A DNA stretch of 64,000 bases, from positions 62,001 to 126,000 of the forward strand of contig CAIQHB010000039.1 of assembly GCA_903871465.1 (NCBI GenBank), given 5' to 3'. Within the stretch, counting starts at the first letter, position 1; each line of letters starts with the position of its first letter. The position numbers and the translations under genes are program-made. Origin of the DNA: an uncultured Methanosarcinales archaeon. GTDB lineage: Archaea > Halobacteriota > Methanosarcinia > Methanotrichales > Methanotrichaceae. Shown here one piece after another: positions 1 to 64,000 of this stretch. Under the pieces are notes generated by a model. The model made no database searches and was not told the DNA's origin. It saw nothing but the letters and a program-made list of their open reading frames with translations.

Positions 1-309
1 CAAGGGAGTCTTGCCGGAGTAGGTGAGACGGGTATTCTCGAAAAGGTCCAGCGGCACAGCTGAGCCGTTGACCAACCCTGGGATCTTGGCAGACTTCTGA
101 GCTTCGACGGTACCTGTATCCATCTCCAGGTCGCCATCGCCGGTCATGAAATTGTCATACTCCAAGGCTAGCTGCCTGTCCTTTACGGAGACGCCCACCT
201 CGAAGGTGCCTGTTCCCGTCACCTTCAGCGTGTTGCTAAAATCTCCATCCTGGCCCTGCTCGTTGATGGCAGGAGTTGCATAGACCGGCCCCAGAGAGAA
301 GAGAAACAT
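1..309 (-). CDS. Secreted protein of unknown function, N-terminal part (cut by the window edge)
   Basis: The minus-strand frame stays open from an ATG at 309 to the window edge, about 103 residues. The N-terminus MFLFSLGPVYATPA reads like the second half of a signal peptide, and the frame continues upstream through IALLLM without a stop until 361, so a TTG start slightly upstream is possible. The mature part alternates short polar strands (TLKVTGTGTFEVGVSV) as in extracellular beta-rich surface proteins. No family is recognised. The gene lies upstream in orientation of nothing else in the window and has its own AT-rich upstream region at 361-479. Confidence 0.6.
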   Translation of the reverse strand, partial: MFLFSLGPVYATPAINEQGQDGDFSNTLKVTGTGTFEVGVSVKDRQLALEYDNFMTGDGDLEMDTGTVEAQKSAKIPGLVNGSAVPLDLFENTRLTYSGKTPL

Positions 310-479
310 TAGCAACAAAGCTATTGCTACTCCCTTCGTGCTTCTACCCCATTTCTTATCTTAGCACACATTAGCTCTTCTAGCTAAAAAAGTTATTGTT
401 GCCAGGGATGAAATGATCCATTTTTCAGCCGCCATTTTCTGATTAAAATAAATAAATTTCCCGGATATATTTCAAATTA

Positions 480-1229
480 TTACCGTATTCCATATCGAGG
501 ATGCAAATCAACGCTCCTGCCACCGGGAATGCTGTAGCCCCCCTCAGATAGGCCGTCTCCTCGATCCTTGCGGCCAACTGCCGAATTATCTAACTCGCCG
601 TAATAGTTTTTGTCCCATAAGTTCAATCCATCGTCGAATGCGTCCAGCGAATTCCCTTCCAGGCTGTTGTTGCAAATGGTATTGCCGATAGCCTTCTCCA
701 GACGGATGCCGTAGCCTAAATTTCTGCAAACTGCATTGTCGAGAATGCTGTTGTTCTTGACGCCTACCAGGAGAATTCCGTTAAAATTGTTGCTAACGTC
801 ATTTTTGGTTATCCGATTTCCTTTGGATAGAACCTTGATTCCTGCCTCGGCAAGGGATTCGGAGGGCCAGCTACCTGCATTAACAATCTTGAAGCCCTCT
901 ACCGTGATGCCGTCCGCCAGCAGAGTGACGGCACTGCCGCTGGCGGTGGCATCCAAGACAGGCATCATTTGACCGCGCAAAATTATGGATTTATCTACTC
1001 GGATGTGCTCGCAGTATGTTCCTTCCGATACCAGAACCACGTCACCTGTACGGGCCATGAATATTGCGGCCTGGAGGCTGTCGTCCGGTCCGACGGTGAG
1101 CGTTTTGGCATCAGCAGATAATGCAAAGAGCAATAGCAGAAGAAGGACACATATAATGCGCCCAGGGATTGCTATTCTCGGATCGCGAACACCGCAATGA
1201 GCACTTCGTTCGTGAACGTCTCTGAACAT
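480..1229 (-). CDS. NosD-like right-handed beta-helix secreted protein
   Basis: A 249-residue protein with a hydrophobic signal segment at about residues 28-41 (ICVLLLLLLFALSADA) and then a TLTVGPDDSLQAAI start, the usual opening of methanogen secreted PbH1/NosD-type proteins. Repeats rich in N and G (GIKVLSKGNRITKNDVSNN, GILLVGVKNNSILDN, GIRLEKAIGNTICNN) are parallel beta-helix rungs at about residues 127-200. The end (NYYGELD, then IPGGRSVDLHP) matches the NosD C-terminal signature. It is short for the family, with few rungs. Surface or carbohydrate-related binding is inferred. The annotated ATG leaves about 25 polar residues before the signal segment; I see no better start in frame. Confidence 0.8.
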   Translation of the reverse strand: MFRDVHERSAHCGVRDPRIAIPGRIICVLLLLLLFALSADAKTLTVGPDDSLQAAIFMARTGDVVLVSEGTYCEHIRVDKSIILRGQMMPVLDATASGSAVTLLADGITVEGFKIVNAGSWPSESLAEAGIKVLSKGNRITKNDVSNNFNGILLVGVKNNSILDNAVCRNLGYGIRLEKAIGNTICNNSLEGNSLDAFDDGLNLWDKNYYGELDNSAVGRKDRGDGLSEGGYSIPGGRSVDLHPRYGIR

Positions 1230-1354
1230 TCATCTTGATAGTTCCCTTCGAATCGTAAGTACCTATCGATATTCCGCGCGACGTGTTTAAGGATTGAACA
1301 ACCATTTTTTGCCGCCGATAGTTTGATCTCATCCTTTTATCCAACCAATGATAG

Positions 1355-2149
1355 ATGTCTGGAGATCTCGCCGTGGTCATGGACGTAGCAGGTACAATCT
1401 TGATGATGTACCGCGTGGCCAAAGATATCGGTCGAGGAGTCATTCTTGAGAAGATTGTTACCTGGGAGCTGATCATGGAGAAGAAAGGCCGGGCCCTTGT
1501 GGTGCCTCAGATGGATCCGGATCTCGTCGTCTCCAGTAGACCCGACGACCTGCTGGGCTCACTTGTCCAGGGCCGGGAGGAGTGCGTGGAGATAAGCTGT
1601 TCCAGCAGTCATATCTCGAGAGATGAGGTTCTCGGCATCTTGGGCCGCTCTCAAGTCAGAGTTCGCGAACTGCAGGAGGTATATCTGGCGGTAAGAGCCA
1701 GGTGCCCGGGCATCTATCGAACTACGGGCATGATAGTGGACCGGGATCTGCATGAAATAGCCTACACATTGAGCACGGGTGGCGCCCCTTTTCCGGGATT
1801 GAGGAATGTCCTGCTAGATCTGGAAAACCTTGGTGCGGACGTCTATGTGGCTTCTGGAGACAGCATGCGCAGCCTTACAAGCCTCAAGGAATACGGCATA
1901 GACTTGTCGCGAATCCATTCCGCCGCCAGCCCGCGACGGAAAAAGGAGATCGTAATGGATCTGAAGAAGAAATACCGTCTAGTGGTGATGGTTGGTGACG
2001 GCCTGAACGATCTTTATGCTTTGAGGGCAGCGGACCTTGCTATCTTGACGGTACAGCAGGATACCCGCCCCGCCCTAAAATTACGCCAGGCTGCGAATGA
2101 GATCATAAGGAACATTCAAGAATTGCCTGAAATTGTAAAGAGAATCTGA
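1355..2149 (+). CDS. HAD-superfamily phosphatase, soluble P-type-ATPase-like
   Basis: This 264-residue protein carries HAD motifs in order: DVAGT at residues 10-14 (nucleophile D10), an SGD motif II near 167-169, a basic stretch PRRKKE near 193-198, and GDGLND at 214-219, which binds Mg2+. The second Asp of the usual DxDx(T/V) motif is Ala, as in P-type ATPase phosphorylation domains and some phosphonatase-like members, so hydrolysis chemistry may be atypical. Methanogens carry a conserved family with this arrangement; the substrate is unknown. A pyrimidine-rich TTTTAT element at about 1336-1341 sits close to the ATG, so the mRNA may be leaderless. It is divergent from the NosD-like gene. Confidence 0.8.
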   Translation: MSGDLAVVMDVAGTILMMYRVAKDIGRGVILEKIVTWELIMEKKGRALVVPQMDPDLVVSSRPDDLLGSLVQGREECVEISCSSSHISRDEVLGILGRSQVRVRELQEVYLAVRARCPGIYRTTGMIVDRDLHEIAYTLSTGGAPFPGLRNVLLDLENLGADVYVASGDSMRSLTSLKEYGIDLSRIHSAASPRRKKEIVMDLKKKYRLVVMVGDGLNDLYALRAADLAILTVQQDTRPALKLRQAANEIIRNIQELPEIVKRI

Positions 2150-2174
2150 ATCAATCATTTTAGAAATATTTATG

Positions 2175-2221
2175 CCAGCGTAGTCTGACAGTTTGGAGAA
2201 AGGTATATATACCAGCGTAGT
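2175..2221. repeat. Direct repeat of CCAGCGTAGT upstream of the coiled-coil/winged-helix gene
   Basis: CCAGCGTAGT occurs at 2175-2184 and again at 2212-2221, 37 bp apart. The match extends to 14 bp with one mismatch (TATGCCAGCGTAGT, TATACCAGCGTAGT). The copies lie about 75-120 bp upstream of the gene at 2296, which encodes a DNA-binding type C-terminus, so they may be its operators. That role is inferred. Confidence 0.4.
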
Positions 2222-2295
2222 GCACCCATGATCGGCAACCTTTTAATTCGCTTCGAAATGAGACCGAACTAGAAGATACTAGGAGTAGCCAATAA

Positions 2296-2850
2296 ATGTT
2301 CGAAGAGCTTTTAGAGCTATACAAAACAAAGGCCGAAGAGATTGAAAAAGAACGAAAAGAAGCGCATGGCATGTTTATGCTCGTTTCAGCCATCGAAAAA
2401 ATATCCAGGGAGATCGACTCGAAGAAGAGCGACGTGGAACTTCTGGGTAGGCTGATTGATCAGGTTGATCGCCTTTCCAAAGAGGTAGCCGACCTGAAGA
2501 GCCAGCTTCGCACCAGACAGGGGCGACAGGCGCCGGTCCAAGAAACAAGTTCAGGTGATGGAAAAGCCTTAGATAACCATGCACGATCACTCATAGATAT
2601 CATGGCGGAGAGGCCGGGGCGATACACTACCAGCGAGCTGGTGGATATGCTGGGACTGAATAAAACAACAGTCATAAGCGTGATGAAACGCGCCCTGGAG
2701 CTGGACCCGAAACATGTCAAGATGAGCCAAGGAACTCGACGCAAACTTTATCTGGCTTATATATCCGAAGACGAGGCACAGATAGCGGAAACCACACCCG
2801 GATCGGGCGAATCAGACAGGGCGAAGCTTGAGCTCATGGCCATGACATAA
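2296..2850 (+). CDS. Coiled-coil protein with C-terminal winged-helix domain
   Basis: The N-terminal part (residues 1-75) is almost purely charged and helical with heptad-like Leu/Ile spacing, ending in IDQVDRLSKEVADLKSQL, a predicted coiled coil. After a Gln/Gly/Ser linker, residues about 95-155 (ARSLIDIMAERPGRYTTSEL, VDMLGLNKTTVISVMKRALE, then KLYLAY) resemble a winged helix with recognition helix NKTTVISVMKRAL. Function is unknown; a dimeric DNA-binding or chromatin protein is the simplest reading. A TTTTAAT element near 2240 and the AGGAG sequence at about 2280 support the ATG at 2296. It has no operon partner. Confidence 0.75.
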   Translation: MFEELLELYKTKAEEIEKERKEAHGMFMLVSAIEKISREIDSKKSDVELLGRLIDQVDRLSKEVADLKSQLRTRQGRQAPVQETSSGDGKALDNHARSLIDIMAERPGRYTTSELVDMLGLNKTTVISVMKRALELDPKHVKMSQGTRRKLYLAYISEDEAQIAETTPGSGESDRAKLELMAMT

Positions 2851-3195
2851 GATCCAAAAAGTGTCAACATTCTATAAATTCGTGCGTTGTTGAGGGCTGG
2901 CGATCGATGGACCCGCGCAAGAGCTTGGCCTACTGCCTGCCTTTTTCATCGTTAGAAGATGAGACAGTGTCGGGAAGCGGAAACAAATCCCCCCGCGTTC
3001 CATGGAACTCAATCAGACCGCCCTCCGGGAAGCTGACGGTTGGGGAGCCGTTTGCCGGAGATTTTAGGCATATCCAATGCATACGATTTTGACATTTCTA
3101 ACCGAAGGAAGTTTTCAGTGAGTTTCCGATACAATTTTTCAGTAACCTTTGCCCGACGATGAAAAAAGAAAAGAGCGCCGAAGAGGATTCCGGTC
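2851..3195. other. Intergenic region without a supported gene
   Basis: This stretch separates the winged-helix gene from the convergent COG1361 gene. A 61-codon open frame at 2907-3092 has no ribosome binding site and an implausible composition. I see no RNA gene and only weak inverted repeats. Confidence 0.5.
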
Positions 3196-4248
3196 TCAGG
3201 CCTTCTTCGGTTTTCTTCTGTACATGTACCCTCCGGCCGCGACTATGATTATGAGAATGACGATCGCCGGCAAGAGCAGAGAAGCTGTTGCAGCCTTAAC
3301 CGAAACCGGGATCTTCATGCTCTCCGAGATAACGGTATCGCCGTTGATGTCAGTATATTTGATCTCGCTATTTATGCCATAACCTTTTGGCGTCGCATCG
3401 GAGTCCACGTCGATCCTGAAGACGACGGTCTTCTCTTCACCAGGACCAAGAGCCCCAATGTAAGCCTGGTCGTCAGTGGAAGAGAATGGCTTGAATATGG
3501 ACAGCCTTGCCACCGCATCACTGATGGGATCGTCGCCGATATTCTTGTATGTGGCTTCGACCGGCATCTTCTTGTCACCTGCAGAAAGATTGGCTGTGGC
3601 GTTTATTATTACGAAGTCGGCCTGCTTCTTGACAACGATGATGATGGGTATCGTCTGATTCGCCTTCTGGTAGATGTAGGAGACTCTATAGTTTACGAGA
3701 GTTGGCGAGCCTCCGCTGGTTGAAAGGCCTGATGCATAAACGCGAACGTTATCCTGGTAGTCGTAAGACAGGTTCAGACCGATGGTATAAATTCCCGCGG
3801 GAGCGTGCTCTCCAATCTTGATGGTGAACTTCAAGGGCGATTGGGTCTTATCTCCCGACTTTAGGGATTGCACTACCTGATCGCCGGATTTTACGTCGAC
3901 CTCAGGATTATTGGACCTCAGGCTTGCCGTAATTCCGAGCGCTGTGGTCTTCTTGTACTCTTCTTGCAACTCGCTATTTGCCAGAGCGAACTCTTTAGGG
4001 TTCTGAGGTGTTTGATCCTCGTCAAAACCCAATGTCCTTCCATAGTTGGTCAAATCCACGTATAGAGAAACAGTATCCCCACGCTGGAACTCATCAGTCC
4101 CGGCAACGCTGGCAGAGATATTCGGACCGCCGTACATGGTATAGTAGTTGTCTCCGCCCAGCTCAAAGGGAATGTATGTGTTTTGAGCCTGAACAGCAGC
4201 GATCAAAGCGAATAGGCAAACGGCAATAAAGGCAATTTTAAGTCTCAT
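3196..4248 (-). CDS. COG1361-type S-layer-like membrane-anchored protein, RND partner
   Basis: The 350-residue protein has a signal peptide (MRLKIAFIAVCLFALIAAVQAQ), a long extracellular part with Ig-like or CARDB-like beta domains (about 40-170 and 210-310), and a C-terminal membrane helix (LLLPAIVILIIIVAAGGYMY) followed by a basic tail RRKPKKA. This is the organisation of archaeal COG1361 proteins. Its ATG lies inside the last codons of the RND exporter (11-nt overlap, 4238-4248), so translation is probably coupled. Such pairs occur in methanogens, and the protein may act outside the membrane as an accessory subunit of the exporter, which is an inference. Confidence 0.85.
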   Translation of the reverse strand: MRLKIAFIAVCLFALIAAVQAQNTYIPFELGGDNYYTMYGGPNISASVAGTDEFQRGDTVSLYVDLTNYGRTLGFDEDQTPQNPKEFALANSELQEEYKKTTALGITASLRSNNPEVDVKSGDQVVQSLKSGDKTQSPLKFTIKIGEHAPAGIYTIGLNLSYDYQDNVRVYASGLSTSGGSPTLVNYRVSYIYQKANQTIPIIIVVKKQADFVIINATANLSAGDKKMPVEATYKNIGDDPISDAVARLSIFKPFSSTDDQAYIGALGPGEEKTVVFRIDVDSDATPKGYGINSEIKYTDINGDTVISESMKIPVSVKAATASLLLPAIVILIIIVAAGGYMYRRKPKKA

Positions 4249-6571
4249 AAATCATCCTCCTCCCGGACTTCATTAGCCGGAGGGCTTTCAACATCTCATA
4301 CTTCGCATTCTCCACTACTTCGCGTCTGATTTCCATGCGGTACATGAGCACCACGAAGACGGTGAAGGTCGTCAAGAGAGCGAATATTATCGCCAGGACG
4401 GTGACGGTCCCGAAATTATTTGTGATCAAGAAGGGAGAGGATATCAGGGCTGCAAATCCGAATACCGTGGTGAGGCCTGAGGCGATCAATGCCGAGCCGA
4501 TGCGCCGTGTGGCGATCTTGAGAGCCTCCAGGGGTTCCCCGATCTTAGCCAACTCTTCGTAGAAGCGCTCCATCATCAGTATTGCATATTCGGATCCTAC
4601 GCCAAGGATTAGCGCTCCCAGGCATGCGGTAAGCGGTGTGTATTTCATGCCGAATATGTACATCACCCCGCCCATCCAGCCTATTACTACAAGCATGGGC
4701 AATACGGGCAGGAGAGCTTTGATCAGATCCCTGTAGATGAACAGGAGCACGATAAAGATCAGACCCAAACCGAGCAGTGTCATCTCTGTTCTTCCGGTAG
4801 TCAGGGCACTGATGACGGTGGTCATCACAACCGAGTCTCCGGTCTCCCGGACGGATACCCCTGGTGGTGGAGAATGCCACGCTACATCTTTGTCGATCTC
4901 TTTGATGAGCCGATCCGTGCCCTCTGCACCCAGGTTGGTGATGGCTTTGCCCACATTCAGGTCGATTATAGCCGTATTGTGGCCATCCAGATACCTATCC
5001 CGCACGGCAGATGGGAGCCCATCGATCAAACTATGGATCGTGGTTTGATCCTCTGGCATCTCCCCTCCATTTGCCTGTTTTACGAAATTTGCGAGACAGG
5101 TATATCCAAATATCTGGTCTCTAGAATTTTTAAGATAGATGCAAAATTCGTCCATCCACTTCAATATGGCAGGATCGGTGATATCATCGGCTTGAACGAG
5201 CAGCTCGATCGTATCCGTGCCCCCGAAGATATCGCTCATATGCCTGAATTCAATCAAAGGTCCAAGATCCTGAGGCACATAATTCTTGAAATCGGTATCT
5301 ACGAGGACTTGTGTATCTGCATAGACACCGAACAGTGAGAGCAAAAGCGCGATAGCCAGCACCATGTGCCACTTTTGGATGCAAATGTCCGATATCCTCT
5401 CTAATATGCTTCCGATAGCCGTGTCTTTCGGCACGTTAACAGCGGCATCGCCATCATTATTTGACCTCCGGACGGTGCCCCTCCGCTCAACTATATAGAG
5501 CAAAGTTACCCCCACAAATAGAGCGGAAAGGTAACAGAGAAAGAGCCCAATCAAGCAGATCAGCCCGAAATCTCTGGTCATGGGCACAGATGAGGTCAAG
5601 AGAGAAACGAACCCCATTGCCGTTATGATCAAGGCGATCATGACGGGCATAGAGACATGCTTGACCGTCTCAATCACGGCTTTGACCGGGGATACGCCTT
5701 TGGAGAACTCCTCATCGATCCGATTGTGGAACTGAATGGCATAATCGATACCAATACCGATCAGAACCGGGAAGGCGGACATTGATACCATGGTAAAAGG
5801 TATATGCAACAATCCCATGGCTCCGAAAGTCCAGGTCACACCCAGGAAAACGACGGGTATAGGCAGCAGCGACCATTTGACGTGGTTAAAGGTAAGCAGC
5901 AGCGCCACTATCATGAGCAGTCCTGCCAGGGCGAGAATGGGACCGTTGCTCTTGGCCATCTCCTCGGTAATCGACTTCATGAGCGCCGGTTGACCCGTGA
6001 CCGTTACCCCCACGTCGCCGGGAAAGTCTGCCACATTTACCTGGCCGCCAGTCTCCAGATAAAGTTCTCCCAGCTGTGCTTCCGTAAGGGAAACAGGCAG
6101 CTCGATGGAGAGCATAGTATGCTTCTTATCAGGCATCATGGCATTTATTGCCGGATTGCCGGGATCGGATAGAATCTCATCTATAGCCGCCTGAGTAGGA
6201 ATGCCCCGCACACCGGTCTCGCTCTCCTCTGCACCTGCCACGATATCGGCTATGCTTGTTACTCCAAGAACATCCGGTGCTTCCTTCATCTTATCAGAAA
6301 GCACCAGCATCGCTTTGAGGATTTCCGGCTTCGTGACATCATCAGCTTCAACAAGCACCGCGATGGACTCCGTACCAAAATTCTCAACATAAAGATGGTC
6401 GTAAAGCTGATAGAGAGGAGAATCCTTGCCCACCATGCTTTCAGTGGTCATCCCTTGCATCTCAATTTGCTGGGCATAGTGGAGTGAGACAATCGTTAGA
6501 AGAAGTGCGGCAGCCATTATTATGGTAGGGTTATCTGCGATCCATTGGCCCAGCCGATCCATGCCGTTCAT
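4238..6571 (-). CDS. RND-superfamily exporter, HAE3/MMPL-like family
   Basis: A 777-residue protein with the duplicated RND plan: one N-terminal helix (about 14-31), a large extracytoplasmic loop (35-225), five or six helices including LLMIVALLLTF and the GIGIDYAIQFHNR segment, then the same order again (helix near 405, loop 425-610, helices 618-755). The SEYAILMMERFYEE segment near 672 parallels GIDYAIQFHNR of the first half, the expected internal repeat with a membrane Asp/Glu. The archaeal HAE3 family exports hydrophobic or amphiphilic compounds; the substrate here is unknown. It is the first gene of a two-gene operon with the COG1361 protein and is divergent from a regulator at 6657. Confidence 0.9.
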   Translation of the reverse strand: MNGMDRLGQWIADNPTIIMAAALLLTIVSLHYAQQIEMQGMTTESMVGKDSPLYQLYDHLYVENFGTESIAVLVEADDVTKPEILKAMLVLSDKMKEAPDVLGVTSIADIVAGAEESETGVRGIPTQAAIDEILSDPGNPAINAMMPDKKHTMLSIELPVSLTEAQLGELYLETGGQVNVADFPGDVGVTVTGQPALMKSITEEMAKSNGPILALAGLLMIVALLLTFNHVKWSLLPIPVVFLGVTWTFGAMGLLHIPFTMVSMSAFPVLIGIGIDYAIQFHNRIDEEFSKGVSPVKAVIETVKHVSMPVMIALIITAMGFVSLLTSSVPMTRDFGLICLIGLFLCYLSALFVGVTLLYIVERRGTVRRSNNDGDAAVNVPKDTAIGSILERISDICIQKWHMVLAIALLLSLFGVYADTQVLVDTDFKNYVPQDLGPLIEFRHMSDIFGGTDTIELLVQADDITDPAILKWMDEFCIYLKNSRDQIFGYTCLANFVKQANGGEMPEDQTTIHSLIDGLPSAVRDRYLDGHNTAIIDLNVGKAITNLGAEGTDRLIKEIDKDVAWHSPPPGVSVRETGDSVVMTTVISALTTGRTEMTLLGLGLIFIVLLFIYRDLIKALLPVLPMLVVIGWMGGVMYIFGMKYTPLTACLGALILGVGSEYAILMMERFYEELAKIGEPLEALKIATRRIGSALIASGLTTVFGFAALISSPFLITNNFGTVTVLAIIFALLTTFTVFVVLMYRMEIRREVVENAKYEMLKALRLMKSGRRMIYET

Positions 6572-6590
6572 TAAACATACTCCCGTGTCG

Positions 6591-6614
6591 TTCGGAAATT
6601 ACCAAACGTCCGAA
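6591..6614. promoter_or_regulatory. Inverted repeat between exporter and regulator, probable operator
   Basis: TTCGGA at 6591-6596 and TCCGAA at 6609-6614 form a 6-bp inverted repeat with a 12-bp spacer. It sits between the divergent exporter start (6571) and the regulator promoter, where binding by the adjacent MarR/GbsR-like protein could control both. Dyad length and position fit a dimeric winged-helix repressor; the assignment is inferred. Confidence 0.5.
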
Positions 6615-6626
6615 ACATGCGAAAAG

Positions 6627-6638
6627 TACTTAAAATTT
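6627..6638 (+). promoter_or_regulatory. TATA box of the GbsR/MarR-like regulator gene
   Basis: TACTTAAAATTT is centred about 25 bp upstream of the ATG at 6657, the usual archaeal TATA to start-site distance. The transcript would therefore be leaderless or nearly so, which supports 6657 rather than the ATG at 6522 that lies upstream of this promoter. Confidence 0.55.
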
Positions 6639-6656
6639 GTGGTCTTCAGCAAAAGG

Positions 6657-7166
6657 ATGGATCAAGATGAAAGCCATATCTTAAAACGATATATGGTTGA
6701 TGCGTGTGTCAAGGGGGCCAGTAGCTGTGGCTGTTGTGATGCCGTGGGTGTTTTGCGCGGCACGCTCTTTCTGGCCGATGAACCACTGTCCATGGACCAG
6801 CTTGTAGAGGATACCGGCTACAGCAAGTCCACCGTAAGCTCCAATATGAGCACATTGGAAAGGCTGGGAATGGCCAAGAGGGTGATCATACAGGGAGATA
6901 AGAGATATCACTATATACCAGTTACCGATCCTGATTCTCTGAAGAAAGATATGATAATAAACAAACGAGAGGAGATGCAGAGCATAATGGTAGCTCTGGA
7001 AAAGACCGAAAAGGATCTTCGTGCCTGTGAAAATATATCTCCGGCTACTTTGGAGAGGGTCGAAAGAGTTAGGCGCTTTTATCAGCGGATGGATAGATTG
7101 ATCGATCTGATATCGAGGTACAACACCGAGGAGCTGATTGAACTATTGGAACGCGGGAGGGGATGA
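6657..7166 (+). CDS. GbsR/MarR-like winged-helix regulator with an N-terminal cysteine cluster
   Basis: The 169-residue protein has a winged helix at about 30-95 (LSMDQLVEDTGYSKSTVSSN is the helix-turn-helix, YHYIPV the wing) and a helical C-terminal dimerisation region, as in the GbsR branch of MarR-type regulators. Close to the N-terminus C17, C24, C26 and C27 (the SSCGCC segment) form a cluster not usual for GbsR, suggesting metal or redox sensing. I start at 6657 because a TATA box lies about 25 bp upstream; a longer frame from 6522 would overlap the exporter gene. Divergent orientation and the intergenic dyad suggest it controls the exporter. Confidence 0.85.
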   Translation: MDQDESHILKRYMVDACVKGASSCGCCDAVGVLRGTLFLADEPLSMDQLVEDTGYSKSTVSSNMSTLERLGMAKRVIIQGDKRYHYIPVTDPDSLKKDMIINKREEMQSIMVALEKTEKDLRACENISPATLERVERVRRFYQRMDRLIDLISRYNTEELIELLERGRG

Positions 7167-7544
7167 AGGTAAGAAATTTTTAGGCATGTTCATCCGTTAC
7201 ACGATGCACATTCGGTTCAATGATTTGAGCAGGGAAATCGTGATTTGGTCGCGGTGAAGAATACTGAAAATTTTCGCGGAAATCTGACGCAAGAGATTCA
7301 TTTTGACGTCAAACCTTAATTGCATCCATTGTTAGCATCTTTCAGCAGATCACTAAGCGACCCGTAATTTTCATTGAGACGAAATTCCGAGGATTCGTTT
7401 TGCACCTCAATGAATGCACCCGATCCTGCGATGCCCCCAGGCAGAGGAAGCCGGATGATCAAAAATATATATGTTCTGGTGTATTCAATATATTGATTAG
7501 GACGTAAGATGCCAATCCCATTGTAAGCAGGCAGTGATAGAGCT
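7167..7544. other. Intergenic region with a 12-bp palindrome
   Basis: No gene is supported. TTTGACGTCAAA at 7302-7313 is a perfect 12-bp palindrome. An imperfect dyad ATTTTCGCGGAAAT lies just before it at about 7270-7283. An AT-rich AAAAATATATATG stretch near 7460 could be the promoter of the histidine kinase gene. A 93-codon minus frame at 7316-7597 lacks signals. Confidence 0.4.
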
Positions 7545-10500
7545 TTGGGCGAAAAGAGGCTTACAGGCGACGACATAGAAACGAAGATCCAACGCATACG
7601 CCAGCATGTAGAGGATTGCCTGGAGAACGGCCTGGAGGGGAAACGACTACCGGCGTTTCTTGATAAATTGGGTCAAAATCTGGATGAGATTTCCGCCTCC
7701 TTAAAGGAGCAGCGCCGCGCCTCTGCTGGTGAAGCTGCCTTTCACCAGATGATATCTAACTTTCCGGATTGCCTGTTCTTGCAAGATCGCGATCTGCGCT
7801 ACACCTGGTTTTCCAGCGAGAAACCCTTCGGAATAGACGCTTCCGAGGCTCTGGGAAAGACCGAAGACGAAATATTTTCCCCTTCCGAAGCCAAACGAAT
7901 AAGGGAGATGAAAGAGCGAGTCATGCTAACAGGAAATCGAGCGCGAACCGAAGTGCATCTCGCGATCCAAGGAAAGGAACGCTACCTCGATTCCATCTAT
8001 TACCCCTGGCAGGGCGAGTTTGGAATGACACTGGGCCTGGCAGGATACGTGCGAGATCTGACCGATCAGAAGGCCGCAGAGATAGAGATACGGAAGATGA
8101 CAAGAGTCGTGGAGACGTCTCCCACTGCCATCATGCTCACCGACCTGGAAGGCAATATCGAGTACGTCAACCCCAGCCTCCTGAAGAAGAGTGGATTTTC
8201 TGATGCGTCCCAGATGAAGGGGCGGACTGTATTCGATTTCACAAGCATGGAGGGCAGGAGCAAGGTGCAAGAAGAGGTCATTCCTGCAATCCGTTCTTGT
8301 GGACAGTGGCGCGGTGAGATCCCCATAAGAATGGTTGACGGCCAATCCTACATGGCAGAGATGATCTGCGCATTGGTCAAAGATGATTCTGGAAAGCCCA
8401 TCTATTTCCTGGCCAACTTTTACAACATTACCGATCGCATGCGCGCCGAGGAAGCCCTGCTCCTGGATGATTCCCGACTGGAGGCATTGCAGAAGCTTAA
8501 CCAGATGGATGAGGCATCCATTCAAGAGATAACAGATTTCGCCCTGCAAGCAGGAGTGAAACTGACCGGCTCAAACCTTGGCTATCTCGCCTTCGTGAAC
8601 GAAGAAGAGAAGACTCTCGTAATGCACCACTGGTCCAAGAGAGCCATGCAGGAATGCAACATAGACCAGAAAAAGATGGTCTATCTTCTGGAGGAGACAG
8701 GACTCTGGGGCGAGGCGGTGCGACAGCGAAGAGCAATAATAACCAATGACTATTCCACCTGCGCCGAAAAGCGAGGCATTCCGCCTGGCCATGTTATGGT
8801 TCTACGCCATATGAATGTGCCCATAATGGACAAGGGCAAGATAGTAATTGTGGCAGGTGTGGGCAATAAGGAAGAAGAGTACAATGATGCCGATGTGCGA
8901 CAGCTCACTCTTCTCATGAGCGGTATGTGGAAGCTCATCCAGAGACATCGGGCTGAAGAGGAGCTGCATAGACGCGACTTGCTGCTGCAAGGAGTCGCCA
9001 AGGCCACGATCTGCCTGCTCACCCCGGATCCCAATGCCGTGCAAAAGACTCTGGGAATCCTGGGAGAAGCCGCAGATGCAGACCGGGTTCAAATACTGGA
9101 GAACTTTGATACATTGCATCAAGAGCACCTGCAAAGCCTGCCACAGCAATGGTTCAGAGAGCCTGCAAAGCCATTCTCGGGAGACTTCTCCATCAATGAT
9201 CTTCTCCAGGAGTGGCAGGATACACTGGCTCGTGACAATTGCATCCAGGGCAAGACTTCTGAGGTTCCGGCATTTGGTCGAAAGATATTGGAGACGAATG
9301 GAATTCGTTCCTTTTTGCTCGTGCCTATCTTCATTGAAGGTCGGTTCTATGCGGCTATATGTTTTGAGGACTGCCAACGCCTGCGGCAATGGATAGGCAA
9401 CGAAATTGCCATACTGCATGCGGCAGCGGGAAGCATTGGGGACGCGGTTTTGCGGAGGAAGACAGAGGAGGTCTTGAAAAGAACGCAAGAAGAGCTGGAG
9501 AAGAGGGTGATGGAGAGGACGGCGTGGCTTTCGAGGGCCAATGCTGCTCTGCAAGAGGAGATGGCCGAGCATAAAAAGACGGAAGGAGAGCTTCGAATGG
9601 CGCAGCAGGCGGCAGATGCAGCTTCTCGGGCCAAGGGCGAATTTTTGGCCAATATGAGCCATGAGATACGCACTCCCATGAACTCCGTCATCGGCCTAGC
9701 CGGGATTTTGCTCGATGCGGGTCTTACTCCAGAGCAACGTGATCTTGTCGAGACCATTTACAGCAGTGGTGAAGCATTGCTCGCCATTATCAACGACATC
9801 CTGGATTTCTCAAAGATCGATGAAGGCAAGATGAAGCTGGAGCATCAGCCCTTCACCTTGCGAGAATGCATCGAATCCTCAAAGGATATGGTAGCTACAG
9901 AGGCCAAGCAAAAAGGGCTCGATCTGACCTATGTAGTCGACGAAAGTGTTCCTCGAACCATTCTCGGTGATTCTTCCCGGCTGCGCCAGGTACTGGCCAA
10001 CCTTCTCAGCAATGCCGTTAAATTTACAGAAAGAGGCCATGTAGCGATTCATGTGCAATTGGCAGACGAGCCGGGCCAGATCCACTTTGCCATATCCGAT
10101 ACAGGGATAGGCATCTCTCCAAAGGATAGGGATAAACTCTTCCTGTCCTTCAGCCAGGTTGACGCATCCACCACCAGAAAATACGGCGGCACGGGCCTGG
10201 GCCTCGCCATAAGCCGAAGGCTTGTAGAGCTGATGGGAGGCAAGATCTGGGCGGAGAGCGAGCAAGGATCGGGCTCTACCTTCCACTTTAAAATAAAGAC
10301 AGAACCGTTTTCTGGAGACGCTCCTGACCTCTATCTGGCAGGAAAGAAGATAATGGCCTTGGTGAACAGCGAGTATTGCCTGAGGGAACTCGTCACCATT
10401 GCCCGCTCCTTGGGAATGCACGTCCATCCTCTAATCTCTGCTCTTGAAGCACGAGAGCTGGATCAAGGCCGTTTTGATGCTGCAATTCTGGATGTAGAGG

Positions 10501-11084
10501 TTCCTGGTGCCGAAGAGCTCGCGGAGGAGATGCAGAAAAGACTGCCTACAATTACTCTTGTAGGATCGGGCCGACAGCGGATAGGCGGGAGGACTCTTAC
10601 CAAGCCCGTCACGCAAAATAGCCTCCGCCTTGCCCTGCATGAAGCGCTCATACCAAAAAATCATAGGATGAAGAGGATCTCTTGCCCCGAGGCCGATCAT
10701 CCAGATATGACCATACTGCTGGCAGAAGACAACCAGGTCAACCAGAAAGTTGCTCTTCTCATGTTGAAGAAGCTGGGCTACAAGGCAGATGTGGTCTCCA
10801 ATGGACGGGAAGCCGTGCAGGCACTGCAACGCAAGCATTACGATGTGATTCTCATGGACGTGCAGATGCCGGAGATGGACGGTTTGGAAGCGACCAGAGC
10901 CATTTCGGAGATGATCTTGGAAAAGAGGCCCAGAATCCTGGCCATGACTGCTTACGCCCTGGAGGGTGATCGAGAGAAATGTTTTAAGGCCGGCATGGAC
11001 GGATATATCTCCAAGCCGGTGCAGATCGAAGAGCTTAGATCGGCACTGGAGCGACCTGACGTCAGCTCAAAGAGATCCGTCTAA
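7545..11084 (+). CDS. Cytoplasmic hybrid sensor histidine kinase (PAS-PAS-GAF-GAF-HK-REC-REC)
   Basis: The 1179-residue protein has a helical N-terminus, PAS domains at about 66-176 and 186-300, GAF domains at about 318-468 and 478-640, a coiled coil, a HisKA domain with phospho-acceptor H706 (NMSHEIRTPMN) and an HATPase_c domain with DTGIGI and GGTGLGL boxes (about 810-925). A first receiver-like region (930-1030) keeps ILDVEVPG but lacks the acidic pair near its start. The last receiver (1050-1170) has AEDN, acceptor D1105 (LMDVQMPEMDG) and a K near 1157. No membrane helix is visible, so it senses a cytoplasmic signal. The start is TTG at 7545, since the next ATG lies inside PAS1. Confidence 0.9.
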   Translation: MGEKRLTGDDIETKIQRIRQHVEDCLENGLEGKRLPAFLDKLGQNLDEISASLKEQRRASAGEAAFHQMISNFPDCLFLQDRDLRYTWFSSEKPFGIDASEALGKTEDEIFSPSEAKRIREMKERVMLTGNRARTEVHLAIQGKERYLDSIYYPWQGEFGMTLGLAGYVRDLTDQKAAEIEIRKMTRVVETSPTAIMLTDLEGNIEYVNPSLLKKSGFSDASQMKGRTVFDFTSMEGRSKVQEEVIPAIRSCGQWRGEIPIRMVDGQSYMAEMICALVKDDSGKPIYFLANFYNITDRMRAEEALLLDDSRLEALQKLNQMDEASIQEITDFALQAGVKLTGSNLGYLAFVNEEEKTLVMHHWSKRAMQECNIDQKKMVYLLEETGLWGEAVRQRRAIITNDYSTCAEKRGIPPGHVMVLRHMNVPIMDKGKIVIVAGVGNKEEEYNDADVRQLTLLMSGMWKLIQRHRAEEELHRRDLLLQGVAKATICLLTPDPNAVQKTLGILGEAADADRVQILENFDTLHQEHLQSLPQQWFREPAKPFSGDFSINDLLQEWQDTLARDNCIQGKTSEVPAFGRKILETNGIRSFLLVPIFIEGRFYAAICFEDCQRLRQWIGNEIAILHAAAGSIGDAVLRRKTEEVLKRTQEELEKRVMERTAWLSRANAALQEEMAEHKKTEGELRMAQQAADAASRAKGEFLANMSHEIRTPMNSVIGLAGILLDAGLTPEQRDLVETIYSSGEALLAIINDILDFSKIDEGKMKLEHQPFTLRECIESSKDMVATEAKQKGLDLTYVVDESVPRTILGDSSRLRQVLANLLSNAVKFTERGHVAIHVQLADEPGQIHFAISDTGIGISPKDRDKLFLSFSQVDASTTRKYGGTGLGLAISRRLVELMGGKIWAESEQGSGSTFHFKIKTEPFSGDAPDLYLAGKKIMALVNSEYCLRELVTIARSLGMHVHPLISALEARELDQGRFDAAILDVEVPGAEELAEEMQKRLPTITLVGSGRQRIGGRTLTKPVTQNSLRLALHEALIPKNHRMKRISCPEADHPDMTILLAEDNQVNQKVALLMLKKLGYKADVVSNGREAVQALQRKHYDVILMDVQMPEMDGLEATRAISEMILEKRPRILAMTAYALEGDREKCFKAGMDGYISKPVQIEELRSALERPDVSSKRSV

Positions 11085-12112
11085 GAAGACGATTCCAGAA
11101 TTACATCTTCTAAAGGCCGGCGGGGCGTGGAGCGCATGGGCAACGCCCTTCCCAGGCTGAAGATGAGCTGAGGGTGACCGCGTCCTATCGATGACTCCAA
11201 TTCCGTCCTCAGCTCCGGCAGGCCTATGGGCTGGCTGAAGAAAGAGGCACTCACGCCATAGCTCGTGGCCTTGAGAAGCAAATTTTCCAGGAGGGTGCCG
11301 CATAAGGTCCAGGCAGGTCTGTCATCCTGATCGGTTGTAAGGACACCCAGGCAAGAACAGCCGTGGATCAGGCCAGAATCCCTGTAGATGACGGCCCGGC
11401 TCAGATCAAACTCCTTGAAGGCAACGGGAAACCCCAGCGAAACTGCGTCCGGCACGCCGAATGTGTAAAGGGGCATGCCGTCCGGCTCTCCGGTCCAGTT
11501 GTTGCGCAGCCATTCACCAAGGTTTTGGCGGAACTCCTTTTTGGCCAATTGAATCTGATGGGCGCGGGAGACCAGATCCGCCATCATGGACTTTGAATCC
11601 TTATCGCAAAGGTAGCTGAGAACGAAACCTGGGCGATCTATGCACTTCTTGATATCATCTAAAATACTGATTTCAATCATCTGGTTCTCGTATCTGTCCT
11701 TTGTGGTGTGGCGCTTGGTAATCTCAGGAAATAGATCTCCTCCAGACATGCTACTTCCGCCCGGCTCGAACTTCACCTCAGCTGCCAGATTGTTCTCCGA
11801 ACCCCTGGGAAAATAGTTTGAGCTTGTAGAAAAACCGAAATGCTTCCCGGCCGCGACGAGGTTAGCGATAGCGCAGCCTACACTCATGAAGAGGGTGCGG
11901 TTATCAGGATCGACATGAGGAAGGCTCCGCTCCAGATCGGCGAAGACGGAAATGACACTTCCATTAATGGCAAACTTCCAGGGCTGGGTATTGGGACCCG
12001 ATGGGGCAAGGATCGCATAGCGCAAAAGGAACTTGAGCTGCTCCTCCACAGCCCCTTTCCTCGGGTAGTCGGACTCCAATACCCCCCAGGCCTCGTAGTT
12101 TTTAGCGGTCAA
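11081..12112 (-). CDS. Nitroreductase-family FMN oxidoreductase (Acg-like)
   Basis: The 343-residue protein begins with a nitroreductase signature (LLRYAILAPSGPNTQPWKF, residues 29-47) that binds FMN phosphate, and continues with RSLPHVDPDNRTLFMSVGCA and a C-terminal GLPELRTELE, HPQLIFSLGRA region. Length and the divergent C-terminal half fit the Acg-type subgroup rather than the short dimeric nitroreductases. The substrate is unknown. Its stop codon overlaps that of the convergent histidine kinase by three bases. It reads away from the DUF362 gene at 12259. Confidence 0.8.
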   Translation of the reverse strand: MTAKNYEAWGVLESDYPRKGAVEEQLKFLLRYAILAPSGPNTQPWKFAINGSVISVFADLERSLPHVDPDNRTLFMSVGCAIANLVAAGKHFGFSTSSNYFPRGSENNLAAEVKFEPGGSSMSGGDLFPEITKRHTTKDRYENQMIEISILDDIKKCIDRPGFVLSYLCDKDSKSMMADLVSRAHQIQLAKKEFRQNLGEWLRNNWTGEPDGMPLYTFGVPDAVSLGFPVAFKEFDLSRAVIYRDSGLIHGCSCLGVLTTDQDDRPAWTLCGTLLENLLLKATSYGVSASFFSQPIGLPELRTELESSIGRGHPQLIFSLGRALPMRSTPRRPLEDVILESSS

Positions 12113-12258
12113 TGGCTATCATCTCTAAGAAGAATCTTAGTCGTCATTGGCATATATCCTTTCGCCATTTTTCAATATCGAGAAGAATATGAAGAATGAG
12201 CATCAGCTTCTTTAGTTCCAGAAGCAGATTACACTTCCATTTATGGAGGTGGCCAAAA

Positions 12259-13365
12259 TTGCAGAGCATAGTGTATTTTGCCGGCATCAGGGCGAGAAGC
12301 TACCAGGAGAACAAGCAGAACAAGATCCAAAGGCTATTCGACGCCGCAGGCCTCCGTGAGGTAGTGCATAAAGGGGACTTGACGGCAATAAAGATCCACT
12401 TCGGTGAGAGGGGAAACGACTCTTATGTAAATCCCGTTTTCGTCCGGCCGATAGCAGATAAGGTAAGGGCACAGGGAGCCTTGCCCTTCCTCACCGACAC
12501 CAATACACTTTACGGGGGAAGCCGCGCCAATGCAGTCGATCACCTGGAGACAGCCGCAGAGCACGGTTTTGGCCGCGCCGTTGCCGGCGCGCCGGTTATC
12601 ATTGCCGACGGGCTGAAAAGCGATAACTTCCGGGAAGTTCAGATAGATAAAAAGCATTTTCAAAGGGTTTCGATCGCGGGAGAGGTGGCCAGTGCTGACA
12701 GTTTGATTGTTGTCTCGCACTTCAAGGCTCACCTGCCGGCAGGCTTTGGAGGCGCCATAAAGAATCTGGGCATGGGTTGCGCTACGGCCCGGGGAAAGGC
12801 GGAGCAGCACTCTGCCAAGCCCGTCTTCAATGCCGAGCTATGCCTCGGCTGCCAGGCCTGCCAGGAGAACTGTCCGAATCAGGCCATCACAGTGGAAAAG
12901 AGAATCACTGCAGTGGATTACGATCGATGCACAGGCTGCGGCAAGTGCCTGCGCGTCTGCCCATCGCACGCCCTGGACTTCGACTGGTTTGTGGAGGTGC
13001 CGCCCTTCATGGAGAGGATAACAGAGTATGCGCTGGGAGCCGTGGCCGGAAAAGAGAACCGGACGGGCTTCTTCAATTTCCTGCTCAACATCACCCCGGA
13101 CTGCGACTGCGTACCCTGGAGCGATGCTCCACTCGTTCCGGACATCGGCATCCTGGCCTCTCGCGACCCGGTGGCCATTGATCAGGCGAGCTATGATCTG
13201 GTGAACCGGCAGATGGGCCTCTCAAACTCCCTTCTGAAAAGAAACCATAAGCCTGGAAAGGACAAGTTCTTAGGAGTCTGGGAGAATACAATCGGAAACA
13301 TCCAGTTGGATTACGGGGCAGAGATCGGCCTCGGAAATAAAGAATATAAGCTGATTGAGATCTGA
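12259..13365 (+). CDS. DUF362 protein with two [4Fe-4S] ferredoxin motifs
   Basis: After a DUF362 core (VYFAGIRARSYQEN, LTAIKIHFGERGN, LIVVSHFKAHLPAGFGGAIKN) the protein carries two ferredoxin motifs, CLGCQACQENCP and CTGCGKCLRVCP, each able to bind a [4Fe-4S] cluster. I start at TTG 12259 because GGAGGTG at 12245-12251 lies 7 nt before it, although the frame is open back to 12196; this gives 368 residues beginning MQSIVYFAG, as expected for the family. DUF362 proteins are thought to be redox or maturation proteins, with no established reaction. A flavoprotein gene follows after 24 nt, probably in one operon. Confidence 0.85.
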   Translation: MQSIVYFAGIRARSYQENKQNKIQRLFDAAGLREVVHKGDLTAIKIHFGERGNDSYVNPVFVRPIADKVRAQGALPFLTDTNTLYGGSRANAVDHLETAAEHGFGRAVAGAPVIIADGLKSDNFREVQIDKKHFQRVSIAGEVASADSLIVVSHFKAHLPAGFGGAIKNLGMGCATARGKAEQHSAKPVFNAELCLGCQACQENCPNQAITVEKRITAVDYDRCTGCGKCLRVCPSHALDFDWFVEVPPFMERITEYALGAVAGKENRTGFFNFLLNITPDCDCVPWSDAPLVPDIGILASRDPVAIDQASYDLVNRQMGLSNSLLKRNHKPGKDKFLGVWENTIGNIQLDYGAEIGLGNKEYKLIEI

Positions 13366-13389
13366 AACGAATTAGAGGGTGAAATAAGC

Positions 13390-13959
13390 ATGAAAGTTGT
13401 TGCATTCAATGGCAGTCCCCGAAAGGATGGAAATACCGCCGCCCTGCTCCGCGTTGCTCTTTCGGAACTGGAAGGCCAGGGCATAGAGACAGAATTGGTT
13501 CATCTGAAGGGACCTATATCGGGCTGCATCGCTTGCTTCAAGTGCCATGAGAAGAAGGACGGCAAGTGCGCCCTGGATAAAGACATCATAAACGAATGCA
13601 TCGAGAAGATGGCCAAAGCGGATGGAATTATCCTGGGATCGCCCACCTACTTCAGCGACCTAACTCCGGAGCTTAAGGCTCTCATCGACAGGTCGGGATT
13701 TGTGGGCAAAGCCAACGGGGATATGTTCAAGCGCAAGGTGGGCGCGGCTGTGGTGGCTGTGCGGAGGGCGGGAGCGATTCACGTCTTCGACTCCATAAAC
13801 CACTTCTTCCTGATCAACCAGATGGTAATTCCAGGCTCAAGCTACTGGAATATTGGCATGGGGCTCGCGGAGAAGGATGTGGAACGAGATCCGGAAGGGA
13901 TGCAGACCATGAGGGTTCTGGGCCAGAATATGGGCTGGCTGATGAAGAAACTCAAATAG
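13390..13959 (+). CDS. Iron-sulfur flavoprotein (Isf-like, NADPH-dependent FMN reductase fold)
   Basis: The 189-residue protein opens with the flavodoxin-like FMN loop [13 protein letters not shown] and contains a compact cysteine motif C-x2-C-x2-C-x7-C ([15 protein letters not shown], near residues 47-61), close to the C-x2-C-x2-C-x5-C cluster motif of Methanosarcina Isf. [18 protein letters not shown] is typical of this family. Isf proteins move electrons from ferredoxin to oxidants such as O2 or peroxide. The ATG has AGAGGGTGAAATA upstream. Together with the DUF362 protein it forms a likely two-gene redox operon. Confidence 0.88.
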
Positions 13960-13967
13960 TGAGATGC

Positions 13968-13989
13968 ATCGCGGACTCGAGCCCGCGAT
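13968..13989. terminator. Hairpin between convergent genes
   Basis: ATCGCGG (13968-13974) and CCGCGAT (13983-13989) form a perfect 7-bp stem with an 8-nt loop, just past the flavoprotein stop and before the stop of the minus-strand gene at 14013. It could end transcription from both sides; no clear T-tract follows on the plus strand. Confidence 0.45.
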
Positions 13990-14012
13990 CGCGTCCTACC
14001 ATTCCATCTTAT

Positions 14013-14330
14013 TTATTCCAGCCATTCGTATCCCGGGTCTTTGATCTTGTTTAGATTCCGGATGAGATCGGCGGCGTCCTTCCGGCTGAGATTGGCTTCC
14101 ATCATCCTTGTGCAGACAAAGCGCAGGGCTATCTTCTGCATCTTCATATCATTGCGGTCGTCTGGTTTGGAGGCCAGGCCAAAGCTCTCGAAGAGGTGCT
14201 CCTTCTCGTTCATGTGCGTACTTTTTCCCCATTTTCCGAACATCTCTGCCGCATGATCAAGGAGATGCTGATCAAACATCTCAGGTAGGATACAGCCTTC
14301 AATCTGCATCAGGAATTCTTCTCTCTTCAT
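14013..14330 (-). CDS. Conserved-looking helical protein of unknown function
   Basis: A 105-residue soluble protein (MKREEFLMQIEGCILPEMFD... ending KDPGYEWLE), mostly helical and charged with two Cys residues, and no motif that I recognise. An in-frame GTG at 14339 adds three residues, but AAGAAGTGAT sits at the right distance before the ATG at 14330. A TTATAAAAAGT-like stretch at about 14394-14404 might hold its promoter. It is convergent with the flavoprotein gene. Function is not assigned. Confidence 0.6.
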   Translation of the reverse strand: MKREEFLMQIEGCILPEMFDQHLLDHAAEMFGKWGKSTHMNEKEHLFESFGLASKPDDRNDMKMQKIALRFVCTRMMEANLSRKDAADLIRNLNKIKDPGYEWLE

Positions 14331-14595
14331 GACGATCACTTCTTTTTATTGTTCACATGATTCTTGTCTTCGCCTAAATATGGCCTTCTTGCTTATAAAA
14401 AGTATGAGAGATGCTCTTTCAAACGGCTTGGTTGGATCTCGGGCTTCATGGCCAAAGCTTTGTCCCAAGCGCAATTGGTCCCGTTGAGATCATCAAAATC
14501 TTGCTATAAACTGGCAACAAATAATTGAAATACAGCTTTGAGGCATATAACAAACTACATGAAACCAGAATTACTTGATTAGGAGGGTCTGCAAA

Positions 14596-15288
14596 ATGAA
14601 GTTGAACATGCCCGAGGCATTGTTGGTCTTATGCCTAGGAATTGCGTTGATTAGTATCGTCTCCGTCGGGGAAGGACAATCGGATGCACATGGAGCTTAT
14701 CCAGAGAAAACCACGACCGCAGCTGTGCAACCGACGACATCCAGCGCGTACTCATCGCTACCGGCATCCCTTCCAGCCGTGCAGACAACAGTAACCCAGA
14801 CAATAACCGCGCCTACGGGTGTTATCGCAGCCTATCCGAGAGCGCCGTCAAGCACTGGTGCAGTAACTGCAACCTATTCGACTCGGGCTCCGCCAGACAG
14901 TCAGCAGAAAGTGCTGCTATCTTACAATATCCAGGCATCTCCTCCGAGTGCGGTATATTATAACGAAACATTCATGCCCTGGACATCATTCTATCAAATA
15001 TTCCCGGCAAAATCACCAGTTCTCTGGATGGCCTCATCTGCAGGATGGTCATGGTATGCAACCTGTCCCGTAGGCGACTGGGTGCAAGAGCTGATGTACG
15101 TCCCTGTTGCGGGAACTATGATGTTCTGTGATCTCTATCCAGACGAAACTGCGAAATACTTCAGCTATGGCTTTGCTACGCCTGGTTACAAGTATAGATG
15201 GTTCAACGCAACAAAACCCGGTAGATACATAACTATCCTCACTATAGCCGAGATTCCGAGCAACTATATTATAATCGATGTGCTTTAG
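14596..15288 (+). CDS. Secreted protein with Thr/Ser/Pro-rich linker and unique C-terminal domain
   Basis: A strong Shine-Dalgarno sequence AGGAGGG at 14581-14587 sets the ATG at 14596, giving about 230 residues. Residues 1-28 form a signal peptide (LLVLCLGIALISIVSVGEG). Residues about 35-105 are rich in T, S, A and P (TTTAAVQPTTSSAYSSLPAS) like glycosylated stalks. The C-terminal 120 residues are aromatic-rich (MPWTSFYQIFPAKSP, AGWSWYATCPVGDW, FSYGFATPGYKYRWF) and probably a folded extracellular beta domain. I recognise no family. It stands alone with its own terminator at 15326. Confidence 0.8.
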   Translation: MKLNMPEALLVLCLGIALISIVSVGEGQSDAHGAYPEKTTTAAVQPTTSSAYSSLPASLPAVQTTVTQTITAPTGVIAAYPRAPSSTGAVTATYSTRAPPDSQQKVLLSYNIQASPPSAVYYNETFMPWTSFYQIFPAKSPVLWMASSAGWSWYATCPVGDWVQELMYVPVAGTMMFCDLYPDETAKYFSYGFATPGYKYRWFNATKPGRYITILTIAEIPSNYIIIDVL

Positions 15289-15325
15289 GTTCTGAGGTTA
15301 TATAGATCGAATGAGAAAGATGATG

Positions 15326-15351
15326 GTAATAGAAAACTATTACAACTTTTT
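15326..15351 (+). terminator. Hairpin and T-run after the secreted-protein gene
   Basis: GTAATAG (15326-15332), loop AAAA, and CTATTAC (15337-15343) form a perfect 7-bp stem, followed by TTTTT at 15347-15351. This lies 38 bp past the stop codon and looks like an intrinsic-type terminator. Confidence 0.5.
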
Positions 15352-15439
15352 GGTAATACCGACGCAAGGAAGGCAAGTTTAGGAACGAAGGTACCGGAAA
15401 TCCAAGGCCCCCATTAGTCATCGATCTCTTCTGCGGGAC

Positions 15440-15604
15440 GGCGGGCCTATGTGCTCGGAAGTCTGGCGACGAGCCCGCCCATGCGAGCGCGGGTTCGCTA
15501 TCACTGCAAAACCACCTGTTGGGGAAGTAATATGTCTCACAGGGAGGCGTTTGTCATTTATTTTTTCAAAGACTTTCTGTATAGCAGCTGATTTTCACTG
15601 CTAT
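15440..15604. other. Hairpin-rich intergenic segment upstream of the MC1 gene
   Basis: Within the 434-bp gap 15289-15722 no protein gene is visible, but three inverted repeats are: GGCGGGC (15440-15446) with GCCCGCC (15473-15479), a GCGA/TCGC stem near 15483-15498, and ATAGCAG (15581-15587) with CTGCTAT (15598-15604). GC content rises sharply between 15431 and 15500. A small RNA is possible; no known class is recognised. Confidence 0.3.
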
Positions 15605-15665
15605 TGCAAATACATCTGCTGAACAGGCCGTCCTCCGCAGGGGCTTTTTAGGCGGTACATCTGGA

Positions 15666-15715
15666 TTAAATTAATATACCGAATCAGAGACGCATATTAT
15701 ATCCACGAAGGAGGG
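15666..15715 (+). promoter_or_regulatory. Promoter and ribosome binding site of the MC1 gene
   Basis: ATTAAATTAATATACC at about 15665-15680 is a strong archaeal TATA region. AAGGAGGG at 15708-15715 precedes the ATG (15723) by 7 nt. Both signals are among the strongest in the window, as expected for an abundant chromosomal protein. Confidence 0.6.
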
Positions 15716-15722
15716 AAATAAT

Positions 15723-15995
15723 ATGGCTGAGATGAGAAATTTCGCCCTGAGGGATGCCCAGGGAAATGAGATTGGAGTATTCACAGGAAAATCACCCCGG
15801 CAAGCTGCACTTAAGGCCGCCAACCGCGGGTATACCGATATCAAGCTGCGCGAACGCGGTACCAAGAAGGTGCATGTGTTCGTAGGAGAGAGAGTACAGG
15901 TGGACAAGCCGGCCGGAGCACCTGCATGGATGCCTGACAAGATCTGGAAGCCGAAGGTAAAGAAGACAGGCATCGATAAGTTGGACGAGGTCTAA
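15723..15995 (+). CDS. Non-histone chromosomal protein MC1
   Basis: The 90-residue basic protein matches MC1 of Methanosarcina along its length: RNFALRDAQGNEIGVFTGK, SPRQAALKAANRGYTDIKL, RERGTKKVHVFVGERVQV, PAWMPDKIWKPKVKK. MC1 is a monomer that binds and sharply bends DNA through a basic beta-barrel face and the loop containing PAWMP. It is found in Methanosarcinales and haloarchaea, which is one of the best taxonomic markers here. It is transcribed alone from a strong promoter and followed by two GC-rich hairpins. Confidence 0.96.
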   Translation: MAEMRNFALRDAQGNEIGVFTGKSPRQAALKAANRGYTDIKLRERGTKKVHVFVGERVQVDKPAGAPAWMPDKIWKPKVKKTGIDKLDEV

Positions 15996-16025
15996 AGCGA
16001 TACTATTATCAGGAAAGGTTCTCGC

Positions 16026-16080
16026 GCAGGCCCGCATGCTCCTCCGGCCTGCCGAAATCGTTGGCTGCTCTTTGGCAGCC
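16026..16080 (+). terminator. Tandem hairpins after the MC1 gene
   Basis: GCAGGCC (16026-16032) pairs with GGCCTGC (16046-16052), and GGCTGC (16063-16068) pairs with GCAGCC (16075-16080). The two stems follow the MC1 stop by 30 bp and precede an AT-rich segment, consistent with transcript termination. Confidence 0.45.
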
Positions 16081-16081
16081 C

Positions 16082-16123
16082 CATAGCATTTTTCGCAAGA
16101 AACGTCATACTATTTTTCGCAAG
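16082..16123. repeat. 18-bp direct repeat, 24-bp period
   Basis: ATTTTTCGCAAG occurs at 16088-16099 and at 16112-16123; including the preceding CATAGC/CATACT the match is 16 of 18 bp. The pair lies between the convergent MC1 and aspS genes. No role is evident. Confidence 0.4.
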
Positions 16124-16193
16124 CTTTTAAGGTTGATCAAAGATCAATGAAAAAAGGAAAAACGAGACCAAAATAGTCTCCCTGGCCCCGGCT

Positions 16194-17498
16194 TCAAGGC
16201 ACCAGGCGCTTTCGGTCCCTTGGGAAGATCACAGCATCCCGAATGTTCTCCAATTTGAGCATGGTCATGACCAGCCGGGAGAGTCCCAGCCCCCAGCCGG
16301 CATGAGGCGGCATGCCGTAGCGGAAGGCCATAAGGTAGAACTCGAAGCCATCCGGGTCCAGCCCTTTCCCTATTATGCGCTCTACTAACTGGTTGTAGTC
16401 GTGTACCCTCTGGGCCCCGCTGGCCAGCTCCATGCGCGGATGCATGAGGTCAAATCCCCGGCAGACCTCGGGCTTATCCTCGTAGGGCAAGGTGTAGTAG
16501 GGCTTTATGGAAGACGGCCAGTCCGTGAGGAAGTAATGTTCGCCGATGGTCTCGCCCAGGAACCTCTCCGTCTCTGTGTCCAGATCATCTCCCCACTGCA
16601 TCTTCACTCCCCCCTTCTCTCCGGCCATTTCCAGCGCCTCGGTGTAAGTGATCCTCTTGAAGGGAAGCTTCGGAACCTGTAAGTCCAGGCCCAAGACACC
16701 CAACTGGTAGCGGCAATTAAGAGCTACATACTCATAGGCCCCGACCACTGCCCCTTCCAGTATCTCCATGACATCTTTGTCGTCGGCAAAGCTGACCTCA
16801 AGGTCGATGGAGATGGCTTCATTCAGGTGGCGGCGCGTGTCGTGCTCCTCCGCCCGAAATATGGGCCCAATCTCGAAGACTTTGTCCATGCCCGCACTCA
16901 TAAGCATCTGCTTGTAGAGCTGTGGGCTCTGGTTTAGAAAGGCCTCCTTCTCAAAGTAGCTGATGGGGAAGAGATCAGTTCCACCCTCGGTAGCCGCAGC
17001 CACTATCTTGGGGGTGAAGACCTCAGTAATCCCTTTCTCGTAAAAATAGTCTCTGAGGCAACGAAGCACTGCACTCTCAATCTCGAAGGCAGCCAGAACA
17101 CATGGCCTCCTAATATCCATGAACCTGGCGTCCAGGCGAGTGTCCAGCTCACAGGCCACCTTCTCTGTGGGGTCCAAGGGCAAGGGCACCTGTGCGACGC
17201 TTAGCACTTTGATCTCCGTGGGAAGGATCTCGTATCCACGGGGCGCTTTCGGCTCTGCCTTCACATTTCCCCGAACCACTACTACGCTCTCCCGGCTTAT
17301 GGTGCGCGCGCTCTTAAACAATTCTTTTCCTAGCAGCTTCTTGACTAACGTTATCTGAGCCAGGCCGGTTCTATCTCGCAGCACCAGGAAGGCTATGCCT
17401 CCTAAGTCGCGAGACTCGTGGGCGAAGCCTGCCAGAGTAACCTCTTTTCCGTCCATTTCCGCAGAAATATCGCCTGAATAATGAGTTCTAAGGATCAA
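16194..17498 (-). CDS. aspS: Aspartyl-tRNA synthetase, archaeal type
   Basis: A 434-residue class II synthetase that charges tRNA with aspartate. The N-terminal OB-fold (residues 10-105, [20 protein letters not shown]) binds the anticodon. The catalytic domain has motif 2 ([14 protein letters not shown], near 210-224) and motif 3 ([11 protein letters not shown], near 403-413). Length and lack of the bacterial insertion domain mark the archaeal/eukaryotic type; in archaea without AsnRS this form also makes Asp-tRNA(Asn), which I cannot decide here. The start is TTG at 17498, giving the expected [10 protein letters not shown] opening, with a CTTTTATATC promoter element about 40 bp upstream. Confidence 0.95.
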
Positions 17499-17742
17499 GT
17501 CATCTCACGCTAGCGAGAATGAATTCCTGATATAAAAGCCGTCTGATAAACAAAAAAACAACTTGAAGAATAAAGACAAATAAGATAAGGTACTAATAAT
17601 TTCTAGACATGTCTTGAGCCGTTCATAGACGCCCCACCACATAATTACCCGGCGTATTAACCATGCAATCTCAGGTACCGATAGAAGATGGAATCAAGAT
17701 CCGTAAGAGAACGGGCCTCGAATGCCTGGGAAAACGAGGTGA

Positions 17743-18426
17743 ATGGATTTGAATTTTATAGAGAGGATGCCTACAGGAATTCCAGGTTTGGACGATATGA
17801 TTGAGGGTGGGCTTCCCATACCGTCCCTCATTCTTGTGGCAGGCGACGCGGGGGCAGGTAAGACTACATTTTGCACCCAGTTTCTCTGCAAAGGCGCAGA
17901 TCGAGGCGAGCACGGGCTCTACCTCCTAACTTTCGGCGGACCGCCTGATCTGCTGTTCAATTTTGCCTCCAGTTACGAATTTGTGAAGAGAACCTATTTC
18001 GAGAAGGAGATCTACTACGTAGAGCTGGAAGGCATAATAGAAAAGGCAGGAAGATCAAACGAAATTTTGGAAGCCGTCGAGATGCAGATCGATTTGGTCA
18101 AACCTGCTCGAATCGTCATGGAAAATCTATCCGTCCTGGAAGATGTGCTAAAGGACGAATACTGGCATTTCCTAATCAAGCTATCGCACCTGATCAAGAA
18201 AAAGGGATTGGTAGCATTGGTTGCAGAGGATGCATTGCCCGGAGCTCCGTACCCGATACCAATAGCACAAGTTGCAGACGGAATAATATTGCTGCATAAT
18301 GTTGAAATAAATTTAACAAGAATGAGGTCCATCGAGATCCTGAAGATGTGCGGCACCTCTCACCATTCAGGAAAGCGTGCAGTAGATATATCCGTTAAAG
18401 GAATAGTAATTTACCCGGGTTTATAG
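17743..18426 (+). CDS. KaiC/RecA-like ATPase, single domain
   Basis: The 227-residue protein has the KaiC opening TGIPGLDDMIEGGLPIPS, Walker A GDAGAGKTT (residues 34-42), and a RecA-like core with ARIVMENLSVLEDV near the Walker B strand, where the usual acidic residue is shifted. Such archaeal proteins are ATP-driven signalling or regulatory switches rather than recombinases. The gene ends 2 nt before a two-helix membrane protein, which overlaps a symporter fused to DUF835 domains. This linkage suggests that the ATPase works with the membrane complex. GAGGTGA lies directly before the ATG. Confidence 0.85.
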   Translation: MDLNFIERMPTGIPGLDDMIEGGLPIPSLILVAGDAGAGKTTFCTQFLCKGADRGEHGLYLLTFGGPPDLLFNFASSYEFVKRTYFEKEIYYVELEGIIEKAGRSNEILEAVEMQIDLVKPARIVMENLSVLEDVLKDEYWHFLIKLSHLIKKKGLVALVAEDALPGAPYPIPIAQVADGIILLHNVEINLTRMRSIEILKMCGTSHHSGKRAVDISVKGIVIYPGL

Positions 18427-18428
18427 CT

Positions 18429-18638
18429 ATGCCGCACTCCTACCACGATCTCCTCGGCCAGAAAGAGTTCTGGGCTTTTCTCTTCGTCTTAGGATGGCTG
18501 CTCCTCAACTGGCCCATGCTCACTCTGAGCTACGGCTACGCCGTGATGGGCATACCTCTGATATTGATATACATAACAGCAGTATGGCTCGCGATCATAA
18601 TCATGCTCTATCTATTCGACCGGGGGATTTACGAATGA
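18429..18638 (+). CDS. Small two-helix membrane protein, probable symporter subunit
   Basis: A 69-residue protein with two hydrophobic helices (about 14-33, FWAFLFVLGWLLLNWPML, and 38-62, IPLILIYITAVWLAIIIMLY). It starts 2 nt after the KaiC-like gene and its stop overlaps the symporter start as ATGA (18635-18638), so the three are very likely cotranslated. Small two-helix partners (DUF485, DUF997 or DUF3311 type) accompany many SSS-family transporters such as ActP and PutP relatives. By size and position this belongs to that group, though I cannot place it in one family. Confidence 0.8.
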   Translation: MPHSYHDLLGQKEFWAFLFVLGWLLLNWPMLTLSYGYAVMGIPLILIYITAVWLAIIIMLYLFDRGIYE

Positions 18639-21600
18639 TAGGACCCAATATTGCTCTGGCCGCCATGGTCCTTTATTTGCTGCTGCTCTTTGCCATAGCC
18701 AGATATGCCGACCACCGGAAACACTTAGGCAAAAGCATCGTTGCCAACCCCTATGTTTATGCCCTTTCTCTATGCGTCTATGTCTCAGCCTGGACCTTTT
18801 ACGGCTCGATAGGAAGAGCGGCTTCCACCGGCCTGGAATTCTTGCCCATTTACCTGGGACCCGTCTTAGCCATGACTTTGGGCTGGATAGTCATCAGAAA
18901 AATGATTTCCGTCTCAAAAGAGCACAGGCTCACATCCATCAGCGACTTTCTAAGCTTCCGCTACGGTCGAAGCTATGCCATAGGTGCCGTGGTAGCCGTA
19001 CTGAGCCTTATAATGGTGACACCCTATGTAGCCCTGCAGCTCATAGCCATCTCTACATCACTGGAGATCCTGAGCGGTCCTCACATATTGCTGGACTTCC
19101 CGGTGGAAAGTGAGCTCGTGGTGGCTCTTCTCCTGGGAGCCTTCGCGGTTATTTTCGGCGCACGTCATCTCGACCCCATGGAGCATCATGAGGGACTGAT
19201 CGCCGTTGTAGCTTTTGAATCCCTGGTCAAATTAGTGGCATTTCTCCTGGCGGGGCTTTTCGTCGCCTACGGCATCTTTGGAGGCTATGGAAATATATTG
19301 AGCCAGATGGTCGACCAGGCCAAGAACAATCCGGCGTATGCCGATCTCATTGATGTCAAGTATCCCCTCTGGTTCTCCCTGACTCTGATATCCTTCTTCG
19401 CAATTCTATTCTTGCCCAGACAGTTCCATGTCATGGTAGTGGAAAACTGCGAGGAGAAGCACCTCAAGAAGGCAATGTGGCTCTTTCCTCTCTATCTCCT
19501 ATTGATCAACCTATTCGTTCCGGCCATTGCCTGGGGAGGATTGCTCCTCAATACAGGAGGCCTGAAGGATGCCTTCATAATAACTATACCTTACACTCAT
19601 AATCAGGATTTACTTTCGCTCTTCGTCTTCATAGGAGGGACCTCGGCCGCCACCGCCATGATCCTGGTTGAATCCGTAGCTGTGGGCACTATGCTTCTCA
19701 ACGACCTGGAGTTGCCGTACATCTTGAGACATATAAAAAAGCAAAAAAATCTTGCCGATACTCTCCTCAACACTAGGAGATTAAACATACTTCTGGTGGT
19801 GCTCCTGGGGTATCTCTACTCGCGCGCTGTAAATTACCAGATACTGGCAGATATTGGCATCGTCTCTTTCCTGGCGGCCAGTCAGCTGGCACCTGCCGCC
19901 CTGGGAGGCCTGTACTGGAAGAGAGGCAACCGTCAAGGAGCCATGGCCGGGCTGGTATCCGGCTTCTTGCTGTGGACCTACACCGCCCTCATTCCTACAG
20001 TTGCCGGAAAGAGCGGTGTACTGGCAAATTTGGTCAGTGATGGACCCTTCGGCATTGCCTTCCTCAAGCCCACGGATCTCTTGGGCCTTGACCTGGACAA
20101 ATGGAGCAACTCCGTCTTCTGGACACTTCTTTTCAATTGCAGCCTGTACGTTCTCATATCGCTCCAGACGACGGCCAGTACAAAAGAATTGGCCATCGCC
20201 AAATGCTTCGTAGATAACTGCCATGAAGAGGCCCTGCCACCGGATAATGAACGACGGGTAATACGTCAGGGAACAGTTGAAGAGCTGGAGGCAACTCTGG
20301 CGCGCTACATAGGCGAGGAGACTGCAAAGACCCAGGTCAATGATTACTTGGAACATCTTGGCACCAGCCGGGAGAAGATTGAGACGAAGCAGCTCCTTGA
20401 GCTGTGGGATCAGTTCGAGAAGACGCTCACGGGCTCCGTAGGGTCTTCCGCTGCAAGGATGATAGTAGAAGATCAGGTGCCCGTAAAGCCGGTAAAGGAA
20501 GAAACGAAAGCAACGCTCCCAACGTATGATTTGAAGACGGGAAAGCTCTACGTAGTGCCTGAGATTGCCTATGAGGTCTTTACAGATCAGATCACCCATG
20601 GTATAGAGGGGCTATGCATAACCCATTATGCTCCTGAAGATGTGAGGCTTCGCTGGGGCTTCAAGGAGACGCCCATCATCAAGCTGAGCGATGAGAAGGG
20701 AAGCGATCGCTACATCTCCCCGCGAAATTTGCCGCTCCTTTTCATGACCATAAAAGCATTTGTCGAATCCAGCAAAAACAGCATTGTGCTCATTGACAGC
20801 ATTGAGCAGCTGGTGAAAGAGAATGAGGACCTGGTACCGGAGAGAGATATGCTGGACTTCGTCTACCAGATGGAGCTACTTGGCCATAAGACACATCTGA
20901 TACTGGCGGAGAAGCCGGAGTTTGTTCACATGCCCATGACATCCAGCGTCAACGAGGTCAAGGAGCTGCTCTTCTCTCTGGGCTCACTTTCTATGTATCT
21001 ATTCCGTCTCTTCTCGGAATCTATGCTCTCTAGTCTGAGCGAAGGAGTGAGAAAAGAGGTGGTAACAGCTGCCAACGAAGCAATAGCATCAGGCGAGTTA
21101 TTTGAGAGCACGGCCAGGGACGGGAAGACATGCGATGACTCCAGTGTGGTCTGTGAGCCGGATATGCAGGATGCTTTGCTTTCCTTGCCGCCTCTGAATG
21201 TCAGGTACGATTTGGTGCTGACAAGACGTGGCTTCTTCACGGCTCTGAGAAGGCTAGCCAGAATCATCAAAGCGCACGAACCCGCCTTTGACCATATCAA
21301 TGCCCTGCCAGGTCTCATGAAGAGCTACGGGCGGAGTCCCTATGAGATATCTCTCATCCCGGGAACAACTTACATCATTGAGGAAGAAAAGCCGCAAAAA
21401 ATCCTGGAGATCTTCAGCGAGCTGGTGATGCATGGCATGGAAGGCCTCTGCCTGAGCCGTTACAATCCCGAGACTCTGTATGAGAGGTATAATGTGCCGG
21501 AAGATACCGTTATATGGCTGACGCAAAAGAGCGAGCCGGGATACAGAACCGTGGACCCAACGAACTTCCCCCGCCTGAGCAGCGTGATATCCGATTTCCT

Positions 21601-21811
21601 TAACAGAGCGAACTATCCTCTTATCCTCCTGGAAGGCATGGGGTATCTCATTACTCAGAGCAATTACGAGACCGTACTCCGGTTCGTTCAATCCCAGAGA
21701 GATGAAATTGCCCTGAAGAATGCCATAATGCTGGTGCACATAGATCCACTGTCTCTGGACATAAAAGAGCTGCACCGATTGGCCAGCGAGATGGAGCATT
21801 TCAAGGTATGA
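18635..21811 (+). CDS. Sodium/solute symporter fused to two C-terminal DUF835 domains
   Basis: From the ATG at 18635 the protein has 1058 residues; a longer frame from 18494 would read through the preceding gene. Residues 1 to about 510 form an SSS-family transporter of 12-13 helices (YVSAWTFYGSIGRAASTGLE, LTSISDFLSFRYGRSYAIGA, LPRQFHVMVVENCEEKHL). A linker follows. DUF835 domains lie at about 629-770 (ITHGIEGLCITHYAPEDVR) and 900-1050 (VMHGMEGLCLSRYNPETLY). DUF835 is an archaeal domain often found in signalling proteins. The layout recalls bacterial SSS-histidine kinase sensors such as CbrA, so sensing coupled to transport is inferred. The transported solute is unknown; acetate is one possibility. 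Confidence 0.88.
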   Translation: MIGPNIALAAMVLYLLLLFAIARYADHRKHLGKSIVANPYVYALSLCVYVSAWTFYGSIGRAASTGLEFLPIYLGPVLAMTLGWIVIRKMISVSKEHRLTSISDFLSFRYGRSYAIGAVVAVLSLIMVTPYVALQLIAISTSLEILSGPHILLDFPVESELVVALLLGAFAVIFGARHLDPMEHHEGLIAVVAFESLVKLVAFLLAGLFVAYGIFGGYGNILSQMVDQAKNNPAYADLIDVKYPLWFSLTLISFFAILFLPRQFHVMVVENCEEKHLKKAMWLFPLYLLLINLFVPAIAWGGLLLNTGGLKDAFIITIPYTHNQDLLSLFVFIGGTSAATAMILVESVAVGTMLLNDLELPYILRHIKKQKNLADTLLNTRRLNILLVVLLGYLYSRAVNYQILADIGIVSFLAASQLAPAALGGLYWKRGNRQGAMAGLVSGFLLWTYTALIPTVAGKSGVLANLVSDGPFGIAFLKPTDLLGLDLDKWSNSVFWTLLFNCSLYVLISLQTTASTKELAIAKCFVDNCHEEALPPDNERRVIRQGTVEELEATLARYIGEETAKTQVNDYLEHLGTSREKIETKQLLELWDQFEKTLTGSVGSSAARMIVEDQVPVKPVKEETKATLPTYDLKTGKLYVVPEIAYEVFTDQITHGIEGLCITHYAPEDVRLRWGFKETPIIKLSDEKGSDRYISPRNLPLLFMTIKAFVESSKNSIVLIDSIEQLVKENEDLVPERDMLDFVYQMELLGHKTHLILAEKPEFVHMPMTSSVNEVKELLFSLGSLSMYLFRLFSESMLSSLSEGVRKEVVTAANEAIASGELFESTARDGKTCDDSSVVCEPDMQDALLSLPPLNVRYDLVLTRRGFFTALRRLARIIKAHEPAFDHINALPGLMKSYGRSPYEISLIPGTTYIIEEEKPQKILEIFSELVMHGMEGLCLSRYNPETLYERYNVPEDTVIWLTQKSEPGYRTVDPTNFPRLSSVISDFLNRANYPLILLEGMGYLITQSNYETVLRFVQSQRDEIALKNAIMLVHIDPLSLDIKELHRLASEMEHFKV

Positions 21812-21861
21812 TGCCGGAAAAAGGAGACTTTTTAATAGTTTGTACTCCCTAGTCTGTCGAT

Positions 21862-22104
21862 ATGATTGAAGCTGGATTCGTGTTATTAATCATTGTCATA
21901 ATCTTCGGTGCATTCTTGATCCTGAGATCCATCAAGAACTTCATCATAAATGCAGTTGTGGGGCTAGTGATTCTTTTTCTTGCCAACCATGTTGCTGGCC
22001 TGGACATCGGTTACAGCTGGCTGGTAATATTGATCTGCGGCATCGGCGGGATCCTGGGCGCTTTCCTGGTCATCTTGCTACATTTTCTGGGCCTTGGATT
22101 TTAG
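21862..22104 (+). CDS. BofA-like small membrane protein
   Basis: An 80-residue protein with three hydrophobic helices (about 3-20, 28-45 and 52-77). The segment NFIINAVVGLVILFLANHVAG matches the core of the pro-sigma-K processing inhibitor BofA family, which in archaea has no sporulation role and no known function. CTTTTTAATAG at 21828-21838 is placed as a TATA box for a nearly leaderless transcript. It is monocistronic, convergent with cdc6. Confidence 0.75.
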   Translation: MIEAGFVLLIIVIIFGAFLILRSIKNFIINAVVGLVILFLANHVAGLDIGYSWLVILICGIGGILGAFLVILLHFLGLGF

Positions 22105-22168
22105 CCCAGGCTCGTGTGATGGAGGCAAGAGAAGTTCCACATTGCTAAGAGCGATCTCGTTGAAGAAT

Positions 22169-22192
22169 CAGAGGAGTCAGGACGCTCCTCTG
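22169..22192. terminator. Bidirectional hairpin between bofA-like gene and cdc6
   Basis: CAGAGGAG (22169-22176) and CTCCTCTG (22185-22192) form a perfect 8-bp stem with an 8-nt loop. It lies between two convergent stop codons and is followed by an A/T-rich run, so it could serve both. Confidence 0.5.
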
Positions 22193-22211
22193 AAATAATT
22201 GCCGCAGGAGA

Positions 22212-23441
22212 TCAAAGGCTCAGACGAGCTTGCTGAGGTACATTGACGTTGGCCAGGACCTTTAGCCGGTAATCTTGTTGCAGAGTGGCCTTGAGTTTAC
22301 CGGAATAGACACTCAATGTGATCTCTTTGGTCCTACCGTACCGGCCCTTGCTGACCACGATAGTATGCAGGATACCCAGCATATCCAGTTCGGCAATGAG
22401 ATCCGTTATTCTGCGATGGGTCAGATAGTCTGTCTCAACCAAGGGACATAGCTGTTTGTACATGTTGTAGACAGCGCTGGTGGTGATGTTTCTTGTGCCC
22501 TGTTCCTCTAAGAGAACAATGCTGTAGAGTACCAGTTTGGACTGAGTGGGCAGAGTTTTGATCACTTCTTCTACTCGATCCTGCTCTATTTTTTCTCTGG
22601 CCTGGCGCACATGCTCCTCGCCTACGAAAACGGAGTGTGCTCTTTCTGCCAGCTCTCCGGATATGCGCAAGAGATCAAGGGCTCGACGGGCATCACCATG
22701 TTCTTGTGCTGCAAATGCTGCACATAATGGTATGACGCTCTCCTGAAGAACACCAGGACAGAAGGCCACATTTGCCCTCTGTTCCAGGATGTCCCTAATC
22801 TGCTCGGCATCGTATGGTGGAAAGATGATCTCATCCTCGCCTAGAGAGCTTCTGACTCTTGGATCCAGAAACTCTGTGAATTTGAGGTCATTTGAGATAC
22901 CAATAATGCTGACCCTCGAACGAAGGAGGTCGGAATTTACCCGCGAGAGATTGTAGAGAACGTCATCTCCCTTTCGTACCAGCTTGTCCACTTCGTCCAG
23001 CATTATCACTACGACCTGCTTCTCTTCATCCAGAGCATTCCTGAACTCTGCATAGACCTGATCTGTAGGCCAGCCGGTCATAGGGATCTCTTTGTCGAAG
23101 TGTCTGGCCAGATGTGCCAGAATCCTGTACTGGGTATCCACAACTTCGCAGTTGATGTAGATCACAGCGCATTTCATGTCGCCAAAGCCTGCTTCCTCCA
23201 GTTCTTTTCCTACGTACTTGGCTACGGCGGTCTTTCCAGTACCGGTCTTTCCATAGATGAGAACATTGGAGGGGGTTTCACCTCTTAATGCAGGAACTAA
23301 AATTGATGCCAAGTTATTGATCTGCTCTTCTCGATGAGGCAGCTCACTTGGTGTATATGTTGGGCGCAGGACATCTCTAGATTGAAAAATGCCTTCCTGC
23401 GCTAATAAATCGGCAAATAACCCTTTGTATATAGATACCAA
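22212..23441 (-). CDS. cdc6: Orc1/Cdc6 replication initiator
   Basis: About 409 residues. The AAA+ module has Walker A (GKTGTGKTAVAK, about 64-75), Walker B (VVVIMLDEVDKL) and sensor 1 (IIGISNDLKF), and the C-terminal winged helix (TSAVYNMYKQL, LTHRRITDLIAELDMLGI) binds origin repeats. The protein recognises ORB elements and loads the MCM helicase. I take TTG at 23441 as start because GAGGGG lies 7 nt upstream; a TTG at 23456 is also in frame. The adjacent upstream region carries ORB-like repeats and AT-rich DNA, so this is probably the origin-linked copy. Confidence 0.95.
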   Translation of the reverse strand: MVSIYKGLFADLLAQEGIFQSRDVLRPTYTPSELPHREEQINNLASILVPALRGETPSNVLIYGKTGTGKTAVAKYVGKELEEAGFGDMKCAVIYINCEVVDTQYRILAHLARHFDKEIPMTGWPTDQVYAEFRNALDEEKQVVVIMLDEVDKLVRKGDDVLYNLSRVNSDLLRSRVSIIGISNDLKFTEFLDPRVRSSLGEDEIIFPPYDAEQIRDILEQRANVAFCPGVLQESVIPLCAAFAAQEHGDARRALDLLRISGELAERAHSVFVGEEHVRQAREKIEQDRVEEVIKTLPTQSKLVLYSIVLLEEQGTRNITTSAVYNMYKQLCPLVETDYLTHRRITDLIAELDMLGILHTIVVSKGRYGRTKEITLSVYSGKLKATLQQDYRLKVLANVNVPQQARLSL

Positions 23442-23500
23442 GATAATTCCCCTCAAACCAAATTCATATCGTTCTGGGGGATATTAAGAGTTATGGTAAA

Positions 23501-23523
23501 CTCCCCTTGGCTTCCATTGGAAC
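23501..23523 (-). promoter_or_regulatory. ORB-like origin recognition element 1
   Basis: On the minus strand this reads GTTCCAATGGAAGCCAAGGG followed by GAG. It has the dyad core TTCCA-TGGAA and the downstream G-string of archaeal ORB elements. It lies 60 bp upstream of cdc6. Confidence 0.75.
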
Positions 23524-23530
23524 TCTGCCC

Positions 23531-23558
23531 TCCCACCCCATGGTTTCCAGTGGAAATC
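23531..23558 (-). promoter_or_regulatory. ORB-like origin recognition element 2
   Basis: On the minus strand it contains TTTCCACTGGAAACCATGGG and then a further G-rich run. Its core at 23545-23555 is 33 bp (about three helical turns) from the core of element 1, and both point the same way, as in cooperative Cdc6 binding arrays. Confidence 0.75.
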
Positions 23559-24166
23559 AAATAAAATCAATGTTGGTTCTCTTGATAGATAGTAAAATAA
23601 AATCAGTCAGTTGTAGCTATGAATTTACTTGTATTTAAGTTTTATTACAAGAAAACTAACGAGTACTATCACTGTTATTGGGTATAAAAAGAGTAATTTT
23701 TCCGACTAAATGTGGCTGTTACGCCTTAAATCCGTTTGTTTTTTCGTGTTTTTGAAAGCAAGCAAATGACGACTCATCGCGCGAGTGACCTAAATTTTTT
23801 TGGAAATAGCATCGGGCAATCTTCTTTTCTTCATTTCATTGATAACTAGGAAATGGTGTATAAATAAACTTTACGGAATAATATTTTGCTTTTTCGTTTG
23901 CAGTTTCTTATTTCGCAATCTCTTTTAATTTCTCTTCTCTAATTCAATTGCTTTTCAGAATATTTTCGAATGCTCGTGTCTTATGTCTCTTCTCATATCA
24001 AGCTTCATCAAATCGCGATAAGATCGTAATCGCTCCAGGTTGCCTGATGACAGCAAATCATTGAGACAAGAGTGCATCCTACTAATTCATCCATATTAAA
24101 TAGCTAAGAGCCGAAAATGCACTATAATTGCAGTCTATATCATGGGCTGATGGGTGAAGAGACAGA

Positions 24167-24192
24167 GGTTCCAGTGGAAATCACACGGTCAC
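24167..24192 (+). promoter_or_regulatory. ORB-like origin recognition element 3, inverted
   Basis: GGTTCCAGTGGAAATCACAC shares the TTCCAGTGGAA core (24169-24179) with elements 1 and 2 but faces the other way and has only a weak G-string (CGGTC). It marks the far side of the AT-rich segment. Confidence 0.6.
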
Positions 24193-24310
24193 CCTTATCC
24201 CAGCATCCTCATGTTTAGGAGCGTCTTTGACGCAAAAGGGTCATTTTTTGTTCTTTTTCGTATCTTCAGCCAATAATAGACGCTTGTTCAATTGTATTCG
24301 GGAGAGAAGT

Positions 24311-24586
24311 TTAAGCTACAGGTATGGTCTCCAGCTGGCTGGCAACATTCCAGATCAGAGTTCTGGTATGAAGGGGAATATTGGGGTCGTTGCTTATCTC
24401 GTCAAGTATTGAGATAGCGGATGCAGCCTTGATTGCGTCGCTTGCCTTCTCGTCCGCGAGGATGGTCTTTACGCTCTCAGCAGAGCGCCTGATATTCCTC
24501 GGGACGGCGTCATCACTCATAATACGTTCTAATACCTCAACGCATTGCTTAAGGACATTTTCAGCTGTCGTAGAATCACCACCCAT
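24311..24586 (-). CDS. UPF0147 family protein
   Basis: A 91-residue, fully helical soluble protein. [20 protein letters not shown] and [20 protein letters not shown] are the hallmark segments of UPF0147, an archaeal family of unknown function found next to informational genes. Its ATG at 24586 is about 100 bp from the divergent p27-like gene, leaving room for two promoters. It lies on the far side of the putative origin from cdc6. Confidence 0.9.
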
Positions 24587-24686
24587 ATCTATGGGAAAAA
24601 GGTTAATGACGGTATCCGTCTTAATCAGTTGTACGAAGATGCTATATCGTTGTATTTAAACGTATGTGGATGAGAGTGATGGGACA

Positions 24687-25148
24687 ATGGATGAGGATGA
24701 AGTTCTCGGCAAAATAACAAAGCTTCTGGAGAAGGGTTGCACTATGCTGGCTACGCATCATGACTGTGGTGCGCCCCTCTTCCGTTGCCAGGGGGAGGTC
24801 GTCTGCCCGGTTTGCTCCTTTCCCGATAAGCAGCTATCGTCTCTGGGCAATGCGGAGATTTCAGGCTCTGCGGCTCAAGGTGACAAATCAAATCCCGAGT
24901 GGGCACCTTTATCAGAGAAAGGGGCTGGTGAAGGCTTGTCGGAGAGACCCGTAACAAAAGAGGCGGTCATTGAAACCCGGGAAGATGTTGAATTTATGAG
25001 GGCGAAGGCGAACCTGCGTGCGTCTTTGCTGCGCCGCCTGGGAGAGCTCACAAGGTGCCTGGAAGTGGAACAGGATCTGGATAGGCTGAAGAAGCAATTA
25101 GACTGCATTGAGGGTTTACTGCGAGTGTTTCGATCCATGCAGGGCTGA
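24687..25148 (+). CDS. Sjogren/scleroderma autoantigen 1 (p27)-type zinc-ribbon protein
   Basis: The N-terminal half has LLEKGCTMLATHHDCGAPLF followed by CxxC pairs (about C27, C34, C40, C43), the zinc-ribbon of the SSSCA1/ZNRD2 family. The C-terminal 60 residues form a predicted helical hairpin with heptad spacing (LGELTRCLEVEQDLDRLKKQ). Archaeal members have no established role. A GTG at 24666 opens the same frame, but TGTATTTAAAC at 24651-24661 would start transcription near 24682, so the ATG at 24687 is preferred. Confidence 0.82.
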   Translation: MDEDEVLGKITKLLEKGCTMLATHHDCGAPLFRCQGEVVCPVCSFPDKQLSSLGNAEISGSAAQGDKSNPEWAPLSEKGAGEGLSERPVTKEAVIETREDVEFMRAKANLRASLLRRLGELTRCLEVEQDLDRLKKQLDCIEGLLRVFRSMQG

Positions 25149-25196
25149 GCCTCTCTGATCTCCTTAATAGGGGCTCAGATCTTGGTGTTCGCAGAT

Positions 25197-25216
25197 CTCC
25201 ACTGGAAATAAAGGGG
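25197..25216 (+). promoter_or_regulatory. Isolated ORB-like element upstream of the lipoprotein gene
   Basis: CTCCACTGGAAATAAAGGGG has the ORB core and a full G-string, in the plus orientation. It lies 1.7 kb from cdc6, outside the AT-rich origin segment. It also covers the ribosome binding site of the gene at 25225, so the match could be partly fortuitous. Confidence 0.5.
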
Positions 25217-25224
25217 TTGATCAA

Positions 25225-26181
25225 TTGGGTATTAAATTTTTTAGTAAGTGTGGTATATCTCTAATTCTATTTCCTCTTATATTGACATCGTTCCTTATGA
25301 TTGGCTGCATAGATAAAGGGCCGCAACTCTCTCAAATACCTTCTTTTGGAGCTGAAGATCGGCAGGTAGGGGGACCATTCACCCATCTGCAGATGGATTT
25401 CGTGGCTGATGTGAAGAGCGATCTCTTTTGCGCGCGGGGAAAAGTCTTGCTCATGGGCAACGGTTCACTTCCTTATCTCCTGCTCAACGCCACTCTTGTC
25501 GGTGATGGACGAGCTCCATTGATGCGTACAAAGTACTTGCTGATGCAACTTGAGCCCAATCTGGACTACAGCTTTGATATCTCCAAGAATATGAGGATCC
25601 AACCTGGAAACTACAACTGCACTGTAGAGGCGTCAGGTCCCGGTGGCACTCTGGCCTGCGAGAGTCGAAAATGCAGCCTGGCAAAGTCCTTGCAAGATTC
25701 TGAATCCAGACAGGAATCCCTCTCTATGGATGCAGAATTCGCTCGACAGAATGCCCGGGAAGAGGCAGCGAGAGAAGAAAGAGCCAAGACGCTAGAGACT
25801 AGGGGAATTGAGACCTCGAAAGACGTGGTTGCAGAGAAAAGCGTCTCGAATAGTGCCGGAAACACGGCAAAAAATGAGGCCGCAAAAAAAGATGGTTCCG
25901 TTGGGACTTTGGCCTCTTCCAAGGGGAAAGAGAACGGGAATAGGAGTTTGCCAGTCGAGACGGCTGAGGTGGAGAATGATACATCTGGCGGCAAGCCATT
26001 GGCTGTGTCTTTGTCTGCGGATACGTCAGAAGCACTGGTGGGCAGCAGTACTTCCAAAAAGTATCATCGATTGGATTGCCGCTACGTCGCGAAGATAAAG
26101 CCGGAGAACAGGATTGATTTCACGAGTCCGGAGGATGCGAAGAGGCAGGGCTATCTTCCCTGCAAGAGCTGCAATCCTTGA
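25225..26181 (+). CDS. Lipoprotein with charged linker and C-terminal Ada-like metal-binding domain
   Basis: The 318-residue protein starts at TTG 25225 (AAAGGGG upstream). A signal peptide ends in the lipobox-like LMIGC (C28), so it is probably lipid-anchored outside the cell. Residues 50-150 look like a beta domain; residues 150-265 form a charged, low-complexity helix and linker (NAREEAAREERAKTLE). The last 39 residues carry H281, C285, C313 and C316 in the pattern YHRLDC ... GYLPCKSC, as in Ada-type zinc-binding domains also found at the end of secreted nucleases. Function is not known. Confidence 0.8.
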   Translation: MGIKFFSKCGISLILFPLILTSFLMIGCIDKGPQLSQIPSFGAEDRQVGGPFTHLQMDFVADVKSDLFCARGKVLLMGNGSLPYLLLNATLVGDGRAPLMRTKYLLMQLEPNLDYSFDISKNMRIQPGNYNCTVEASGPGGTLACESRKCSLAKSLQDSESRQESLSMDAEFARQNAREEAAREERAKTLETRGIETSKDVVAEKSVSNSAGNTAKNEAAKKDGSVGTLASSKGKENGNRSLPVETAEVENDTSGGKPLAVSLSADTSEALVGSSTSKKYHRLDCRYVAKIKPENRIDFTSPEDAKRQGYLPCKSCNP

Positions 26182-26260
26182 GCCATACCTCGATCCGTTC
26201 CTCGCCCGGCCTCCACTTATTTAGGCAATGGAGCCCGGGTGAATTGAGGCATGAGATTCC

Positions 26261-26833
26261 TCAAAATTCGCCAATGAGAACGCAGGACAGACCGGGAGCC
26301 TGCGGCGGCGAGGCCGTGCTCCCTCTTGCGATCTTCTCTTCCGGGTAGCCCAGGTCTGTGAGAGAGACTACGGCTCGCTGTAGGCCCTGAGATTCCAGAT
26401 AGCGACAGAGGCCTTCAAGATCAGTGCTGTCATCCGTAAGCAAAAAGACGCATCTTTCGCGACGAAGTTCAAAGGCTATGGCAGTCATGTCCAGACTCCG
26501 GCCGTGAACCGTGATGGGAACTACTTTGAGCAAACTGACCTTCAGGCGGGCGCAGGCAACCTGCATGCTGGAGATCCCCGGGATTACCCTGCCCTTCAGA
26601 TATCCCAGACCGGAGAGCATGGGGTCGCCCGTGCTCAGAACCACGGCCACTTCTGGAAGACTCGCGAGCTTCCCGTAGTCCTCTATAACTTTAACCGAAG
26701 AGCCCGGGAAGATGTGATCTCTGACCAGATCGATGGCTCTCTCTGAACCGTAAATGAGCCTGGCCTGGTTGATTACGTCTCTGGCCTCCTGGGTCAGCAT
26801 CTTCGGACCTGTGCCTACTCCTACTATGATCAT
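26261..26833 (-). CDS. cbiE: Cobalt-precorrin-7 C5-methyltransferase
   Basis: A 190-residue tetrapyrrole methylase with the family motifs IVGVGTGPKMLTQEA (1-15), VLSTGDPMLSGLGYL (near 65-79) and VIPGISSMQVACARL (near 83-97). CbiE methylates C5 of cobalt-precorrin-7 in the anaerobic cobalamin pathway; the partner activity, C15 methylation and decarboxylation by CbiT, is a separate gene at the other end of this cluster. The 85-nt gap to the preceding gene contains AATATAGC, so cbiE might also have its own promoter. Confidence 0.9.
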   Translation of the reverse strand: MIIVGVGTGPKMLTQEARDVINQARLIYGSERAIDLVRDHIFPGSSVKVIEDYGKLASLPEVAVVLSTGDPMLSGLGYLKGRVIPGISSMQVACARLKVSLLKVVPITVHGRSLDMTAIAFELRRERCVFLLTDDSTDLEGLCRYLESQGLQRAVVSLTDLGYPEEKIARGSTASPPQAPGLSCVLIGEF

Positions 26834-26918
26834 GATCTTGCCTGCATTTGGTCCTATTGGATTTGATTATGCTATATTTGATTAATTCGTCGAGGAAGCT
26901 CCAAAGGTCACTCTGGGT

Positions 26919-27656
26919 TCAAAGTGACTCCGGCGTCAAGCCGATCGCAATCAGGAACTCATCCCACCCCGTACGATCGATCAGCATTCCCAACCTCTCC
27001 TTTGGACGGGCATTCCTTTCCATGTAGTCGATCACCCTTTCTGTCAGGGCGATTGCCTCATCCTGGGACAGGAGCGGACCTGCTTGTCGACCTTCTCTAT
27101 GGACCCTGCCAAACATGCCACCAAAATATGCGGCATAACCTCTCTCGCCTTTAGCCAGAGAAGAGCGTCGTCCCACGAATCCGAGGTCGTTTATCTCGGC
27201 CTTGGCGCAGTCGTTTTGACATCCAGTGATGCCTATCTTAAATTTCGCAGGCAGATTCTTCCCGAAGAATCTCTCGTCCAGCAATCTTCCTAGACTTTGG
27301 GTATCAACTATACCATTATTGCATGTCGTGCCTTTGCAGGCCACAATCGGACGCACAGTAAATCCAGTCCCACCAACTTTTAATCCAACCTCTTCTACTG
27401 CCTGTTTCACGGCATCAAGATTTTCTTGTACTACCCATGGGATGTCAATATTCAATCGGGTGGTGAACGTCATATAGCCCCTGCCATATTTCCCGGCGAT
27501 ATCGGATAGTGCAGCCAATTGTTCAGAGTTAACATTGCCCAATTGCGTTTTCACCCGTACGACGAAGTAACTCTTATCTTTTTGCCGGATAAATCCTCGC
27601 AGCTTGAACATCGAGTCAGTCATTTCGCTCATGTCTAACCCCGTAAATTCGCTCAT
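26919..27656 (-). CDS. Stand-alone sulfite/nitrite-reductase-like protein in the cobalamin operon
   Basis: About 245 residues with one ferredoxin-like half-domain (KLRGFIRQKDKSYFVVRVKT, GYMTFTTRLNIDIPWV) and the four-Cys cluster-binding set C107-x4-C112 (CKGTTC) and C146-x3-C150 (CQNDC) of siroheme/[4Fe-4S] reductases. It is too small for a full sulfite reductase. CbiH60 of Bacillus megaterium has a C-terminal extension of this same family and a [4Fe-4S] centre, so a role in corrin ring contraction is suggested. The frame is open to a TTG at 27695 that overlaps the cbiD stop (TTGA); the ATG at 27656 has AGGGAAAAAA before it and is preferred. Confidence 0.82.
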   Translation of the reverse strand: MSEFTGLDMSEMTDSMFKLRGFIRQKDKSYFVVRVKTQLGNVNSEQLAALSDIAGKYGRGYMTFTTRLNIDIPWVVQENLDAVKQAVEEVGLKVGGTGFTVRPIVACKGTTCNNGIVDTQSLGRLLDERFFGKNLPAKFKIGITGCQNDCAKAEINDLGFVGRRSSLAKGERGYAAYFGGMFGRVHREGRQAGPLLSQDEAIALTERVIDYMERNARPKERLGMLIDRTGWDEFLIAIGLTPESL

Positions 27657-27691
27657 TTTTTTCCCTGACCCACCGTGAGGACTTTCCGTTT

Positions 27692-28705
27692 TCAAGGAGC
27701 CTCTCCCAAGATTCGTCCGTCCTTATAGAGCAGAACGATGCGGGTGTGGGGCAGCTTCTTCTTGGCTCTCTCCAGGGCCAGGATGATGTTCCTATGCTGC
27801 GGCTCCTTTTCCACCATCTCCGCCACTGTGCCATAATTCGTTCCCTCCAGGACCCCGGGCCAGGCCCACTTGAGGATGAGAGCGGGCAGGCCACAAAGGA
27901 TGCTCTCCTGATCCATCTCAAATGCCAGCCGGTCGAGCTGGCTTCCCATGAGCACAGCCTTATGATCGGGAAAGAGAATACGGCTGAACTTAAGGCCCGT
28001 TCTGCCCGTGGTTACGACCACCCGTTTGTCTCCTTTCAGCTCCTGGATCCTGTCGCTGATGAAGTGATCGTTCCAGGGTTCCACAAAACCAGTTGAGCCC
28101 AGTATGGAAATGCCGCCCATTATGCCGAGCCGGGGATTTAGGGTCTCTTTGGCCAGCTCCAGGCCTCGGGGAAGGCTTAGCTCCACCAGCGCATGATCAA
28201 GGCCAGTCTCTTCCTGGCCCTCATAGATCGCTTTCATAATCTGTTGCCGGGCAGATGGGCTTATGGCCGGCCTTCCCACCTCATCACATAATCCTCGGGC
28301 GACGATCCTGCCTACTCCCGGTCCTGCCACCAGTTTCGTCTCCAGAGACGGTCTGGCCTGTGCTACGATCTCCAGGCCGTGAGTGACATCGAACTTATGG
28401 TCGCCGGCATCTTTGACTGCGATGCAAAAGCCCTCTTTGCCGACCACGGGCAGGGAGACCCTGATTCCTACGGGGGTCATTACTTCCAGGCAATCGACGG
28501 ATCCCGCCAGGGACAGGACTGCTCCTTTGCAGGCCGCGGCTGCAGTTGTTCCCGTAGTCAGTCCGCGCTTCAAGAGCAGGCCGTTGGAGAGAAGAACCCA
28601 TCCGCCGCTCTGGATCTTTTGCAGAGCCTGAGGATCGGGACAGGATACGATCCAGGAGGCCGGGATCTGAAAACCTGTGACAGGGTCAGTGATGATTTCT
28701 GGCAT
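27692..28705 (-). CDS. cbiD: Cobalt-precorrin-5B C1-methyltransferase
   Basis: The 337-residue protein contains LLKRGLTTGTTAAAACKGAV (near 44-63), the signature of CbiD, plus GISILGSTGFVEPWNDHFIS and VVTTGRTGLKFSR, all conserved in the family. CbiD methylates C1 of cobalt-precorrin-5B using S-adenosylmethionine but is unrelated to the tetrapyrrole methylase fold. Its start overlaps the end of cbiC by 20 nt. Its use, rather than CobF, shows that this is the anaerobic pathway. Confidence 0.95.
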   Translation of the reverse strand: MPEIITDPVTGFQIPASWIVSCPDPQALQKIQSGGWVLLSNGLLLKRGLTTGTTAAAACKGAVLSLAGSVDCLEVMTPVGIRVSLPVVGKEGFCIAVKDAGDHKFDVTHGLEIVAQARPSLETKLVAGPGVGRIVARGLCDEVGRPAISPSARQQIMKAIYEGQEETGLDHALVELSLPRGLELAKETLNPRLGIMGGISILGSTGFVEPWNDHFISDRIQELKGDKRVVVTTGRTGLKFSRILFPDHKAVLMGSQLDRLAFEMDQESILCGLPALILKWAWPGVLEGTNYGTVAEMVEKEPQHRNIILALERAKKKLPHTRIVLLYKDGRILGEAP

Positions 28706-29318
28706 AAGTGTTTATGATCTCGTTCAGAGCTGCGACGGCAATTGGCGTTCCGCCGCGGGTGCCTGCCGTGGATACGGACGGCACATCGATCTTCCGAAGT
28801 CTCTCCTTGCTCTCGCGGGCGTTGACGAAGCCCACCGGAACTCCTATGACAAGATCTGGTAGGACTTTGCCCGACTCCATGAGCTCGCACAAAGTTAGCA
28901 GGGCGGAAGGCGCATTTCCTATCACTACTATGGACCCTGTCAGCTCACCCTCTAGAGCCATGACTCCGGCCGAGGTACGGGTGATCCCCCGGGCCGTGGC
29001 CAGGGAGTCGCCTTTGCCAATGAAGGCCTCAATGGGGCTGTTGTGGCTCTTCTTCAAGACTCCTGCTTCCACCATTTTTATGTCTACATAAATATGCGCT
29101 CCCTTCTCCAGGGCATGCAGGCCAGCCTGGAAGGGATCATTCTGGAATCTCAGAATCTCGGCGACGCTGGGGTCGCCCGTAGCAATAACGCACCTCTGCG
29201 TGATTCTGTCCTCCAGGCTCCGGTCTCCAATCAGCTCCGAGATAAGCTGCCGGCTCTTTCTGCTTATTTCCAAAGCCTCGGGCGTGGTGGCCCCGATATC
29301 CGTGTAATCTTTCATCAT
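28686..29318 (-). CDS. cbiC: Cobalt-precorrin-8 methylmutase
   Basis: The 210-residue protein moves the C11 methyl group to C12 to give cobyrinic acid. RCVIATGDPSVAEILRFQND, ALEKGAHIYVDIKMVEAGVL and VIGVPVGFVNARESKERL are characteristic CbiC/CobH segments. It starts 23 nt after the double-domain CbiH, with either of two adjacent ATG codons (29318 or 29315), and overlaps cbiD. Confidence 0.94.
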   Translation of the reverse strand: MMKDYTDIGATTPEALEISRKSRQLISELIGDRSLEDRITQRCVIATGDPSVAEILRFQNDPFQAGLHALEKGAHIYVDIKMVEAGVLKKSHNSPIEAFIGKGDSLATARGITRTSAGVMALEGELTGSIVVIGNAPSALLTLCELMESGKVLPDLVIGVPVGFVNARESKERLRKIDVPSVSTAGTRGGTPIAVAALNEIINTYARNHH

Positions 29319-29341
29319 GCAATCCGCCTTAGTAGCTAGCC

Positions 29342-30769
29342 TTAGTAGCTGTATTTGGCCTCGTATCCCCGTCTGGTTATTATCCGGCCCTCTTTTATGC
29401 AGGAATTTGGTCCGGCGACAATAAGAGTGAAGCGGAAACCGGATGGATTTGCGGCCAGCAGGTCCTCTGCGGTCAGAATCATCATATCCTCTCCATCTCG
29501 CGCCACATCTCGGGCCAGAACAACAGGCCGCAGTGGATCGACGTCTTGCAGGAGAGATGCAATTAGATGCCCCTTTACATTGTAGACTACGACGCCAAAG
29601 CCGGCTCCCGCCAGCAGGGAGAGCATCGACCCGTCATCCTGACTGGAGAGAAGGATAAAGTCGTTTACCAGCGGCGCTCCGGCTCTTGCGGCCACAGAGG
29701 AGAAGGCGGAGACGCCGGGAGAGAGATGAACCGGGACCGTTCCGCCTGCCAGATCCATAATCCTCCAGCCGGAGCCAAAGACGCTGGGGTCGCCGCCCGT
29801 GATAATGGATGCCTTATTGCCTGCTCCGGCAATCTCCCTGGCTTCCACGAAGCGGTCGAATGATCGCTTGGGGCAGGGGCCGGAGTGGGCTACCTTTTTG
29901 GCGGGAGTTGTGTCTCCAATCAGGTCCAGGTATCGTTGTGCTCCGAAGATCTTCACCGAACTCTTCAATATGCTCTCTGCTTCCCCTGTCAGGAATCCCT
30001 GGTCTCCCGGGCCGATGCCCACCAGGTTTACTCCAGCCTCGCGGGCGGCCTCTCCCTGGAAAGCGCCTCTGCCGCTGATGATGACGAGGGTGGTCATGTC
30101 GATCTTCTCCCGGAGAAGTTCGCTCTCCAGGAGCCGGGCGGAATTGGTCCAGAAGAGCTCTTCTCCATCGCGGCCAATGTCTTTCGCTACGAGTACATTC
30201 CTCTGGCCACAGATATCCAGAGCGCGTATGAGCTGCCAGTCGCGTCTCTTGCTGCGGGGATTGTAAAGGGCGACCGGCATCTCAAACTCTGCCGCCAGCC
30301 GCAAGCGGCCCTCTATCTCTTGCCACGGAGTGAGAAGGTCGCTGAGGCTGATCACGGCGACGCATTCGCGGAAGGCCAGGCCTGCGGCGCAGGCGGCGGC
30401 AGTAAAGGATGTGACGCCGGGCACAATCTCCACCGCTTTCGGCTGCGCCGCCATCTCCAGGCCCAGCCCGGCCATGCCGTAGACATTAGGGTCTCCGCTG
30501 CTCACCAGAGCTACCGATCCCTGGCTAAGGAGGTCTACGGCCGCCCGGACCCTGTCTACCTCCTTTCCCATGCTGCTGGAGAAGACCGTCTTGCCGGGCA
30601 AGAGATCGCTGATCAGGTCCAGATAAGGCCTGTAGCCGACCACAAAGTCTGCCGATTTTATGGCCTCTGCTGCGGCCCTCGTGCGAAGGCTCGACGCGCC
30701 CGGGCCGATTCCCACGATGGAGAATTTGTGATCCGAACCGGCCTCCGCCCGTCTACTCTCCGATAGCAA
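29342..30769 (-). CDS. cbiH: Tandem CbiH protein (two cobalt-factor III C17-methyltransferase-like domains)
   Basis: The 475-residue protein is about twice the normal length. Domain 1 (16-236) has SIVGIGPGASS, SSGDPNVYGMAG, VPGVTSFTAAA and the CbiH-specific YNPRSKRRDWQL, so it should catalyse C17 methylation with ring contraction. Domain 2 (248-465) repeats the plan with LVGIGPGDQG, ITGGDPSVFGSG and SPGVSAFSSVAA, but YNVKGHLIASLL replaces the SKRR segment. It is thus a diverged duplicate that keeps the SAM-binding loops. The start is TTG at 30769, overlapping cbiG by 17 nt, with GGAGGG 6 nt upstream. Confidence 0.88.
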   Translation of the reverse strand: MLSESRRAEAGSDHKFSIVGIGPGASSLRTRAAAEAIKSADFVVGYRPYLDLISDLLPGKTVFSSSMGKEVDRVRAAVDLLSQGSVALVSSGDPNVYGMAGLGLEMAAQPKAVEIVPGVTSFTAAACAAGLAFRECVAVISLSDLLTPWQEIEGRLRLAAEFEMPVALYNPRSKRRDWQLIRALDICGQRNVLVAKDIGRDGEELFWTNSARLLESELLREKIDMTTLVIISGRGAFQGEAAREAGVNLVGIGPGDQGFLTGEAESILKSSVKIFGAQRYLDLIGDTTPAKKVAHSGPCPKRSFDRFVEAREIAGAGNKASIITGGDPSVFGSGWRIMDLAGGTVPVHLSPGVSAFSSVAARAGAPLVNDFILLSSQDDGSMLSLLAGAGFGVVVYNVKGHLIASLLQDVDPLRPVVLARDVARDGEDMMILTAEDLLAANPSGFRFTLIVAGPNSCIKEGRIITRRGYEAKYSY

Positions 30770-31640
30770 CCGTCACCCTCCCGTAAGCTTTCTTGGGAAA
30801 AATAAGTTTAGTCGCCAGAGCCAGAACTGCCGGCTCGGCCACACCGATAAGGCCGAGGTCACGGGCCCGGGAGGGCGTGACCGTGACAGCGATCTGGGAG
30901 TTAAGATCCTCTCGGGAGAGGTAAACCATCTCTTTTCCCAGGGATCGGGCGGCTTGTGTCAGACCATCTTCGTCTCTCTTAAGCCAGGCTGTGGCCATAA
31001 TGCCGATATCGTTCCTCTTTTTGCCGACCTCATTCAGTGCCGCGTCGATTGCTTGCAGCACCTCTGTGCAGCTTACGCCCTTTCTGGCACCAATGCCGAG
31101 CACCAGGCCCCCGGCCTTCAAGACGGCCACATCGTCATCTACAACGACGATCTTCGGCCCCTTCAACCTCAGTATCGGCACGTCTTCTTTGAGGAAGGCG
31201 AGGTTGATGAGCTTGGAAGACTCCTTGTTGACAATCTCCGAACCGAGCTTTTTTGCCACGTCCTCCAGACAGGGCCGGCCTGAAGCGTCGGTGGCGGTGG
31301 TTATGGCGGCATATAGCCCGAGGCGGCTTGCCAGAAAGAGTGCCAGATCATTGGCCCCGTGATGGCCTCCCACGACCGGGACCGCGCAGGAAAGAGATGA
31401 GTCGACGGCCACTACCGGTCTATCGGTCCACTTATCATGGAGGTGGCGGCAGAGGCTCCTTACCACAATTCCCACCGCCATCACCGCCACTACCATCTCG
31501 TACTTCTCCAGCAGCCTCTTCATCCTCTCTTCCTCGTAAAGGACAAGGGTGGGGCGATAGCGCTCTTCCAAAGCCTGAACTATCTTTTCTCCTTTCTCCC
31601 GGTCTCTGGGGAAGACGAGTACGGCTAACGATTCCGGTAT
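30753..31640 (-). CDS. cbiG: Cobalt-precorrin-5A hydrolase, apparent ATA start
   Basis: CbiG opens the lactone of cobalt-precorrin-5A, releasing acetaldehyde. [40 protein letters not shown] and the C-terminal [16 protein letters not shown] are family hallmarks. The first standard start in frame is TTG at 31571, which would remove the first beta strand. The open frame continues upstream as [20 protein letters not shown], the usual CbiG N-terminus, and reaches ATA at 31640, preceded by GGAGGT (31653-31648) at a 7-nt spacing. I therefore place the start at ATA; this rests on sequence context alone. It overlaps the end of cbiF. Confidence 0.8.
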
Positions 31641-32335
31641 AGGTGAGACCTCCGAAATCCCGTTCTCTTTACAACATCTCCTACGATTATAAGGGCACTG
31701 CGGTCTATTCCGGCTGCCACCACCTTAGCGGCGATGTCGCCCAAAGTTCCAAGCAAGACTCTCTCATCCTGCCAGGAGGCATGATAGACCACGGCTACGG
31801 GCGTGTCGGGCGATCGGTCCAGGGAATCGACTATATCTCTGATCTTGTCGATGCCAAGGAAAATGGCCATAGTTGTGCCGTGCCGGCTCAGAGCTGCAAG
31901 CTCATCCTTCTCCAGTGTAGTTCCCGCGGGCCTTGTCACGATCAGGGACTCCGAGACGCCTTTCAGTGTGAGCTGGGTCTTCAGGACGGCTGAGGCGGCG
32001 AAGAGGGAGGAGACTCCGGGAACGATCTCCACCTCGATGCCCAATTCTTCCAGCGGCTTCATCTGCTCAAGTATGGCGCCGTAAAGAGATGGGTCGCCGC
32101 TGTGCAGACGCACCACTCTCTTGCCCGCACGCAGGGAATCGACCATCCTGGCGAAGGTGGCTTCCAGAGAAGCGCCGTTGCTGTCCATCTTTTCCGCTTT
32201 CAGCCCTTCCAGGAGCGTCGGGTTGACCAGGGAGCCGGCAAATATCACCAGATCCGCCTCCTCTAGAAGCCTCTTGCCCTTAACCGTGATCAGATCCGGG
32301 TCTCCCGGTCCCGCGCCGACAAAGTAGACCTTCAC
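31625..32335 (-). CDS. cbiF: Cobalt-precorrin-4 C11-methyltransferase
   Basis: A 236-residue tetrapyrrole methylase with [38 protein letters not shown] and [20 protein letters not shown], the CbiF/CobM signatures. It adds the C11 methyl group. Its ATG overlaps the cbiL stop as ATGA (32332-32335), and its last codons overlap the extended cbiG reading frame, so translation along the operon is closely coupled. Confidence 0.95.
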
Positions 32336-32940
32336 TTCCGCCTCCTGGCCAGAAGGACGCTGAAGTAGTCGCTTCTCTCCGGCATCTCTCCCCGAATGAT
32401 CTTCTCTTCGGGCGTGCAGAGCCTTGTGCCCAGCACGAACTCATCGTAGCCCTTCTGGCGAAGCTCTTCTGCCAACTTCCGGGGTCTTGTCGCTTTTATC
32501 CTGATGACCGATTCCACCTCTGAGCCGTCCGAGACCTCAAAGGACTTCTCCAGGGCGGCATCAAAGCGGGAGGCAAGAGCCGGAACAACTCCCACGCCGG
32601 GAATGGACTCAATCTCAATCCCGGGATGGTTTTGCCTGATCACCCTCTTGAGATGGCTGAAGGTCGAGAAGGTGTTGACGTCACCCAGGCAGGCAAAGCC
32701 GGCCGGGCCGGCGGCCGCATGACGGGCTATGGTCTCTGCGTTCAGGCGCCAGATCCTTTCCAGTTCCGCCTCGTCTTCGATCATGGGGAACTCCAGGATC
32801 TCAGGATTAGAAAATGGCCGGGCAAGCTCTGCTGCCATCTCTCCAGGCACAAAGACCTTTGTGCACCGCTTTAAGGCCGCTGCTGCCTTGAATGTCATGA
32901 GCTCAGGGTCGCCGGGGCCAAGGCTTATGCCGATCAACAT
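32332..32940 (-). CDS. cbiL: Cobalt-factor II C20-methyltransferase
   Basis: The 202-residue tetrapyrrole methylase has [33 protein letters not shown] and [20 protein letters not shown], matching CbiL/CobI. It methylates C20 of cobalt-factor II at an early committed step. It overlaps cbiT by 7 nt and cbiF by 4 nt. At 202 residues it is slightly short for CbiL but contains all core motifs. Confidence 0.92.
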
Positions 32941-33446
32941 TTGCCAATCACCATGAAAATGGGGTTTACGGGCTTGAGGGCAATGTCTCCTGCCAGATCG
33001 TAGCCCCGCAGGATATGGATCTGAAGCAGTTCCTGAAATATGCCCAGCTCCTTCATCAACATCGCTACGCGAGAGGCGATGCCGATTCGAGCCAGGTCTA
33101 CCACAATAATGCAGCCGGGCCTAGCTTTTTTCAGTAAAAGAGGCAAGAATTCATCGATCTGGCGCGTGCCGCCGACAAAGCACCTGTCTACTTCGGGAAG
33201 GTTCGAGAGAATCTCAAGAGCATTCCCCAAGAAGAATTTGCCGCTGGGAACACTTGCTTTGCAGATCTCCACCGCCTCCGGTCGCATGTCGAGGCCAAAG
33301 ATCTGGTCTGTGAAGCGAGAGGCTGCCAATGAGACGGCACCCGAGCCGCAGCCGATATCTAAAAAGACCTGGCCCGGCTGAATGCAGAGCTTTCCCATGG
33401 CGATGTAGATGTTCTCCTCCTCAGTCGCCGTGCCCGGAAGCTTCAT
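32934..33446 (-). CDS. cbiT: Cobalt-precorrin-6B C15-methyltransferase (decarboxylating)
   Basis: The 170-residue class I methyltransferase has motif I VFLDIGCGSGAVSLAAS (28-44), IFGLDMRPEAVEICK and VDRCFVGGTRQIDEFL, typical of archaeal CbiT, which methylates C15 and removes the C12 acetate carboxyl. It is the first gene of the minus-strand operon. AACCTTTTATTCC lies about 25 bp upstream, so the message may be leaderless. No cobalamin riboswitch is visible upstream. Confidence 0.93.
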   Translation of the reverse strand: MKLPGTATEEENIYIAMGKLCIQPGQVFLDIGCGSGAVSLAASRFTDQIFGLDMRPEAVEICKASVPSGKFFLGNALEILSNLPEVDRCFVGGTRQIDEFLPLLLKKARPGCIIVVDLARIGIASRVAMLMKELGIFQELLQIHILRGYDLAGDIALKPVNPIFMVIGKC

Positions 33447-34034
33447 GGTTTAAGGAGATCGGGGCTGGAATAAAAGGTTAATCCAATGAACTTGTTCAGA
33501 TGCTCTCGCCCTGCAAGACATAGGGATGGGCCCGGGAGAATATAGCGGGGTATAAGGCTGTTTTACGGGGCAGAAGAAGCAGACTATGATTGGAACCGGC
33601 ACCCATGTTCTTGCAGGTCTCGTCAATACAACCTCTTCCCCCTTGCCATCACTCTCGCCACATTCGCCCCTGCCATCCTGGCTGTACACTGTGGCCGCAA
33701 GACCCTTGGCCGCCCGCGCCCGTGAGCGCCCGTCCGCATGCGAGCCCGGCCCTTGGCACCCAGGTCCACGAGCATGAGGGCCTCAGCCATTCTTGTTCAT
33801 AGAAAATGATGTATCGCTGGATTGAAAAAAAAGTTCCTGGATTAGGAAAATACCTACTGAAATCGGTCGAAGAATACCTTACAAACCATGCACAAAACCC
33901 TATACGTTATTTGATGGGCTGAAACATCATCATACCTTAATCGAACCTTTAGAGGAAAGGAAGACTCTAAAGGCCCATCACCGCACGTTATCGAATTGCC
34001 AACATCGGCTAGAATCAAATTACGCTGTGGTATC
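33447..34034. other. Gene-poor intergenic region upstream of cbiT
   Basis: No supported gene. It holds the cbiT promoter, a GC-rich stretch with one copy of a 51-bp dispersed repeat, and an AT-rich segment (33800-34020). Open frames at 33586-33802 are Pro/Arg-rich by-products of the GC-rich repeat. Confidence 0.5.
33695..33745. repeat. 51-bp dispersed repeat, copy A
   Basis: From CCGCAAGACCCTTGGCCGCC to TCCGCATGCGAGC. It matches copy B (35046-35096) at 44 of 51 positions without gaps and in the same orientation. It is much richer in GC than the DNA around it. Confidence 0.7.
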
Positions 34035-34311
34035 TCAGAGTTTTTTCAAGTCCTCTCGGAGCTTTCTGCACTCTTCAAGCCCTCGCTCATCAAGCGCATA
34101 GGTCATTTCGCTACCTGTCGGATGCTTCAGAATGTAGTTCAAAGCTATGAGATCACGTAACGCCTTATCTGCATTGTGACCTTGCAGTGTGGGTTTGCCC
34201 ATAAAGTACGGTTTGGGGACGTGAGATCTTTTCCCTCCTTGTGTTGCCTTGCAAAGACTGTAGAGTATTAGCTTCTGAATATCAGTGAGATCATTATCGT
34301 TCTATAATCAT
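34035..34311 (-). pseudogene. Frameshifted winged-helix protein gene
   Basis: The minus strand encodes LTDIQKLILYSLCKATQGGK ... ADKALRDLIALNYILKHPTG ... DERGLEECRKLREDLKKL before a TGA at 34035, a clear winged-helix-type protein of about 90 residues. Going upstream the frame meets TAG before any start codon. A shift within GAACGATAATGATC joins it to ATG ATT ATA GAA at 34311, which follows GGGGGG. So the gene appears broken by a small indel near 34297-34303, or the base call there is wrong. No alternative start gives an intact domain. Confidence 0.55.
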
Positions 34312-34593
34312 CCCCCCTAATGATTGATGCATTGCTATATTTATCATATCAAACTGGTATATAAGATTTCCTTTGAAAGAATATATTTTATTGCTTCTTT
34401 GGCTATTAGAAATATTCCTTATAGGTTAAAACTACTTAAAACCAGTTTATGATGCGTTTTTATTGGATCTATGCAATTTAGATAGCTATAAATAGATTAG
34501 AAGTACTCGTAGAATACGACTAATACTTGATACCGCCAACGAGGGTGTGTTCATCTTATTAGTACGTGCTTAACAATACGTAGGAGGCCGGAG

Positions 34594-34911
34594 ATGAACC
34601 CAGGGAAATCGGGAAGCAACGGGATGCAGGCGGCGCGAGACGCTAGGGTCCGAGAAGGACTTGACACCGACTATAAGCTCTATGAAGTGATAAATAGAAC
34701 GCCAAGATCTAGCGTATATGAATTGGCTAAAGAGCTCGGGTGGTCAAGCGGCAAAGTATACGGATCCGTTCGACGATTAGAAAAGGATGGCTGGATACGG
34801 ACACAAAAAGCCGAACGAGATGGCCGATCTGTGTTAAAAATTATCCCTGTGAAGTGGCACGAGTTCTTGACACAGGAAGAGATTGAAGAGTTCAAAAACA
34901 TGGAATTTTAA
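34594..34911 (+). CDS. Small winged-helix transcriptional regulator
   Basis: The 105-residue protein has a winged helix at about residues 27-88: YKLYEVINRTPRSSVYELAK, ELGWSSGKVYGSVRRLEKDG and WIRTQ...RSVLKIIPV form helices 1-3 and the wing. No ligand domain is present. GGAGG at about 34582-34586 supports the ATG. It is divergent from the broken winged-helix gene and lies, with it, between the two copies of the 51-bp repeat. The target is unknown. Confidence 0.8.
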   Translation: MNPGKSGSNGMQAARDARVREGLDTDYKLYEVINRTPRSSVYELAKELGWSSGKVYGSVRRLEKDGWIRTQKAERDGRSVLKIIPVKWHEFLTQEEIEEFKNMEF

Positions 34912-35164
34912 GTAGAAGGGCCAAACCTTCTATATTCTCTTAGGCGCCAGCCGGTTACCAGAGAAGCTATTTTTGGAAGGCATATATAGATCGACGGGGA
35001 TGTAGAGAAGTCAGGTTTTGTAAGGCTCAATGGCTTAGTTTTTCTCCGCAAGACTTCTGGCCGCCCGCGACCGCGAGCGTCCGTCCGCATTCGAGCGAGC
35101 CCAGCCCCAGGGAGCCCATTAGACGTGATGCTCTCGTATCTACTCATTTCTTTGAACCTTGGAT
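34912..35164. other. Intergenic region with repeat copy B
   Basis: Contains repeat copy B and AT-rich DNA with GCATATATAG at about 34979-34988. No gene is supported here. Confidence 0.4.
35046..35096. repeat. 51-bp dispersed repeat, copy B
   Basis: From CCGCAAGACTTCTGGCCGCC to TCCGCATTCGAGC; seven mismatches to copy A, no gaps, same orientation, 1351 bp apart. The two copies enclose the broken and intact winged-helix genes. Confidence 0.7.
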
Positions 35165-35320
35165 ATGCAGGCTCCTATCCAGATTTACTCTTCCGAAGAA
35201 TGCTTTGAACGCCAGTTCTACCAGAAGCGTCACGTTTTGAAGAACCAGGGACATCCTTTCATCATGTTGCGACTGCGTCGCAACTCCCGCGAACTCAGCG
35301 AGTCAACGAGACAACTCTAA
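35165..35320 (+). CDS. Possible 51-residue protein
   Basis: An ATG-to-TAA frame encodes MQAPIQIYSSEECFERQFYQ ... HPFIMLRLRRNSRELSESTRQL. Composition is protein-like (basic C-terminus, aromatic residues), but no ribosome binding site is evident and I recognise no family. It could be a remnant of a larger gene. It is followed by a hairpin (GAGGGGGC/GCCCTC) at about 35325-35344 that more likely serves the convergent nuclease gene. Confidence 0.3.
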   Translation: MQAPIQIYSSEECFERQFYQKRHVLKNQGHPFIMLRLRRNSRELSESTRQL

Positions 35321-35352
35321 AGGAGGGGGCCTGAATGCCCTCATTAAATTCC

Positions 35353-35913
35353 CTAACTAAATTCTTCATTCTCCCGCTCCTCATAAGATTGGTCGCTTTC
35401 CAGAGAGTCGCTCTCCAGAGCCAGGTCATAGTATCCGGAGATGCGCACTATATCCAGCCGGGAGATCCTGTATGCCCCCTTCTTTCTCTCCAAAGGCGGG
35501 TTGACCTCGATATCCCGAATAGATACGCCCGCCTTCCCAGCATTGTAGCTCTGGAATATCTGCCCCCAGGGGACGAGGTGCGCGGTTCTGGACTTGCCCG
35601 CGCCACGGCGCAGCTCCACCGCCAGTATGCCCTGCCTGCCGGAGCGGGTGATGAAATCCGTCTCCCGCTCCATCTGATGGCCGCCTGCGGCAAGGCTGAA
35701 GTGCTGCTTGAAGTAGAGCGATTTCGTCTTGCGCGCATCCAGGCTCTTGCACTCGATGGCCAGATAGTACTCGGGAGTTTTGGAGTCGACCAGGATGTCC
35801 ACCAGTTGCGTGGCAAAGCGTGACTGACGGAGGCGGTAGGCTATGGCTGCGATGCCTTCCTTCTCGAAGAATGAGTTCAGGGCATTGACCATTGCCCATT
35901 CGAAGTCGCCCAT
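35353..35913 (-). CDS. PD-(D/E)XK nuclease-like protein, Hjc-related
   Basis: The 186-residue protein begins with a helix (MVNALNSFFEKEGIAAIAYR) followed by QLVDILVDS and YYLAIECKSLD, giving D39, E54 and K56 in the spacing of PD-(D/E)XK nucleases such as archaeal Holliday junction resolvases. A C-terminal basic and aromatic part follows (KKGAYRISRLDIVRISGYYD). It may cut branched or damaged DNA; the exact substrate is not predictable. Monocistronic, with a hairpin just past its stop. Confidence 0.78.
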   Translation of the reverse strand: MGDFEWAMVNALNSFFEKEGIAAIAYRLRQSRFATQLVDILVDSKTPEYYLAIECKSLDARKTKSLYFKQHFSLAAGGHQMERETDFITRSGRQGILAVELRRGAGKSRTAHLVPWGQIFQSYNAGKAGVSIRDIEVNPPLERKKGAYRISRLDIVRISGYYDLALESDSLESDQSYEERENEEFS

Positions 35914-36042
35914 TGGTGTTGATGTAGAGAGTCTCTTTATAAAATATGTTTCCTATCCCTCCCTCCGGGATTACTTTCGCTCCGCTCGCATTCTAATAAT
36001 TTAATAACTCTGCAGCAAAACACCTTCCGGTGCGCTTTGTGA

Positions 36043-36261
36043 GTGAGGGTCGTAATGGTAGTGGGAAGGACTTTGTGGGATTTCGTCATTGAGGTTATCC
36101 GGATGCCAGGCTTCGGCATCGTTCTCATAGCTCTGCTCATCCTTCTTGAAGTTATATTAATATTGATATTAGTACTGGTGCATAATGGACTGATATGCAT
36201 AAAATTCAGCTACGGTGGCCTGGGCCTGGAACTGTGCAACCTGGCCTGGCTGAAAGCCTGA
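36043..36261 (+). CDS. Possible small membrane protein
   Basis: A 72-residue frame starting at GTG 36043 (ATG at 36055) has one long hydrophobic segment (FGIVLIALLILLEVILILIL) and a C-terminal Cys/Leu-rich tail. No strong ribosome binding site is seen, and the DNA is ordinary, so it may be a chance frame. If real it is a single-pass membrane protein of unknown role. Confidence 0.4.
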   Translation: MRVVMVVGRTLWDFVIEVIRMPGFGIVLIALLILLEVILILILVLVHNGLICIKFSYGGLGLELCNLAWLKA

Positions 36262-36288
36262 ATCCTGCCTGAGTCCAGCCTGAATCCG
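36256..36288. repeat. 11-bp tandem repeat, three copies
   Basis: GCCTGAATCCT, GCCTGAGTCCA and GCCTGAATCCG run head to tail with one or two differences. The period is one helical turn. It begins at the stop codon of the 36043 frame and ends about 50 bp before the TATA box of the 51-residue gene. Confidence 0.6.
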
Positions 36289-36372
36289 GCATGGCTCAGA
36301 GCCTGAGATATTGACTGCAGGCCCGAGAAATCCGAAAAACTTAAAGTACCCGGGAGAAGAGTAGCTTTTGTC

Positions 36373-36528
36373 ATGGATGATGAGGAAGTCGCCAGGCTCT
36401 ATTGCATGAGGGAGCTGAAGATACTGGCCAAGAAATACGGCATTGTTACGCGTCGTGTCAAAAAGATTGACATTGTCAAAGCCTTTCCGCCGCAGTTTCT
36501 GGCTGAGCTAAAGAGCAAAGGGCGCTAG
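36373..36528 (+). CDS. 51-residue basic protein, SAP-like helical motif
   Basis: ATG to TAG encodes MDDEEVARLYCMRELKILAK, KYGIVTRRVKKIDIVKAF and PPQFLAELKSKGR. Two helices joined by a short turn with many Lys/Arg residues resemble SAP or helix-extension-helix DNA-binding motifs. AACTTAAAGTA at about 36338-36348 lies about 30 bp upstream, a good TATA position for a leaderless message. It ends 41 nt before thyA and is probably cotranscribed. Identification as SAP-like is tentative. Confidence 0.55.
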   Translation: MDDEEVARLYCMRELKILAKKYGIVTRRVKKIDIVKAFPPQFLAELKSKGR

Positions 36529-36569
36529 ACAATCAGTCCTTTGCTTTTGCAGGGAAGGTAAATGGTATT

Positions 36570-37241
36570 ATGGCAAAACTGGGCAGATTTATTCGCGCGA
36601 GATCGATCTCCGACGCCTGGCACCGGGGCCTGAATCTCATCTGGCGGCAGGGCCAGGAGATCACTGATGAGAGGGGCACCAGGATCCGGGAATTGCTCTC
36701 CATGCAGGTAGTGGTGGAAGACCCCTATCAAGAGATGATTCCCAAAGAATATTCCTGGAATGAGGAGCGCCTGGAGGAGTATGCCGGGCAGCTATTGAGC
36801 GGCGTGAATCCGGGCTTCGAGTACACCTATGGCGAACGCCTGCGTGCCTGGTCCTTGCCGGGCGTGCCTCCGCTGGACCAGATCGAGCAGGTCATCCGTC
36901 GTCTCAAAGAGTCATCCGCCACGCGCCGGGCCACGGCTGTAACCTGGATCCCGCCCGTTGACACAGCCAAGGATGAGGTTCCCTGCATGATTGTGGACGA
37001 CTTCAAACTGCGCGATGGGCGCCTCAATCTGGCCGTCTTCTTTCGCAGCCACGACTTTGCTGGAGCCTATCCTGCCAATCTCTATGGCCTGGCCAGAGTG
37101 CTGGAGTATGTTGCGGGTGAAGTGGGCGCAGAGCTGGGCTCGATCTCGACCACGAGTGCCTCGGCGCATATCTATGAGCATGATTGGGACTGGGTGGAGG
37201 AGATGCTCCTGGGGAAGGGGGATGGAGAGAGTCCTCGGTGA
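36570..37241 (+). CDS. thyA: Archaeal thymidylate synthase
   Basis: The 223-residue protein methylates dUMP to dTMP. DEVPCMIVDDFKLRDG contains the catalytic C139, and FFRSHDFAGAYPANLYGLA and SASAHIYEHDWD are the dUMP-binding and C-terminal signatures of the short archaeal ThyA family, which uses a methanopterin-type C1 carrier in methanogens (known for the group, not tested here). ATRRATAVTW provides the conserved Arg residues. Length is normal for archaeal members. Confidence 0.93.
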   Translation: MAKLGRFIRARSISDAWHRGLNLIWRQGQEITDERGTRIRELLSMQVVVEDPYQEMIPKEYSWNEERLEEYAGQLLSGVNPGFEYTYGERLRAWSLPGVPPLDQIEQVIRRLKESSATRRATAVTWIPPVDTAKDEVPCMIVDDFKLRDGRLNLAVFFRSHDFAGAYPANLYGLARVLEYVAGEVGAELGSISTTSASAHIYEHDWDWVEEMLLGKGDGESPR

Positions 37242-37289
37242 GTCCTCAGCAAAAGGATTATCTGTTTATGTCGATATCTTTCTTCGTTT

Positions 37290-38303
37290 ATGGTCGATAG
37301 CCTATTGATGATCAAAGCCGAGGAGATCCATAAGAAGATCGAAGAGGGCAAATCGGTTGAGTACGAGAACGTCATCATCTATGGAGACCTGGATCTGCAC
37401 CGTCTGGACCTGCCCCGGAACAAGAATAAGCGTAAGATCATAAATTCCATAATAAAGATTGAGTACTCCGTGATCAAGGGAGATGTGTTCTTCGATCACG
37501 CTGCTTTTTCCGGCCTGGTGGACTTTGACGGCACAGTCTTCAACCAGGCGGCCAATTTCTCAGATTCTCAATTTCAGGAGGATGCCGGATTCTCTGAATC
37601 TCAGTTTCAGGGAGAGGCCAACTTCTCACGAGCCCATTTCGCAACGGAGGCCAATTTTTCCCGGGCCAGGTTCAATGATGCCGACTTTGGCAGAGCGGCA
37701 TTTCACCGCAATCTCAACCTCACCAACGCCAAAGTGTACACCCTGCGTCTGTCTGATGTATTCTTCGATGAAGGGTCGAGCATAAGCCTGAAGGACTTCA
37801 ACTTCAACCGCATCGTTGTTCGCTGGAACACGATCCGAGAGCATCTTCCCTTTAACGGCTCGGTCTATCTCACCTTGACACGGAACTTCAGAAATTTGGA
37901 GCAGTTCGAGGATGAGGACGAATGCTATTACCAGTACCGGAAGGAAAAGCAGGCGCGCAAGTCTAAGCTCATTCCCAAATTGATCGACCAACTGGCCTGG
38001 CTCTCCTGCGGCTATGGAGTTCGCCCCTCGCATACCGTTATCTTGAGCCTTGCCCTAATCCTCCTCTTTACAGGGATCTTCTGGGGCGGACACGCCTTGC
38101 AACTGGCTGCGGTGACGCACGGGGCTGTCAGCATATCGATAAACGATGCCTTTTACTTCAGCAGTATGGAGTTTCTGGGGCGCAGTCCGCAGAATATAGG
38201 CATCGTTGAGGGCTTCGAGTTCTTGACGGTGATTGAGACATTGGCAGGGTGGCTGCTCATGGCTCTGTTCCTGGTGACGATGAGCAAGGTGATGCTGAGG
38301 TAG
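37290..38303 (+). CDS. Pentapeptide-repeat protein fused to an ion-channel-like membrane domain
   Basis: The 337-residue protein has an N-terminal helix, then pentapeptide repeats at about 67-150 (AANFS, DAGFS, EANFS, ADFGR units) that form a right-handed quadrilateral helix. A basic segment (YRKEKQARKSKLIPKLIDQL) leads to two membrane helices (252-276 and 306-330) around a pore-loop-like stretch (NDAFYFSSMEFLGRSPQN). The position matches the filter of two-helix channels, but the GYGD/GFG selectivity motif is absent. It may be a gated channel or a sensor. It follows thyA by 48 nt. Confidence 0.8.
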   Translation: MVDSLLMIKAEEIHKKIEEGKSVEYENVIIYGDLDLHRLDLPRNKNKRKIINSIIKIEYSVIKGDVFFDHAAFSGLVDFDGTVFNQAANFSDSQFQEDAGFSESQFQGEANFSRAHFATEANFSRARFNDADFGRAAFHRNLNLTNAKVYTLRLSDVFFDEGSSISLKDFNFNRIVVRWNTIREHLPFNGSVYLTLTRNFRNLEQFEDEDECYYQYRKEKQARKSKLIPKLIDQLAWLSCGYGVRPSHTVILSLALILLFTGIFWGGHALQLAAVTHGAVSISINDAFYFSSMEFLGRSPQNIGIVEGFEFLTVIETLAGWLLMALFLVTMSKVMLR

Positions 38304-38786
38304 AATATGAGGCAAAGAGCGGTATGAAATCGATGGGTGTAAGATGATTTAGTGGCTCTTTCCTGCAATCTGGGGCGAGGGTCAAGGAGCAACGGCCTGC
38401 GAAAAGATTCCTATTGCACACAGCATAGAACTCAGAAGAGTCTCGTTCATGAAAATGCCATCTGGATACATCACAAATCGCATATCTCATCTCCATGCCC
38501 GGAGCGTTGGATGGTATCGCATTTCTGATGCGAATGCACTGCTGAAGCCTCTAAGCATTTTCACGAATAGTTCTCACTTTAGAGAAGCCGACGCTATAGT
38601 TATTGTGGAATATAATTCTACCCAAAACCAATTGATTGCATCTACGTGGTTTTGCAGAAAATCGTTATCAAGAAATTGTTACGTCTTGGAAGGTGCATGT
38701 GCACCTGCGGGATTTGGGATAAACTTAAAGGCAAGCGCAATGAACCACAGATCGATAATAGATAATGCCAAAGTATATCATCCATT
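38304..38786. other. Region without a confident gene
   Basis: An open frame at 38449-38862 (137 codons) is the only long one. It lacks a ribosome binding site, shows no domain, and overlaps the end of the convergent membrane protein gene by 76 bp; I do not accept it. No RNA feature is seen. Confidence 0.4.
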
Positions 38787-39329
38787 TTATAATCCGATTA
38801 GTCCCATAATATATTTTATGGCCCATGATATGTCTGAATTGCATAAAAGTGTTAGTTGGTAGTAATTTATAAAACTAATCATGGAAAAATAGGAAAACAT
38901 TTTCATAATAATTGGTTTTAGTGGGACATAATTAAATGACCAAGAATAGCCAAAGATTATCACAAAGAGCCATAGAAAGCTCATAATTAGTCCATTTAAT
39001 TTGTCCGCAAGAGTAGCAAATTTTAATAAAACGGAATCTCTCTTTAGGGGCAATCCCGCAAAATATAAAATCTTAGCTAAAATCATCATCATTATTTGAT
39101 AGATAAATAAAAAACCCCATATAATTAAGATAAGCCAACATGCTCCACACACCGAGTTTATCTCATATATATTATAAATAGAAACTGGTTTATTGCTGGT
39201 GGTGAACCAATATAATAGCAAGGGCGGAAATAGGAATGCAAACCAACCTCTTATTTTGCTTATTCCAAATGCCATCATTAGGTCTCCTAATGGATCTGGA
39301 ACACGTTGCCCCTCTTCTTGATCCCCCAT
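38787..39329 (-). CDS. Multi-pass membrane protein of unknown function
   Basis: The 180-residue protein has four or five hydrophobic helices (about 30-41, 62-90, 112-128, 136-156 and a short one at the C-terminus), separated by short polar loops. GGTGGG lies 6-7 nt before the ATG, and ATATTTATAG near 39394-39403 could be the promoter. Codons are AT-rich compared with nearby genes, suggesting acquired or fast-evolving DNA. I recognise no family. Confidence 0.65.
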   Translation of the reverse strand: MGDQEEGQRVPDPLGDLMMAFGISKIRGWFAFLFPPLLLYWFTTSNKPVSIYNIYEINSVCGACWLILIIWGFLFIYQIMMMILAKILYFAGLPLKRDSVLLKFATLADKLNGLIMSFLWLFVIIFGYSWSFNYVPLKPIIMKMFSYFSMISFINYYQLTLLCNSDISWAIKYIMGLIGL

Positions 39330-40213
39330 TTTAATCCCACCAAATGCCTTACTATCACTAGTTTATTATGTGAGGTTGAACTCAAGAGACTTACTATAAA
39401 TATCTATTTGTGGTAGCGCGCTGGTCGTGAATCTGCAATAAGTTGTTATTTATATATCTGATCGACATAATGGGGTGTAGCAAAATGGGAAAGAGAGGTC
39501 CAAAGCCTTGTAGAGTTCCGAAATTATTTCGCACCTACTTACGCTCCGAATTTGAAGTTCAGAATATGAAGTTGAATAGGCGAAAAATTCATTGGACTAT
39601 TCGCGAAAAGTATGTGTTTAGGTCCCTATGAATCTATCTATCGATACTGGATTTAATCAATAATGTAATGGTGAAAATAATTTTGCGTGAGATTGAAAAT
39701 AGATATCAATAGCTGAATTTACTCCAATCACCTCTCGCGGAATAGCAGCGCGAGGAGATCTGAAAATGAGTTTATAGATGCCGATTTTAGTGAGCTAAAC
39801 ACATACGAAAAGTTTATAGCAATATTCATCCCAATAAAATCATTATGCTAAAAGACCATTATTCTTTCTGGGGAAATGCATTTCCAATTAGGGGGTTCGT
39901 GCCAGGCCTTCCACGAGATTAATCATCAATAATGCAAAATAGTTTGAGGAATATGACTCTAATGAGGAATTTGCTTCATTTGCGGGTACCAGCACGAGAT
40001 CTATAAGAATCTATCAAGCAGTGTCGATGATGTAGAGCTATCTCGTGCGCTGAATGGGGGGATGAAGTGCAAGTTCCGGTCATTTCGCAATCAGAAAGTC
40101 GTGCCGCCTGGCCGCAGTACTTCCTCTCCAAAGTCGATCTTTCTACCAGGAAAACCGTTATAAACTTCCAGTCCAAACCGCACGCGTAGAATCGCGCAGG
40201 GAGGCCCTATCCG
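39330..40213. other. Gene-poor AT-rich region
   Basis: 884 bp with no convincing gene. A 48-codon stretch from ATG 39485 (MGKRGPKPCRVPKLF...) to 39631 has an N-terminus like HTH or transposase proteins but is too short to assign. A hairpin CTCGCG/CGCGAG occurs at about 39734-39754. The promoter of the next gene (CGTTATAAACTT near 40157) is at the right end. Confidence 0.4.
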
Positions 40214-40516
40214 GTGATCAAGCACATTGTGATGTTCAAGTTCAAGAGATTTGCAGAGAGCAACGACAAGTTGGGCAATACTCATTTGCTTAAGTCGTAT
40301 CTGGAGGCCCTTCCTGCCAAGATCAATGAGATAAAATTCTTCCAGGTGGGCGTCAACTTCAGTGAGGCCACAGTCGCATACGATCTGGTCCTTATTTCAG
40401 AGTTCTTCAGCAAAGAGGCCCTGTCCAGCTATCAGCAGCACCCCGATCACATTAAAGTGGCAGACTTCGTCGGCAAGGTCTGCGAGAGCAGGGTAGTTGT
40501 GGACTACGTCGTCTGA
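40214..40516 (+). CDS. Dabb-domain (stress-responsive alpha/beta barrel) protein
   Basis: The 100-residue protein IKHIVMFKFKRFAE ... YDLVLISEFFSKEALSSYQQ HPDH is a dimeric ferredoxin-like alpha+beta barrel of the Dabb family. The conserved His in the first strand (KHIVMFKF) and the YxxHPxH segment are present. Biochemical roles vary widely. It starts at GTG with GGGAGG about 10 nt upstream, and a TATAAA element lies near 40159. The DUF3795 gene follows after 9 nt. Confidence 0.85.
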   Translation: MIKHIVMFKFKRFAESNDKLGNTHLLKSYLEALPAKINEIKFFQVGVNFSEATVAYDLVLISEFFSKEALSSYQQHPDHIKVADFVGKVCESRVVVDYVV

Positions 40517-40525
40517 GGGATTATA

Positions 40526-40765
40526 ATGAAGATCGGGGTGTGCGGCATCCCCTGTGAGGTCTGTCCACGAATGGTCCAGGGTATGTGCCCTAATGGTGAG
40601 ACGGGCTGCCTGCCGCGGGAGAACAGGATGTGCCAGATTGCCACCTGCGCTTTTCGAAAAGGCTTAGATTTGTGCTTCCGGTGCCCGGAATTTCCCTGCG
40701 AGACGACAAAGCAGGGGCCGATAAGCTACGGCTACTGTCAGTTCATCTCCGGCCGGGATCTTTAA
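40526..40765 (+). CDS. DUF3795-type cysteine-rich protein
   Basis: A 79-residue protein with eleven Cys residues in CGIPCEVCPRMVQGMCPNGE, GCLPRENRMCQIATCAFRKG and LCFRCPEFPCE, the pattern of DUF3795 zinc- or cluster-binding proteins. No reaction is known. GAGGGATTATA precedes the ATG. It is probably cotranscribed with the Dabb gene. Confidence 0.85.
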   Translation: MKIGVCGIPCEVCPRMVQGMCPNGETGCLPRENRMCQIATCAFRKGLDLCFRCPEFPCETTKQGPISYGYCQFISGRDL

Positions 40766-40809
40766 GGCAATCTTTTTTCTTCTATCTGTCCGTTTGTTTC
40801 ATTTGGTCC

Positions 40810-43347
40810 TCAGGAGATCTCATCTTTCAATCCTTTGATGAAGTGGCCGTAGGTTATGCCTCCCAGAGCCATGGGCCGGATTTGCTCCTTCAATGCCTGC
40901 AGTCCTTCTTGCGACGCGCCACCCGCTTTGGTGAATTCTATCGCTTTCAGGTAAATCTCCGTCATCTCCCGGGCATACTTCCGGGTCCTGCCGCGGGCAT
41001 CCACAGCTATGCCGTCCAGCCCGATCCGGAAGAGATCAGGCATGAGATCCTGAAGGCAGGTCTCTGCGGAGTTGAAGATGTGCGTCTTTCCCTCATCCTG
41101 TCGTAAGGGGAAGATGCGCTTGAAGTCCTGCAAGCCCCAAAATTCTCCTGGCTCGGGTTTTCTTCTGACGAGATTCAGAAGGCTGTCCTCCGTCACCATT
41201 ACCTCCAGGTTGCCCTGCACCATCAGCTCCAGCTCGGGGACATTGCCTTGCTCGCGCGCAGCAGCAACGGTGCAGGCGAGCTGATCTCGAGATAGTTCGG
41301 GCGAGAGCGTGAGGCTCTGCAGGGGCGGCGCGAGCGCCTGGATGGTCAGATGGTTCCACACATTCAGGCCTGAAGCGCCATAGATTCGTGCCTTCGGCGA
41401 CGCCGCCAGGACGGCCTCGACGTCACCAACATTTTCTACCATAATCCTGGCTGCTTCGACATCATTGAGCAGCAGCCTGGCATTCTCGAGAAAATCAGCT
41501 CTGGTGATCTTCGGCCACTTCCAGATCAGCTCCACATCCGCGCTCCGGCAGATGGCTCTTGCCTCCTTAAGCCTTTTCTTAATCCCATTGGCGCGGTTTC
41601 CTTGTTCGCCTGGAAGCGGAAGCGGCTCGAAATAGATTCGCCGGCATCCTCCCTCGAATGCACCCTCTACCGTCTCCAGGCTGTCGGCATAGACCGCTAA
41701 CGTGGGAACGCGGACTGCCCTTGCCCCGTCTTCTCCAATGGCCGGATGACAAGCAAATCTCATCTCTTTCAGGCGGTCTCGCGCCTGTACGACCTTCTCA
41801 GCAGTTGGGCGGCGCTTTTCCAGGAGAGCCTCCTCTGCCTTATCCAGAAGATCGCGGCGCAGCTGGTTCAGGGCACCCAGAGGGGCGAATAGGTCGCCAG
41901 GATAGTCCATATCGATCTTCCCGATGACGAAAGGCGTTCCGCCCGTCCGGCGCATCTGGGATTCGATCTGCTGCTGGGTTAGGGGCTGCTTTTTCGCTTT
42001 CTCCATCTTGAATCCCGCCTTGACCTCGATCTTCTGGCCCGTCTGCAGTCTTCCCTCGACAAGGCAGTCTCCATCTTCCCAGGAGATATCAAGGTCGATG
42101 GGAATCTCCGTCTTGTCAGAGTTAATTATCGCCTGCGCTTTCCTGGTCAGGGCGGTGCTGCCCGTAAGATAGACTTTGGCCCCCGGGCGCACCCTCTCCG
42201 GAGTCTTTAGCCGCAGCAGGCCGTCCTTCTGGAAGACGTTCTGCACCACCAGACCCATCTCCTGGCCCGGCGCCTGGAAGACCAGTCCGTCGCCTTTCTC
42301 CAGAGTCAGGGATCCGCAAAGGCGAACCTGCGCCTCGCTTCTTGGAAGGTCGTAAGAGGCAACGCTGCCTATGAGAAAACCCTGATTATCCGACGCCTTT
42401 CTGCCCATGACATCCCCGGCACTGAGAAGGTGGCCATCTGTAAAGTCGCGGTTGAAGGCCAGAGCCAGATCCCTCTCGTCCTCCGGGGAGGCCGACCACG
42501 AGCCGCGGGCGATGGAGTCCAGGGCTCTTCTATAAATGCCGGTGACGACTGCCACGTACTCTGGGGACTTCATCCTGCCTTCGATCTTCAGCGATTGCAC
42601 AGGAGAGCGGACGATCCTATCCAGATGTCTGTAAACGGAAAGGTCGCGCGTGGATATGAGAAAGCTCTCTTTTTGCGGCTCCGCTGCCAGGCTCACCGGC
42701 CGCCCATACTCGTCCAACTTGCCGCGCAGCAGCACGTAGGGTTTGCGGCAGGGTTGAGCGCACATTCCCCTATTGCCACTGCGCCCGCCGATGGCTGAGG
42801 AGAGAAGGCACTGCCCGGAGTAGCAGTAGCAGAGAGCTCCGTGCACGAATACCTCCAGGCCCAATCCGGTGGACGGTTTCTCTGACTCCCACTTCTTGAT
42901 CTCGTCCAGGGTTACTTCTCTCGCCAGAACCGCCCTTTTGAATCCGGCTCTCGCTGCATAGAGAAGGCCCTCGCGGTTATGGATGGTCATCTGCGTGGAG
43001 GCATGCCTTTCTAATTCAGGCACAAGCAATCTTGCGAGTGCTGCTACTCCCAGATCCTGCAGAAGAACGGCATCTGTGCCCATCTCATAGAGCCGGACCA
43101 GGTACTCTGCCGCGTCCATCAGCTCATCCTCTCTAACAAGGGTGTTGACGACGACGTAGACCCTGACGCCTCGCAGATGAGCGTAGTTTATCGCCTCTAA
43201 AATAGCCGGTTCGTCAAAGTTTGTGGCAAATTTTCTTGCTCCAAATCTCTTGCCGCCCAGGTATACGGCATCCGCGCCTGCTGCTATGGCTGAGCGCAGG
43301 GCCTCGGGCGAGCCTGCAGGTGCGAGAAGTTCAGGAAGTTTTCTCAA
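40810..43347 (-). CDS. U32 peptidase-family protein, RlhA/YhbU-like, with C-terminal second domain
   Basis: The 845-residue protein has a TIM-barrel N-terminus (PELLAPAGSPEALRSAIAAG) and the U32 signature EVFVHGALCYCYSGQCLLSS followed by RGMCAQPCRKPY, whose Cys residues bind a [4Fe-4S] cluster in RlhA, the 23S rRNA C2501 hydroxylase. Middle beta domains follow (about 330-480), and residues 540-840 resemble a second barrel-like half. It is longer than bacterial RlhA (about 650), as in methanogen homologues. RNA modification is more likely than proteolysis. Confidence 0.88.
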   Translation of the reverse strand: MRKLPELLAPAGSPEALRSAIAAGADAVYLGGKRFGARKFATNFDEPAILEAINYAHLRGVRVYVVVNTLVREDELMDAAEYLVRLYEMGTDAVLLQDLGVAALARLLVPELERHASTQMTIHNREGLLYAARAGFKRAVLAREVTLDEIKKWESEKPSTGLGLEVFVHGALCYCYSGQCLLSSAIGGRSGNRGMCAQPCRKPYVLLRGKLDEYGRPVSLAAEPQKESFLISTRDLSVYRHLDRIVRSPVQSLKIEGRMKSPEYVAVVTGIYRRALDSIARGSWSASPEDERDLALAFNRDFTDGHLLSAGDVMGRKASDNQGFLIGSVASYDLPRSEAQVRLCGSLTLEKGDGLVFQAPGQEMGLVVQNVFQKDGLLRLKTPERVRPGAKVYLTGSTALTRKAQAIINSDKTEIPIDLDISWEDGDCLVEGRLQTGQKIEVKAGFKMEKAKKQPLTQQQIESQMRRTGGTPFVIGKIDMDYPGDLFAPLGALNQLRRDLLDKAEEALLEKRRPTAEKVVQARDRLKEMRFACHPAIGEDGARAVRVPTLAVYADSLETVEGAFEGGCRRIYFEPLPLPGEQGNRANGIKKRLKEARAICRSADVELIWKWPKITRADFLENARLLLNDVEAARIMVENVGDVEAVLAASPKARIYGASGLNVWNHLTIQALAPPLQSLTLSPELSRDQLACTVAAAREQGNVPELELMVQGNLEVMVTEDSLLNLVRRKPEPGEFWGLQDFKRIFPLRQDEGKTHIFNSAETCLQDLMPDLFRIGLDGIAVDARGRTRKYAREMTEIYLKAIEFTKAGGASQEGLQALKEQIRPMALGGITYGHFIKGLKDEIS

Positions 43348-43433
43348 TGTCGATCAATCATATCAGTAACGCCACCAGTTCATAAGCCCTCGCCACGGAA
43401 ACCTTTGTACCGTATGGAATCTGATAATGAGGT

Positions 43434-44030
43434 ATGCCCTCAGTTGCCGTGATCAAGAGTCCGGATACGATAAGAACTGTCAGAGTGCCACCCGGACAGA
43501 GGCAGACCAATAATTGGCCTGTCCTTCACTACGGGAATGTTCCCAGAATTAACCCTGATGAGTGGCGTCTTAGAATATTCGGATTGGTGGAGAAAGAGCA
43601 AAGCCTGAGCCTTCCTGAGTTCGAGGCCTTACCTCATGCGAAGGTTTTCTCGGATGTGCACTGCGTCACAGGCTGGTCCAGGCTGGATAATCTCTGGGAA
43701 GGACTGCCCGCTTCTGCCATAAAAGACCTGGTGGAGATTCTGCCTGAAGCCAGGTTTGCCATAGTTCATGCCTGGGGTGATTTCACCACCAACCTCTCGC
43801 TGGACGACTTCTTCCAGGAGGATGTCATCCTGGCAACCAGGCACGATGGCAGGGAGATATCTCTTGAGCATGGTTATCCTGTGCGCCTGGTCGTTCCCAG
43901 GCTCTACTTCTGGAAGAGCGCCAAATGGATAACGGGCGTGGAGTTCACATCAGTGGACCGGCCAGGCTTTTGGGAGAGCCACGGCTATCATAATCACGGG
44001 GACCCCTGGAAAGAGGAGCGCTATGGATAA
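43434..44030 (+). CDS. Sulfite-oxidase-like molybdopterin domain protein without partner domains
   Basis: The 198-residue protein matches the molybdopterin-binding domain of the sulfite oxidase/MsrP family: WRLRIFGLVEKEQSLSLPEF, then FSDVHCVTGWSRLDNLWEG with the Mo ligand C77, and GYPVRLVVPRLYFWKSAKW. It lacks a Tat signal and the dimerisation domain, so it would act in the cytoplasm as a single domain. No heme or membrane partner gene is nearby. The substrate is unknown. It is divergent from the U32 gene. Confidence 0.85.
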   Translation: MPSVAVIKSPDTIRTVRVPPGQRQTNNWPVLHYGNVPRINPDEWRLRIFGLVEKEQSLSLPEFEALPHAKVFSDVHCVTGWSRLDNLWEGLPASAIKDLVEILPEARFAIVHAWGDFTTNLSLDDFFQEDVILATRHDGREISLEHGYPVRLVVPRLYFWKSAKWITGVEFTSVDRPGFWESHGYHNHGDPWKEERYG

Positions 44031-44189
44031 GGATACACCTAATGATAATGATTTTATGGACCCTTTCAAGGGCCTTTCTATGAGCTCTCACTCTTTTTTG
44101 ACCTGGCAATTATTCAAGTTATTAATGAAGTTTATGGTAAATGAAGGCATATGTTGGTTATTTATTAGATAAGATCCCATCATATTCTG

Positions 44190-45212
44190 GTGAATGTGAT
44201 GAAGTGCGTTAACATAATACTTATTTTGATGGCCTTGATTCTGCTCTCTTCGGGAGGGCAGGCATTGAGAACCTTTTCCGGGAACACGATTTCCATAGAC
44301 TCGCCTATCGCGGATGATGTCTTTGCTGCGGGCAACATGGTGAGCATCAATGCCCCGGTGAACTCGGTTGTGGTGGCAGGAGGCACGGTGAATATCAATG
44401 CGCCTGTAAAAGGTGACGTCATTGCTGCCGGGGGCCAGGTCTATGTGAACTCCGAGGTAGGCGGGAAGGTTGTGGCAGCAGGAGGGAACGTAAATCTGGG
44501 AGGCAACATAGGCACCAATCTGGTGGCTGCAGGCGGCATTGTGAGCATACGTCCCGGAAAGACCATTGCTAGAGATGCTCTCATCGGCGGCGGCGACGTG
44601 GTTAACTCAGGTCGTGTCAACGGCACTCTGACCGTCTACGCCAATAATTTCACCAATAGCGGTTCAGCAGGGAAAGTGGACTTCTATAAGACAGAGAATA
44701 AGGCTCCGCAGAGAGACGAGAACCGGGGTCAGTTCAATGTCTTCGCCCTCTTGAGCATCATTGGTTACTTTATACTGGGATTGATCCTGGTAAAATACGT
44801 TCCCGGAATTTTCGCGGCAGTAGATAGCGAGATTCGTAGCTCTACCTTACTCAAGACCGTCATCGGTTTTGTCTTGATCATTGCCTCATTCATCGCCGCG
44901 CTTCTGGTGGCCATAACCATGGTGGGCTTGCCGGTCGCTCTGATCTCATCTCTCCTCATACTTGCCGCCCTGATGCTCAGCGGCACCTTTGTCTCCTTCA
45001 GCCTGGGAAAATGGATATTTGAGCTAGCGAAGATGAAGCAGGGAGATCTCATCCTCTTCGTATTGGGCTTCGTTATACTCAACGTCCTCTTCCTGCTGCC
45101 ATATGTCGGCGGTCTGATCTCTCTCGTCTCCATGAGCCTGGGATTTGCGGCGCTCCTTTATGCGGCGCGCCACTTCCTAAGAGCATGGAATGCACCGGCC
45201 GCGGCAAAATAG
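44190..45212 (+). CDS. Secreted bactofilin-like repeat protein with C-terminal membrane domain
   Basis: The 340-residue protein starts at GTG 44190 or ATG 44199, with a signal segment (IILILMALILLSSGGQA). Residues 30-160 are short beta repeats with recurrent VVAGG/VIAAGGQV/VVAAGGNV units, a beta-solenoid like bactofilins. Residues 185-330 contain four or five helices (LLSIIGYFILGLILVKYV, VIGFVLIIASFIAALLVAIT). Related polymer-forming/membrane fusions occur in archaea and bacteria with unknown role. A hairpin lies just downstream. Confidence 0.8.
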   Translation: MNVMKCVNIILILMALILLSSGGQALRTFSGNTISIDSPIADDVFAAGNMVSINAPVNSVVVAGGTVNINAPVKGDVIAAGGQVYVNSEVGGKVVAAGGNVNLGGNIGTNLVAAGGIVSIRPGKTIARDALIGGGDVVNSGRVNGTLTVYANNFTNSGSAGKVDFYKTENKAPQRDENRGQFNVFALLSIIGYFILGLILVKYVPGIFAAVDSEIRSSTLLKTVIGFVLIIASFIAALLVAITMVGLPVALISSLLILAALMLSGTFVSFSLGKWIFELAKMKQGDLILFVLGFVILNVLFLLPYVGGLISLVSMSLGFAALLYAARHFLRAWNAPAAAK

Positions 45213-45232
45213 AGCTGCTAAGAGAGACGTTC

Positions 45233-45256
45233 TTGCGGGCCCGTCTGGACCCGCAA
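45233..45256 (+). terminator. Hairpin after the bactofilin-like gene
   Basis: TTGCGGG (45233-45239) pairs with CCCGCAA (45250-45256) across a 10-nt loop, followed by ACATTATTTGT. It lies 20 bp past the stop codon. Confidence 0.45.
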
Positions 45257-45325
45257 ACATTATTTGTGCGCTAAATCGATAGGTTATTTGTTCTGATTCT
45301 ATTACTCTGCAATCGTGGTGATTTC

Positions 45326-46114
45326 TTGAAACTGGTAGTATTCTACAATGGAGAGTTCGGTAAAAGGGTAGTGGGCAACCTCATCAATTACTCGGGCTTT
45401 TGCATCTCCTGTGGCGAGGCCTGCAATCTATGCCGTAACGTTCGGCCGGGTTATGCCGCGAATATCGTATCTCTGGTGGAGATGCCCGATCCTGCGACGT
45501 TGGGTGACTTTATTGATGATGTGGAACCACTTCTTCCCAAGGAAATCCCTGCCGCAGACATCGCCATGGTCATTAATGTCCATCCCGACATACTCTTCGG
45601 CCTCCTTCCAAAATTGAAAGACGCCGGGGTGAAGGGCATAGTGGGCGGCTCTGAATCGCCTCGCGATCTACCCTTAGGCCAGAGGAAGCAGCTGGAGGAG
45701 AAGGCCGCAGAGATCGGTTTAGAGGCTGCGTTCGCCAAGCCTTTCTGCGCACTTCGCCCCGATCCGGCCAAGCCCAATATCTCGGCTTTCCTCAAAGAGG
45801 CAGGGATTGGAGAACCTGTGATCGATGTGACGCTGCAAAAGAGCCGGGAGGGCAAAGAGCACATTCTGGCGGCTAACGTCGTTCGCACAGCACCCTGCGG
45901 ATCCACCTGGTTTGTGGCCAAGCGCCTTTTGGGGCTGGAGCCGGATCAGCCTGACATCAGGGAGAGGATCTCCGAAGCGCATCATGCATATCCCTGCACC
46001 GGGTCGATGGAACGCGACACGGAACTTGGCGATACCGTTCTGCATAAGGGCGGCTACATAATCCGTGATGCGGTAGAGGATGCCTTCAAGAGAGCGAAAC
46101 ACCAGGAAGTTTGA
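45326..46114 (+). CDS. DUF166 protein (often mislabelled thymidylate synthase)
   Basis: The 262-residue protein starts at TTG 45326 with GGTGAT upstream. It has an N-terminal Cys set (FCISCGEACNLCRNV, residues 26-40), then ADIAMVINVHPDILFGLLPK and a C-terminal APCGSTWFVAKRLLG and HHAYPCTGSMERD. These are DUF166 features, restricted mostly to methanogens and relatives. The Cys pattern suggests a metal or Fe-S site. No activity is established. The TPR gene follows with a short gap. Confidence 0.85.
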   Translation: MKLVVFYNGEFGKRVVGNLINYSGFCISCGEACNLCRNVRPGYAANIVSLVEMPDPATLGDFIDDVEPLLPKEIPAADIAMVINVHPDILFGLLPKLKDAGVKGIVGGSESPRDLPLGQRKQLEEKAAEIGLEAAFAKPFCALRPDPAKPNISAFLKEAGIGEPVIDVTLQKSREGKEHILAANVVRTAPCGSTWFVAKRLLGLEPDQPDIRERISEAHHAYPCTGSMERDTELGDTVLHKGGYIIRDAVEDAFKRAKHQEV

Positions 46115-46145
46115 GCCCCTGCAAAACCTTTTTGCCCTGAACGGA

Positions 46146-46652
46146 ATGCTCATGAATATGTCGTCACATAATCTCATGCACACCATTCTTATGATACCGT
46201 CTTCAGGAGAGACGCAATCAGCGGGTTATTGGCTGGAAAAAGGAAATGAGCTATGCAACTCAGGTCAGATGGAAGAAGCGATCAAGGCATATGAATTCGC
46301 ATTAAGCCTTGATGCGACCCTGATCGATGCCTGGAACAACAAAGGACTCATTCTGGCCAATCAGAATCGTCTGGATGAGGCGCTGCAATGCTTCGATGAG
46401 GTCCTTAAGATCTCCCCCAGACATGCTTATACTCTGAGCAACAAAGGGATGGTTCTGGCCCAACAAAAAAAGTATCAAGATGCATTGGACTGCTTTGAAG
46501 CCGCACTTGTCGTGGACCCCTATTTTGCCGGAGCCTGGTACAATAAGGCCCTGGCCATGCAATGCCTGGGCAGAGGCCGGGAAGCGATGGCTGCCATGAA
46601 AACCGCCGATAAGCTGGAGGGAAATGCGGGAGGATGCAGGCGAAGATGCTAA
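46146..46652 (+). CDS. TPR-repeat protein
   Basis: About 168 residues with three and a half tetratricopeptide repeats of 34 residues: AGYWLEKGNELCNSGQMEEA, AWNNKGLILANQNRLDEALQ, TLSNKGMVLAQQKKYQDALD and AWYNKALAMQCLGRGREAMA. The frame is open to 46080 inside the DUF166 gene, but ATG codons at 46146 and 46152, 32-38 nt past its stop, are better starts. TPR arrays bind peptides or partner proteins; the partner is unknown. The C-terminus is Gly/Arg/Cys-rich. Confidence 0.85.
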   Translation: MLMNMSSHNLMHTILMIPSSGETQSAGYWLEKGNELCNSGQMEEAIKAYEFALSLDATLIDAWNNKGLILANQNRLDEALQCFDEVLKISPRHAYTLSNKGMVLAQQKKYQDALDCFEAALVVDPYFAGAWYNKALAMQCLGRGREAMAAMKTADKLEGNAGGCRRRC

Positions 46653-46964
46653 ACCGGCAAAGCTCCCGGGGAAAAGATGCCTTCTTTTTTTACCAGTTAT
46701 TGGTTTAAGATACCCTGCCGAAAGCATCCCTGCTCCAAATATCCTGCTTTAAAATCAACACTGAGCACAACGCTACCGCGCTAGACAGCCCACGAGGACC
46801 TTAAATGATTCACGTGAGTTTCATTAACCATTGGCTAAATCAAACTTGAAAATGCAAAATAGCATGCACAATTATTATTCCACTATTCCAAATAGCAAAT
46901 TTTTAGTGTAGTATAGTATAAATAGTTTAAAACCCTTAAATTGCATTAAGACCTAACAGATGTT

Positions 46965-47063
46965 GATGCACTGGATCGAGTGCATCCCGTGGACGGGTTA
47001 TGAGAAGTGGTTTCCTGTCTGCGGCATATTGCCACCAGGCATAAGGCAAATCAGAGTGCCTGG
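46965..47063 (+). other. Hairpin-rich probable 5' leader of the small secreted protein
   Basis: Three stem-loops follow each other: GATGCACT/AGTGCATC (46965-46986, 8-bp stem, 6-nt loop), CCCG/CGGG (46986-46997) and CCAGGCA/TGCCTGG (47035-47063), with a smaller GGCA/TGCC at 47022-47032. TATA-like TATAAATAG is at about 46916-46924. The transcript would carry a leader of about 140 nt before AUG 47087, long for this genome. A structured RNA or a regulatory leader is inferred; no known riboswitch is recognised. Confidence 0.4.
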
Positions 47064-47086
47064 AGTTCAAATTGGAGGAAGATGAA

Positions 47087-47377
47087 ATGCTGAAACTCAT
47101 TGTTTGTGTACTTGTTACTCTAACGATTCTCGGCTTCGCTCAGACCCCGGCGGATGTTGTCCGACAGAGCAAGATTGCGGAACCTCAGGTTCTAGATCTG
47201 AGAAATACAGACCCGGGCGTGTTTAATTCGTCAGCCTTCTCAAATCAGAATACAAACGCAGGGATCATGAATTCCTCGGCTTCAATAATTCCTCAAAATG
47301 AGGTGGGCATTCCACTTTCTGACCTATCGTTTCTGAATGCATCGGCAGGAAACACTTCCCGCCGAGTTACACCGTAA
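47087..47377 (+). CDS. Small secreted Asn/Ser-rich protein
   Basis: The 96-residue protein has a signal peptide (MLKLIVCVLVTLTILGFAQT) and a mature part rich in N, S and T with repeated NSSA/NASA units (FNSSAFSNQNTNAGIMNSSA), several fitting N-glycosylation sequons. A TTG at 47072 is in frame, but GGAGG at 47074-47078 places the start at ATG 47087. No family is recognised. It is probably an exported structural or surface peptide. Confidence 0.65.
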   Translation: MLKLIVCVLVTLTILGFAQTPADVVRQSKIAEPQVLDLRNTDPGVFNSSAFSNQNTNAGIMNSSASIIPQNEVGIPLSDLSFLNASAGNTSRRVTP

Positions 47378-47558
47378 TCCCAAGTGATCCTCTATTAAAT
47401 CAGCGCGCAAGGCCAGGAACGCTACGGCCTCTTTTTTTTGTTCTTTTTCTTGGTTTCCTGCTTTGGATGGACCAGGAAGATTCCGCTTTATTAATTGGTA
47501 TATTAGCAAAACTCCAGCTTCCAAAAGGCAAATAAACTTGCACGGTATCTCCGTTCTC

Positions 47559-49022
47559 ATGTCCCGCTTCCTCGTGGTCCTCGGCACCACTTCCCATTCC
47601 GGCAAGAGCACGCTCGTCGCTGCCTTCTGCCGCCTTCTCAGCGATCGGGGCTTTAGTGTCGCGCCCTTCAAGTCCCAGAACATGAGTCTCAACTCCTGGG
47701 TTACCTCATCCGGTGCGGAGATCGGCATCGCTCAGGCAGTGCAGGCATGGGCCGCGCGGGCGGAGCCGAACGAGTTCATGAACCCCATTCTCCTCAAGCC
47801 CAAGGGCGACCGAACCAGTCAGGTCATAGTCCTAGGCAAGCCTCTGGCCGATAAGTCGGCAGAAGAGTACTACAGAGATATCGAAGAGCTGAAAGAGGTC
47901 GTTGACAGCTCCCTCAAAGAGCTGGAGAAGGACTACGAATACATAATAGTCGAAGGCGCAGGAGGAGCTGCGGAGATCAACCTCTACGAGAGGGATCTCG
48001 CCAATATCTACGTGGCCCGCCTCCTCCAGGCCCCCATAATCCTTGTCGGGGATATCGAGCGTGGCGGCGTCTTCGCCAGCCTTTTCGGTACGGTAGCGCT
48101 CTTGCCAGAGGATGTCCGTCCACTGGTTAGGGGCCTCGTGATCAACAAGTTCCGGGGGGACCCCGCTATCCTCGGCTCCGGCCTCGAGTCACTGGAAGAG
48201 TTGACTGGAGTGCCAATCTTGGGCGTTCTGCCTTATCTCGATCTGGACATACCATCGGAGGACTCAGTCTCTTTGGGGGACAAGTCGGCCGGGCCTGCGG
48301 GCGGGCAGGTGGAGATCGCAGTAATCAGGCTTCCTCGCATCAGCAACTTTACCGACTTCGAACCTCTGGAGCGTAGCGCCCACGTCAGGTATGTTAATCT
48401 GGATGAGCCCCTGGGCCAACCGGATGCGGTGATCATACCCGGCACCAAGAACACTGTATCCGACCTTCAGGAGATGCAGGCAAAGGGCATGGCGGATCAG
48501 ATAAAGTCTTTACAGGGCACGCCGATTCTCGGCATCTGCGGGGGCTACCAAATTCTCGGCCGGGAGATTATCGATTGCGGCATAGAGGATACCATGGGAA
48601 CCGTTCCAGGTCTGGGATTATTGGATGTGGTGACACGCTTTGATCTTTATGAGAAGAGAACTGTGCAGGTGAAAAAGCGTGTGACAGGCGGTGGCCCCAT
48701 CCTGGAGAAGATCCGGGGCCAGGAGGTCACAGGTTACGAGATCCACATGGGCGTGACAAGTTCCGGGGGCGAGATTGCCTTCGGAGACGACGGGGCCGTC
48801 GCAGAAAATGGAATTGTGATCGGCACATATCTGCACGGTATTTTCGATAACGAGAACTTCCGCGATGCCTTTTTGGATTACCTCTACGAACGCAAGAATC
48901 CATGCGCGCCCGGAAAAGGTCGGGCCCTGGCCCCAAAGGGCAGCGGATTCCAGGAACTGGCCCAGGCAGTCGAAGCCAACCTGGATCTGGAGAAGGTCTG
49001 GCGAATGCTTGGCCTCGACTGA
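47559..49022 (+). CDS. cobQ: Cobyric acid synthase (adenosylcobyric acid amide synthase)
   Basis: The 487-residue enzyme uses ATP and glutamine to amidate four side chains of adenosylcobyrinic a,c-diamide. The N-terminal synthetase domain has LGTTSHSGKSTLVAAFCRLL (P-loop-like), SQNMSLNSWVT, EGAGGAAEINLYERDLAN and GDIERGGVFASLFGT. The C-terminal class I glutaminase has GICGGYQILG with nucleophile C327 and a TYLHGIFDN segment near its end. The frame is open to 47463, but the family starts at MSRFLVVLGTTSHSGKST, so I use ATG 47559. It is also called CbiP. Confidence 0.95.
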   Translation: MSRFLVVLGTTSHSGKSTLVAAFCRLLSDRGFSVAPFKSQNMSLNSWVTSSGAEIGIAQAVQAWAARAEPNEFMNPILLKPKGDRTSQVIVLGKPLADKSAEEYYRDIEELKEVVDSSLKELEKDYEYIIVEGAGGAAEINLYERDLANIYVARLLQAPIILVGDIERGGVFASLFGTVALLPEDVRPLVRGLVINKFRGDPAILGSGLESLEELTGVPILGVLPYLDLDIPSEDSVSLGDKSAGPAGGQVEIAVIRLPRISNFTDFEPLERSAHVRYVNLDEPLGQPDAVIIPGTKNTVSDLQEMQAKGMADQIKSLQGTPILGICGGYQILGREIIDCGIEDTMGTVPGLGLLDVVTRFDLYEKRTVQVKKRVTGGGPILEKIRGQEVTGYEIHMGVTSSGGEIAFGDDGAVAENGIVIGTYLHGIFDNENFRDAFLDYLYERKNPCAPGKGRALAPKGSGFQELAQAVEANLDLEKVWRMLGLD

Positions 49023-49025
49023 ATC

Positions 49026-49706
49026 ATGAAATTGGGCGTGCTCTTCTCCGGCGGCAAGGATTCAGTCTTTGCCTGCTGGCGTGCCAGGGAAAAGAACGAC
49101 ATAGCCTGTCTGATAACTGTGGTCTCAGAGAATGCGGATAGCTACATGTTCCATACGCCAAACATCCGCTGCACCAAACTGCAAGCAGAGGCCATGGGAA
49201 TTCCACTGCTCTCCTGGCCCACACGCGGTGAAAAAGAGGCGGAGCTGGAGGATCTTATGGCGGCAGTGGCTGCAGCCCGGGATCAATATGGCATCCAGGG
49301 AGTGGTTACCGGAGCAATCGAGTCCGTCTACCAGGCAGTTCGCGTGCAGAGGATCTGCCGGTGCCTGGATCTATGGTGTTTCAATCCGCTCTGGCAGATA
49401 AACCAGATCGACTATCTCCGGCAGTTGCGATCGTTCGGCTTTCGCGTCATAATCTCCGGAGTCTACGCTTATCCCTTTGAGGAATCATGGCTGGGCGCTG
49501 AACTGACGGAAGAGCGTATCCAGAGCCTTGCCGGGCTGCAGGAAAAATATAAAATCAACCCTTCCGGTGAGGGCGGAGAGCTGGAAACATTCGTCCTGGA
49601 CGGCCCTTTATTCAAGAAGAAGATCGAAATCCTGAAGGCATCTCTAAGCTATGCGTATTATAGGGGACAATATATCATCGAAGAGATGAGGCTTGTGGAA
49701 AAATGA
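49026..49706 (+). CDS. dph6: Diphthine-ammonia ligase (ATP pyrophosphatase family)
   Basis: The 226-residue protein opens with the PP-loop LFSGGKDSVFACWRA (residues 6-20) and has VVTGAIESVYQAVRVQRICR and NPSGEGGELETFVLDGPLF, the signatures of the archaeal Dph6/DUF71 family. Dph6 makes diphthamide on elongation factor 2 from diphthine, ATP and ammonium. It starts 3 nt after cobQ, and its stop overlaps the next gene as ATGA, so a translated pair with a glutamine amidotransferase is likely. Confidence 0.9.
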   Translation: MKLGVLFSGGKDSVFACWRAREKNDIACLITVVSENADSYMFHTPNIRCTKLQAEAMGIPLLSWPTRGEKEAELEDLMAAVAAARDQYGIQGVVTGAIESVYQAVRVQRICRCLDLWCFNPLWQINQIDYLRQLRSFGFRVIISGVYAYPFEESWLGAELTEERIQSLAGLQEKYKINPSGEGGELETFVLDGPLFKKKIEILKASLSYAYYRGQYIIEEMRLVEK

Positions 49707-50263
49707 TATGCCGTATCCTTCTGGCTGACCTGTGCTATAAAAAGAACTCCCTGTCCAGGTTTGAGTTCGTCCACCCCATTCGAGAGATTCTGGAAAGATC
49801 CGGCTTTCCCTGCAAAATATGCCATTATCTGGAAGTAACGGATAACGTTCTGGCAAGCTATGATAAGGTGATCCTATGCGGCACGGCGCTGAAGGATAAC
49901 GCCTACATGGAGCAAATCGAATCCTTTTCCTGGCTGAAAGACCTGAATAAACCCACGTTGGGCATCTGCGCCGGGATGCAGGTCATAAGCGCATCCTTTG
50001 GGGGCTCGATTGTGCCGCAACCTGCTATCGGTCTAAACATGATTGAGATCATAAGATCATCGCCATTGCTGGGAGAGCCCAGACAGATAGAGGGCTATCA
50101 TCTTCACAATTTTGCCGCAACATTGCCCGAAGGATTCCTGAGGCTGGCGGGAAGGAACGATGCCCCGGTGGCTTTCCAGCGAGGCACTCTTCCTCTTTAT
50201 GGCATCCTGTTTCATCCGGAAGTGCGGAACCGTTGGATCTTGGAGCGCTTCGCAAATCTCTAG
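49703..50263 (+). CDS. Class I glutamine amidotransferase-like protein
   Basis: The 186-residue protein has the glutaminase nucleophile C89 in LGICAGMQVISASFGG and the catalytic pair H171/E173 in YGILFHPEVRN, matching a class I amidotransferase (GuaA small-subunit-like). It has no synthetase domain and would depend on a partner to use the ammonia. Its start overlaps the dph6 stop by 4 nt, so Dph6, an ammonium-using ligase, is the natural candidate. GuaA subunit or another role cannot be excluded. Confidence 0.85.
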   Translation: MICRILLADLCYKKNSLSRFEFVHPIREILERSGFPCKICHYLEVTDNVLASYDKVILCGTALKDNAYMEQIESFSWLKDLNKPTLGICAGMQVISASFGGSIVPQPAIGLNMIEIIRSSPLLGEPRQIEGYHLHNFAATLPEGFLRLAGRNDAPVAFQRGTLPLYGILFHPEVRNRWILERFANL

Positions 50264-50334
50264 TCATCGTAGCTCGCCGGAAATCCCTTTCCTTCGAAAC
50301 CAATTTATGTAATGAATCCGCATTATTGCGCGCT

Positions 50335-51519
50335 ATGCAAGATTATTCCCTCAACGAATTTCTGGCCCTTGCCAAGACCCCAAATCTGGATATTGAGATC
50401 TGCGATGTAACTCTTCGCGATGGTGAGCAGATGCCGGGAGTAGTCTTTCGAGCCGATGAGAAATTGGATATCGCGATTAGGCTTGACGAAATCGGTGTCG
50501 AGGTCATTGAAGCCGGTTTTCCCGTTGTTTCCGCTGCGGAAATGAACGCCGTAAAAGAGGTCTGCAACCTTGGATTGGATGCCAAGATCTCAGCGCTCTC
50601 TCGATCCGTCAAGAAGGATGTCGATGCTGCGATCGAATGCGGCGTGGATATGATCAGCGTCTTCATCGCCACCTCTGATCTCCATCTCAAATATAAATTG
50701 CACATGAGCTGTCCGGAGGCGATAGCCTGTGCATTGCAGACGGTAGAATACGCTAAGGACCACGGCCTGATAGTGCGCTTCTCGGCAGAAGATGCTACGC
50801 GAACGGATTTTGAGATCCTGAAGAAGCTTTATCGGAAGGCAGAGGAGTACCATGCCGACTATGTAAGTGTCGCCGACACCGTAGGAATCATGAATCCCCG
50901 GACGACATATTACATGATCAGCGAGCTTCGAAAGGTGGTGAAGGTGCCCATTTGCATGCACTGCCACGACGACCTGGGAATGGCCCTGGCCAATACGCTG
51001 GCCGGAGCGGAAGCTGGCGCGAAGCAATTGCACACCACAGTGAACGGCATTGGAGAGCGCAGCGGCAACACGCCGCTTGAGGAGCTCCTGGTTGCCTTAA
51101 GGCTGCATTACGACATCAGCAATTACGATCTAACCAAAATAAAAGACCTCTCAAAGCTTGTGGAGACCTATTCTGAGGTTCCTGTGGCCAGGAACAAAGC
51201 AGTAGTGGGAACAAATGCCTTTGCCCATGAGTCAGGAATTCACGTGGCTGCGGTTCTTGAGGAGCCCAGGACCTATGAGCTCTACTCGCCTGAGCTCGTC
51301 GGCGCTGCAAGGCATATCATTATAGGCAAGCATACCGGAGCTAAGGCCCTCAAATACATCACGCAGAGGATGGGTTACCGTCTGAAGGATAACGAGCTCG
51401 GTGCTCTATCGGAAAGGGTCAAATTGTGCAGTGAATTCAAGCATCCCATAAACTGCGAAGAGCTCAGGAAACTGATCCATAACATGGACAACATCGAGGT
51501 CATCTATCCGGGGCCCTGA
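50335..51519 (+). CDS. aksA: Homocitrate synthase-like enzyme, probably AksA
   Basis: The 394-residue DRE-TIM metallolyase has DVTLRDGEQMPGVVF (metal and 2-oxo acid site), HCHDDLGMALANT and NGIGERSGNTPLEELLVAL. It lacks the C-terminal regulatory domain of LeuA, and length and sequence fit AksA/NifV-type homocitrate synthase. AksA starts the chain-lengthening of 2-oxoglutarate to the 7-mercaptoheptanoyl part of coenzyme B in methanogens. The ATG at 50335 has TTTATGTAATG about 30 bp upstream; the frame is open to 50233 in the previous gene. An isopropylmalate or citramalate role is less likely. Confidence 0.85.
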   Translation: MQDYSLNEFLALAKTPNLDIEICDVTLRDGEQMPGVVFRADEKLDIAIRLDEIGVEVIEAGFPVVSAAEMNAVKEVCNLGLDAKISALSRSVKKDVDAAIECGVDMISVFIATSDLHLKYKLHMSCPEAIACALQTVEYAKDHGLIVRFSAEDATRTDFEILKKLYRKAEEYHADYVSVADTVGIMNPRTTYYMISELRKVVKVPICMHCHDDLGMALANTLAGAEAGAKQLHTTVNGIGERSGNTPLEELLVALRLHYDISNYDLTKIKDLSKLVETYSEVPVARNKAVVGTNAFAHESGIHVAAVLEEPRTYELYSPELVGAARHIIIGKHTGAKALKYITQRMGYRLKDNELGALSERVKLCSEFKHPINCEELRKLIHNMDNIEVIYPGP

Positions 51520-51644
51520 AATGGATGGGCATCCTCGTGGACGTCTTCATCTTATCGGATCATGAGCGCTCCAAAGAGATGAGTCGAAGGATATATCTTG
51601 TAGGCTGATCAACCGGTTATTGGACATTTACCGAGGTATAATTT

Positions 51645-52697
51645 TTGAAAGCTCTCATACTCTCCGGCGGCTCCGGAACAAGGCTCCGACCTCTTACTTA
51701 CTCTCAGCAAAAACAGCTCATCCCAGTAGCTAATAAACCAGTTCTGTTCTATGCCATAGAAGATGTGATCGAGGCAGGAGCGCAGGATATTGGCATAATC
51801 CTGGGCCCTAACAAGGATCAGGTCATCGATACGGTGAAATCCCGGGATTGGGATGCTCGAATTGAATTCATCTATCAAGGTGTTCCCAAGGGGCTTGCGC
51901 ATACCATACTGGTGGCAGAAAAGTTCCTTGATGATGATTTTGTGATGTATCTAGGGGATAACATTCTAAGAGACGGCATAGTTCGTCATGAAGAGCGATT
52001 CAGGTCGCTCGGAAGCGACGCCAGCGTGCTGCTCACAGAAGTCGAAGACCCTCAGCGCTTTGGGGTTGCCGACCTGAACCAGGACGGCAGCATCAGGCGG
52101 CTGGTGGAAAAGCCCAAAGCCCCTCCATCCAATTATGCATTGGTAGGAGTCTACTTCTTCAAGCCTGTGATAATCGATGCATGTAAGGCCATCAAACCTT
52201 CCTGGAGAGATGAGTTGGAGATCACGGACGCCATCCAGTGGCTCATTGAGCATGGCTATAAAGTCGATGCCTCTTTTGTTGAAGGATGGTGGAAGGATAC
52301 AGGCAAACCTGAGGATATATTTGAAGCCAATCGCCTCATACTCGATGATATTACGACGAGAAATGACGGCTTGCTGGAGAATTCTCGCGTGATGGGCAGA
52401 GTGATCATTGAGAAGGATGCAAAGATCGAGAGATCGGTGATAAAAGGGCCCTGCATAATCGGAAATAGAAGCGTCATATCTGATTCCTACATAGGTCCTT
52501 ATACCTCCGTGGGAGACGGATGCCGGATCTGTGGGACGGAGATTGAGGACTCCATAATCATGGATGAAAGCCGGATAATCAATACGGGAAAGATAGTAGA
52601 GAGCCTCATCGGCAGGAATGTACGAATACAGGAGTGTGTCGCTCTGCCCAAAGGAAACAGGCTAATCGTCGGGGACAACTCAGATATCTCGCTGTGA
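51645..52697 (+). CDS. rmlA: Glucose-1-phosphate thymidylyltransferase, long form
   Basis: The 350-residue protein has LILSGGSGTRLRPLTYSQQK and QLIPVANKPVLFYAIEDVIE at the N-terminus (nucleotide binding), GVADLNQDGSIRRLVEKPK in the middle, and left-handed beta-helix repeats from about 245. This is the RmlA-long type, which makes dTDP-glucose from dTTP and glucose-1-phosphate. The start is TTG at 51645, with GAGGT at about 51632-51636. It is the first gene of a plus-strand surface-glycan operon. Confidence 0.92.
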   Translation: MKALILSGGSGTRLRPLTYSQQKQLIPVANKPVLFYAIEDVIEAGAQDIGIILGPNKDQVIDTVKSRDWDARIEFIYQGVPKGLAHTILVAEKFLDDDFVMYLGDNILRDGIVRHEERFRSLGSDASVLLTEVEDPQRFGVADLNQDGSIRRLVEKPKAPPSNYALVGVYFFKPVIIDACKAIKPSWRDELEITDAIQWLIEHGYKVDASFVEGWWKDTGKPEDIFEANRLILDDITTRNDGLLENSRVMGRVIIEKDAKIERSVIKGPCIIGNRSVISDSYIGPYTSVGDGCRICGTEIEDSIIMDESRIINTGKIVESLIGRNVRIQECVALPKGNRLIVGDNSDISL

Positions 52698-52703
52698 TCT
52701 ATT

Positions 52704-53705
52704 ATGAAGCTTCTTGTTACGGGTGGCCTGGGTTTCATTGGAAGCAACTTCATAAGGTTCATGCTGGCGGAGCATAAGAACTGCAATATAATAAATGTGG
52801 ATGCTCTCCATTATGGATCTAATGCCGATAATCTGTGCGACCTCGGAGGCATGGATCGATACACCTATCGTCACGGAGACATCTCCGACGAGGCTTTTAT
52901 AAGCAGCCTGATCGAGGATGTGGACTGGGTCGTGAGCTTTGCCGCAGAGACTCATGTGGATAGATCGATATCCAGTCCGGGATCTTTCCTGCACAGCAAT
53001 GTTATGGGTGTATATAGCCTGCTGGAAGCCTTGAGAAATCATAATCCAACGGCCAGATTTGTGCAAATTTCCACCGATGAGGTCTACGGGGACATTCTGG
53101 ACGGCTCTTTTACAGAGGAGTCTACATTGAAGCCCTCATCGCCTTACTCCGCCAGCAAAGCGGCGGGAGATGTCTTTGTTCTGGCATATGCCCGAACTTA
53201 TGGCTTGGAGGCCATGATAACCCGCTGTACCAATAACTACGGACCGTATCAGTTTCCGGAAAAGCTGATTCCCAAGACCATAATCAGGGCACGTGGGGGT
53301 TTGAAGATTCCTGTCTATGGCACGGGGCAGAATGTGAGAGACTGGATTTATGTGATGGATCACTGCCGGGCGGTGGAGAAGGTTCTTATGAGGGGCCGGA
53401 AGGGTGAGATCTACAATATCTCAGCTAACGAGGAGAAGACCAACCTCTCTATCGCCAAGAGCATTCTCGATATGCTCGGAATGGGCGAGGATCGGATTGA
53501 GTTCGTGGAGGACCGGCCTGGCCACGATGCCAGGTACAGCCTCGACTCTTCCAAGATCAGGAAAGAGCTTGGCTGGCATCCCGAGCAGAGCTTTGAGGAA
53601 GGGCTTCGCATGACTGTGAGCTGGTATTTGCAAAACACCAGCTGGTACAAGCCTCTGGTGGATGACAAGGTCTTGAGTGCTGCCCCCTGGAAGCTGAAGT
53701 GGTAG
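52704..53705 (+). CDS. rmlB: dTDP-glucose 4,6-dehydratase
   Basis: The 333-residue short-chain dehydrogenase has the NAD loop TGGLGFIGSNFIRFML, catalytic TDE (124-126), and Y148-x3-K152 in PYSASKAAGD. It converts dTDP-glucose to the 4-keto-6-deoxy sugar. It follows rmlA by 6 nt. CTNNYGPYQFPEKLIP is the usual RmlB substrate loop. Confidence 0.95.
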   Translation: MKLLVTGGLGFIGSNFIRFMLAEHKNCNIINVDALHYGSNADNLCDLGGMDRYTYRHGDISDEAFISSLIEDVDWVVSFAAETHVDRSISSPGSFLHSNVMGVYSLLEALRNHNPTARFVQISTDEVYGDILDGSFTEESTLKPSSPYSASKAAGDVFVLAYARTYGLEAMITRCTNNYGPYQFPEKLIPKTIIRARGGLKIPVYGTGQNVRDWIYVMDHCRAVEKVLMRGRKGEIYNISANEEKTNLSIAKSILDMLGMGEDRIEFVEDRPGHDARYSLDSSKIRKELGWHPEQSFEEGLRMTVSWYLQNTSWYKPLVDDKVLSAAPWKLKW

Positions 53706-53708
53706 TCC

Positions 53709-54581
53709 ATGAAAATCTTCATAACAGGCGGAAGCGGCCTTATGGGAAGCAAGCTGGCCGAAGTGGCTCTTGCCAGAGGCAACCAGGTATTCAGCGGATA
53801 TGCCCATAACGAGCCGCAATGTGGAAGAGCTATTCGATTCGATCTGATGGATGAGAGAGGCATTTACGATCTGGTGGATCGGCTGAGGCCGGATGTCATC
53901 ATTCACAGCGCGGCTCTTACCGACGTGGATCGTTGTGAACGAGAGCGAGAGCTGGCCTATAAGATGAATGTCGAGGGGTCGCGGGCCATAGCCAAGGCAG
54001 CGGAAAAGGCGGGCGCTTTTCTTGTCTATATCTCCACGGATTATGTATTCGACGGAGAGCGAGGATCGTACCGGGAAGATGAAAAAACCAATCCAGTGAG
54101 CTATTATGGCCAGAGCAAGCTCCTGGGTGAAGAGTTCTGCCGGGGCTGCATAGCCAGAACCTGCGTGATATATGGCAGCCGCCCCGCAAGCGGCAAGGTC
54201 AATTTCGCCCTCTGGCTGATAGAAAGCCTCAAATCCGGCAAACAGGTTCGGGTGGTCACGGATCAATTCATCACTCCCACTTTGAACACCAATCTGGCCA
54301 AAATGGTCCTGGAGGCGGCAGATCGAAGGCTTTCCGGAGTATATCACCTGGCTGGAGCTACGAGGATTTCCAGGTATGACTTCGCGAGGGAAGTGGCTCG
54401 AGTGTTTGATCTCGATTCAGACCTCATCATTCCATCCAGGATGGCGGATCTGAAATGGGATGCCAAAAGGCCGAAGGATTCATCGCTGGATACATCCAAA
54501 GCGGCCAGGGAGCTGATGGAAAAGCCCTACGTGCTTGAGAAAGCCTTAGGGGCTCTAAAGGCGGATGTTGGAACGAACTGA
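53709..54581 (+). CDS. rmlD: dTDP-4-dehydrorhamnose reductase
   Basis: The 290-residue reductase has GGSGLMGSKLAEVAL, STDYVFDGERGSYREDE and Y133-x3-K137 in YYGQSKLLGE. It reduces dTDP-4-keto-L-rhamnose to dTDP-L-rhamnose. It follows rmlB by 3 nt. The epimerase RmlC of the pathway is encoded two genes later, at 55476. Confidence 0.92.
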   Translation: MKIFITGGSGLMGSKLAEVALARGNQVFSGYAHNEPQCGRAIRFDLMDERGIYDLVDRLRPDVIIHSAALTDVDRCERERELAYKMNVEGSRAIAKAAEKAGAFLVYISTDYVFDGERGSYREDEKTNPVSYYGQSKLLGEEFCRGCIARTCVIYGSRPASGKVNFALWLIESLKSGKQVRVVTDQFITPTLNTNLAKMVLEAADRRLSGVYHLAGATRISRYDFAREVARVFDLDSDLIIPSRMADLKWDAKRPKDSSLDTSKAARELMEKPYVLEKALGALKADVGTN

Positions 54582-54636
54582 TGTGATTCATCTGCGATGA
54601 GTACCCAAGAATGACTGCAGTTCAGGTTGATCGAAG

Positions 54637-55416
54637 ATGATCGGATCGCATTGGTTGAGGAAGAAAGTTCGCATAGCCTCGAATCTTATAAGAAGTCCAC
54701 CTATTATTAGGGCTAATAATATCGAAATATATCTCGATAATTTAAGATATAAACATGGGATTGAGATTGGGGGCCCGAGTAGTATCTTCAACGAGCACGG
54801 AATTCTGCCCATTTATCCGGTAGTTGGAAGCCTTGATGGTTGTAATTATAGCAAAGAGACCATATGGGAAGGAAAATTAAAAGAAGGTTGGACATACAAA
54901 TATCAAGAAGATAAGGAACCAGGTTACCAGTACATCTGCGAAGCAGTGGACCTCGCCCAAGTCCGTCCAGGGACTTATGATTTTGTTCTCTCATCGCACT
55001 CTATCGAGCATATGGCCAATCCTCTAAAGGCAATATCAGAGTGGAAGAGAGTTCTCAAGGATGATGGTATACTGCTGTTTGTAGTGCCTGATAAGGAAAA
55101 TACCTTTGACCACAATCGCTCAATCACTTCATTGAACCATCTGGTAGATGACCTGGAAAACGATGTTGGAGAAGATGATTTAACTCACCTTCCAGAGATA
55201 TTGGAGCTGCACGATCTGAAACGATCTCCGGAAGTTGGCGACTATGCCTCTTTCAAGAAAAGATCGCAGGATAACCATTTAAATAGATGCCTGCACCAAC
55301 ATGTATTCGATATTGAAGTCGCCAGGGGCATGGTAGAATATATGGGATTAAATATAATAACTTCAGAATTTGTTCGCCCTTTCAATATAATTGTAATGGC
55401 CAAATATGTGCAATGA
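54637..55416 (+). CDS. SAM-dependent methyltransferase-like protein of the glycan locus
   Basis: The 259-residue protein has YDFVLSSHSIEHMANPLKAI and EWKRVLKDDGILLFVVPDKE, the motif II/III region of class I methyltransferases, and KENTFDHNRSITS further on. The glycine motif I is not obvious; the N-terminal part (NIEIYLDNLRYKHGIEIGGP) may be a variant of it. Similar proteins modify sugars in O-antigen-type loci. Codons are AT-richer than those of the neighbouring rml genes, suggesting an acquired gene. Confidence 0.78.
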   Translation: MIGSHWLRKKVRIASNLIRSPPIIRANNIEIYLDNLRYKHGIEIGGPSSIFNEHGILPIYPVVGSLDGCNYSKETIWEGKLKEGWTYKYQEDKEPGYQYICEAVDLAQVRPGTYDFVLSSHSIEHMANPLKAISEWKRVLKDDGILLFVVPDKENTFDHNRSITSLNHLVDDLENDVGEDDLTHLPEILELHDLKRSPEVGDYASFKKRSQDNHLNRCLHQHVFDIEVARGMVEYMGLNIITSEFVRPFNIIVMAKYVQ

Positions 55417-55475
55417 AATGCTTTGCTCGTACGCCAACAGAATTATTTAAGAACTTTGAATTCGGAGGCTAAGTT

Positions 55476-55973
55476 ATGCTACCGGGGATTGTTATAAAGC
55501 CTTTGAGGCGATTTGCTGATGAGCGCGGTTTCTTCACCGAGATCATGAGAACTGATTGGTCCGATGTTATTCAGGATGAGATTGTCCAGGCCAATATGTC
55601 TGTGAGCTATCCGGGGATGGTACGGGCCTGGCATAGGCATGAGCGCGGGCAGGTGGATCATTTCCTGGTAGTACGAGGTGCTCTTAAGATCTGCGCCTAT
55701 GAAGACGAAACCGCGGAGCTGGACGAGATCATTTCTGCAGGAGACATTCCTCAGATGGTCAGGGTGCCGGGACACTACTGGCATGGATTTCGAGTTGTTG
55801 GAAATGAACCAGCTATGCTAGTGTATTTTGTGAATAGGCTTTACAATTATTCTAGTCCCGATGAGATCCGGAGGCCCTGGAACGATCCGACTATAATGCC
55901 TGCCACCATCAACGGCAAGAAAGAGGATCGGACCGGCAAGCCTTGGGATTGGTTTGGACCTGCATTCAAGTGA
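55476..55973 (+). CDS. rmlC: dTDP-4-dehydrorhamnose 3,5-epimerase-like protein
   Basis: The 165-residue cupin has IVIKPLRRFADERGFFTEIM and MVRAWHRHERGQVDHFLVVR, with H53, H55 and H62 around the RmlC active-site strand, and a C-terminal RMPW-like RRPWNDP. This is the archaeal RmlC-related group, somewhat shorter than the bacterial enzyme. With RmlA, RmlB and RmlD it completes the dTDP-L-rhamnose pathway, though the exact epimerisation is inferred. GGAGG lies about 8 nt before the ATG. Confidence 0.85.
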   Translation: MLPGIVIKPLRRFADERGFFTEIMRTDWSDVIQDEIVQANMSVSYPGMVRAWHRHERGQVDHFLVVRGALKICAYEDETAELDEIISAGDIPQMVRVPGHYWHGFRVVGNEPAMLVYFVNRLYNYSSPDEIRRPWNDPTIMPATINGKKEDRTGKPWDWFGPAFK

Positions 55974-55979
55974 TAATCT

Positions 55980-57413
55980 TTGAGCACCTCACAGAGGCTC
56001 GCTAGGAATACTGTCATCTTATCATTTTCAAACGTAGTTATTATGATAATGGGTTTGGTGTATTCGATGTACACCGCCCGCTACCTGGGTCCAGAGCGCT
56101 ATGGTACTATCGCTTTCGCCCTGGCCTTTACTAGCATCTTTGGAGTCGTCACCGACCTTGGCATCAACACATTAACCATACGCGAGGTTGCCAGGAATAA
56201 GAATTCTGCCACAACGTTCTTGGGAAATCTCTTGCTGATAAAGTCTATTCTAGTAATCATCACAGTGGCTTTTATTGTCGTAGCTGTTAATTTGACGGGT
56301 CATGAAAAGATTGAAATTGATGTGATCTATCTCATCTCAATATCCATAATACTCTCTGCGTTCAATGGTGCCTTCAACTCGCTTTTTCAAGCATTTGAGA
56401 GAATTGAGTATATATCAATAGGCAGCGTCTTGGGCAACATAGCAATGCTTCTGGGGGCCGGATATGCCATAAGCCAGGGCTTTGGCGTAATTGGCTTTGC
56501 TTGCATTTATATTTTCAGTAGCACTCTGGGTTTAGCTTACACTCTATTTGTCGCGAACCGTTTGCATTTGACTCATGCCCTGCAGATTGATCGAGAAATG
56601 ATCTGGCCTATGATGAAAGAGGCATTGCCCTTTGGCATAACCTCCCTGTCCGGCATGATTTACACCTATGCAGACTCCATAATGCTCTCCAGTCTTAAGG
56701 GCAATGAGGTAGTGGGCTGGTATAATGCCCCCTATCGGCTAATGCTTATGATGCTATTCATACCCAATGTGATCAATGTGGTGATCTTTCCTGTTATGTC
56801 CAGATATTTTACATCTTCTCCGTCTTTCTTAAAACTGCTTTATACCAAGTACCTCAAATTCATGTTAATTCTCAGCCTTCCCCTCGGCATGGGAACAACC
56901 CTTATTGCAGATAAAATAATCCTATTTGTATTTGGTGTTGGGTTCGAAAACTCAATAGTGGCTCTTAAGATTATCATATGGACGATAGTGCTCACGTTTG
57001 TCGGTGCAGCTTTTGCAAGGCTTTTGGAGTCTATCAATCAGCAAAGGATCATTACCAAGATATCAATGGTCTGCATGGTTGTGAATGTATTATTAAATCT
57101 ATTATTAATTCCTAAATTTAGCTATATTGGCTCAAGCTTTGTTACAGTATTCACCGAATTTCTGCTTGTCGGCAGCATTATATTCTTCAGTTACAGATTG
57201 AATTATGGAATTCCGCTTTCGATCATTAAGGCCTATTTGATTCGAATTTTATTTTCGTCTCTGGTCATGTGCATCTTTGTATTGTATTTTAAAGAGGCAT
57301 ATCCGATAATTTTAATTATATCTGCAATATTTGTATATTTCTTTACCTTATATATCGTCCGTGGCATAGATTCTGAGGATATGATGCTCATGCGACAGGC
57401 TATAAATAGATAA
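55980..57413 (+). CDS. Wzx-type polysaccharide flippase
   Basis: The 477-residue protein has about 14 hydrophobic helices and the family opening LARNTVILSFSNVVIMIMGL, then YLGPERYGTIAFALAFTSIF, GITSLSGMIYTYADSIMLSS and RLLESINQQRIITKISM. It belongs to the MATE-like polysaccharide transporter group that flips lipid-linked oligosaccharides. The start is TTG at 55980, 6 nt after rmlC. It has more AT-rich codons than the rml genes. Confidence 0.9.
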   Translation: MSTSQRLARNTVILSFSNVVIMIMGLVYSMYTARYLGPERYGTIAFALAFTSIFGVVTDLGINTLTIREVARNKNSATTFLGNLLLIKSILVIITVAFIVVAVNLTGHEKIEIDVIYLISISIILSAFNGAFNSLFQAFERIEYISIGSVLGNIAMLLGAGYAISQGFGVIGFACIYIFSSTLGLAYTLFVANRLHLTHALQIDREMIWPMMKEALPFGITSLSGMIYTYADSIMLSSLKGNEVVGWYNAPYRLMLMMLFIPNVINVVIFPVMSRYFTSSPSFLKLLYTKYLKFMLILSLPLGMGTTLIADKIILFVFGVGFENSIVALKIIIWTIVLTFVGAAFARLLESINQQRIITKISMVCMVVNVLLNLLLIPKFSYIGSSFVTVFTEFLLVGSIIFFSYRLNYGIPLSIIKAYLIRILFSSLVMCIFVLYFKEAYPIILIISAIFVYFFTLYIVRGIDSEDMMLMRQAINR

Positions 57414-57422
57414 TCCGGACGA

Positions 57423-58115
57423 ATGAGAACGATTTTATACATCACAAGCAGACAAGATCCATTGATGAGATATGAAGAGATCTTCAGGAATACGAAAAAT
57501 TGGTATTTGAGCCAATCAAACTGCGCCTCGGAAAGCTTGATCAACTTCGCCGTTATGCATGCGGGTGATACTATGCTGGACGCAGGGTGTGCTACAGGTG
57601 ATTACATTCAGAGACTGGGCGATCTTGGCTATCATTGCGTAGGCGTGGACATAAATTCTGAATATATCAACAAGGCAAAGCAAAAAGGACTCGATGCCCA
57701 TGTCATGGATCTGAAGCATCTTGAGTTTCCAGACAAATCCTTTGATACCGTCCTTCTCTTCGAGGTTCTGGAACATGTGGCAAAACCGGAAGAGGTAATA
57801 AAAGAGGCTAATCGGGTTGCAAGAAAAAACGTGCTTATCACAGTACCTAATTGTACGCAGTTTCATATGCTAAGAGATGTCGGGCTAACCTTCGAACACA
57901 TGTTAGAGAAAGATCACGTGAACTTCTTCACAAAGAGTGATTTGGAGAACTTGCTCTCAAATTGCTTCACCAAATTCAATGTGATAGAGGCAGAGCCCAT
58001 TTGGCCTTATAATTTGCATCCCTGGTATGTCCGGCCTGTTCTCCGCCGTTTGGTCAAATTAGGGGCAATTAAGCCATCTATTTACTACAGGCTATATGCA
58101 GCGGCTGATGTATAA
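57423..58115 (+). CDS. Class I SAM-dependent methyltransferase
   Basis: The 230-residue protein has motif I TMLDAGCATGDYIQRLGDLG, then YHCVGVDINSEYINKAKQKG, FDTVLLFEVLEHVAKPEEVI and NRVARKNVLITVPNCTQF. It probably methylates a sugar or lipid-linked glycan. ATG 57423 or 57465 may be the start. It begins 9 nt after the flippase gene, and its stop overlaps the next start as TAATG. Confidence 0.88.
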   Translation: MRTILYITSRQDPLMRYEEIFRNTKNWYLSQSNCASESLINFAVMHAGDTMLDAGCATGDYIQRLGDLGYHCVGVDINSEYINKAKQKGLDAHVMDLKHLEFPDKSFDTVLLFEVLEHVAKPEEVIKEANRVARKNVLITVPNCTQFHMLRDVGLTFEHMLEKDHVNFFTKSDLENLLSNCFTKFNVIEAEPIWPYNLHPWYVRPVLRRLVKLGAIKPSIYYRLYAAADV

Positions 58116-58894
58116 TGATCTCGGTGATATGTGTCTATAACAATAAAGCGGTTTTGTGTAACTGTCTTCTAAAAGGCTTGGATCGACAAAGTGTTGATTA
58201 TGAGTTAATTCTTCTCGATAATACAGGCAATAATTATAGGTCCGCGGCAGAGGCGCTAAATAATGGTGGCAGGGATGCGAAGGGCGATTACTTGATGTTC
58301 GCTCACCAGGATGTGCAACTCTTTTCGAAAGACTGGCTAGAGAATGTCGAGTCAAGACTGAGACTTTTGCCGAATCTTGGCATCGCAGGTGTTGCTGGGA
58401 ATCGTGAGATGATAAGGGGGCTTGTATCAAACCTGAAACATGGCGAACCTCCTAGGATTGCAGGCAACATAGAAATTGACCGGCCGGAGAAGGTACAGAC
58501 TCTGGATGAATGCCTGATATTGATCCCCCGAGCCGTCTTTTTTTTGCAGAAGTTTGATGAAGAGACCTGTGACGATTGGCATCTTTATGCGGTGGATTAT
58601 TGCCTCAGCATTAAGAAGCAGGGATATGATGTCTATGTCATACCAGATTATGTTTATCATCTCTCTCTGGGCAATTTATCAAAAGGATACTATCGCGGAT
58701 TGAAAAAAGTAATAGCGAAACATAAAGATGCTTATCCCATTATCTATGTATCGGTGGGCGTTTGGAACACCGCTTATCCCGTATCTGTGCTCAGGCTAAT
58801 TAAATTGAAATACAAGATGATTAGCCGTTACTTAAGATTCAAGGGCTCGGTAAAAAGGGCAGCTAAATATGCAATGGGAAGAGGAAGCTGGTGA
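58115..58894 (+). CDS. Glycosyltransferase family 2-like protein
   Basis: The 259-residue protein has the GT-A opening ISVICVYNNKAVLCNCLLKG, DNTGNNYRSAAEALNNGG and MFAHQDVQLFSKDWLENVES; AHQDV replaces the usual DxD and is common in this GT2 subgroup. The C-terminal third is basic and may contact the membrane. One base overlaps the methyltransferase stop. Confidence 0.8.
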   Translation: MISVICVYNNKAVLCNCLLKGLDRQSVDYELILLDNTGNNYRSAAEALNNGGRDAKGDYLMFAHQDVQLFSKDWLENVESRLRLLPNLGIAGVAGNREMIRGLVSNLKHGEPPRIAGNIEIDRPEKVQTLDECLILIPRAVFFLQKFDEETCDDWHLYAVDYCLSIKKQGYDVYVIPDYVYHLSLGNLSKGYYRGLKKVIAKHKDAYPIIYVSVGVWNTAYPVSVLRLIKLKYKMISRYLRFKGSVKRAAKYAMGRGSW

Positions 58895-58936
58895 GTGCAA
58901 GAAATTTCTTAGCGCCTGAACTCTGGAGGAATTGTC

Positions 58937-59926
58937 ATGGTCAGTGGTCCAAAGGTTTCGATAATAACCCCAACATATAACCATGATCGGTTTATAGCTC
59001 AATGCATCGAGAGTGTTCTTGGCCAGACATATTCCAGTTGGGAGCAGATCGTCATTGATGATGGCTCGACCGATAGTACGGCTGAAGTTGTGGCCAGGTA
59101 TGACGACGAGAGAATAACTTTTATCCGGCAGGAAAACCGGGGAATATGGCACCTGGGTCAGACCTATAATGATGCCCTCAAGCGCTCCAAGGGGCAATTC
59201 ATAGCGATACTGGAGGGCGATGATTTCTGGCCTCCTTATAAGTTGGAGCGACAGATCAAGGCATTTGAGAAGAACAGTGTCGTCCTCAGTTGGGGGTATG
59301 GCGCTCTCACAGACAGCGTTGGGAAGATAACCTCATATCGCCCGGATGACATCTCGCCGTACCTCGGCATCTCCAGACACGATATGCTCAGGGAGCTGCT
59401 CTTTTATAATCCCATTACGGCATGCACAGCCATCTGCCGCAAGAGCGCACTGATTGCCATTGGGGGCTTCAATCAACCGCGCTATGTGCCATATCTGGAT
59501 CGGCCTACCTGGCTGGAGTTGGGCTTGATGGGCGACTTCCAGGCGATTGATGAAGTCCTGGGTTATTACCGAATGCATGATCGCCAGGTGACTTCAACCA
59601 TGAGGCTGGCAATGTTCAAGGCCAACAGACATACGGCAGAGTTCTACCGGGGTCTTATTCCAGAGGAGCGGGCGGCCATAGCGGGCCAGGGGTGCGAGCC
59701 CGGGGAGCTGGACTCCCGGCTTGCTGATTACTACTATTACTTTGGTCGTGCCTGCCTCATTGAAGAGAATTGGAGCGGTGCCAGGGAGAATTTCTTGAAG
59801 GCAATGGCTTCTAAGAGCCCCAAGACAAAGGCCAAAGCGGTGGCAGGAATGATATGCGCTCTATGCAGGAAGAATCTGGAGTGGCTGGCCGAGATGCTGA
59901 AAGAGCCCCGCATGGATAACCCGTGA
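58937..59926 (+). CDS. Family 2 glycosyltransferase
   Basis: The 329-residue protein has KVSIITPTYNHDRFIAQCIE, QTYSSWEQIVIDDGSTDSTA and FIAILEGDDFWPPYKLERQI, the nucleotide-sugar site (EGDDFW) of GT2 enzymes. The C-terminal part has TPR-like features (YYYYFGRACLIEENWSGARE). GGAGGAATTGTC before the ATG is a good ribosome binding site. It ends the plus-strand part of the glycan locus. Confidence 0.88.
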   Translation: MVSGPKVSIITPTYNHDRFIAQCIESVLGQTYSSWEQIVIDDGSTDSTAEVVARYDDERITFIRQENRGIWHLGQTYNDALKRSKGQFIAILEGDDFWPPYKLERQIKAFEKNSVVLSWGYGALTDSVGKITSYRPDDISPYLGISRHDMLRELLFYNPITACTAICRKSALIAIGGFNQPRYVPYLDRPTWLELGLMGDFQAIDEVLGYYRMHDRQVTSTMRLAMFKANRHTAEFYRGLIPEERAAIAGQGCEPGELDSRLADYYYYFGRACLIEENWSGARENFLKAMASKSPKTKAKAVAGMICALCRKNLEWLAEMLKEPRMDNP

Positions 59927-60012
59927 ATGGAAAATCGATGGGATGGACCAATGGAGCAGGACACCCGGGATAATTTGATAATTTAAAATGAGGCCGCTAT
60001 GACCTGAAGAGC

Positions 60013-61125
60013 TCAAAGCTTTGCCATCTCTCGCCCTTCAAGATACAATTCGATAAATTTGTTCGCGGACTTCTCCCAGGTGAATCGCTCTTCTGCGACC
60101 CTTCTCGCGTTTCCTGCCAATTCCCTGGCTTTGTTTTTGTTCTTCAGGAGATATAACACCTTCTCGGCGATCTTTTCTGCATCCGGCTCTACCAGAAGGC
60201 CGTCCATCCCGTCTTGGATAGCTTCAGGTATCCCTCCTACCGATGTCGCAACAATTGTTTTTTCCATGGACATTGCTTCAAGAAGGGCTATGGGCAGCCC
60301 CTCTCCTAGAGAGATGTGGGTGTAAATGTCACAGATCGCCAGGGGGACGCGTGCGTTCAATACGTCTCCGGTGAATATCACTGCCTCCTTTAGCCCCAAT
60401 CCACTGGCAAAGCTTTTCAGCTCCGGGATATAGCCTCCGTTTCTCGTGGCCAGAAGAATGGTATTGGGATATTCGTCCCTGATGATCTTTAAAGCTCTTA
60501 TGAGGATCTTGAGCCCCTCTGCTTTGTAGCGGAGGGCCGTCAGACCCAAGGCCAGCAAGATTATGGAGCCTTCGGGGATTTCGAATTCATTCCGGAAAGC
60601 CGCTTTTTCGCTCTCCATAACATCCTCGTGATCGACGCCTGCATACGTTATAGCATATCTGGGAAATTTCAGGCCCCATTTCTCTTCCACCCTGCTCATC
60701 AGGGCACAAGATACGAAGGTGACGCGGTTGCATCGGCTGAGCAGATTCTGAAGGAAGAAGCGGCGCAGGGGACTGATCTGGTTGTCCTTTGCAGGTTCGG
60801 TATGAAAGGTATAGATGAGGGTGACAGGGTGAAGGATCCTGTAAAAATAGCCGGCAATCAGATAATAGTAAATTCCGCCATGGGAATGAATGACATCCGG
60901 TTTCAGTCGTCTCAGTGTGAGATACGCTTGCAGTATCTTCAAGGGAAATATGGAATTTGACTCACCATCTTTTATTTTATAATTGTTTTGATCTTCTCCG
61001 TTTTTGAATACCACATCTACGTCCAGCCCCTTCTTCTGCAGCTCCTCAACCAGATTTGCCAGGTAGATCTTGATGCCCCCGCCAGAGGAATTTTTCCAGT
61101 AGCTAGTAGTAATCAGAACCTTCAA
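60013..61125 (-). CDS. Family 4 glycosyltransferase
   Basis: The 370-residue GT-B protein has MKVLITTSYWKNSSGGGIKI, DVIHSHGGIYYYLIAGYFYR, and the C-terminal domain ILLALGLTALRYKAEGLKIL and THISLGEGLPIALLEAMSME, where the E-x7-E pattern binds the donor. The start is TTG at 61125 (GAGGTGAG upstream), 76 nt from the previous gene. It ends the minus-strand cluster, convergent with the plus-strand part. Confidence 0.88.
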   Translation of the reverse strand: MKVLITTSYWKNSSGGGIKIYLANLVEELQKKGLDVDVVFKNGEDQNNYKIKDGESNSIFPLKILQAYLTLRRLKPDVIHSHGGIYYYLIAGYFYRILHPVTLIYTFHTEPAKDNQISPLRRFFLQNLLSRCNRVTFVSCALMSRVEEKWGLKFPRYAITYAGVDHEDVMESEKAAFRNEFEIPEGSIILLALGLTALRYKAEGLKILIRALKIIRDEYPNTILLATRNGGYIPELKSFASGLGLKEAVIFTGDVLNARVPLAICDIYTHISLGEGLPIALLEAMSMEKTIVATSVGGIPEAIQDGMDGLLVEPDAEKIAEKVLYLLKNKNKARELAGNARRVAEERFTWEKSANKFIELYLEGREMAKL

Positions 61126-61201
61126 CTCTTCTCACCTCTCTTTTTTTGCCAGGCAAAAGTCAAAAAAGAGGATGATGCGATGAATATGCAGATCCGGGCA
61201 T

Positions 61202-62188
61202 TCATTTACTTGCTACCTCTTCTATCGCCTGCAGCAATCCTCTCTCTCTTCTCATCTCGGGAAACAGGTCTCGAATTCTCGCCCTCGCTTTTTGGCCCCT
61301 TTCCATAGGCTCCTCCAATGCAGTGGCTATTGCCCTGGATGTTGCTATTGCGTCACCAAAAGGCACAAGAAAGCCTGTATCTCCCATGGCCGTGGGTATT
61401 CCATTGCGATCCGTGCCCACAGGAATGCATTCGCAGAGCATGGCTTCGCAGAGAGCATTGGGCAAGCCTTCGTAGGCTGAGAGCTGGCAATATACCTTAG
61501 AGCGCTGATAGTAGCCGAGAAGCTCCTCATCGGTGACAAACCCCGTGAACTCGATGTTATTTGGGGCAGACTCCTTTAGAGAATCCGCAGAATCGTCGAT
61601 CAGCTTTCCTATGAGCAAAAATTTCGTGTCCGGCAGGAGGGATGCTGTCCGAACAAATGTATCAAAGCCTTTTCTCTTGATGACGGAATGGCTTACATAG
61701 CCCACAGTTATGACCAGATTCTCTTTCGCCTGGCCGGGCACGAATTTATTATAATCATATCCGGTGGGCAGATAGTCTATATTGTGCCCATCGATTCCTG
61801 CATTCTTGATGGCATCCTCTTTCAGAGATGGATCAACCACCAGCACCCTGTCCGCATATTGCAGAGCTGATTTTGTGAGAAATTTCTTTGTCCAGCTCTG
61901 TGTGAATCGGCCGTAGTCTATCTCAGGGACGCGGGCAACGTCGAAACCGCCCACGATGATCATGGATTTCTTTCTCAGCAATTTAGAAAGCAGCACCGCG
62001 ACAAAGGCATGGCCTCCGGCAAACCATATCAGGGCGAGGTCGCACTTCGCAACAGCCTTCATCAATTTCACGGCGTCGCCGGGACACGAGAAGTTGACCT
62101 CTTCGACTTCATGGGCCTTGCAAATGATCTCGTAATCTCTCTTGATGAAGGAAGAAAATGAGGCGTAATACACAAAAGCAATCCTCAT
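61202..62188 (-). CDS. Family 4 glycosyltransferase
   Basis: The 328-residue protein has a shorter N-terminal half (AFVYYASFSSFIKRDYEIIC) with DLALIWFAGGHAFVAVLLSK, then VITVGYVSHSVIKRKGFDTF and YCQLSAYEGLPNALCEAMLC, the GT4 donor-site motif. Its ATG overlaps the stop of the upstream gene by 4 nt (62185-62188). The acceptor is unknown. Confidence 0.85.
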   Translation of the reverse strand: MRIAFVYYASFSSFIKRDYEIICKAHEVEEVNFSCPGDAVKLMKAVAKCDLALIWFAGGHAFVAVLLSKLLRKKSMIIVGGFDVARVPEIDYGRFTQSWTKKFLTKSALQYADRVLVVDPSLKEDAIKNAGIDGHNIDYLPTGYDYNKFVPGQAKENLVITVGYVSHSVIKRKGFDTFVRTASLLPDTKFLLIGKLIDDSADSLKESAPNNIEFTGFVTDEELLGYYQRSKVYCQLSAYEGLPNALCEAMLCECIPVGTDRNGIPTAMGDTGFLVPFGDAIATSRAIATALEEPMERGQKARARIRDLFPEMRRERGLLQAIEEVASK

Positions 62189-63324
62189 TTTGACGCCCTC
62201 TCACCCCAAGCCCCTTCTAAGACCTTTTCGTATTGCTGAGAGATGGCTCTCCAGTCATATCTTTCGGCAAGCATTCTGAGCTTTTTCTCATCCTGTCTCG
62301 TTCCCAGAACCATCTTTACCTGCCCGATAAAGCTCTCCACGTCATCATAGTAGTAAATCTCGTCCCCGAGCAGCCTCTCCAGGGAGATCATGCGGCTGGA
62401 GAGAACCGGCCGGCCGCAGGCCAGGTAATTGAAGACCTTGCCTCCGGCTGCATACTCGTTCTTCTTCATCATCTTCAGGGGATTGAGCCCGATATCCATG
62501 GCACTGATAAACCTGGATAGCTCGGAGTACTTCACGGCACCCGTAAAGACAACTCTTTTGGCCACTCCAAGATCTTCTGCCATCTTCTTAATCATGCTTC
62601 CATAATCGGTGAAGAGGCCTGGTCCCACCACGAGCAAAGTCACATCCAGGCTCGGCAGCGCCTGCACTACCGTTTCCAGGTCCACCCAGTGCTCCAGAGA
62701 GCCTACGTAGCCCAAAACCGCACCCTTCAGAGCCAAAGAGTTCTTGGCCTCTTGCATAGGCATGGGCCTCAGCAACTTCGTATCCACACCGTTGGGAATC
62801 ACAGTTACATCCTTTACTCCCAGTTCCAGCAAGAATTCTGATAACTCTTTGGTAACGGTAATGACGGAACGAGCATGGCGTAGATTGTACTTGGTAAAAT
62901 GGCTTACTGTCTGTTTGACGATCTCACCCAGGGCAGAGCCCGGGTAGTAAATAGATGCCGATTCTTCCAGATGATCCAGATAATCGAAAACTACGGGCAC
63001 CCCTGCGAAATTGGCGGCAAAGGATGGCAGAATATTAGTGGAGAGGATGACGTCTATTTTCAGGCTCTTCGCTATATTCCTGATCTTCCACAAGTGATAT
63101 GGAAAGTTCAGCAAATAATAGAGCGACGGATCATCGATCGCTATCCAGCTCCCGTCTACGAGGTTGCACTTCGTCAATCTTGCTTCAAGGCTCTGGAACC
63201 TCTTCAAGCCGAAGTGCAGAACATAAACATCATGCTCTTCTGCCAGAATGTCGAAGATGAAGTTGAGCCGGTTGGGTACCGGATGTCTGATCCAGTCCGT
63301 TGTTGGTATAACTAGTATCCTCAT
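62185..63324 (-). CDS. Glycosyltransferase (GT-B, family 4-like)
   Basis: The 379-residue protein begins MRILVIPTTDWIRHPVPNRL. VITVTKELSEFLLELGVKDV and VIPNGVDTKLLRPMPMQEAK, followed by GYVGSLEHWVDLETVVQALP and AAGGKVFNYLACGRPVLSSR, are GT-B features. I choose ATG 63324, with AAAGGGA before it; the frame is open to 63399 without a convincing start. First gene of a three-gene minus-strand group. Confidence 0.86.
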   Translation of the reverse strand: MRILVIPTTDWIRHPVPNRLNFIFDILAEEHDVYVLHFGLKRFQSLEARLTKCNLVDGSWIAIDDPSLYYLLNFPYHLWKIRNIAKSLKIDVILSTNILPSFAANFAGVPVVFDYLDHLEESASIYYPGSALGEIVKQTVSHFTKYNLRHARSVITVTKELSEFLLELGVKDVTVIPNGVDTKLLRPMPMQEAKNSLALKGAVLGYVGSLEHWVDLETVVQALPSLDVTLLVVGPGLFTDYGSMIKKMAEDLGVAKRVVFTGAVKYSELSRFISAMDIGLNPLKMMKKNEYAAGGKVFNYLACGRPVLSSRMISLERLLGDEIYYYDDVESFIGQVKMVLGTRQDEKKLRMLAERYDWRAISQQYEKVLEGAWGERASK

Positions 63325-63475
63325 TTCCCTTTCGTCTCGCCAACGGTTTTGTTCTCTGCTCCTATAAAAGCCTGGGCATTTTCGACCTGCTCCTTTCATA
63401 TTTTTTATGAATCCCGGACCGAAAAGATATAAAACAGGTAACGCTCCAATGGTTGGTTTGAGTTATCTGGCTGTG

Positions 63476-64000
63476 ATGGATTTGAAGGGAGTCATATTGG
63501 CGGCAGGAGAAGGCCGCAGGTGCAGGCCGCTTACCCAGACCAGATCCAAGGTCATGCTGCCTGTAGGGAACCGGCCTTTCATGGAACATGTCATCCTAGC
63601 GTTAGCAGCAAATGGCATTCGAGACCTCTTCATCGTAGTGGGATATCAGAAAGAGAGGGTAATGGATCATTTCGAGGATGGCGTCGATTTCGGCGTAAAG
63701 ATCACTTACATCGAGCAAAAAGAGCTTCTGGGAACTGCTCATGCTCTGCGTAAATTCGAGCCTTTCGTGGATGAGGAGTTCCTCGTGGTCAATGGAGATA
63801 ACCTCATCGACAGCAGGGCGATCAAGGAACTGATCAATGCAAAAGGGGATAACGTGATCTTAGCCGCTCTTCGTCAGCATACGGGCGACTACGGAGTTTT
63901 GATGGTAGAGCAGCAGAGGGTAAAGTCCATAATCGAGAAGCCCGGACGGCCCTGTGGAGGGCTCCTCAATACGGGTGCCTATAAATTCAGCCCCGCCATC
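63476..64000 (+). CDS. Sugar-phosphate nucleotidyltransferase, N-terminal part (cut by the window edge)
   Basis: The frame has no stop before 64000. It reads MDLKGVILAAGEGRRCRPLT, TRSKVMLPVGNRPFMEHVIL and FEPFVDEEFLVVNGDNLIDS, the nucleotide-binding loops of the GlmU/RmlA superfamily, and resembles archaeal bifunctional GlmU-like or UTP-glucose-1-phosphate enzymes. ATG 63449 is also in frame, but GATATAAAAC at 63426-63435 would initiate near 63455-63460, so ATG 63476 is preferred. It probably supplies activated sugar to the glycan locus. Confidence 0.88.
   Translation, partial: MDLKGVILAAGEGRRCRPLTQTRSKVMLPVGNRPFMEHVILALAANGIRDLFIVVGYQKERVMDHFEDGVDFGVKITYIEQKELLGTAHALRKFEPFVDEEFLVVNGDNLIDSRAIKELINAKGDNVILAALRQHTGDYGVLMVEQQRVKSIIEKPGRPCGGLLNTGAYKFSPAI

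Follow-up and report, generated by a model that had tools for sequence, protein, structure and literature searches.

Three open reading frames lie in tandem on the + strand at positions 17743–21811 of the window, the whole 64,000-nucleotide stretch of archaeal DNA that was analysed. They encode a KaiC-like P-loop protein of 227 aa (17743..18426; PF06745, E=9e-33), a two-helix membrane protein of 69 aa (18429..18638) and a symporter-related protein of 1058 aa (18635..21811). A 2-nt gap separates the KaiC-like gene from the two-helix gene, which overlaps the third gene by 4 nt (ATGA), a spacing that suggests that the three genes form one translated unit. The original prediction had given this arrangement, with gaps of 2 and minus 4 nt, and the ORF coordinates bear it out. 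Orthologues of the 1058-aa protein were found in 50/50 Methanotrichaceae genomes at 57–81% identity, and the two-helix gene stands directly upstream at each of the 46 loci whose sequence extends far enough, 42 of which keep the 4-nt overlap; thus, the ORF set is not a product of chance. The conserved neighbours of the locus are AspS and a BofA-like gene. A gene order confined to the source strain would have spoken against a functional unit; when the family genomes were compared, the order turned out to be kept far beyond that strain and to be widely conserved in relatives.

The 1058-aa protein begins with an SLC5 transporter domain of the 13-TM CbrA type (18635..20164, the end being approximate), which aligns over its full length with the Pseudomonas CbrA SLC5-STAC cryo-EM chain (PDB 10ed_A). 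The whole match covers residues 13–618 (E=9e-90, 36% identity over 577 aligned positions) and includes a STAC domain (20264..20482, about aa 544–616), located directly after the transporter and before the DUF835 part. STAC was also recognized by profile A5 (E=1e-21 to CbrA STAC); this profile contains the CbrA row itself, and the pairwise alignment to 10ed_A reaches the domain independently of it. The first reading of the sequence had overlooked STAC. In a Pfam scan of the protein only SSF (35.6 bits, cut-off 22.8) and DUF835 (two stretches, 168.8 bits in all, cut-off 33.1) exceeded their cut-offs, with no match to HisKA, HATPase or PAS, and no kinase or receiver domain was found by Pfam. The codon for Lys199 (19229..19231) corresponds to CbrA Lys196, which fills the Na2 site; this lysine is present in 11/11 archaeal rows and in every correctly read SLC5/STAC comparison row (the residue-table row of Ekhidna locus L063 is not in the correct frame, and the locus was left out of the tree). 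From the lysine in the Na2 site we infer that the transporter is proton-coupled. The ActP-YjcH or VC_2705 type of Na+/acetate symporter, which has a small subunit, was considered and rejected, as the similarity is weak and partial compared with the end-to-end match to CbrA. Judged by these alignments, the protein belongs to the CbrA-type SLC5/STAC transceptor family, as an archaeal member outside its kinase branch. What had been proposed as an analogy with CbrA is therefore true homology, seen both in the match to the CbrA structure and in 44% identity to proteobacterial SLC5/STAC kinases, and the proposed replacement of kinase parts by DUF835 agrees with the domain content. No description of an SLC5-STAC-DUF835 fusion was found in the literature searched.

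Both predicted C-terminal DUF835 domains exceed the PF05763 cut-off of 33.1 bits: DUF835 domain 1 (20567..20827) scores 49.7 bits and DUF835 domain 2 (21386..21793) scores 127.7 bits. Between them is a helical region of about 140 aa (20930..21346), also overlooked in the first reading, which is conserved across 13 orthologues, has no Pfam match and is partly disordered in the model. Comparison of orthologues identifies DUF835-2 (model pLDDT 89) as the most conserved portion of the C-terminal half. The domain model adopts a RecA fold (probability 1.00, TM 0.5–0.6 to RecA, RadA and FlaH), and no GxxxxGK[ST] P-loop motif occurs in the DUF835 domain sequences. The match between the tandem and two-domain KaiC has E=4e-7; the global TM of the tandem model to KaiC, about 0.25, is low, the placement of the domains being either different or not captured by the model, and hhalign of the DUF835 half against KaiC gave a probability of 0.1% with profiles too shallow to be informative (Neff near 2). 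The DUF835 domains can thus be modelled as P-loop-less RecA/KaiC folds. DUF835 genes outside this operon are fused or linked to REC, PAS or histidine kinase parts, and a same-strand KaiC gene lies within 1.3 kb in 12/13 loci, which are largely orthologous and do not count as independent events. Since DUF835 genes elsewhere are nearly always found beside a KaiC gene, output from DUF835 to KaiC remains the best guess.

The two-helix protein belongs to a family shared with the genes that precede bacterial SLC5/STAC kinases (alignment A3), and tblastn with this protein gave matches of 3e-8 to 6e-5 ahead of such kinases in bacterial loci L061–L063. A search of PDB sequences gave no match to a CbrX chain, and a direct match to P. 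putida CbrX was not obtained by sequence search. By its position, topology and homology to the other bacterial upstream genes, the two-helix gene is the counterpart of CbrX, a protein physically bound in the CbrA structure (PMC13022988).

The CbrX-CbrA pair of Pseudomonas (PDB 10ed, PMC13022988, PMC6591292) shares with the archaeal locus the 13-TM SLC5 domain, the Na2-site lysine, STAC and the overlapping upstream two-helix gene; in contrast to CbrA, the archaeal protein has two DUF835 domains in place of the PAS-DHp-CA kinase half, no response regulator adjoins its locus, and several pocket residues differ. The SLC5-STAC input is likewise common to the hybrid kinases CrbS/MxtR and RpuS (PMC9100948, PMC8402216), whereas the archaeal protein lacks their kinase and receiver parts, the LuxR regulator is absent, and a role in acetate sensing is here only a candidate one. 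The highest identity, about 44% over residues 1–615, was found to an uncharacterised operon of Paracoccus, Wenzhouxiangella and Xanthobacter (CBS-DUF294 / two-helix / SLC5-STAC-HK / response regulator / exonuclease), in which a two-helix gene also stands upstream, with a 4-nt overlap in Paracoccus; there the SLC5-STAC protein ends in HisKA-HATPase, and the remaining genes of the operon have no counterpart in the archaeon. Bacterial SLC5-STAC takes other outputs as well, for example GGDEF-EAL in Azoarcus. At the other end of the protein, the DUF835/iKaiC proteins of Methanosarcinia, such as REC-PAS-PAS-DUF835 (PMC5847659; loci L158–L160), have the same DUF835 output end and a KaiC gene nearby, but REC/PAS or a histidine kinase, not a transporter, provides their input, they carry one DUF835 domain and not two, and the KaiC that partners them belongs to a different subtype (GTLKSG, E-Q).

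The transceptor is absent from all other genomes sampled in the class and phylum. In the tree, the archaeal sequences form one clade (support 99/100) beside the proteobacterial non-CbrA rows; this clade is sister to all of those rows and is not nested in CrbS, a placement inside the CrbS branch receiving no support, while CbrA forms a long branch. These data fit a scenario in which Methanotrichaceae received the transceptor together with its CbrX-like partner from Proteobacteria, and the tree agrees with a single transfer. Relative to CbrA, the archaeal pocket carries the changes A56T, C74I, V78P, F248S and H257R, suggesting that it is not of the histidine type and would suit a small carboxylate. 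CrbS-like candidates, which were themselves picked solely by gene order, come closest to the archaeal protein in their pocket residues. Acetate would be compatible with such a pocket and is a plausible leading candidate for the substrate, a choice that draws only on residues and gene order; the acetate permease AceP is encoded by most relatives as well.

The KaiC-like gene has a different history from its two neighbours. It is found in 29/50 family genomes and is absent at 16/43 testable loci; where kept, it occupies the same site, 1–5 nt from the two-helix gene (once with a 4-nt overlap). The gene is ancestral and has disappeared about 7 times, with 3′ scars left behind, from loci that retain the transceptor and the CbrX-like gene, which rules out KaiC as an obligate partner. 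In genomes G031 and G028 the deletion is clean within a 15-kb contig stretch, making an assembly error unlikely. Its Walker A motif is intact (GDAGAGKTT, 17842..17868), as is that of every orthologue whose N-terminus is complete. When the protein was aligned with KaiC chains of solved structure and with KaiC proteins of the same genome, F-G-G (17932..17940) was seen in place of the catalytic F-E-E, and the Walker B aspartate is lost too (IDS to MEN); in deeper genera one glutamate and the Walker B aspartate are retained. The protein thus shares the KaiC core and intact Walker A with archaeal KaiC-family ATPases (PF06745) and differs from them in the missing catalytic residues and in the repeated deletion of its gene. 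Given the absence of both catalytic glutamates and the Walker B aspartate, active ATPase function in the source genus is doubtful. Of the separate RecA-like ATPase proposed originally, the gene, the KaiC core and the Walker A motif stand; the protein is dispensable, and its catalytic residues are degenerate.

We favour, with a probability of about 0.5, the explanation that a CbrA-type transceptor came from Proteobacteria and that its tandem DUF835 hands the signal to KaiC-family proteins. By homology, the SLC5 and STAC domains and the overlapping CbrX-like gene are those of the bacterial module, and the histidine kinase is gone. Substrate occupancy or transport would move the SLC5 domain; from its seat at the cytoplasmic face of that domain, STAC would relay the change; and the tandem DUF835 platform may then present or assemble KaiC-family proteins for onward signalling. 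The dedicated KaiC would act where it is retained, and another KaiC or other partner would have to do so where it is lost. Several observations count against this explanation: the adjacent KaiC is not essential, having disappeared repeatedly while the DUF835 domains stayed constrained, its catalytic residues have degenerated in the source genus, and the tandem DUF835 model superposes poorly on KaiC as a whole. A possible but doubtful extension is a class of archaeal transceptors in which a nutrient sensor of bacterial SLC5-STAC type drives KaiC-family signalling: tandem P-loop-less KaiC domains would co-assemble with nucleotide-bound KaiC subunits, so that nucleotide-gated ring assembly replaces the histidine-aspartate phosphorelay, and the system would report acetate supply in obligate aceticlastic methanogens.

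The same losses could mean that output comes from the DUF835 pair alone, acting as a scaffold for other, unlinked partners, and that the neighbouring KaiC is a dispensable accessory with a role of its own. The universal presence of the transceptor and the CbrX-like gene agrees with this, as do the KaiC-less genomes G011, G009 (genus g8) and G016, where no second DUF835 locus was found and the tandem DUF835 is conserved; in g8 the DUF835 domains have omega of about 0.17–0.18, indicating purifying selection. We nevertheless regard it as unlikely: KaiC is ancestral and always in the same place beside the two-helix gene, KaiC genes accompany other DUF835 genes, and DUF835-2 is relatively less constrained in g8 than in the KaiC-bearing genus g9 (omega 0.18 versus 0.02, compared with 0.14 versus 0.07 for SLC5), a hint of a lost partner from a single comparison. 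Signalling might also run in reverse, with the DUF835 pair, with or without KaiC, tuning SLC5 uptake through STAC to the state of the cell (for example, adenylate level) and no outgoing signal. In CbrA, STAC is lodged in a pocket at the base of SLC5 (PMC13022988), making such control physically possible, the operon has no transcription factor or response regulator, and a KaiC-like protein with Walker A kept and catalytic residues lost is what a nucleotide sensor would be expected to look like. Yet related bacterial modules output to HK, hybrid HK or GGDEF-EAL, other DUF835 genes are joined to REC, PAS or HK proteins, and the kinase half of CbrA is required for growth on histidine (PMC13022988), so that a substrate-gated transporter seems rather improbable. 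It is very improbable that the protein is an ordinary importer of nutrients whose C-terminal extension is decorative and that the small gene does no more than couple translation. What reportedly matters for production of CbrA in P. putida is that CbrX is translated, and not the sequence of CbrX (PMC6591292), and CbrX is dispensable for growth on histidine (PMC13022988), as such an importer would predict; against it, STAC and both DUF835 domains are under purifying selection across the family, DUF835-2 tops conservation in the C-terminal half, and the transporter falls in the sensor-linked SLC5/STAC branch and not among plain symporters.

On the favoured explanation, with DUF835 passing the signal to KaiC-family proteins, a bacterial transporter-sensor would have been captured by archaea and its histidine-kinase output re-wired to KaiC-type domains, a wiring previously unreported. 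KaiC-type signalling is thought to be central in archaea. The locus would offer a test bed for what STAC transmits and for what DUF835 and archaeal KaiC proteins do, with the repeated natural losses of KaiC as ready-made comparisons. Methanotrichaceae live on acetate, their only energy substrate, and are major methane producers; being universal in this family, the transceptor may be how they sense acetate.

Three plus-strand ORFs, encoding a KaiC-like protein (17743-18426; Pfam KaiC, E = 9e-33), a two-helix protein of 69 aa (18429-18638) and a symporter of 1058 aa (18635-21811), were found spaced by +2 and -4 nt, as originally predicted. They lie within contig C39 of a 3.13-Mb genome, whose family has Methanothrix/Methanosaeta as named records. 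Pfam search returned SSF and two DUF835 stretches for the symporter and no histidine kinase match in any of the three proteins, confirming a symporter with two DUF835 domains and without kinase parts. A BofA-like membrane protein (21862-22104; PF07441, E = 1.5e-9) is encoded 50 nt downstream, and this neighbour is kept in most genera.

Residues 13-618 of the symporter, hereafter the transceptor, can be aligned over their entire length with the SLC5-STAC portion of CbrA from Pseudomonas (PDB 10ed_A, E = 9e-90), which identifies the region behind the last transmembrane helix as a STAC domain. This region also matches the STAC profile (E = 1e-21), which includes CbrA itself and of which the 10ed_A alignment is independent. 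Homology of the SLC5 and STAC parts to the CbrA-type bacterial module is near certain. In the CbrA structure Lys196 occupies the Na2 site, STAC is docked at the cytoplasmic side and the small protein CbrX forms part of the complex; transport is proton driven (PMC13022988). Lys196 corresponds to Lys199 of the transceptor, which, judging by its residues, is likely to be proton-coupled.

The two-helix gene lies directly upstream of the transceptor gene in all 46 testable family loci, with a 4-nt overlap in 42. Homologues precede SLC5/STAC genes in Wenzhouxiangella, Xanthobacter and Ekhidna (tblastn, 3e-8 to 6e-5), in Azoarcus, and in Paracoccus, there likewise with a 4-nt overlap; the CbrX gene of P. 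putida shares 17 nt with cbrA, and translation of the two is coupled (PMC6591292). Searches gave no direct sequence match between the two-helix protein and CbrX, so we name it a CbrX counterpart; confidence in its homology to the small gene of the bacterial module is high.

Galperin et al. count DUF835 among the output domains of archaeal response regulators, as an inactivated KaiC (iKaiC; PMC5847659). Structures were predicted for the C-terminal half of the transceptor (pLDDT 81) and for the second DUF835 alone (pLDDT 89). The single-domain model matches RecA, RAD51, RadA and FlaH (probability 1.00, TM 0.5-0.6), while the best matches of the tandem are two-domain KaiC proteins (E = 4e-7), with a different overall arrangement (TM about 0.25). 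The DUF835 sequences contain no P-loop motif. We conclude with high confidence that the histidine kinase has been replaced by tandem P-loop-less KaiC folds. Between them, a stretch of about 140 aa (20930-21346) is conserved, matches no family and includes a conserved helix resembling (L/R)RxFFxAxRxLAR and a loop that is poorly predicted.

The transceptor is encoded in all 50 family genomes (in 45 at full length, in 5 truncated at contig ends), which make up the whole order in the genome set used. Matches at E <= 1e-30 occur in 47 of 238 genomes of the class and the transceptor in 15 of 394 of a phylum sample, all in Methanotrichaceae. In a tree with few bacterial rows and CbrA on a long branch, the archaeal rows group together in a single clade (99/100) next to proteobacterial ones. 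The simplest reading is a single acquisition of the two-helix/SLC5-STAC pair from Proteobacteria, followed by kinase replacement; we infer the direction from the distribution. The output half varies in bacteria too: an Azoarcus plasmid (locus L103, 4929-8120) carries SLC5-STAC followed by GGDEF and EAL, with a two-helix gene upstream, and this protein is a c-di-GMP version of the transceptor. An uncharacterised proteobacterial cluster (L102, 3203-10103; L061, 4788-11886) combines a CBS-DUF294 nucleotidyltransferase, a two-helix protein, an SLC5-STAC kinase, a response regulator and an exonuclease; in P. putida, the CBS protein PP_0354 is a target of the acetate system (PMC8402216).

Pocket residues Y51, S53, W55, F71, Y75 and F406 (CbrA numbering) are common to CbrA and the transceptor, whereas A56, C74, V78, F248, S251 and H257 are replaced by T, I, P, S, A and R. 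The changed set matches not CbrA but the bacterial rows L106 and L107, classed as CrbS-like from gene order alone (a large PAS kinase and a convergent response regulator). With CrbS/MxtR systems controlling the utilisation of acetate (PMC9100948, PMC8402216), a small carboxylate is plausible, and acetate would be a tentative candidate substrate. Of the 50 relatives, 37 encode a dedicated AceP-family acetate permease (PMC10598746), the window genome among them; some nearly complete genomes lack it.

The adjacent KaiC gene is present in 29 of 50 family genomes, in every checked locus at one and the same position, 1-5 nt from the two-helix gene or, once, overlapping it. Its presence changes 7 times on the transceptor tree, against 13 in shuffles, and supported branches force at least 6 changes. 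These are best read as losses, because in one genome (G031) the gene is cleanly deleted relative to the closely related G028, with the last KaiC codons left behind, G016 keeps the remnant HAVDISAKGIITYPGL, and decayed tails remain in the KaiC-less genus g8. In g8, despite the loss, purifying selection still acts on the DUF835 domains (omega about 0.17-0.18), and there is a hint that the second is relatively relaxed. The adjacent KaiC as an obligate partner is therefore rejected. The predicted label of RecA-like ATPase is also unsafe: in the window's genus Walker A is intact, with the Glu pair replaced by Gly-Gly and the Walker B Asp by Glu, whereas deeper genera retain Asp and one Glu. A TATA-like sequence (18382-18393; GTAGATATATCC) also lies within the KaiC gene at its 3' end, and G016 and g8 retain similar versions in their KaiC scars; the two-helix/transporter pair may thus be served by an internal promoter of its own.

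Signal output through KaiC-family proteins is still our best guess (probability about 0.5), since DUF835 genes elsewhere in the class nearly always adjoin a same-strand KaiC gene, within 1.3 kb at 12 of 13 loci; these loci are largely orthologous (about two gene families, besides the window operon), so the vanishing chance figure is no probability. A universal KaiC protein (L163, 4804-5532, contig C2), with a copy in every checked family genome, is a possible partner of the transceptor in genomes that lost the local gene; it adjoins glycogen-synthase-like and GT4 glycosyltransferase genes in the window genome and G016. The second DUF835 locus of the window genome (L154, contig C46:1-9000, 855-4203) reads REC, PAS-histidine kinase, DUF835, PadR regulator and KaiC, the last two overlapping, and the pairing of DUF835 with KaiC is conserved in several relatives. 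KaiC partners near HK- or REC-linked DUF835 genes (L158, 3042-3842; L160, 1981-2682; L154, 3502-4203; L161, 4572-5261) have an unusual P-loop, G..GTLKSG or GSLKSG, and Glu-Gln in place of Glu-Glu; a DUF835-specific KaiC subtype is possible. The DUF835 proteins elsewhere in the class either have a REC-PAS-PAS-DUF835 architecture or are linked to a PadR regulator and to genes for REC and histidine kinase proteins. What these systems share is a sensory input attached to DUF835, with KaiC as the partner; at the window operon that input is the transceptor.
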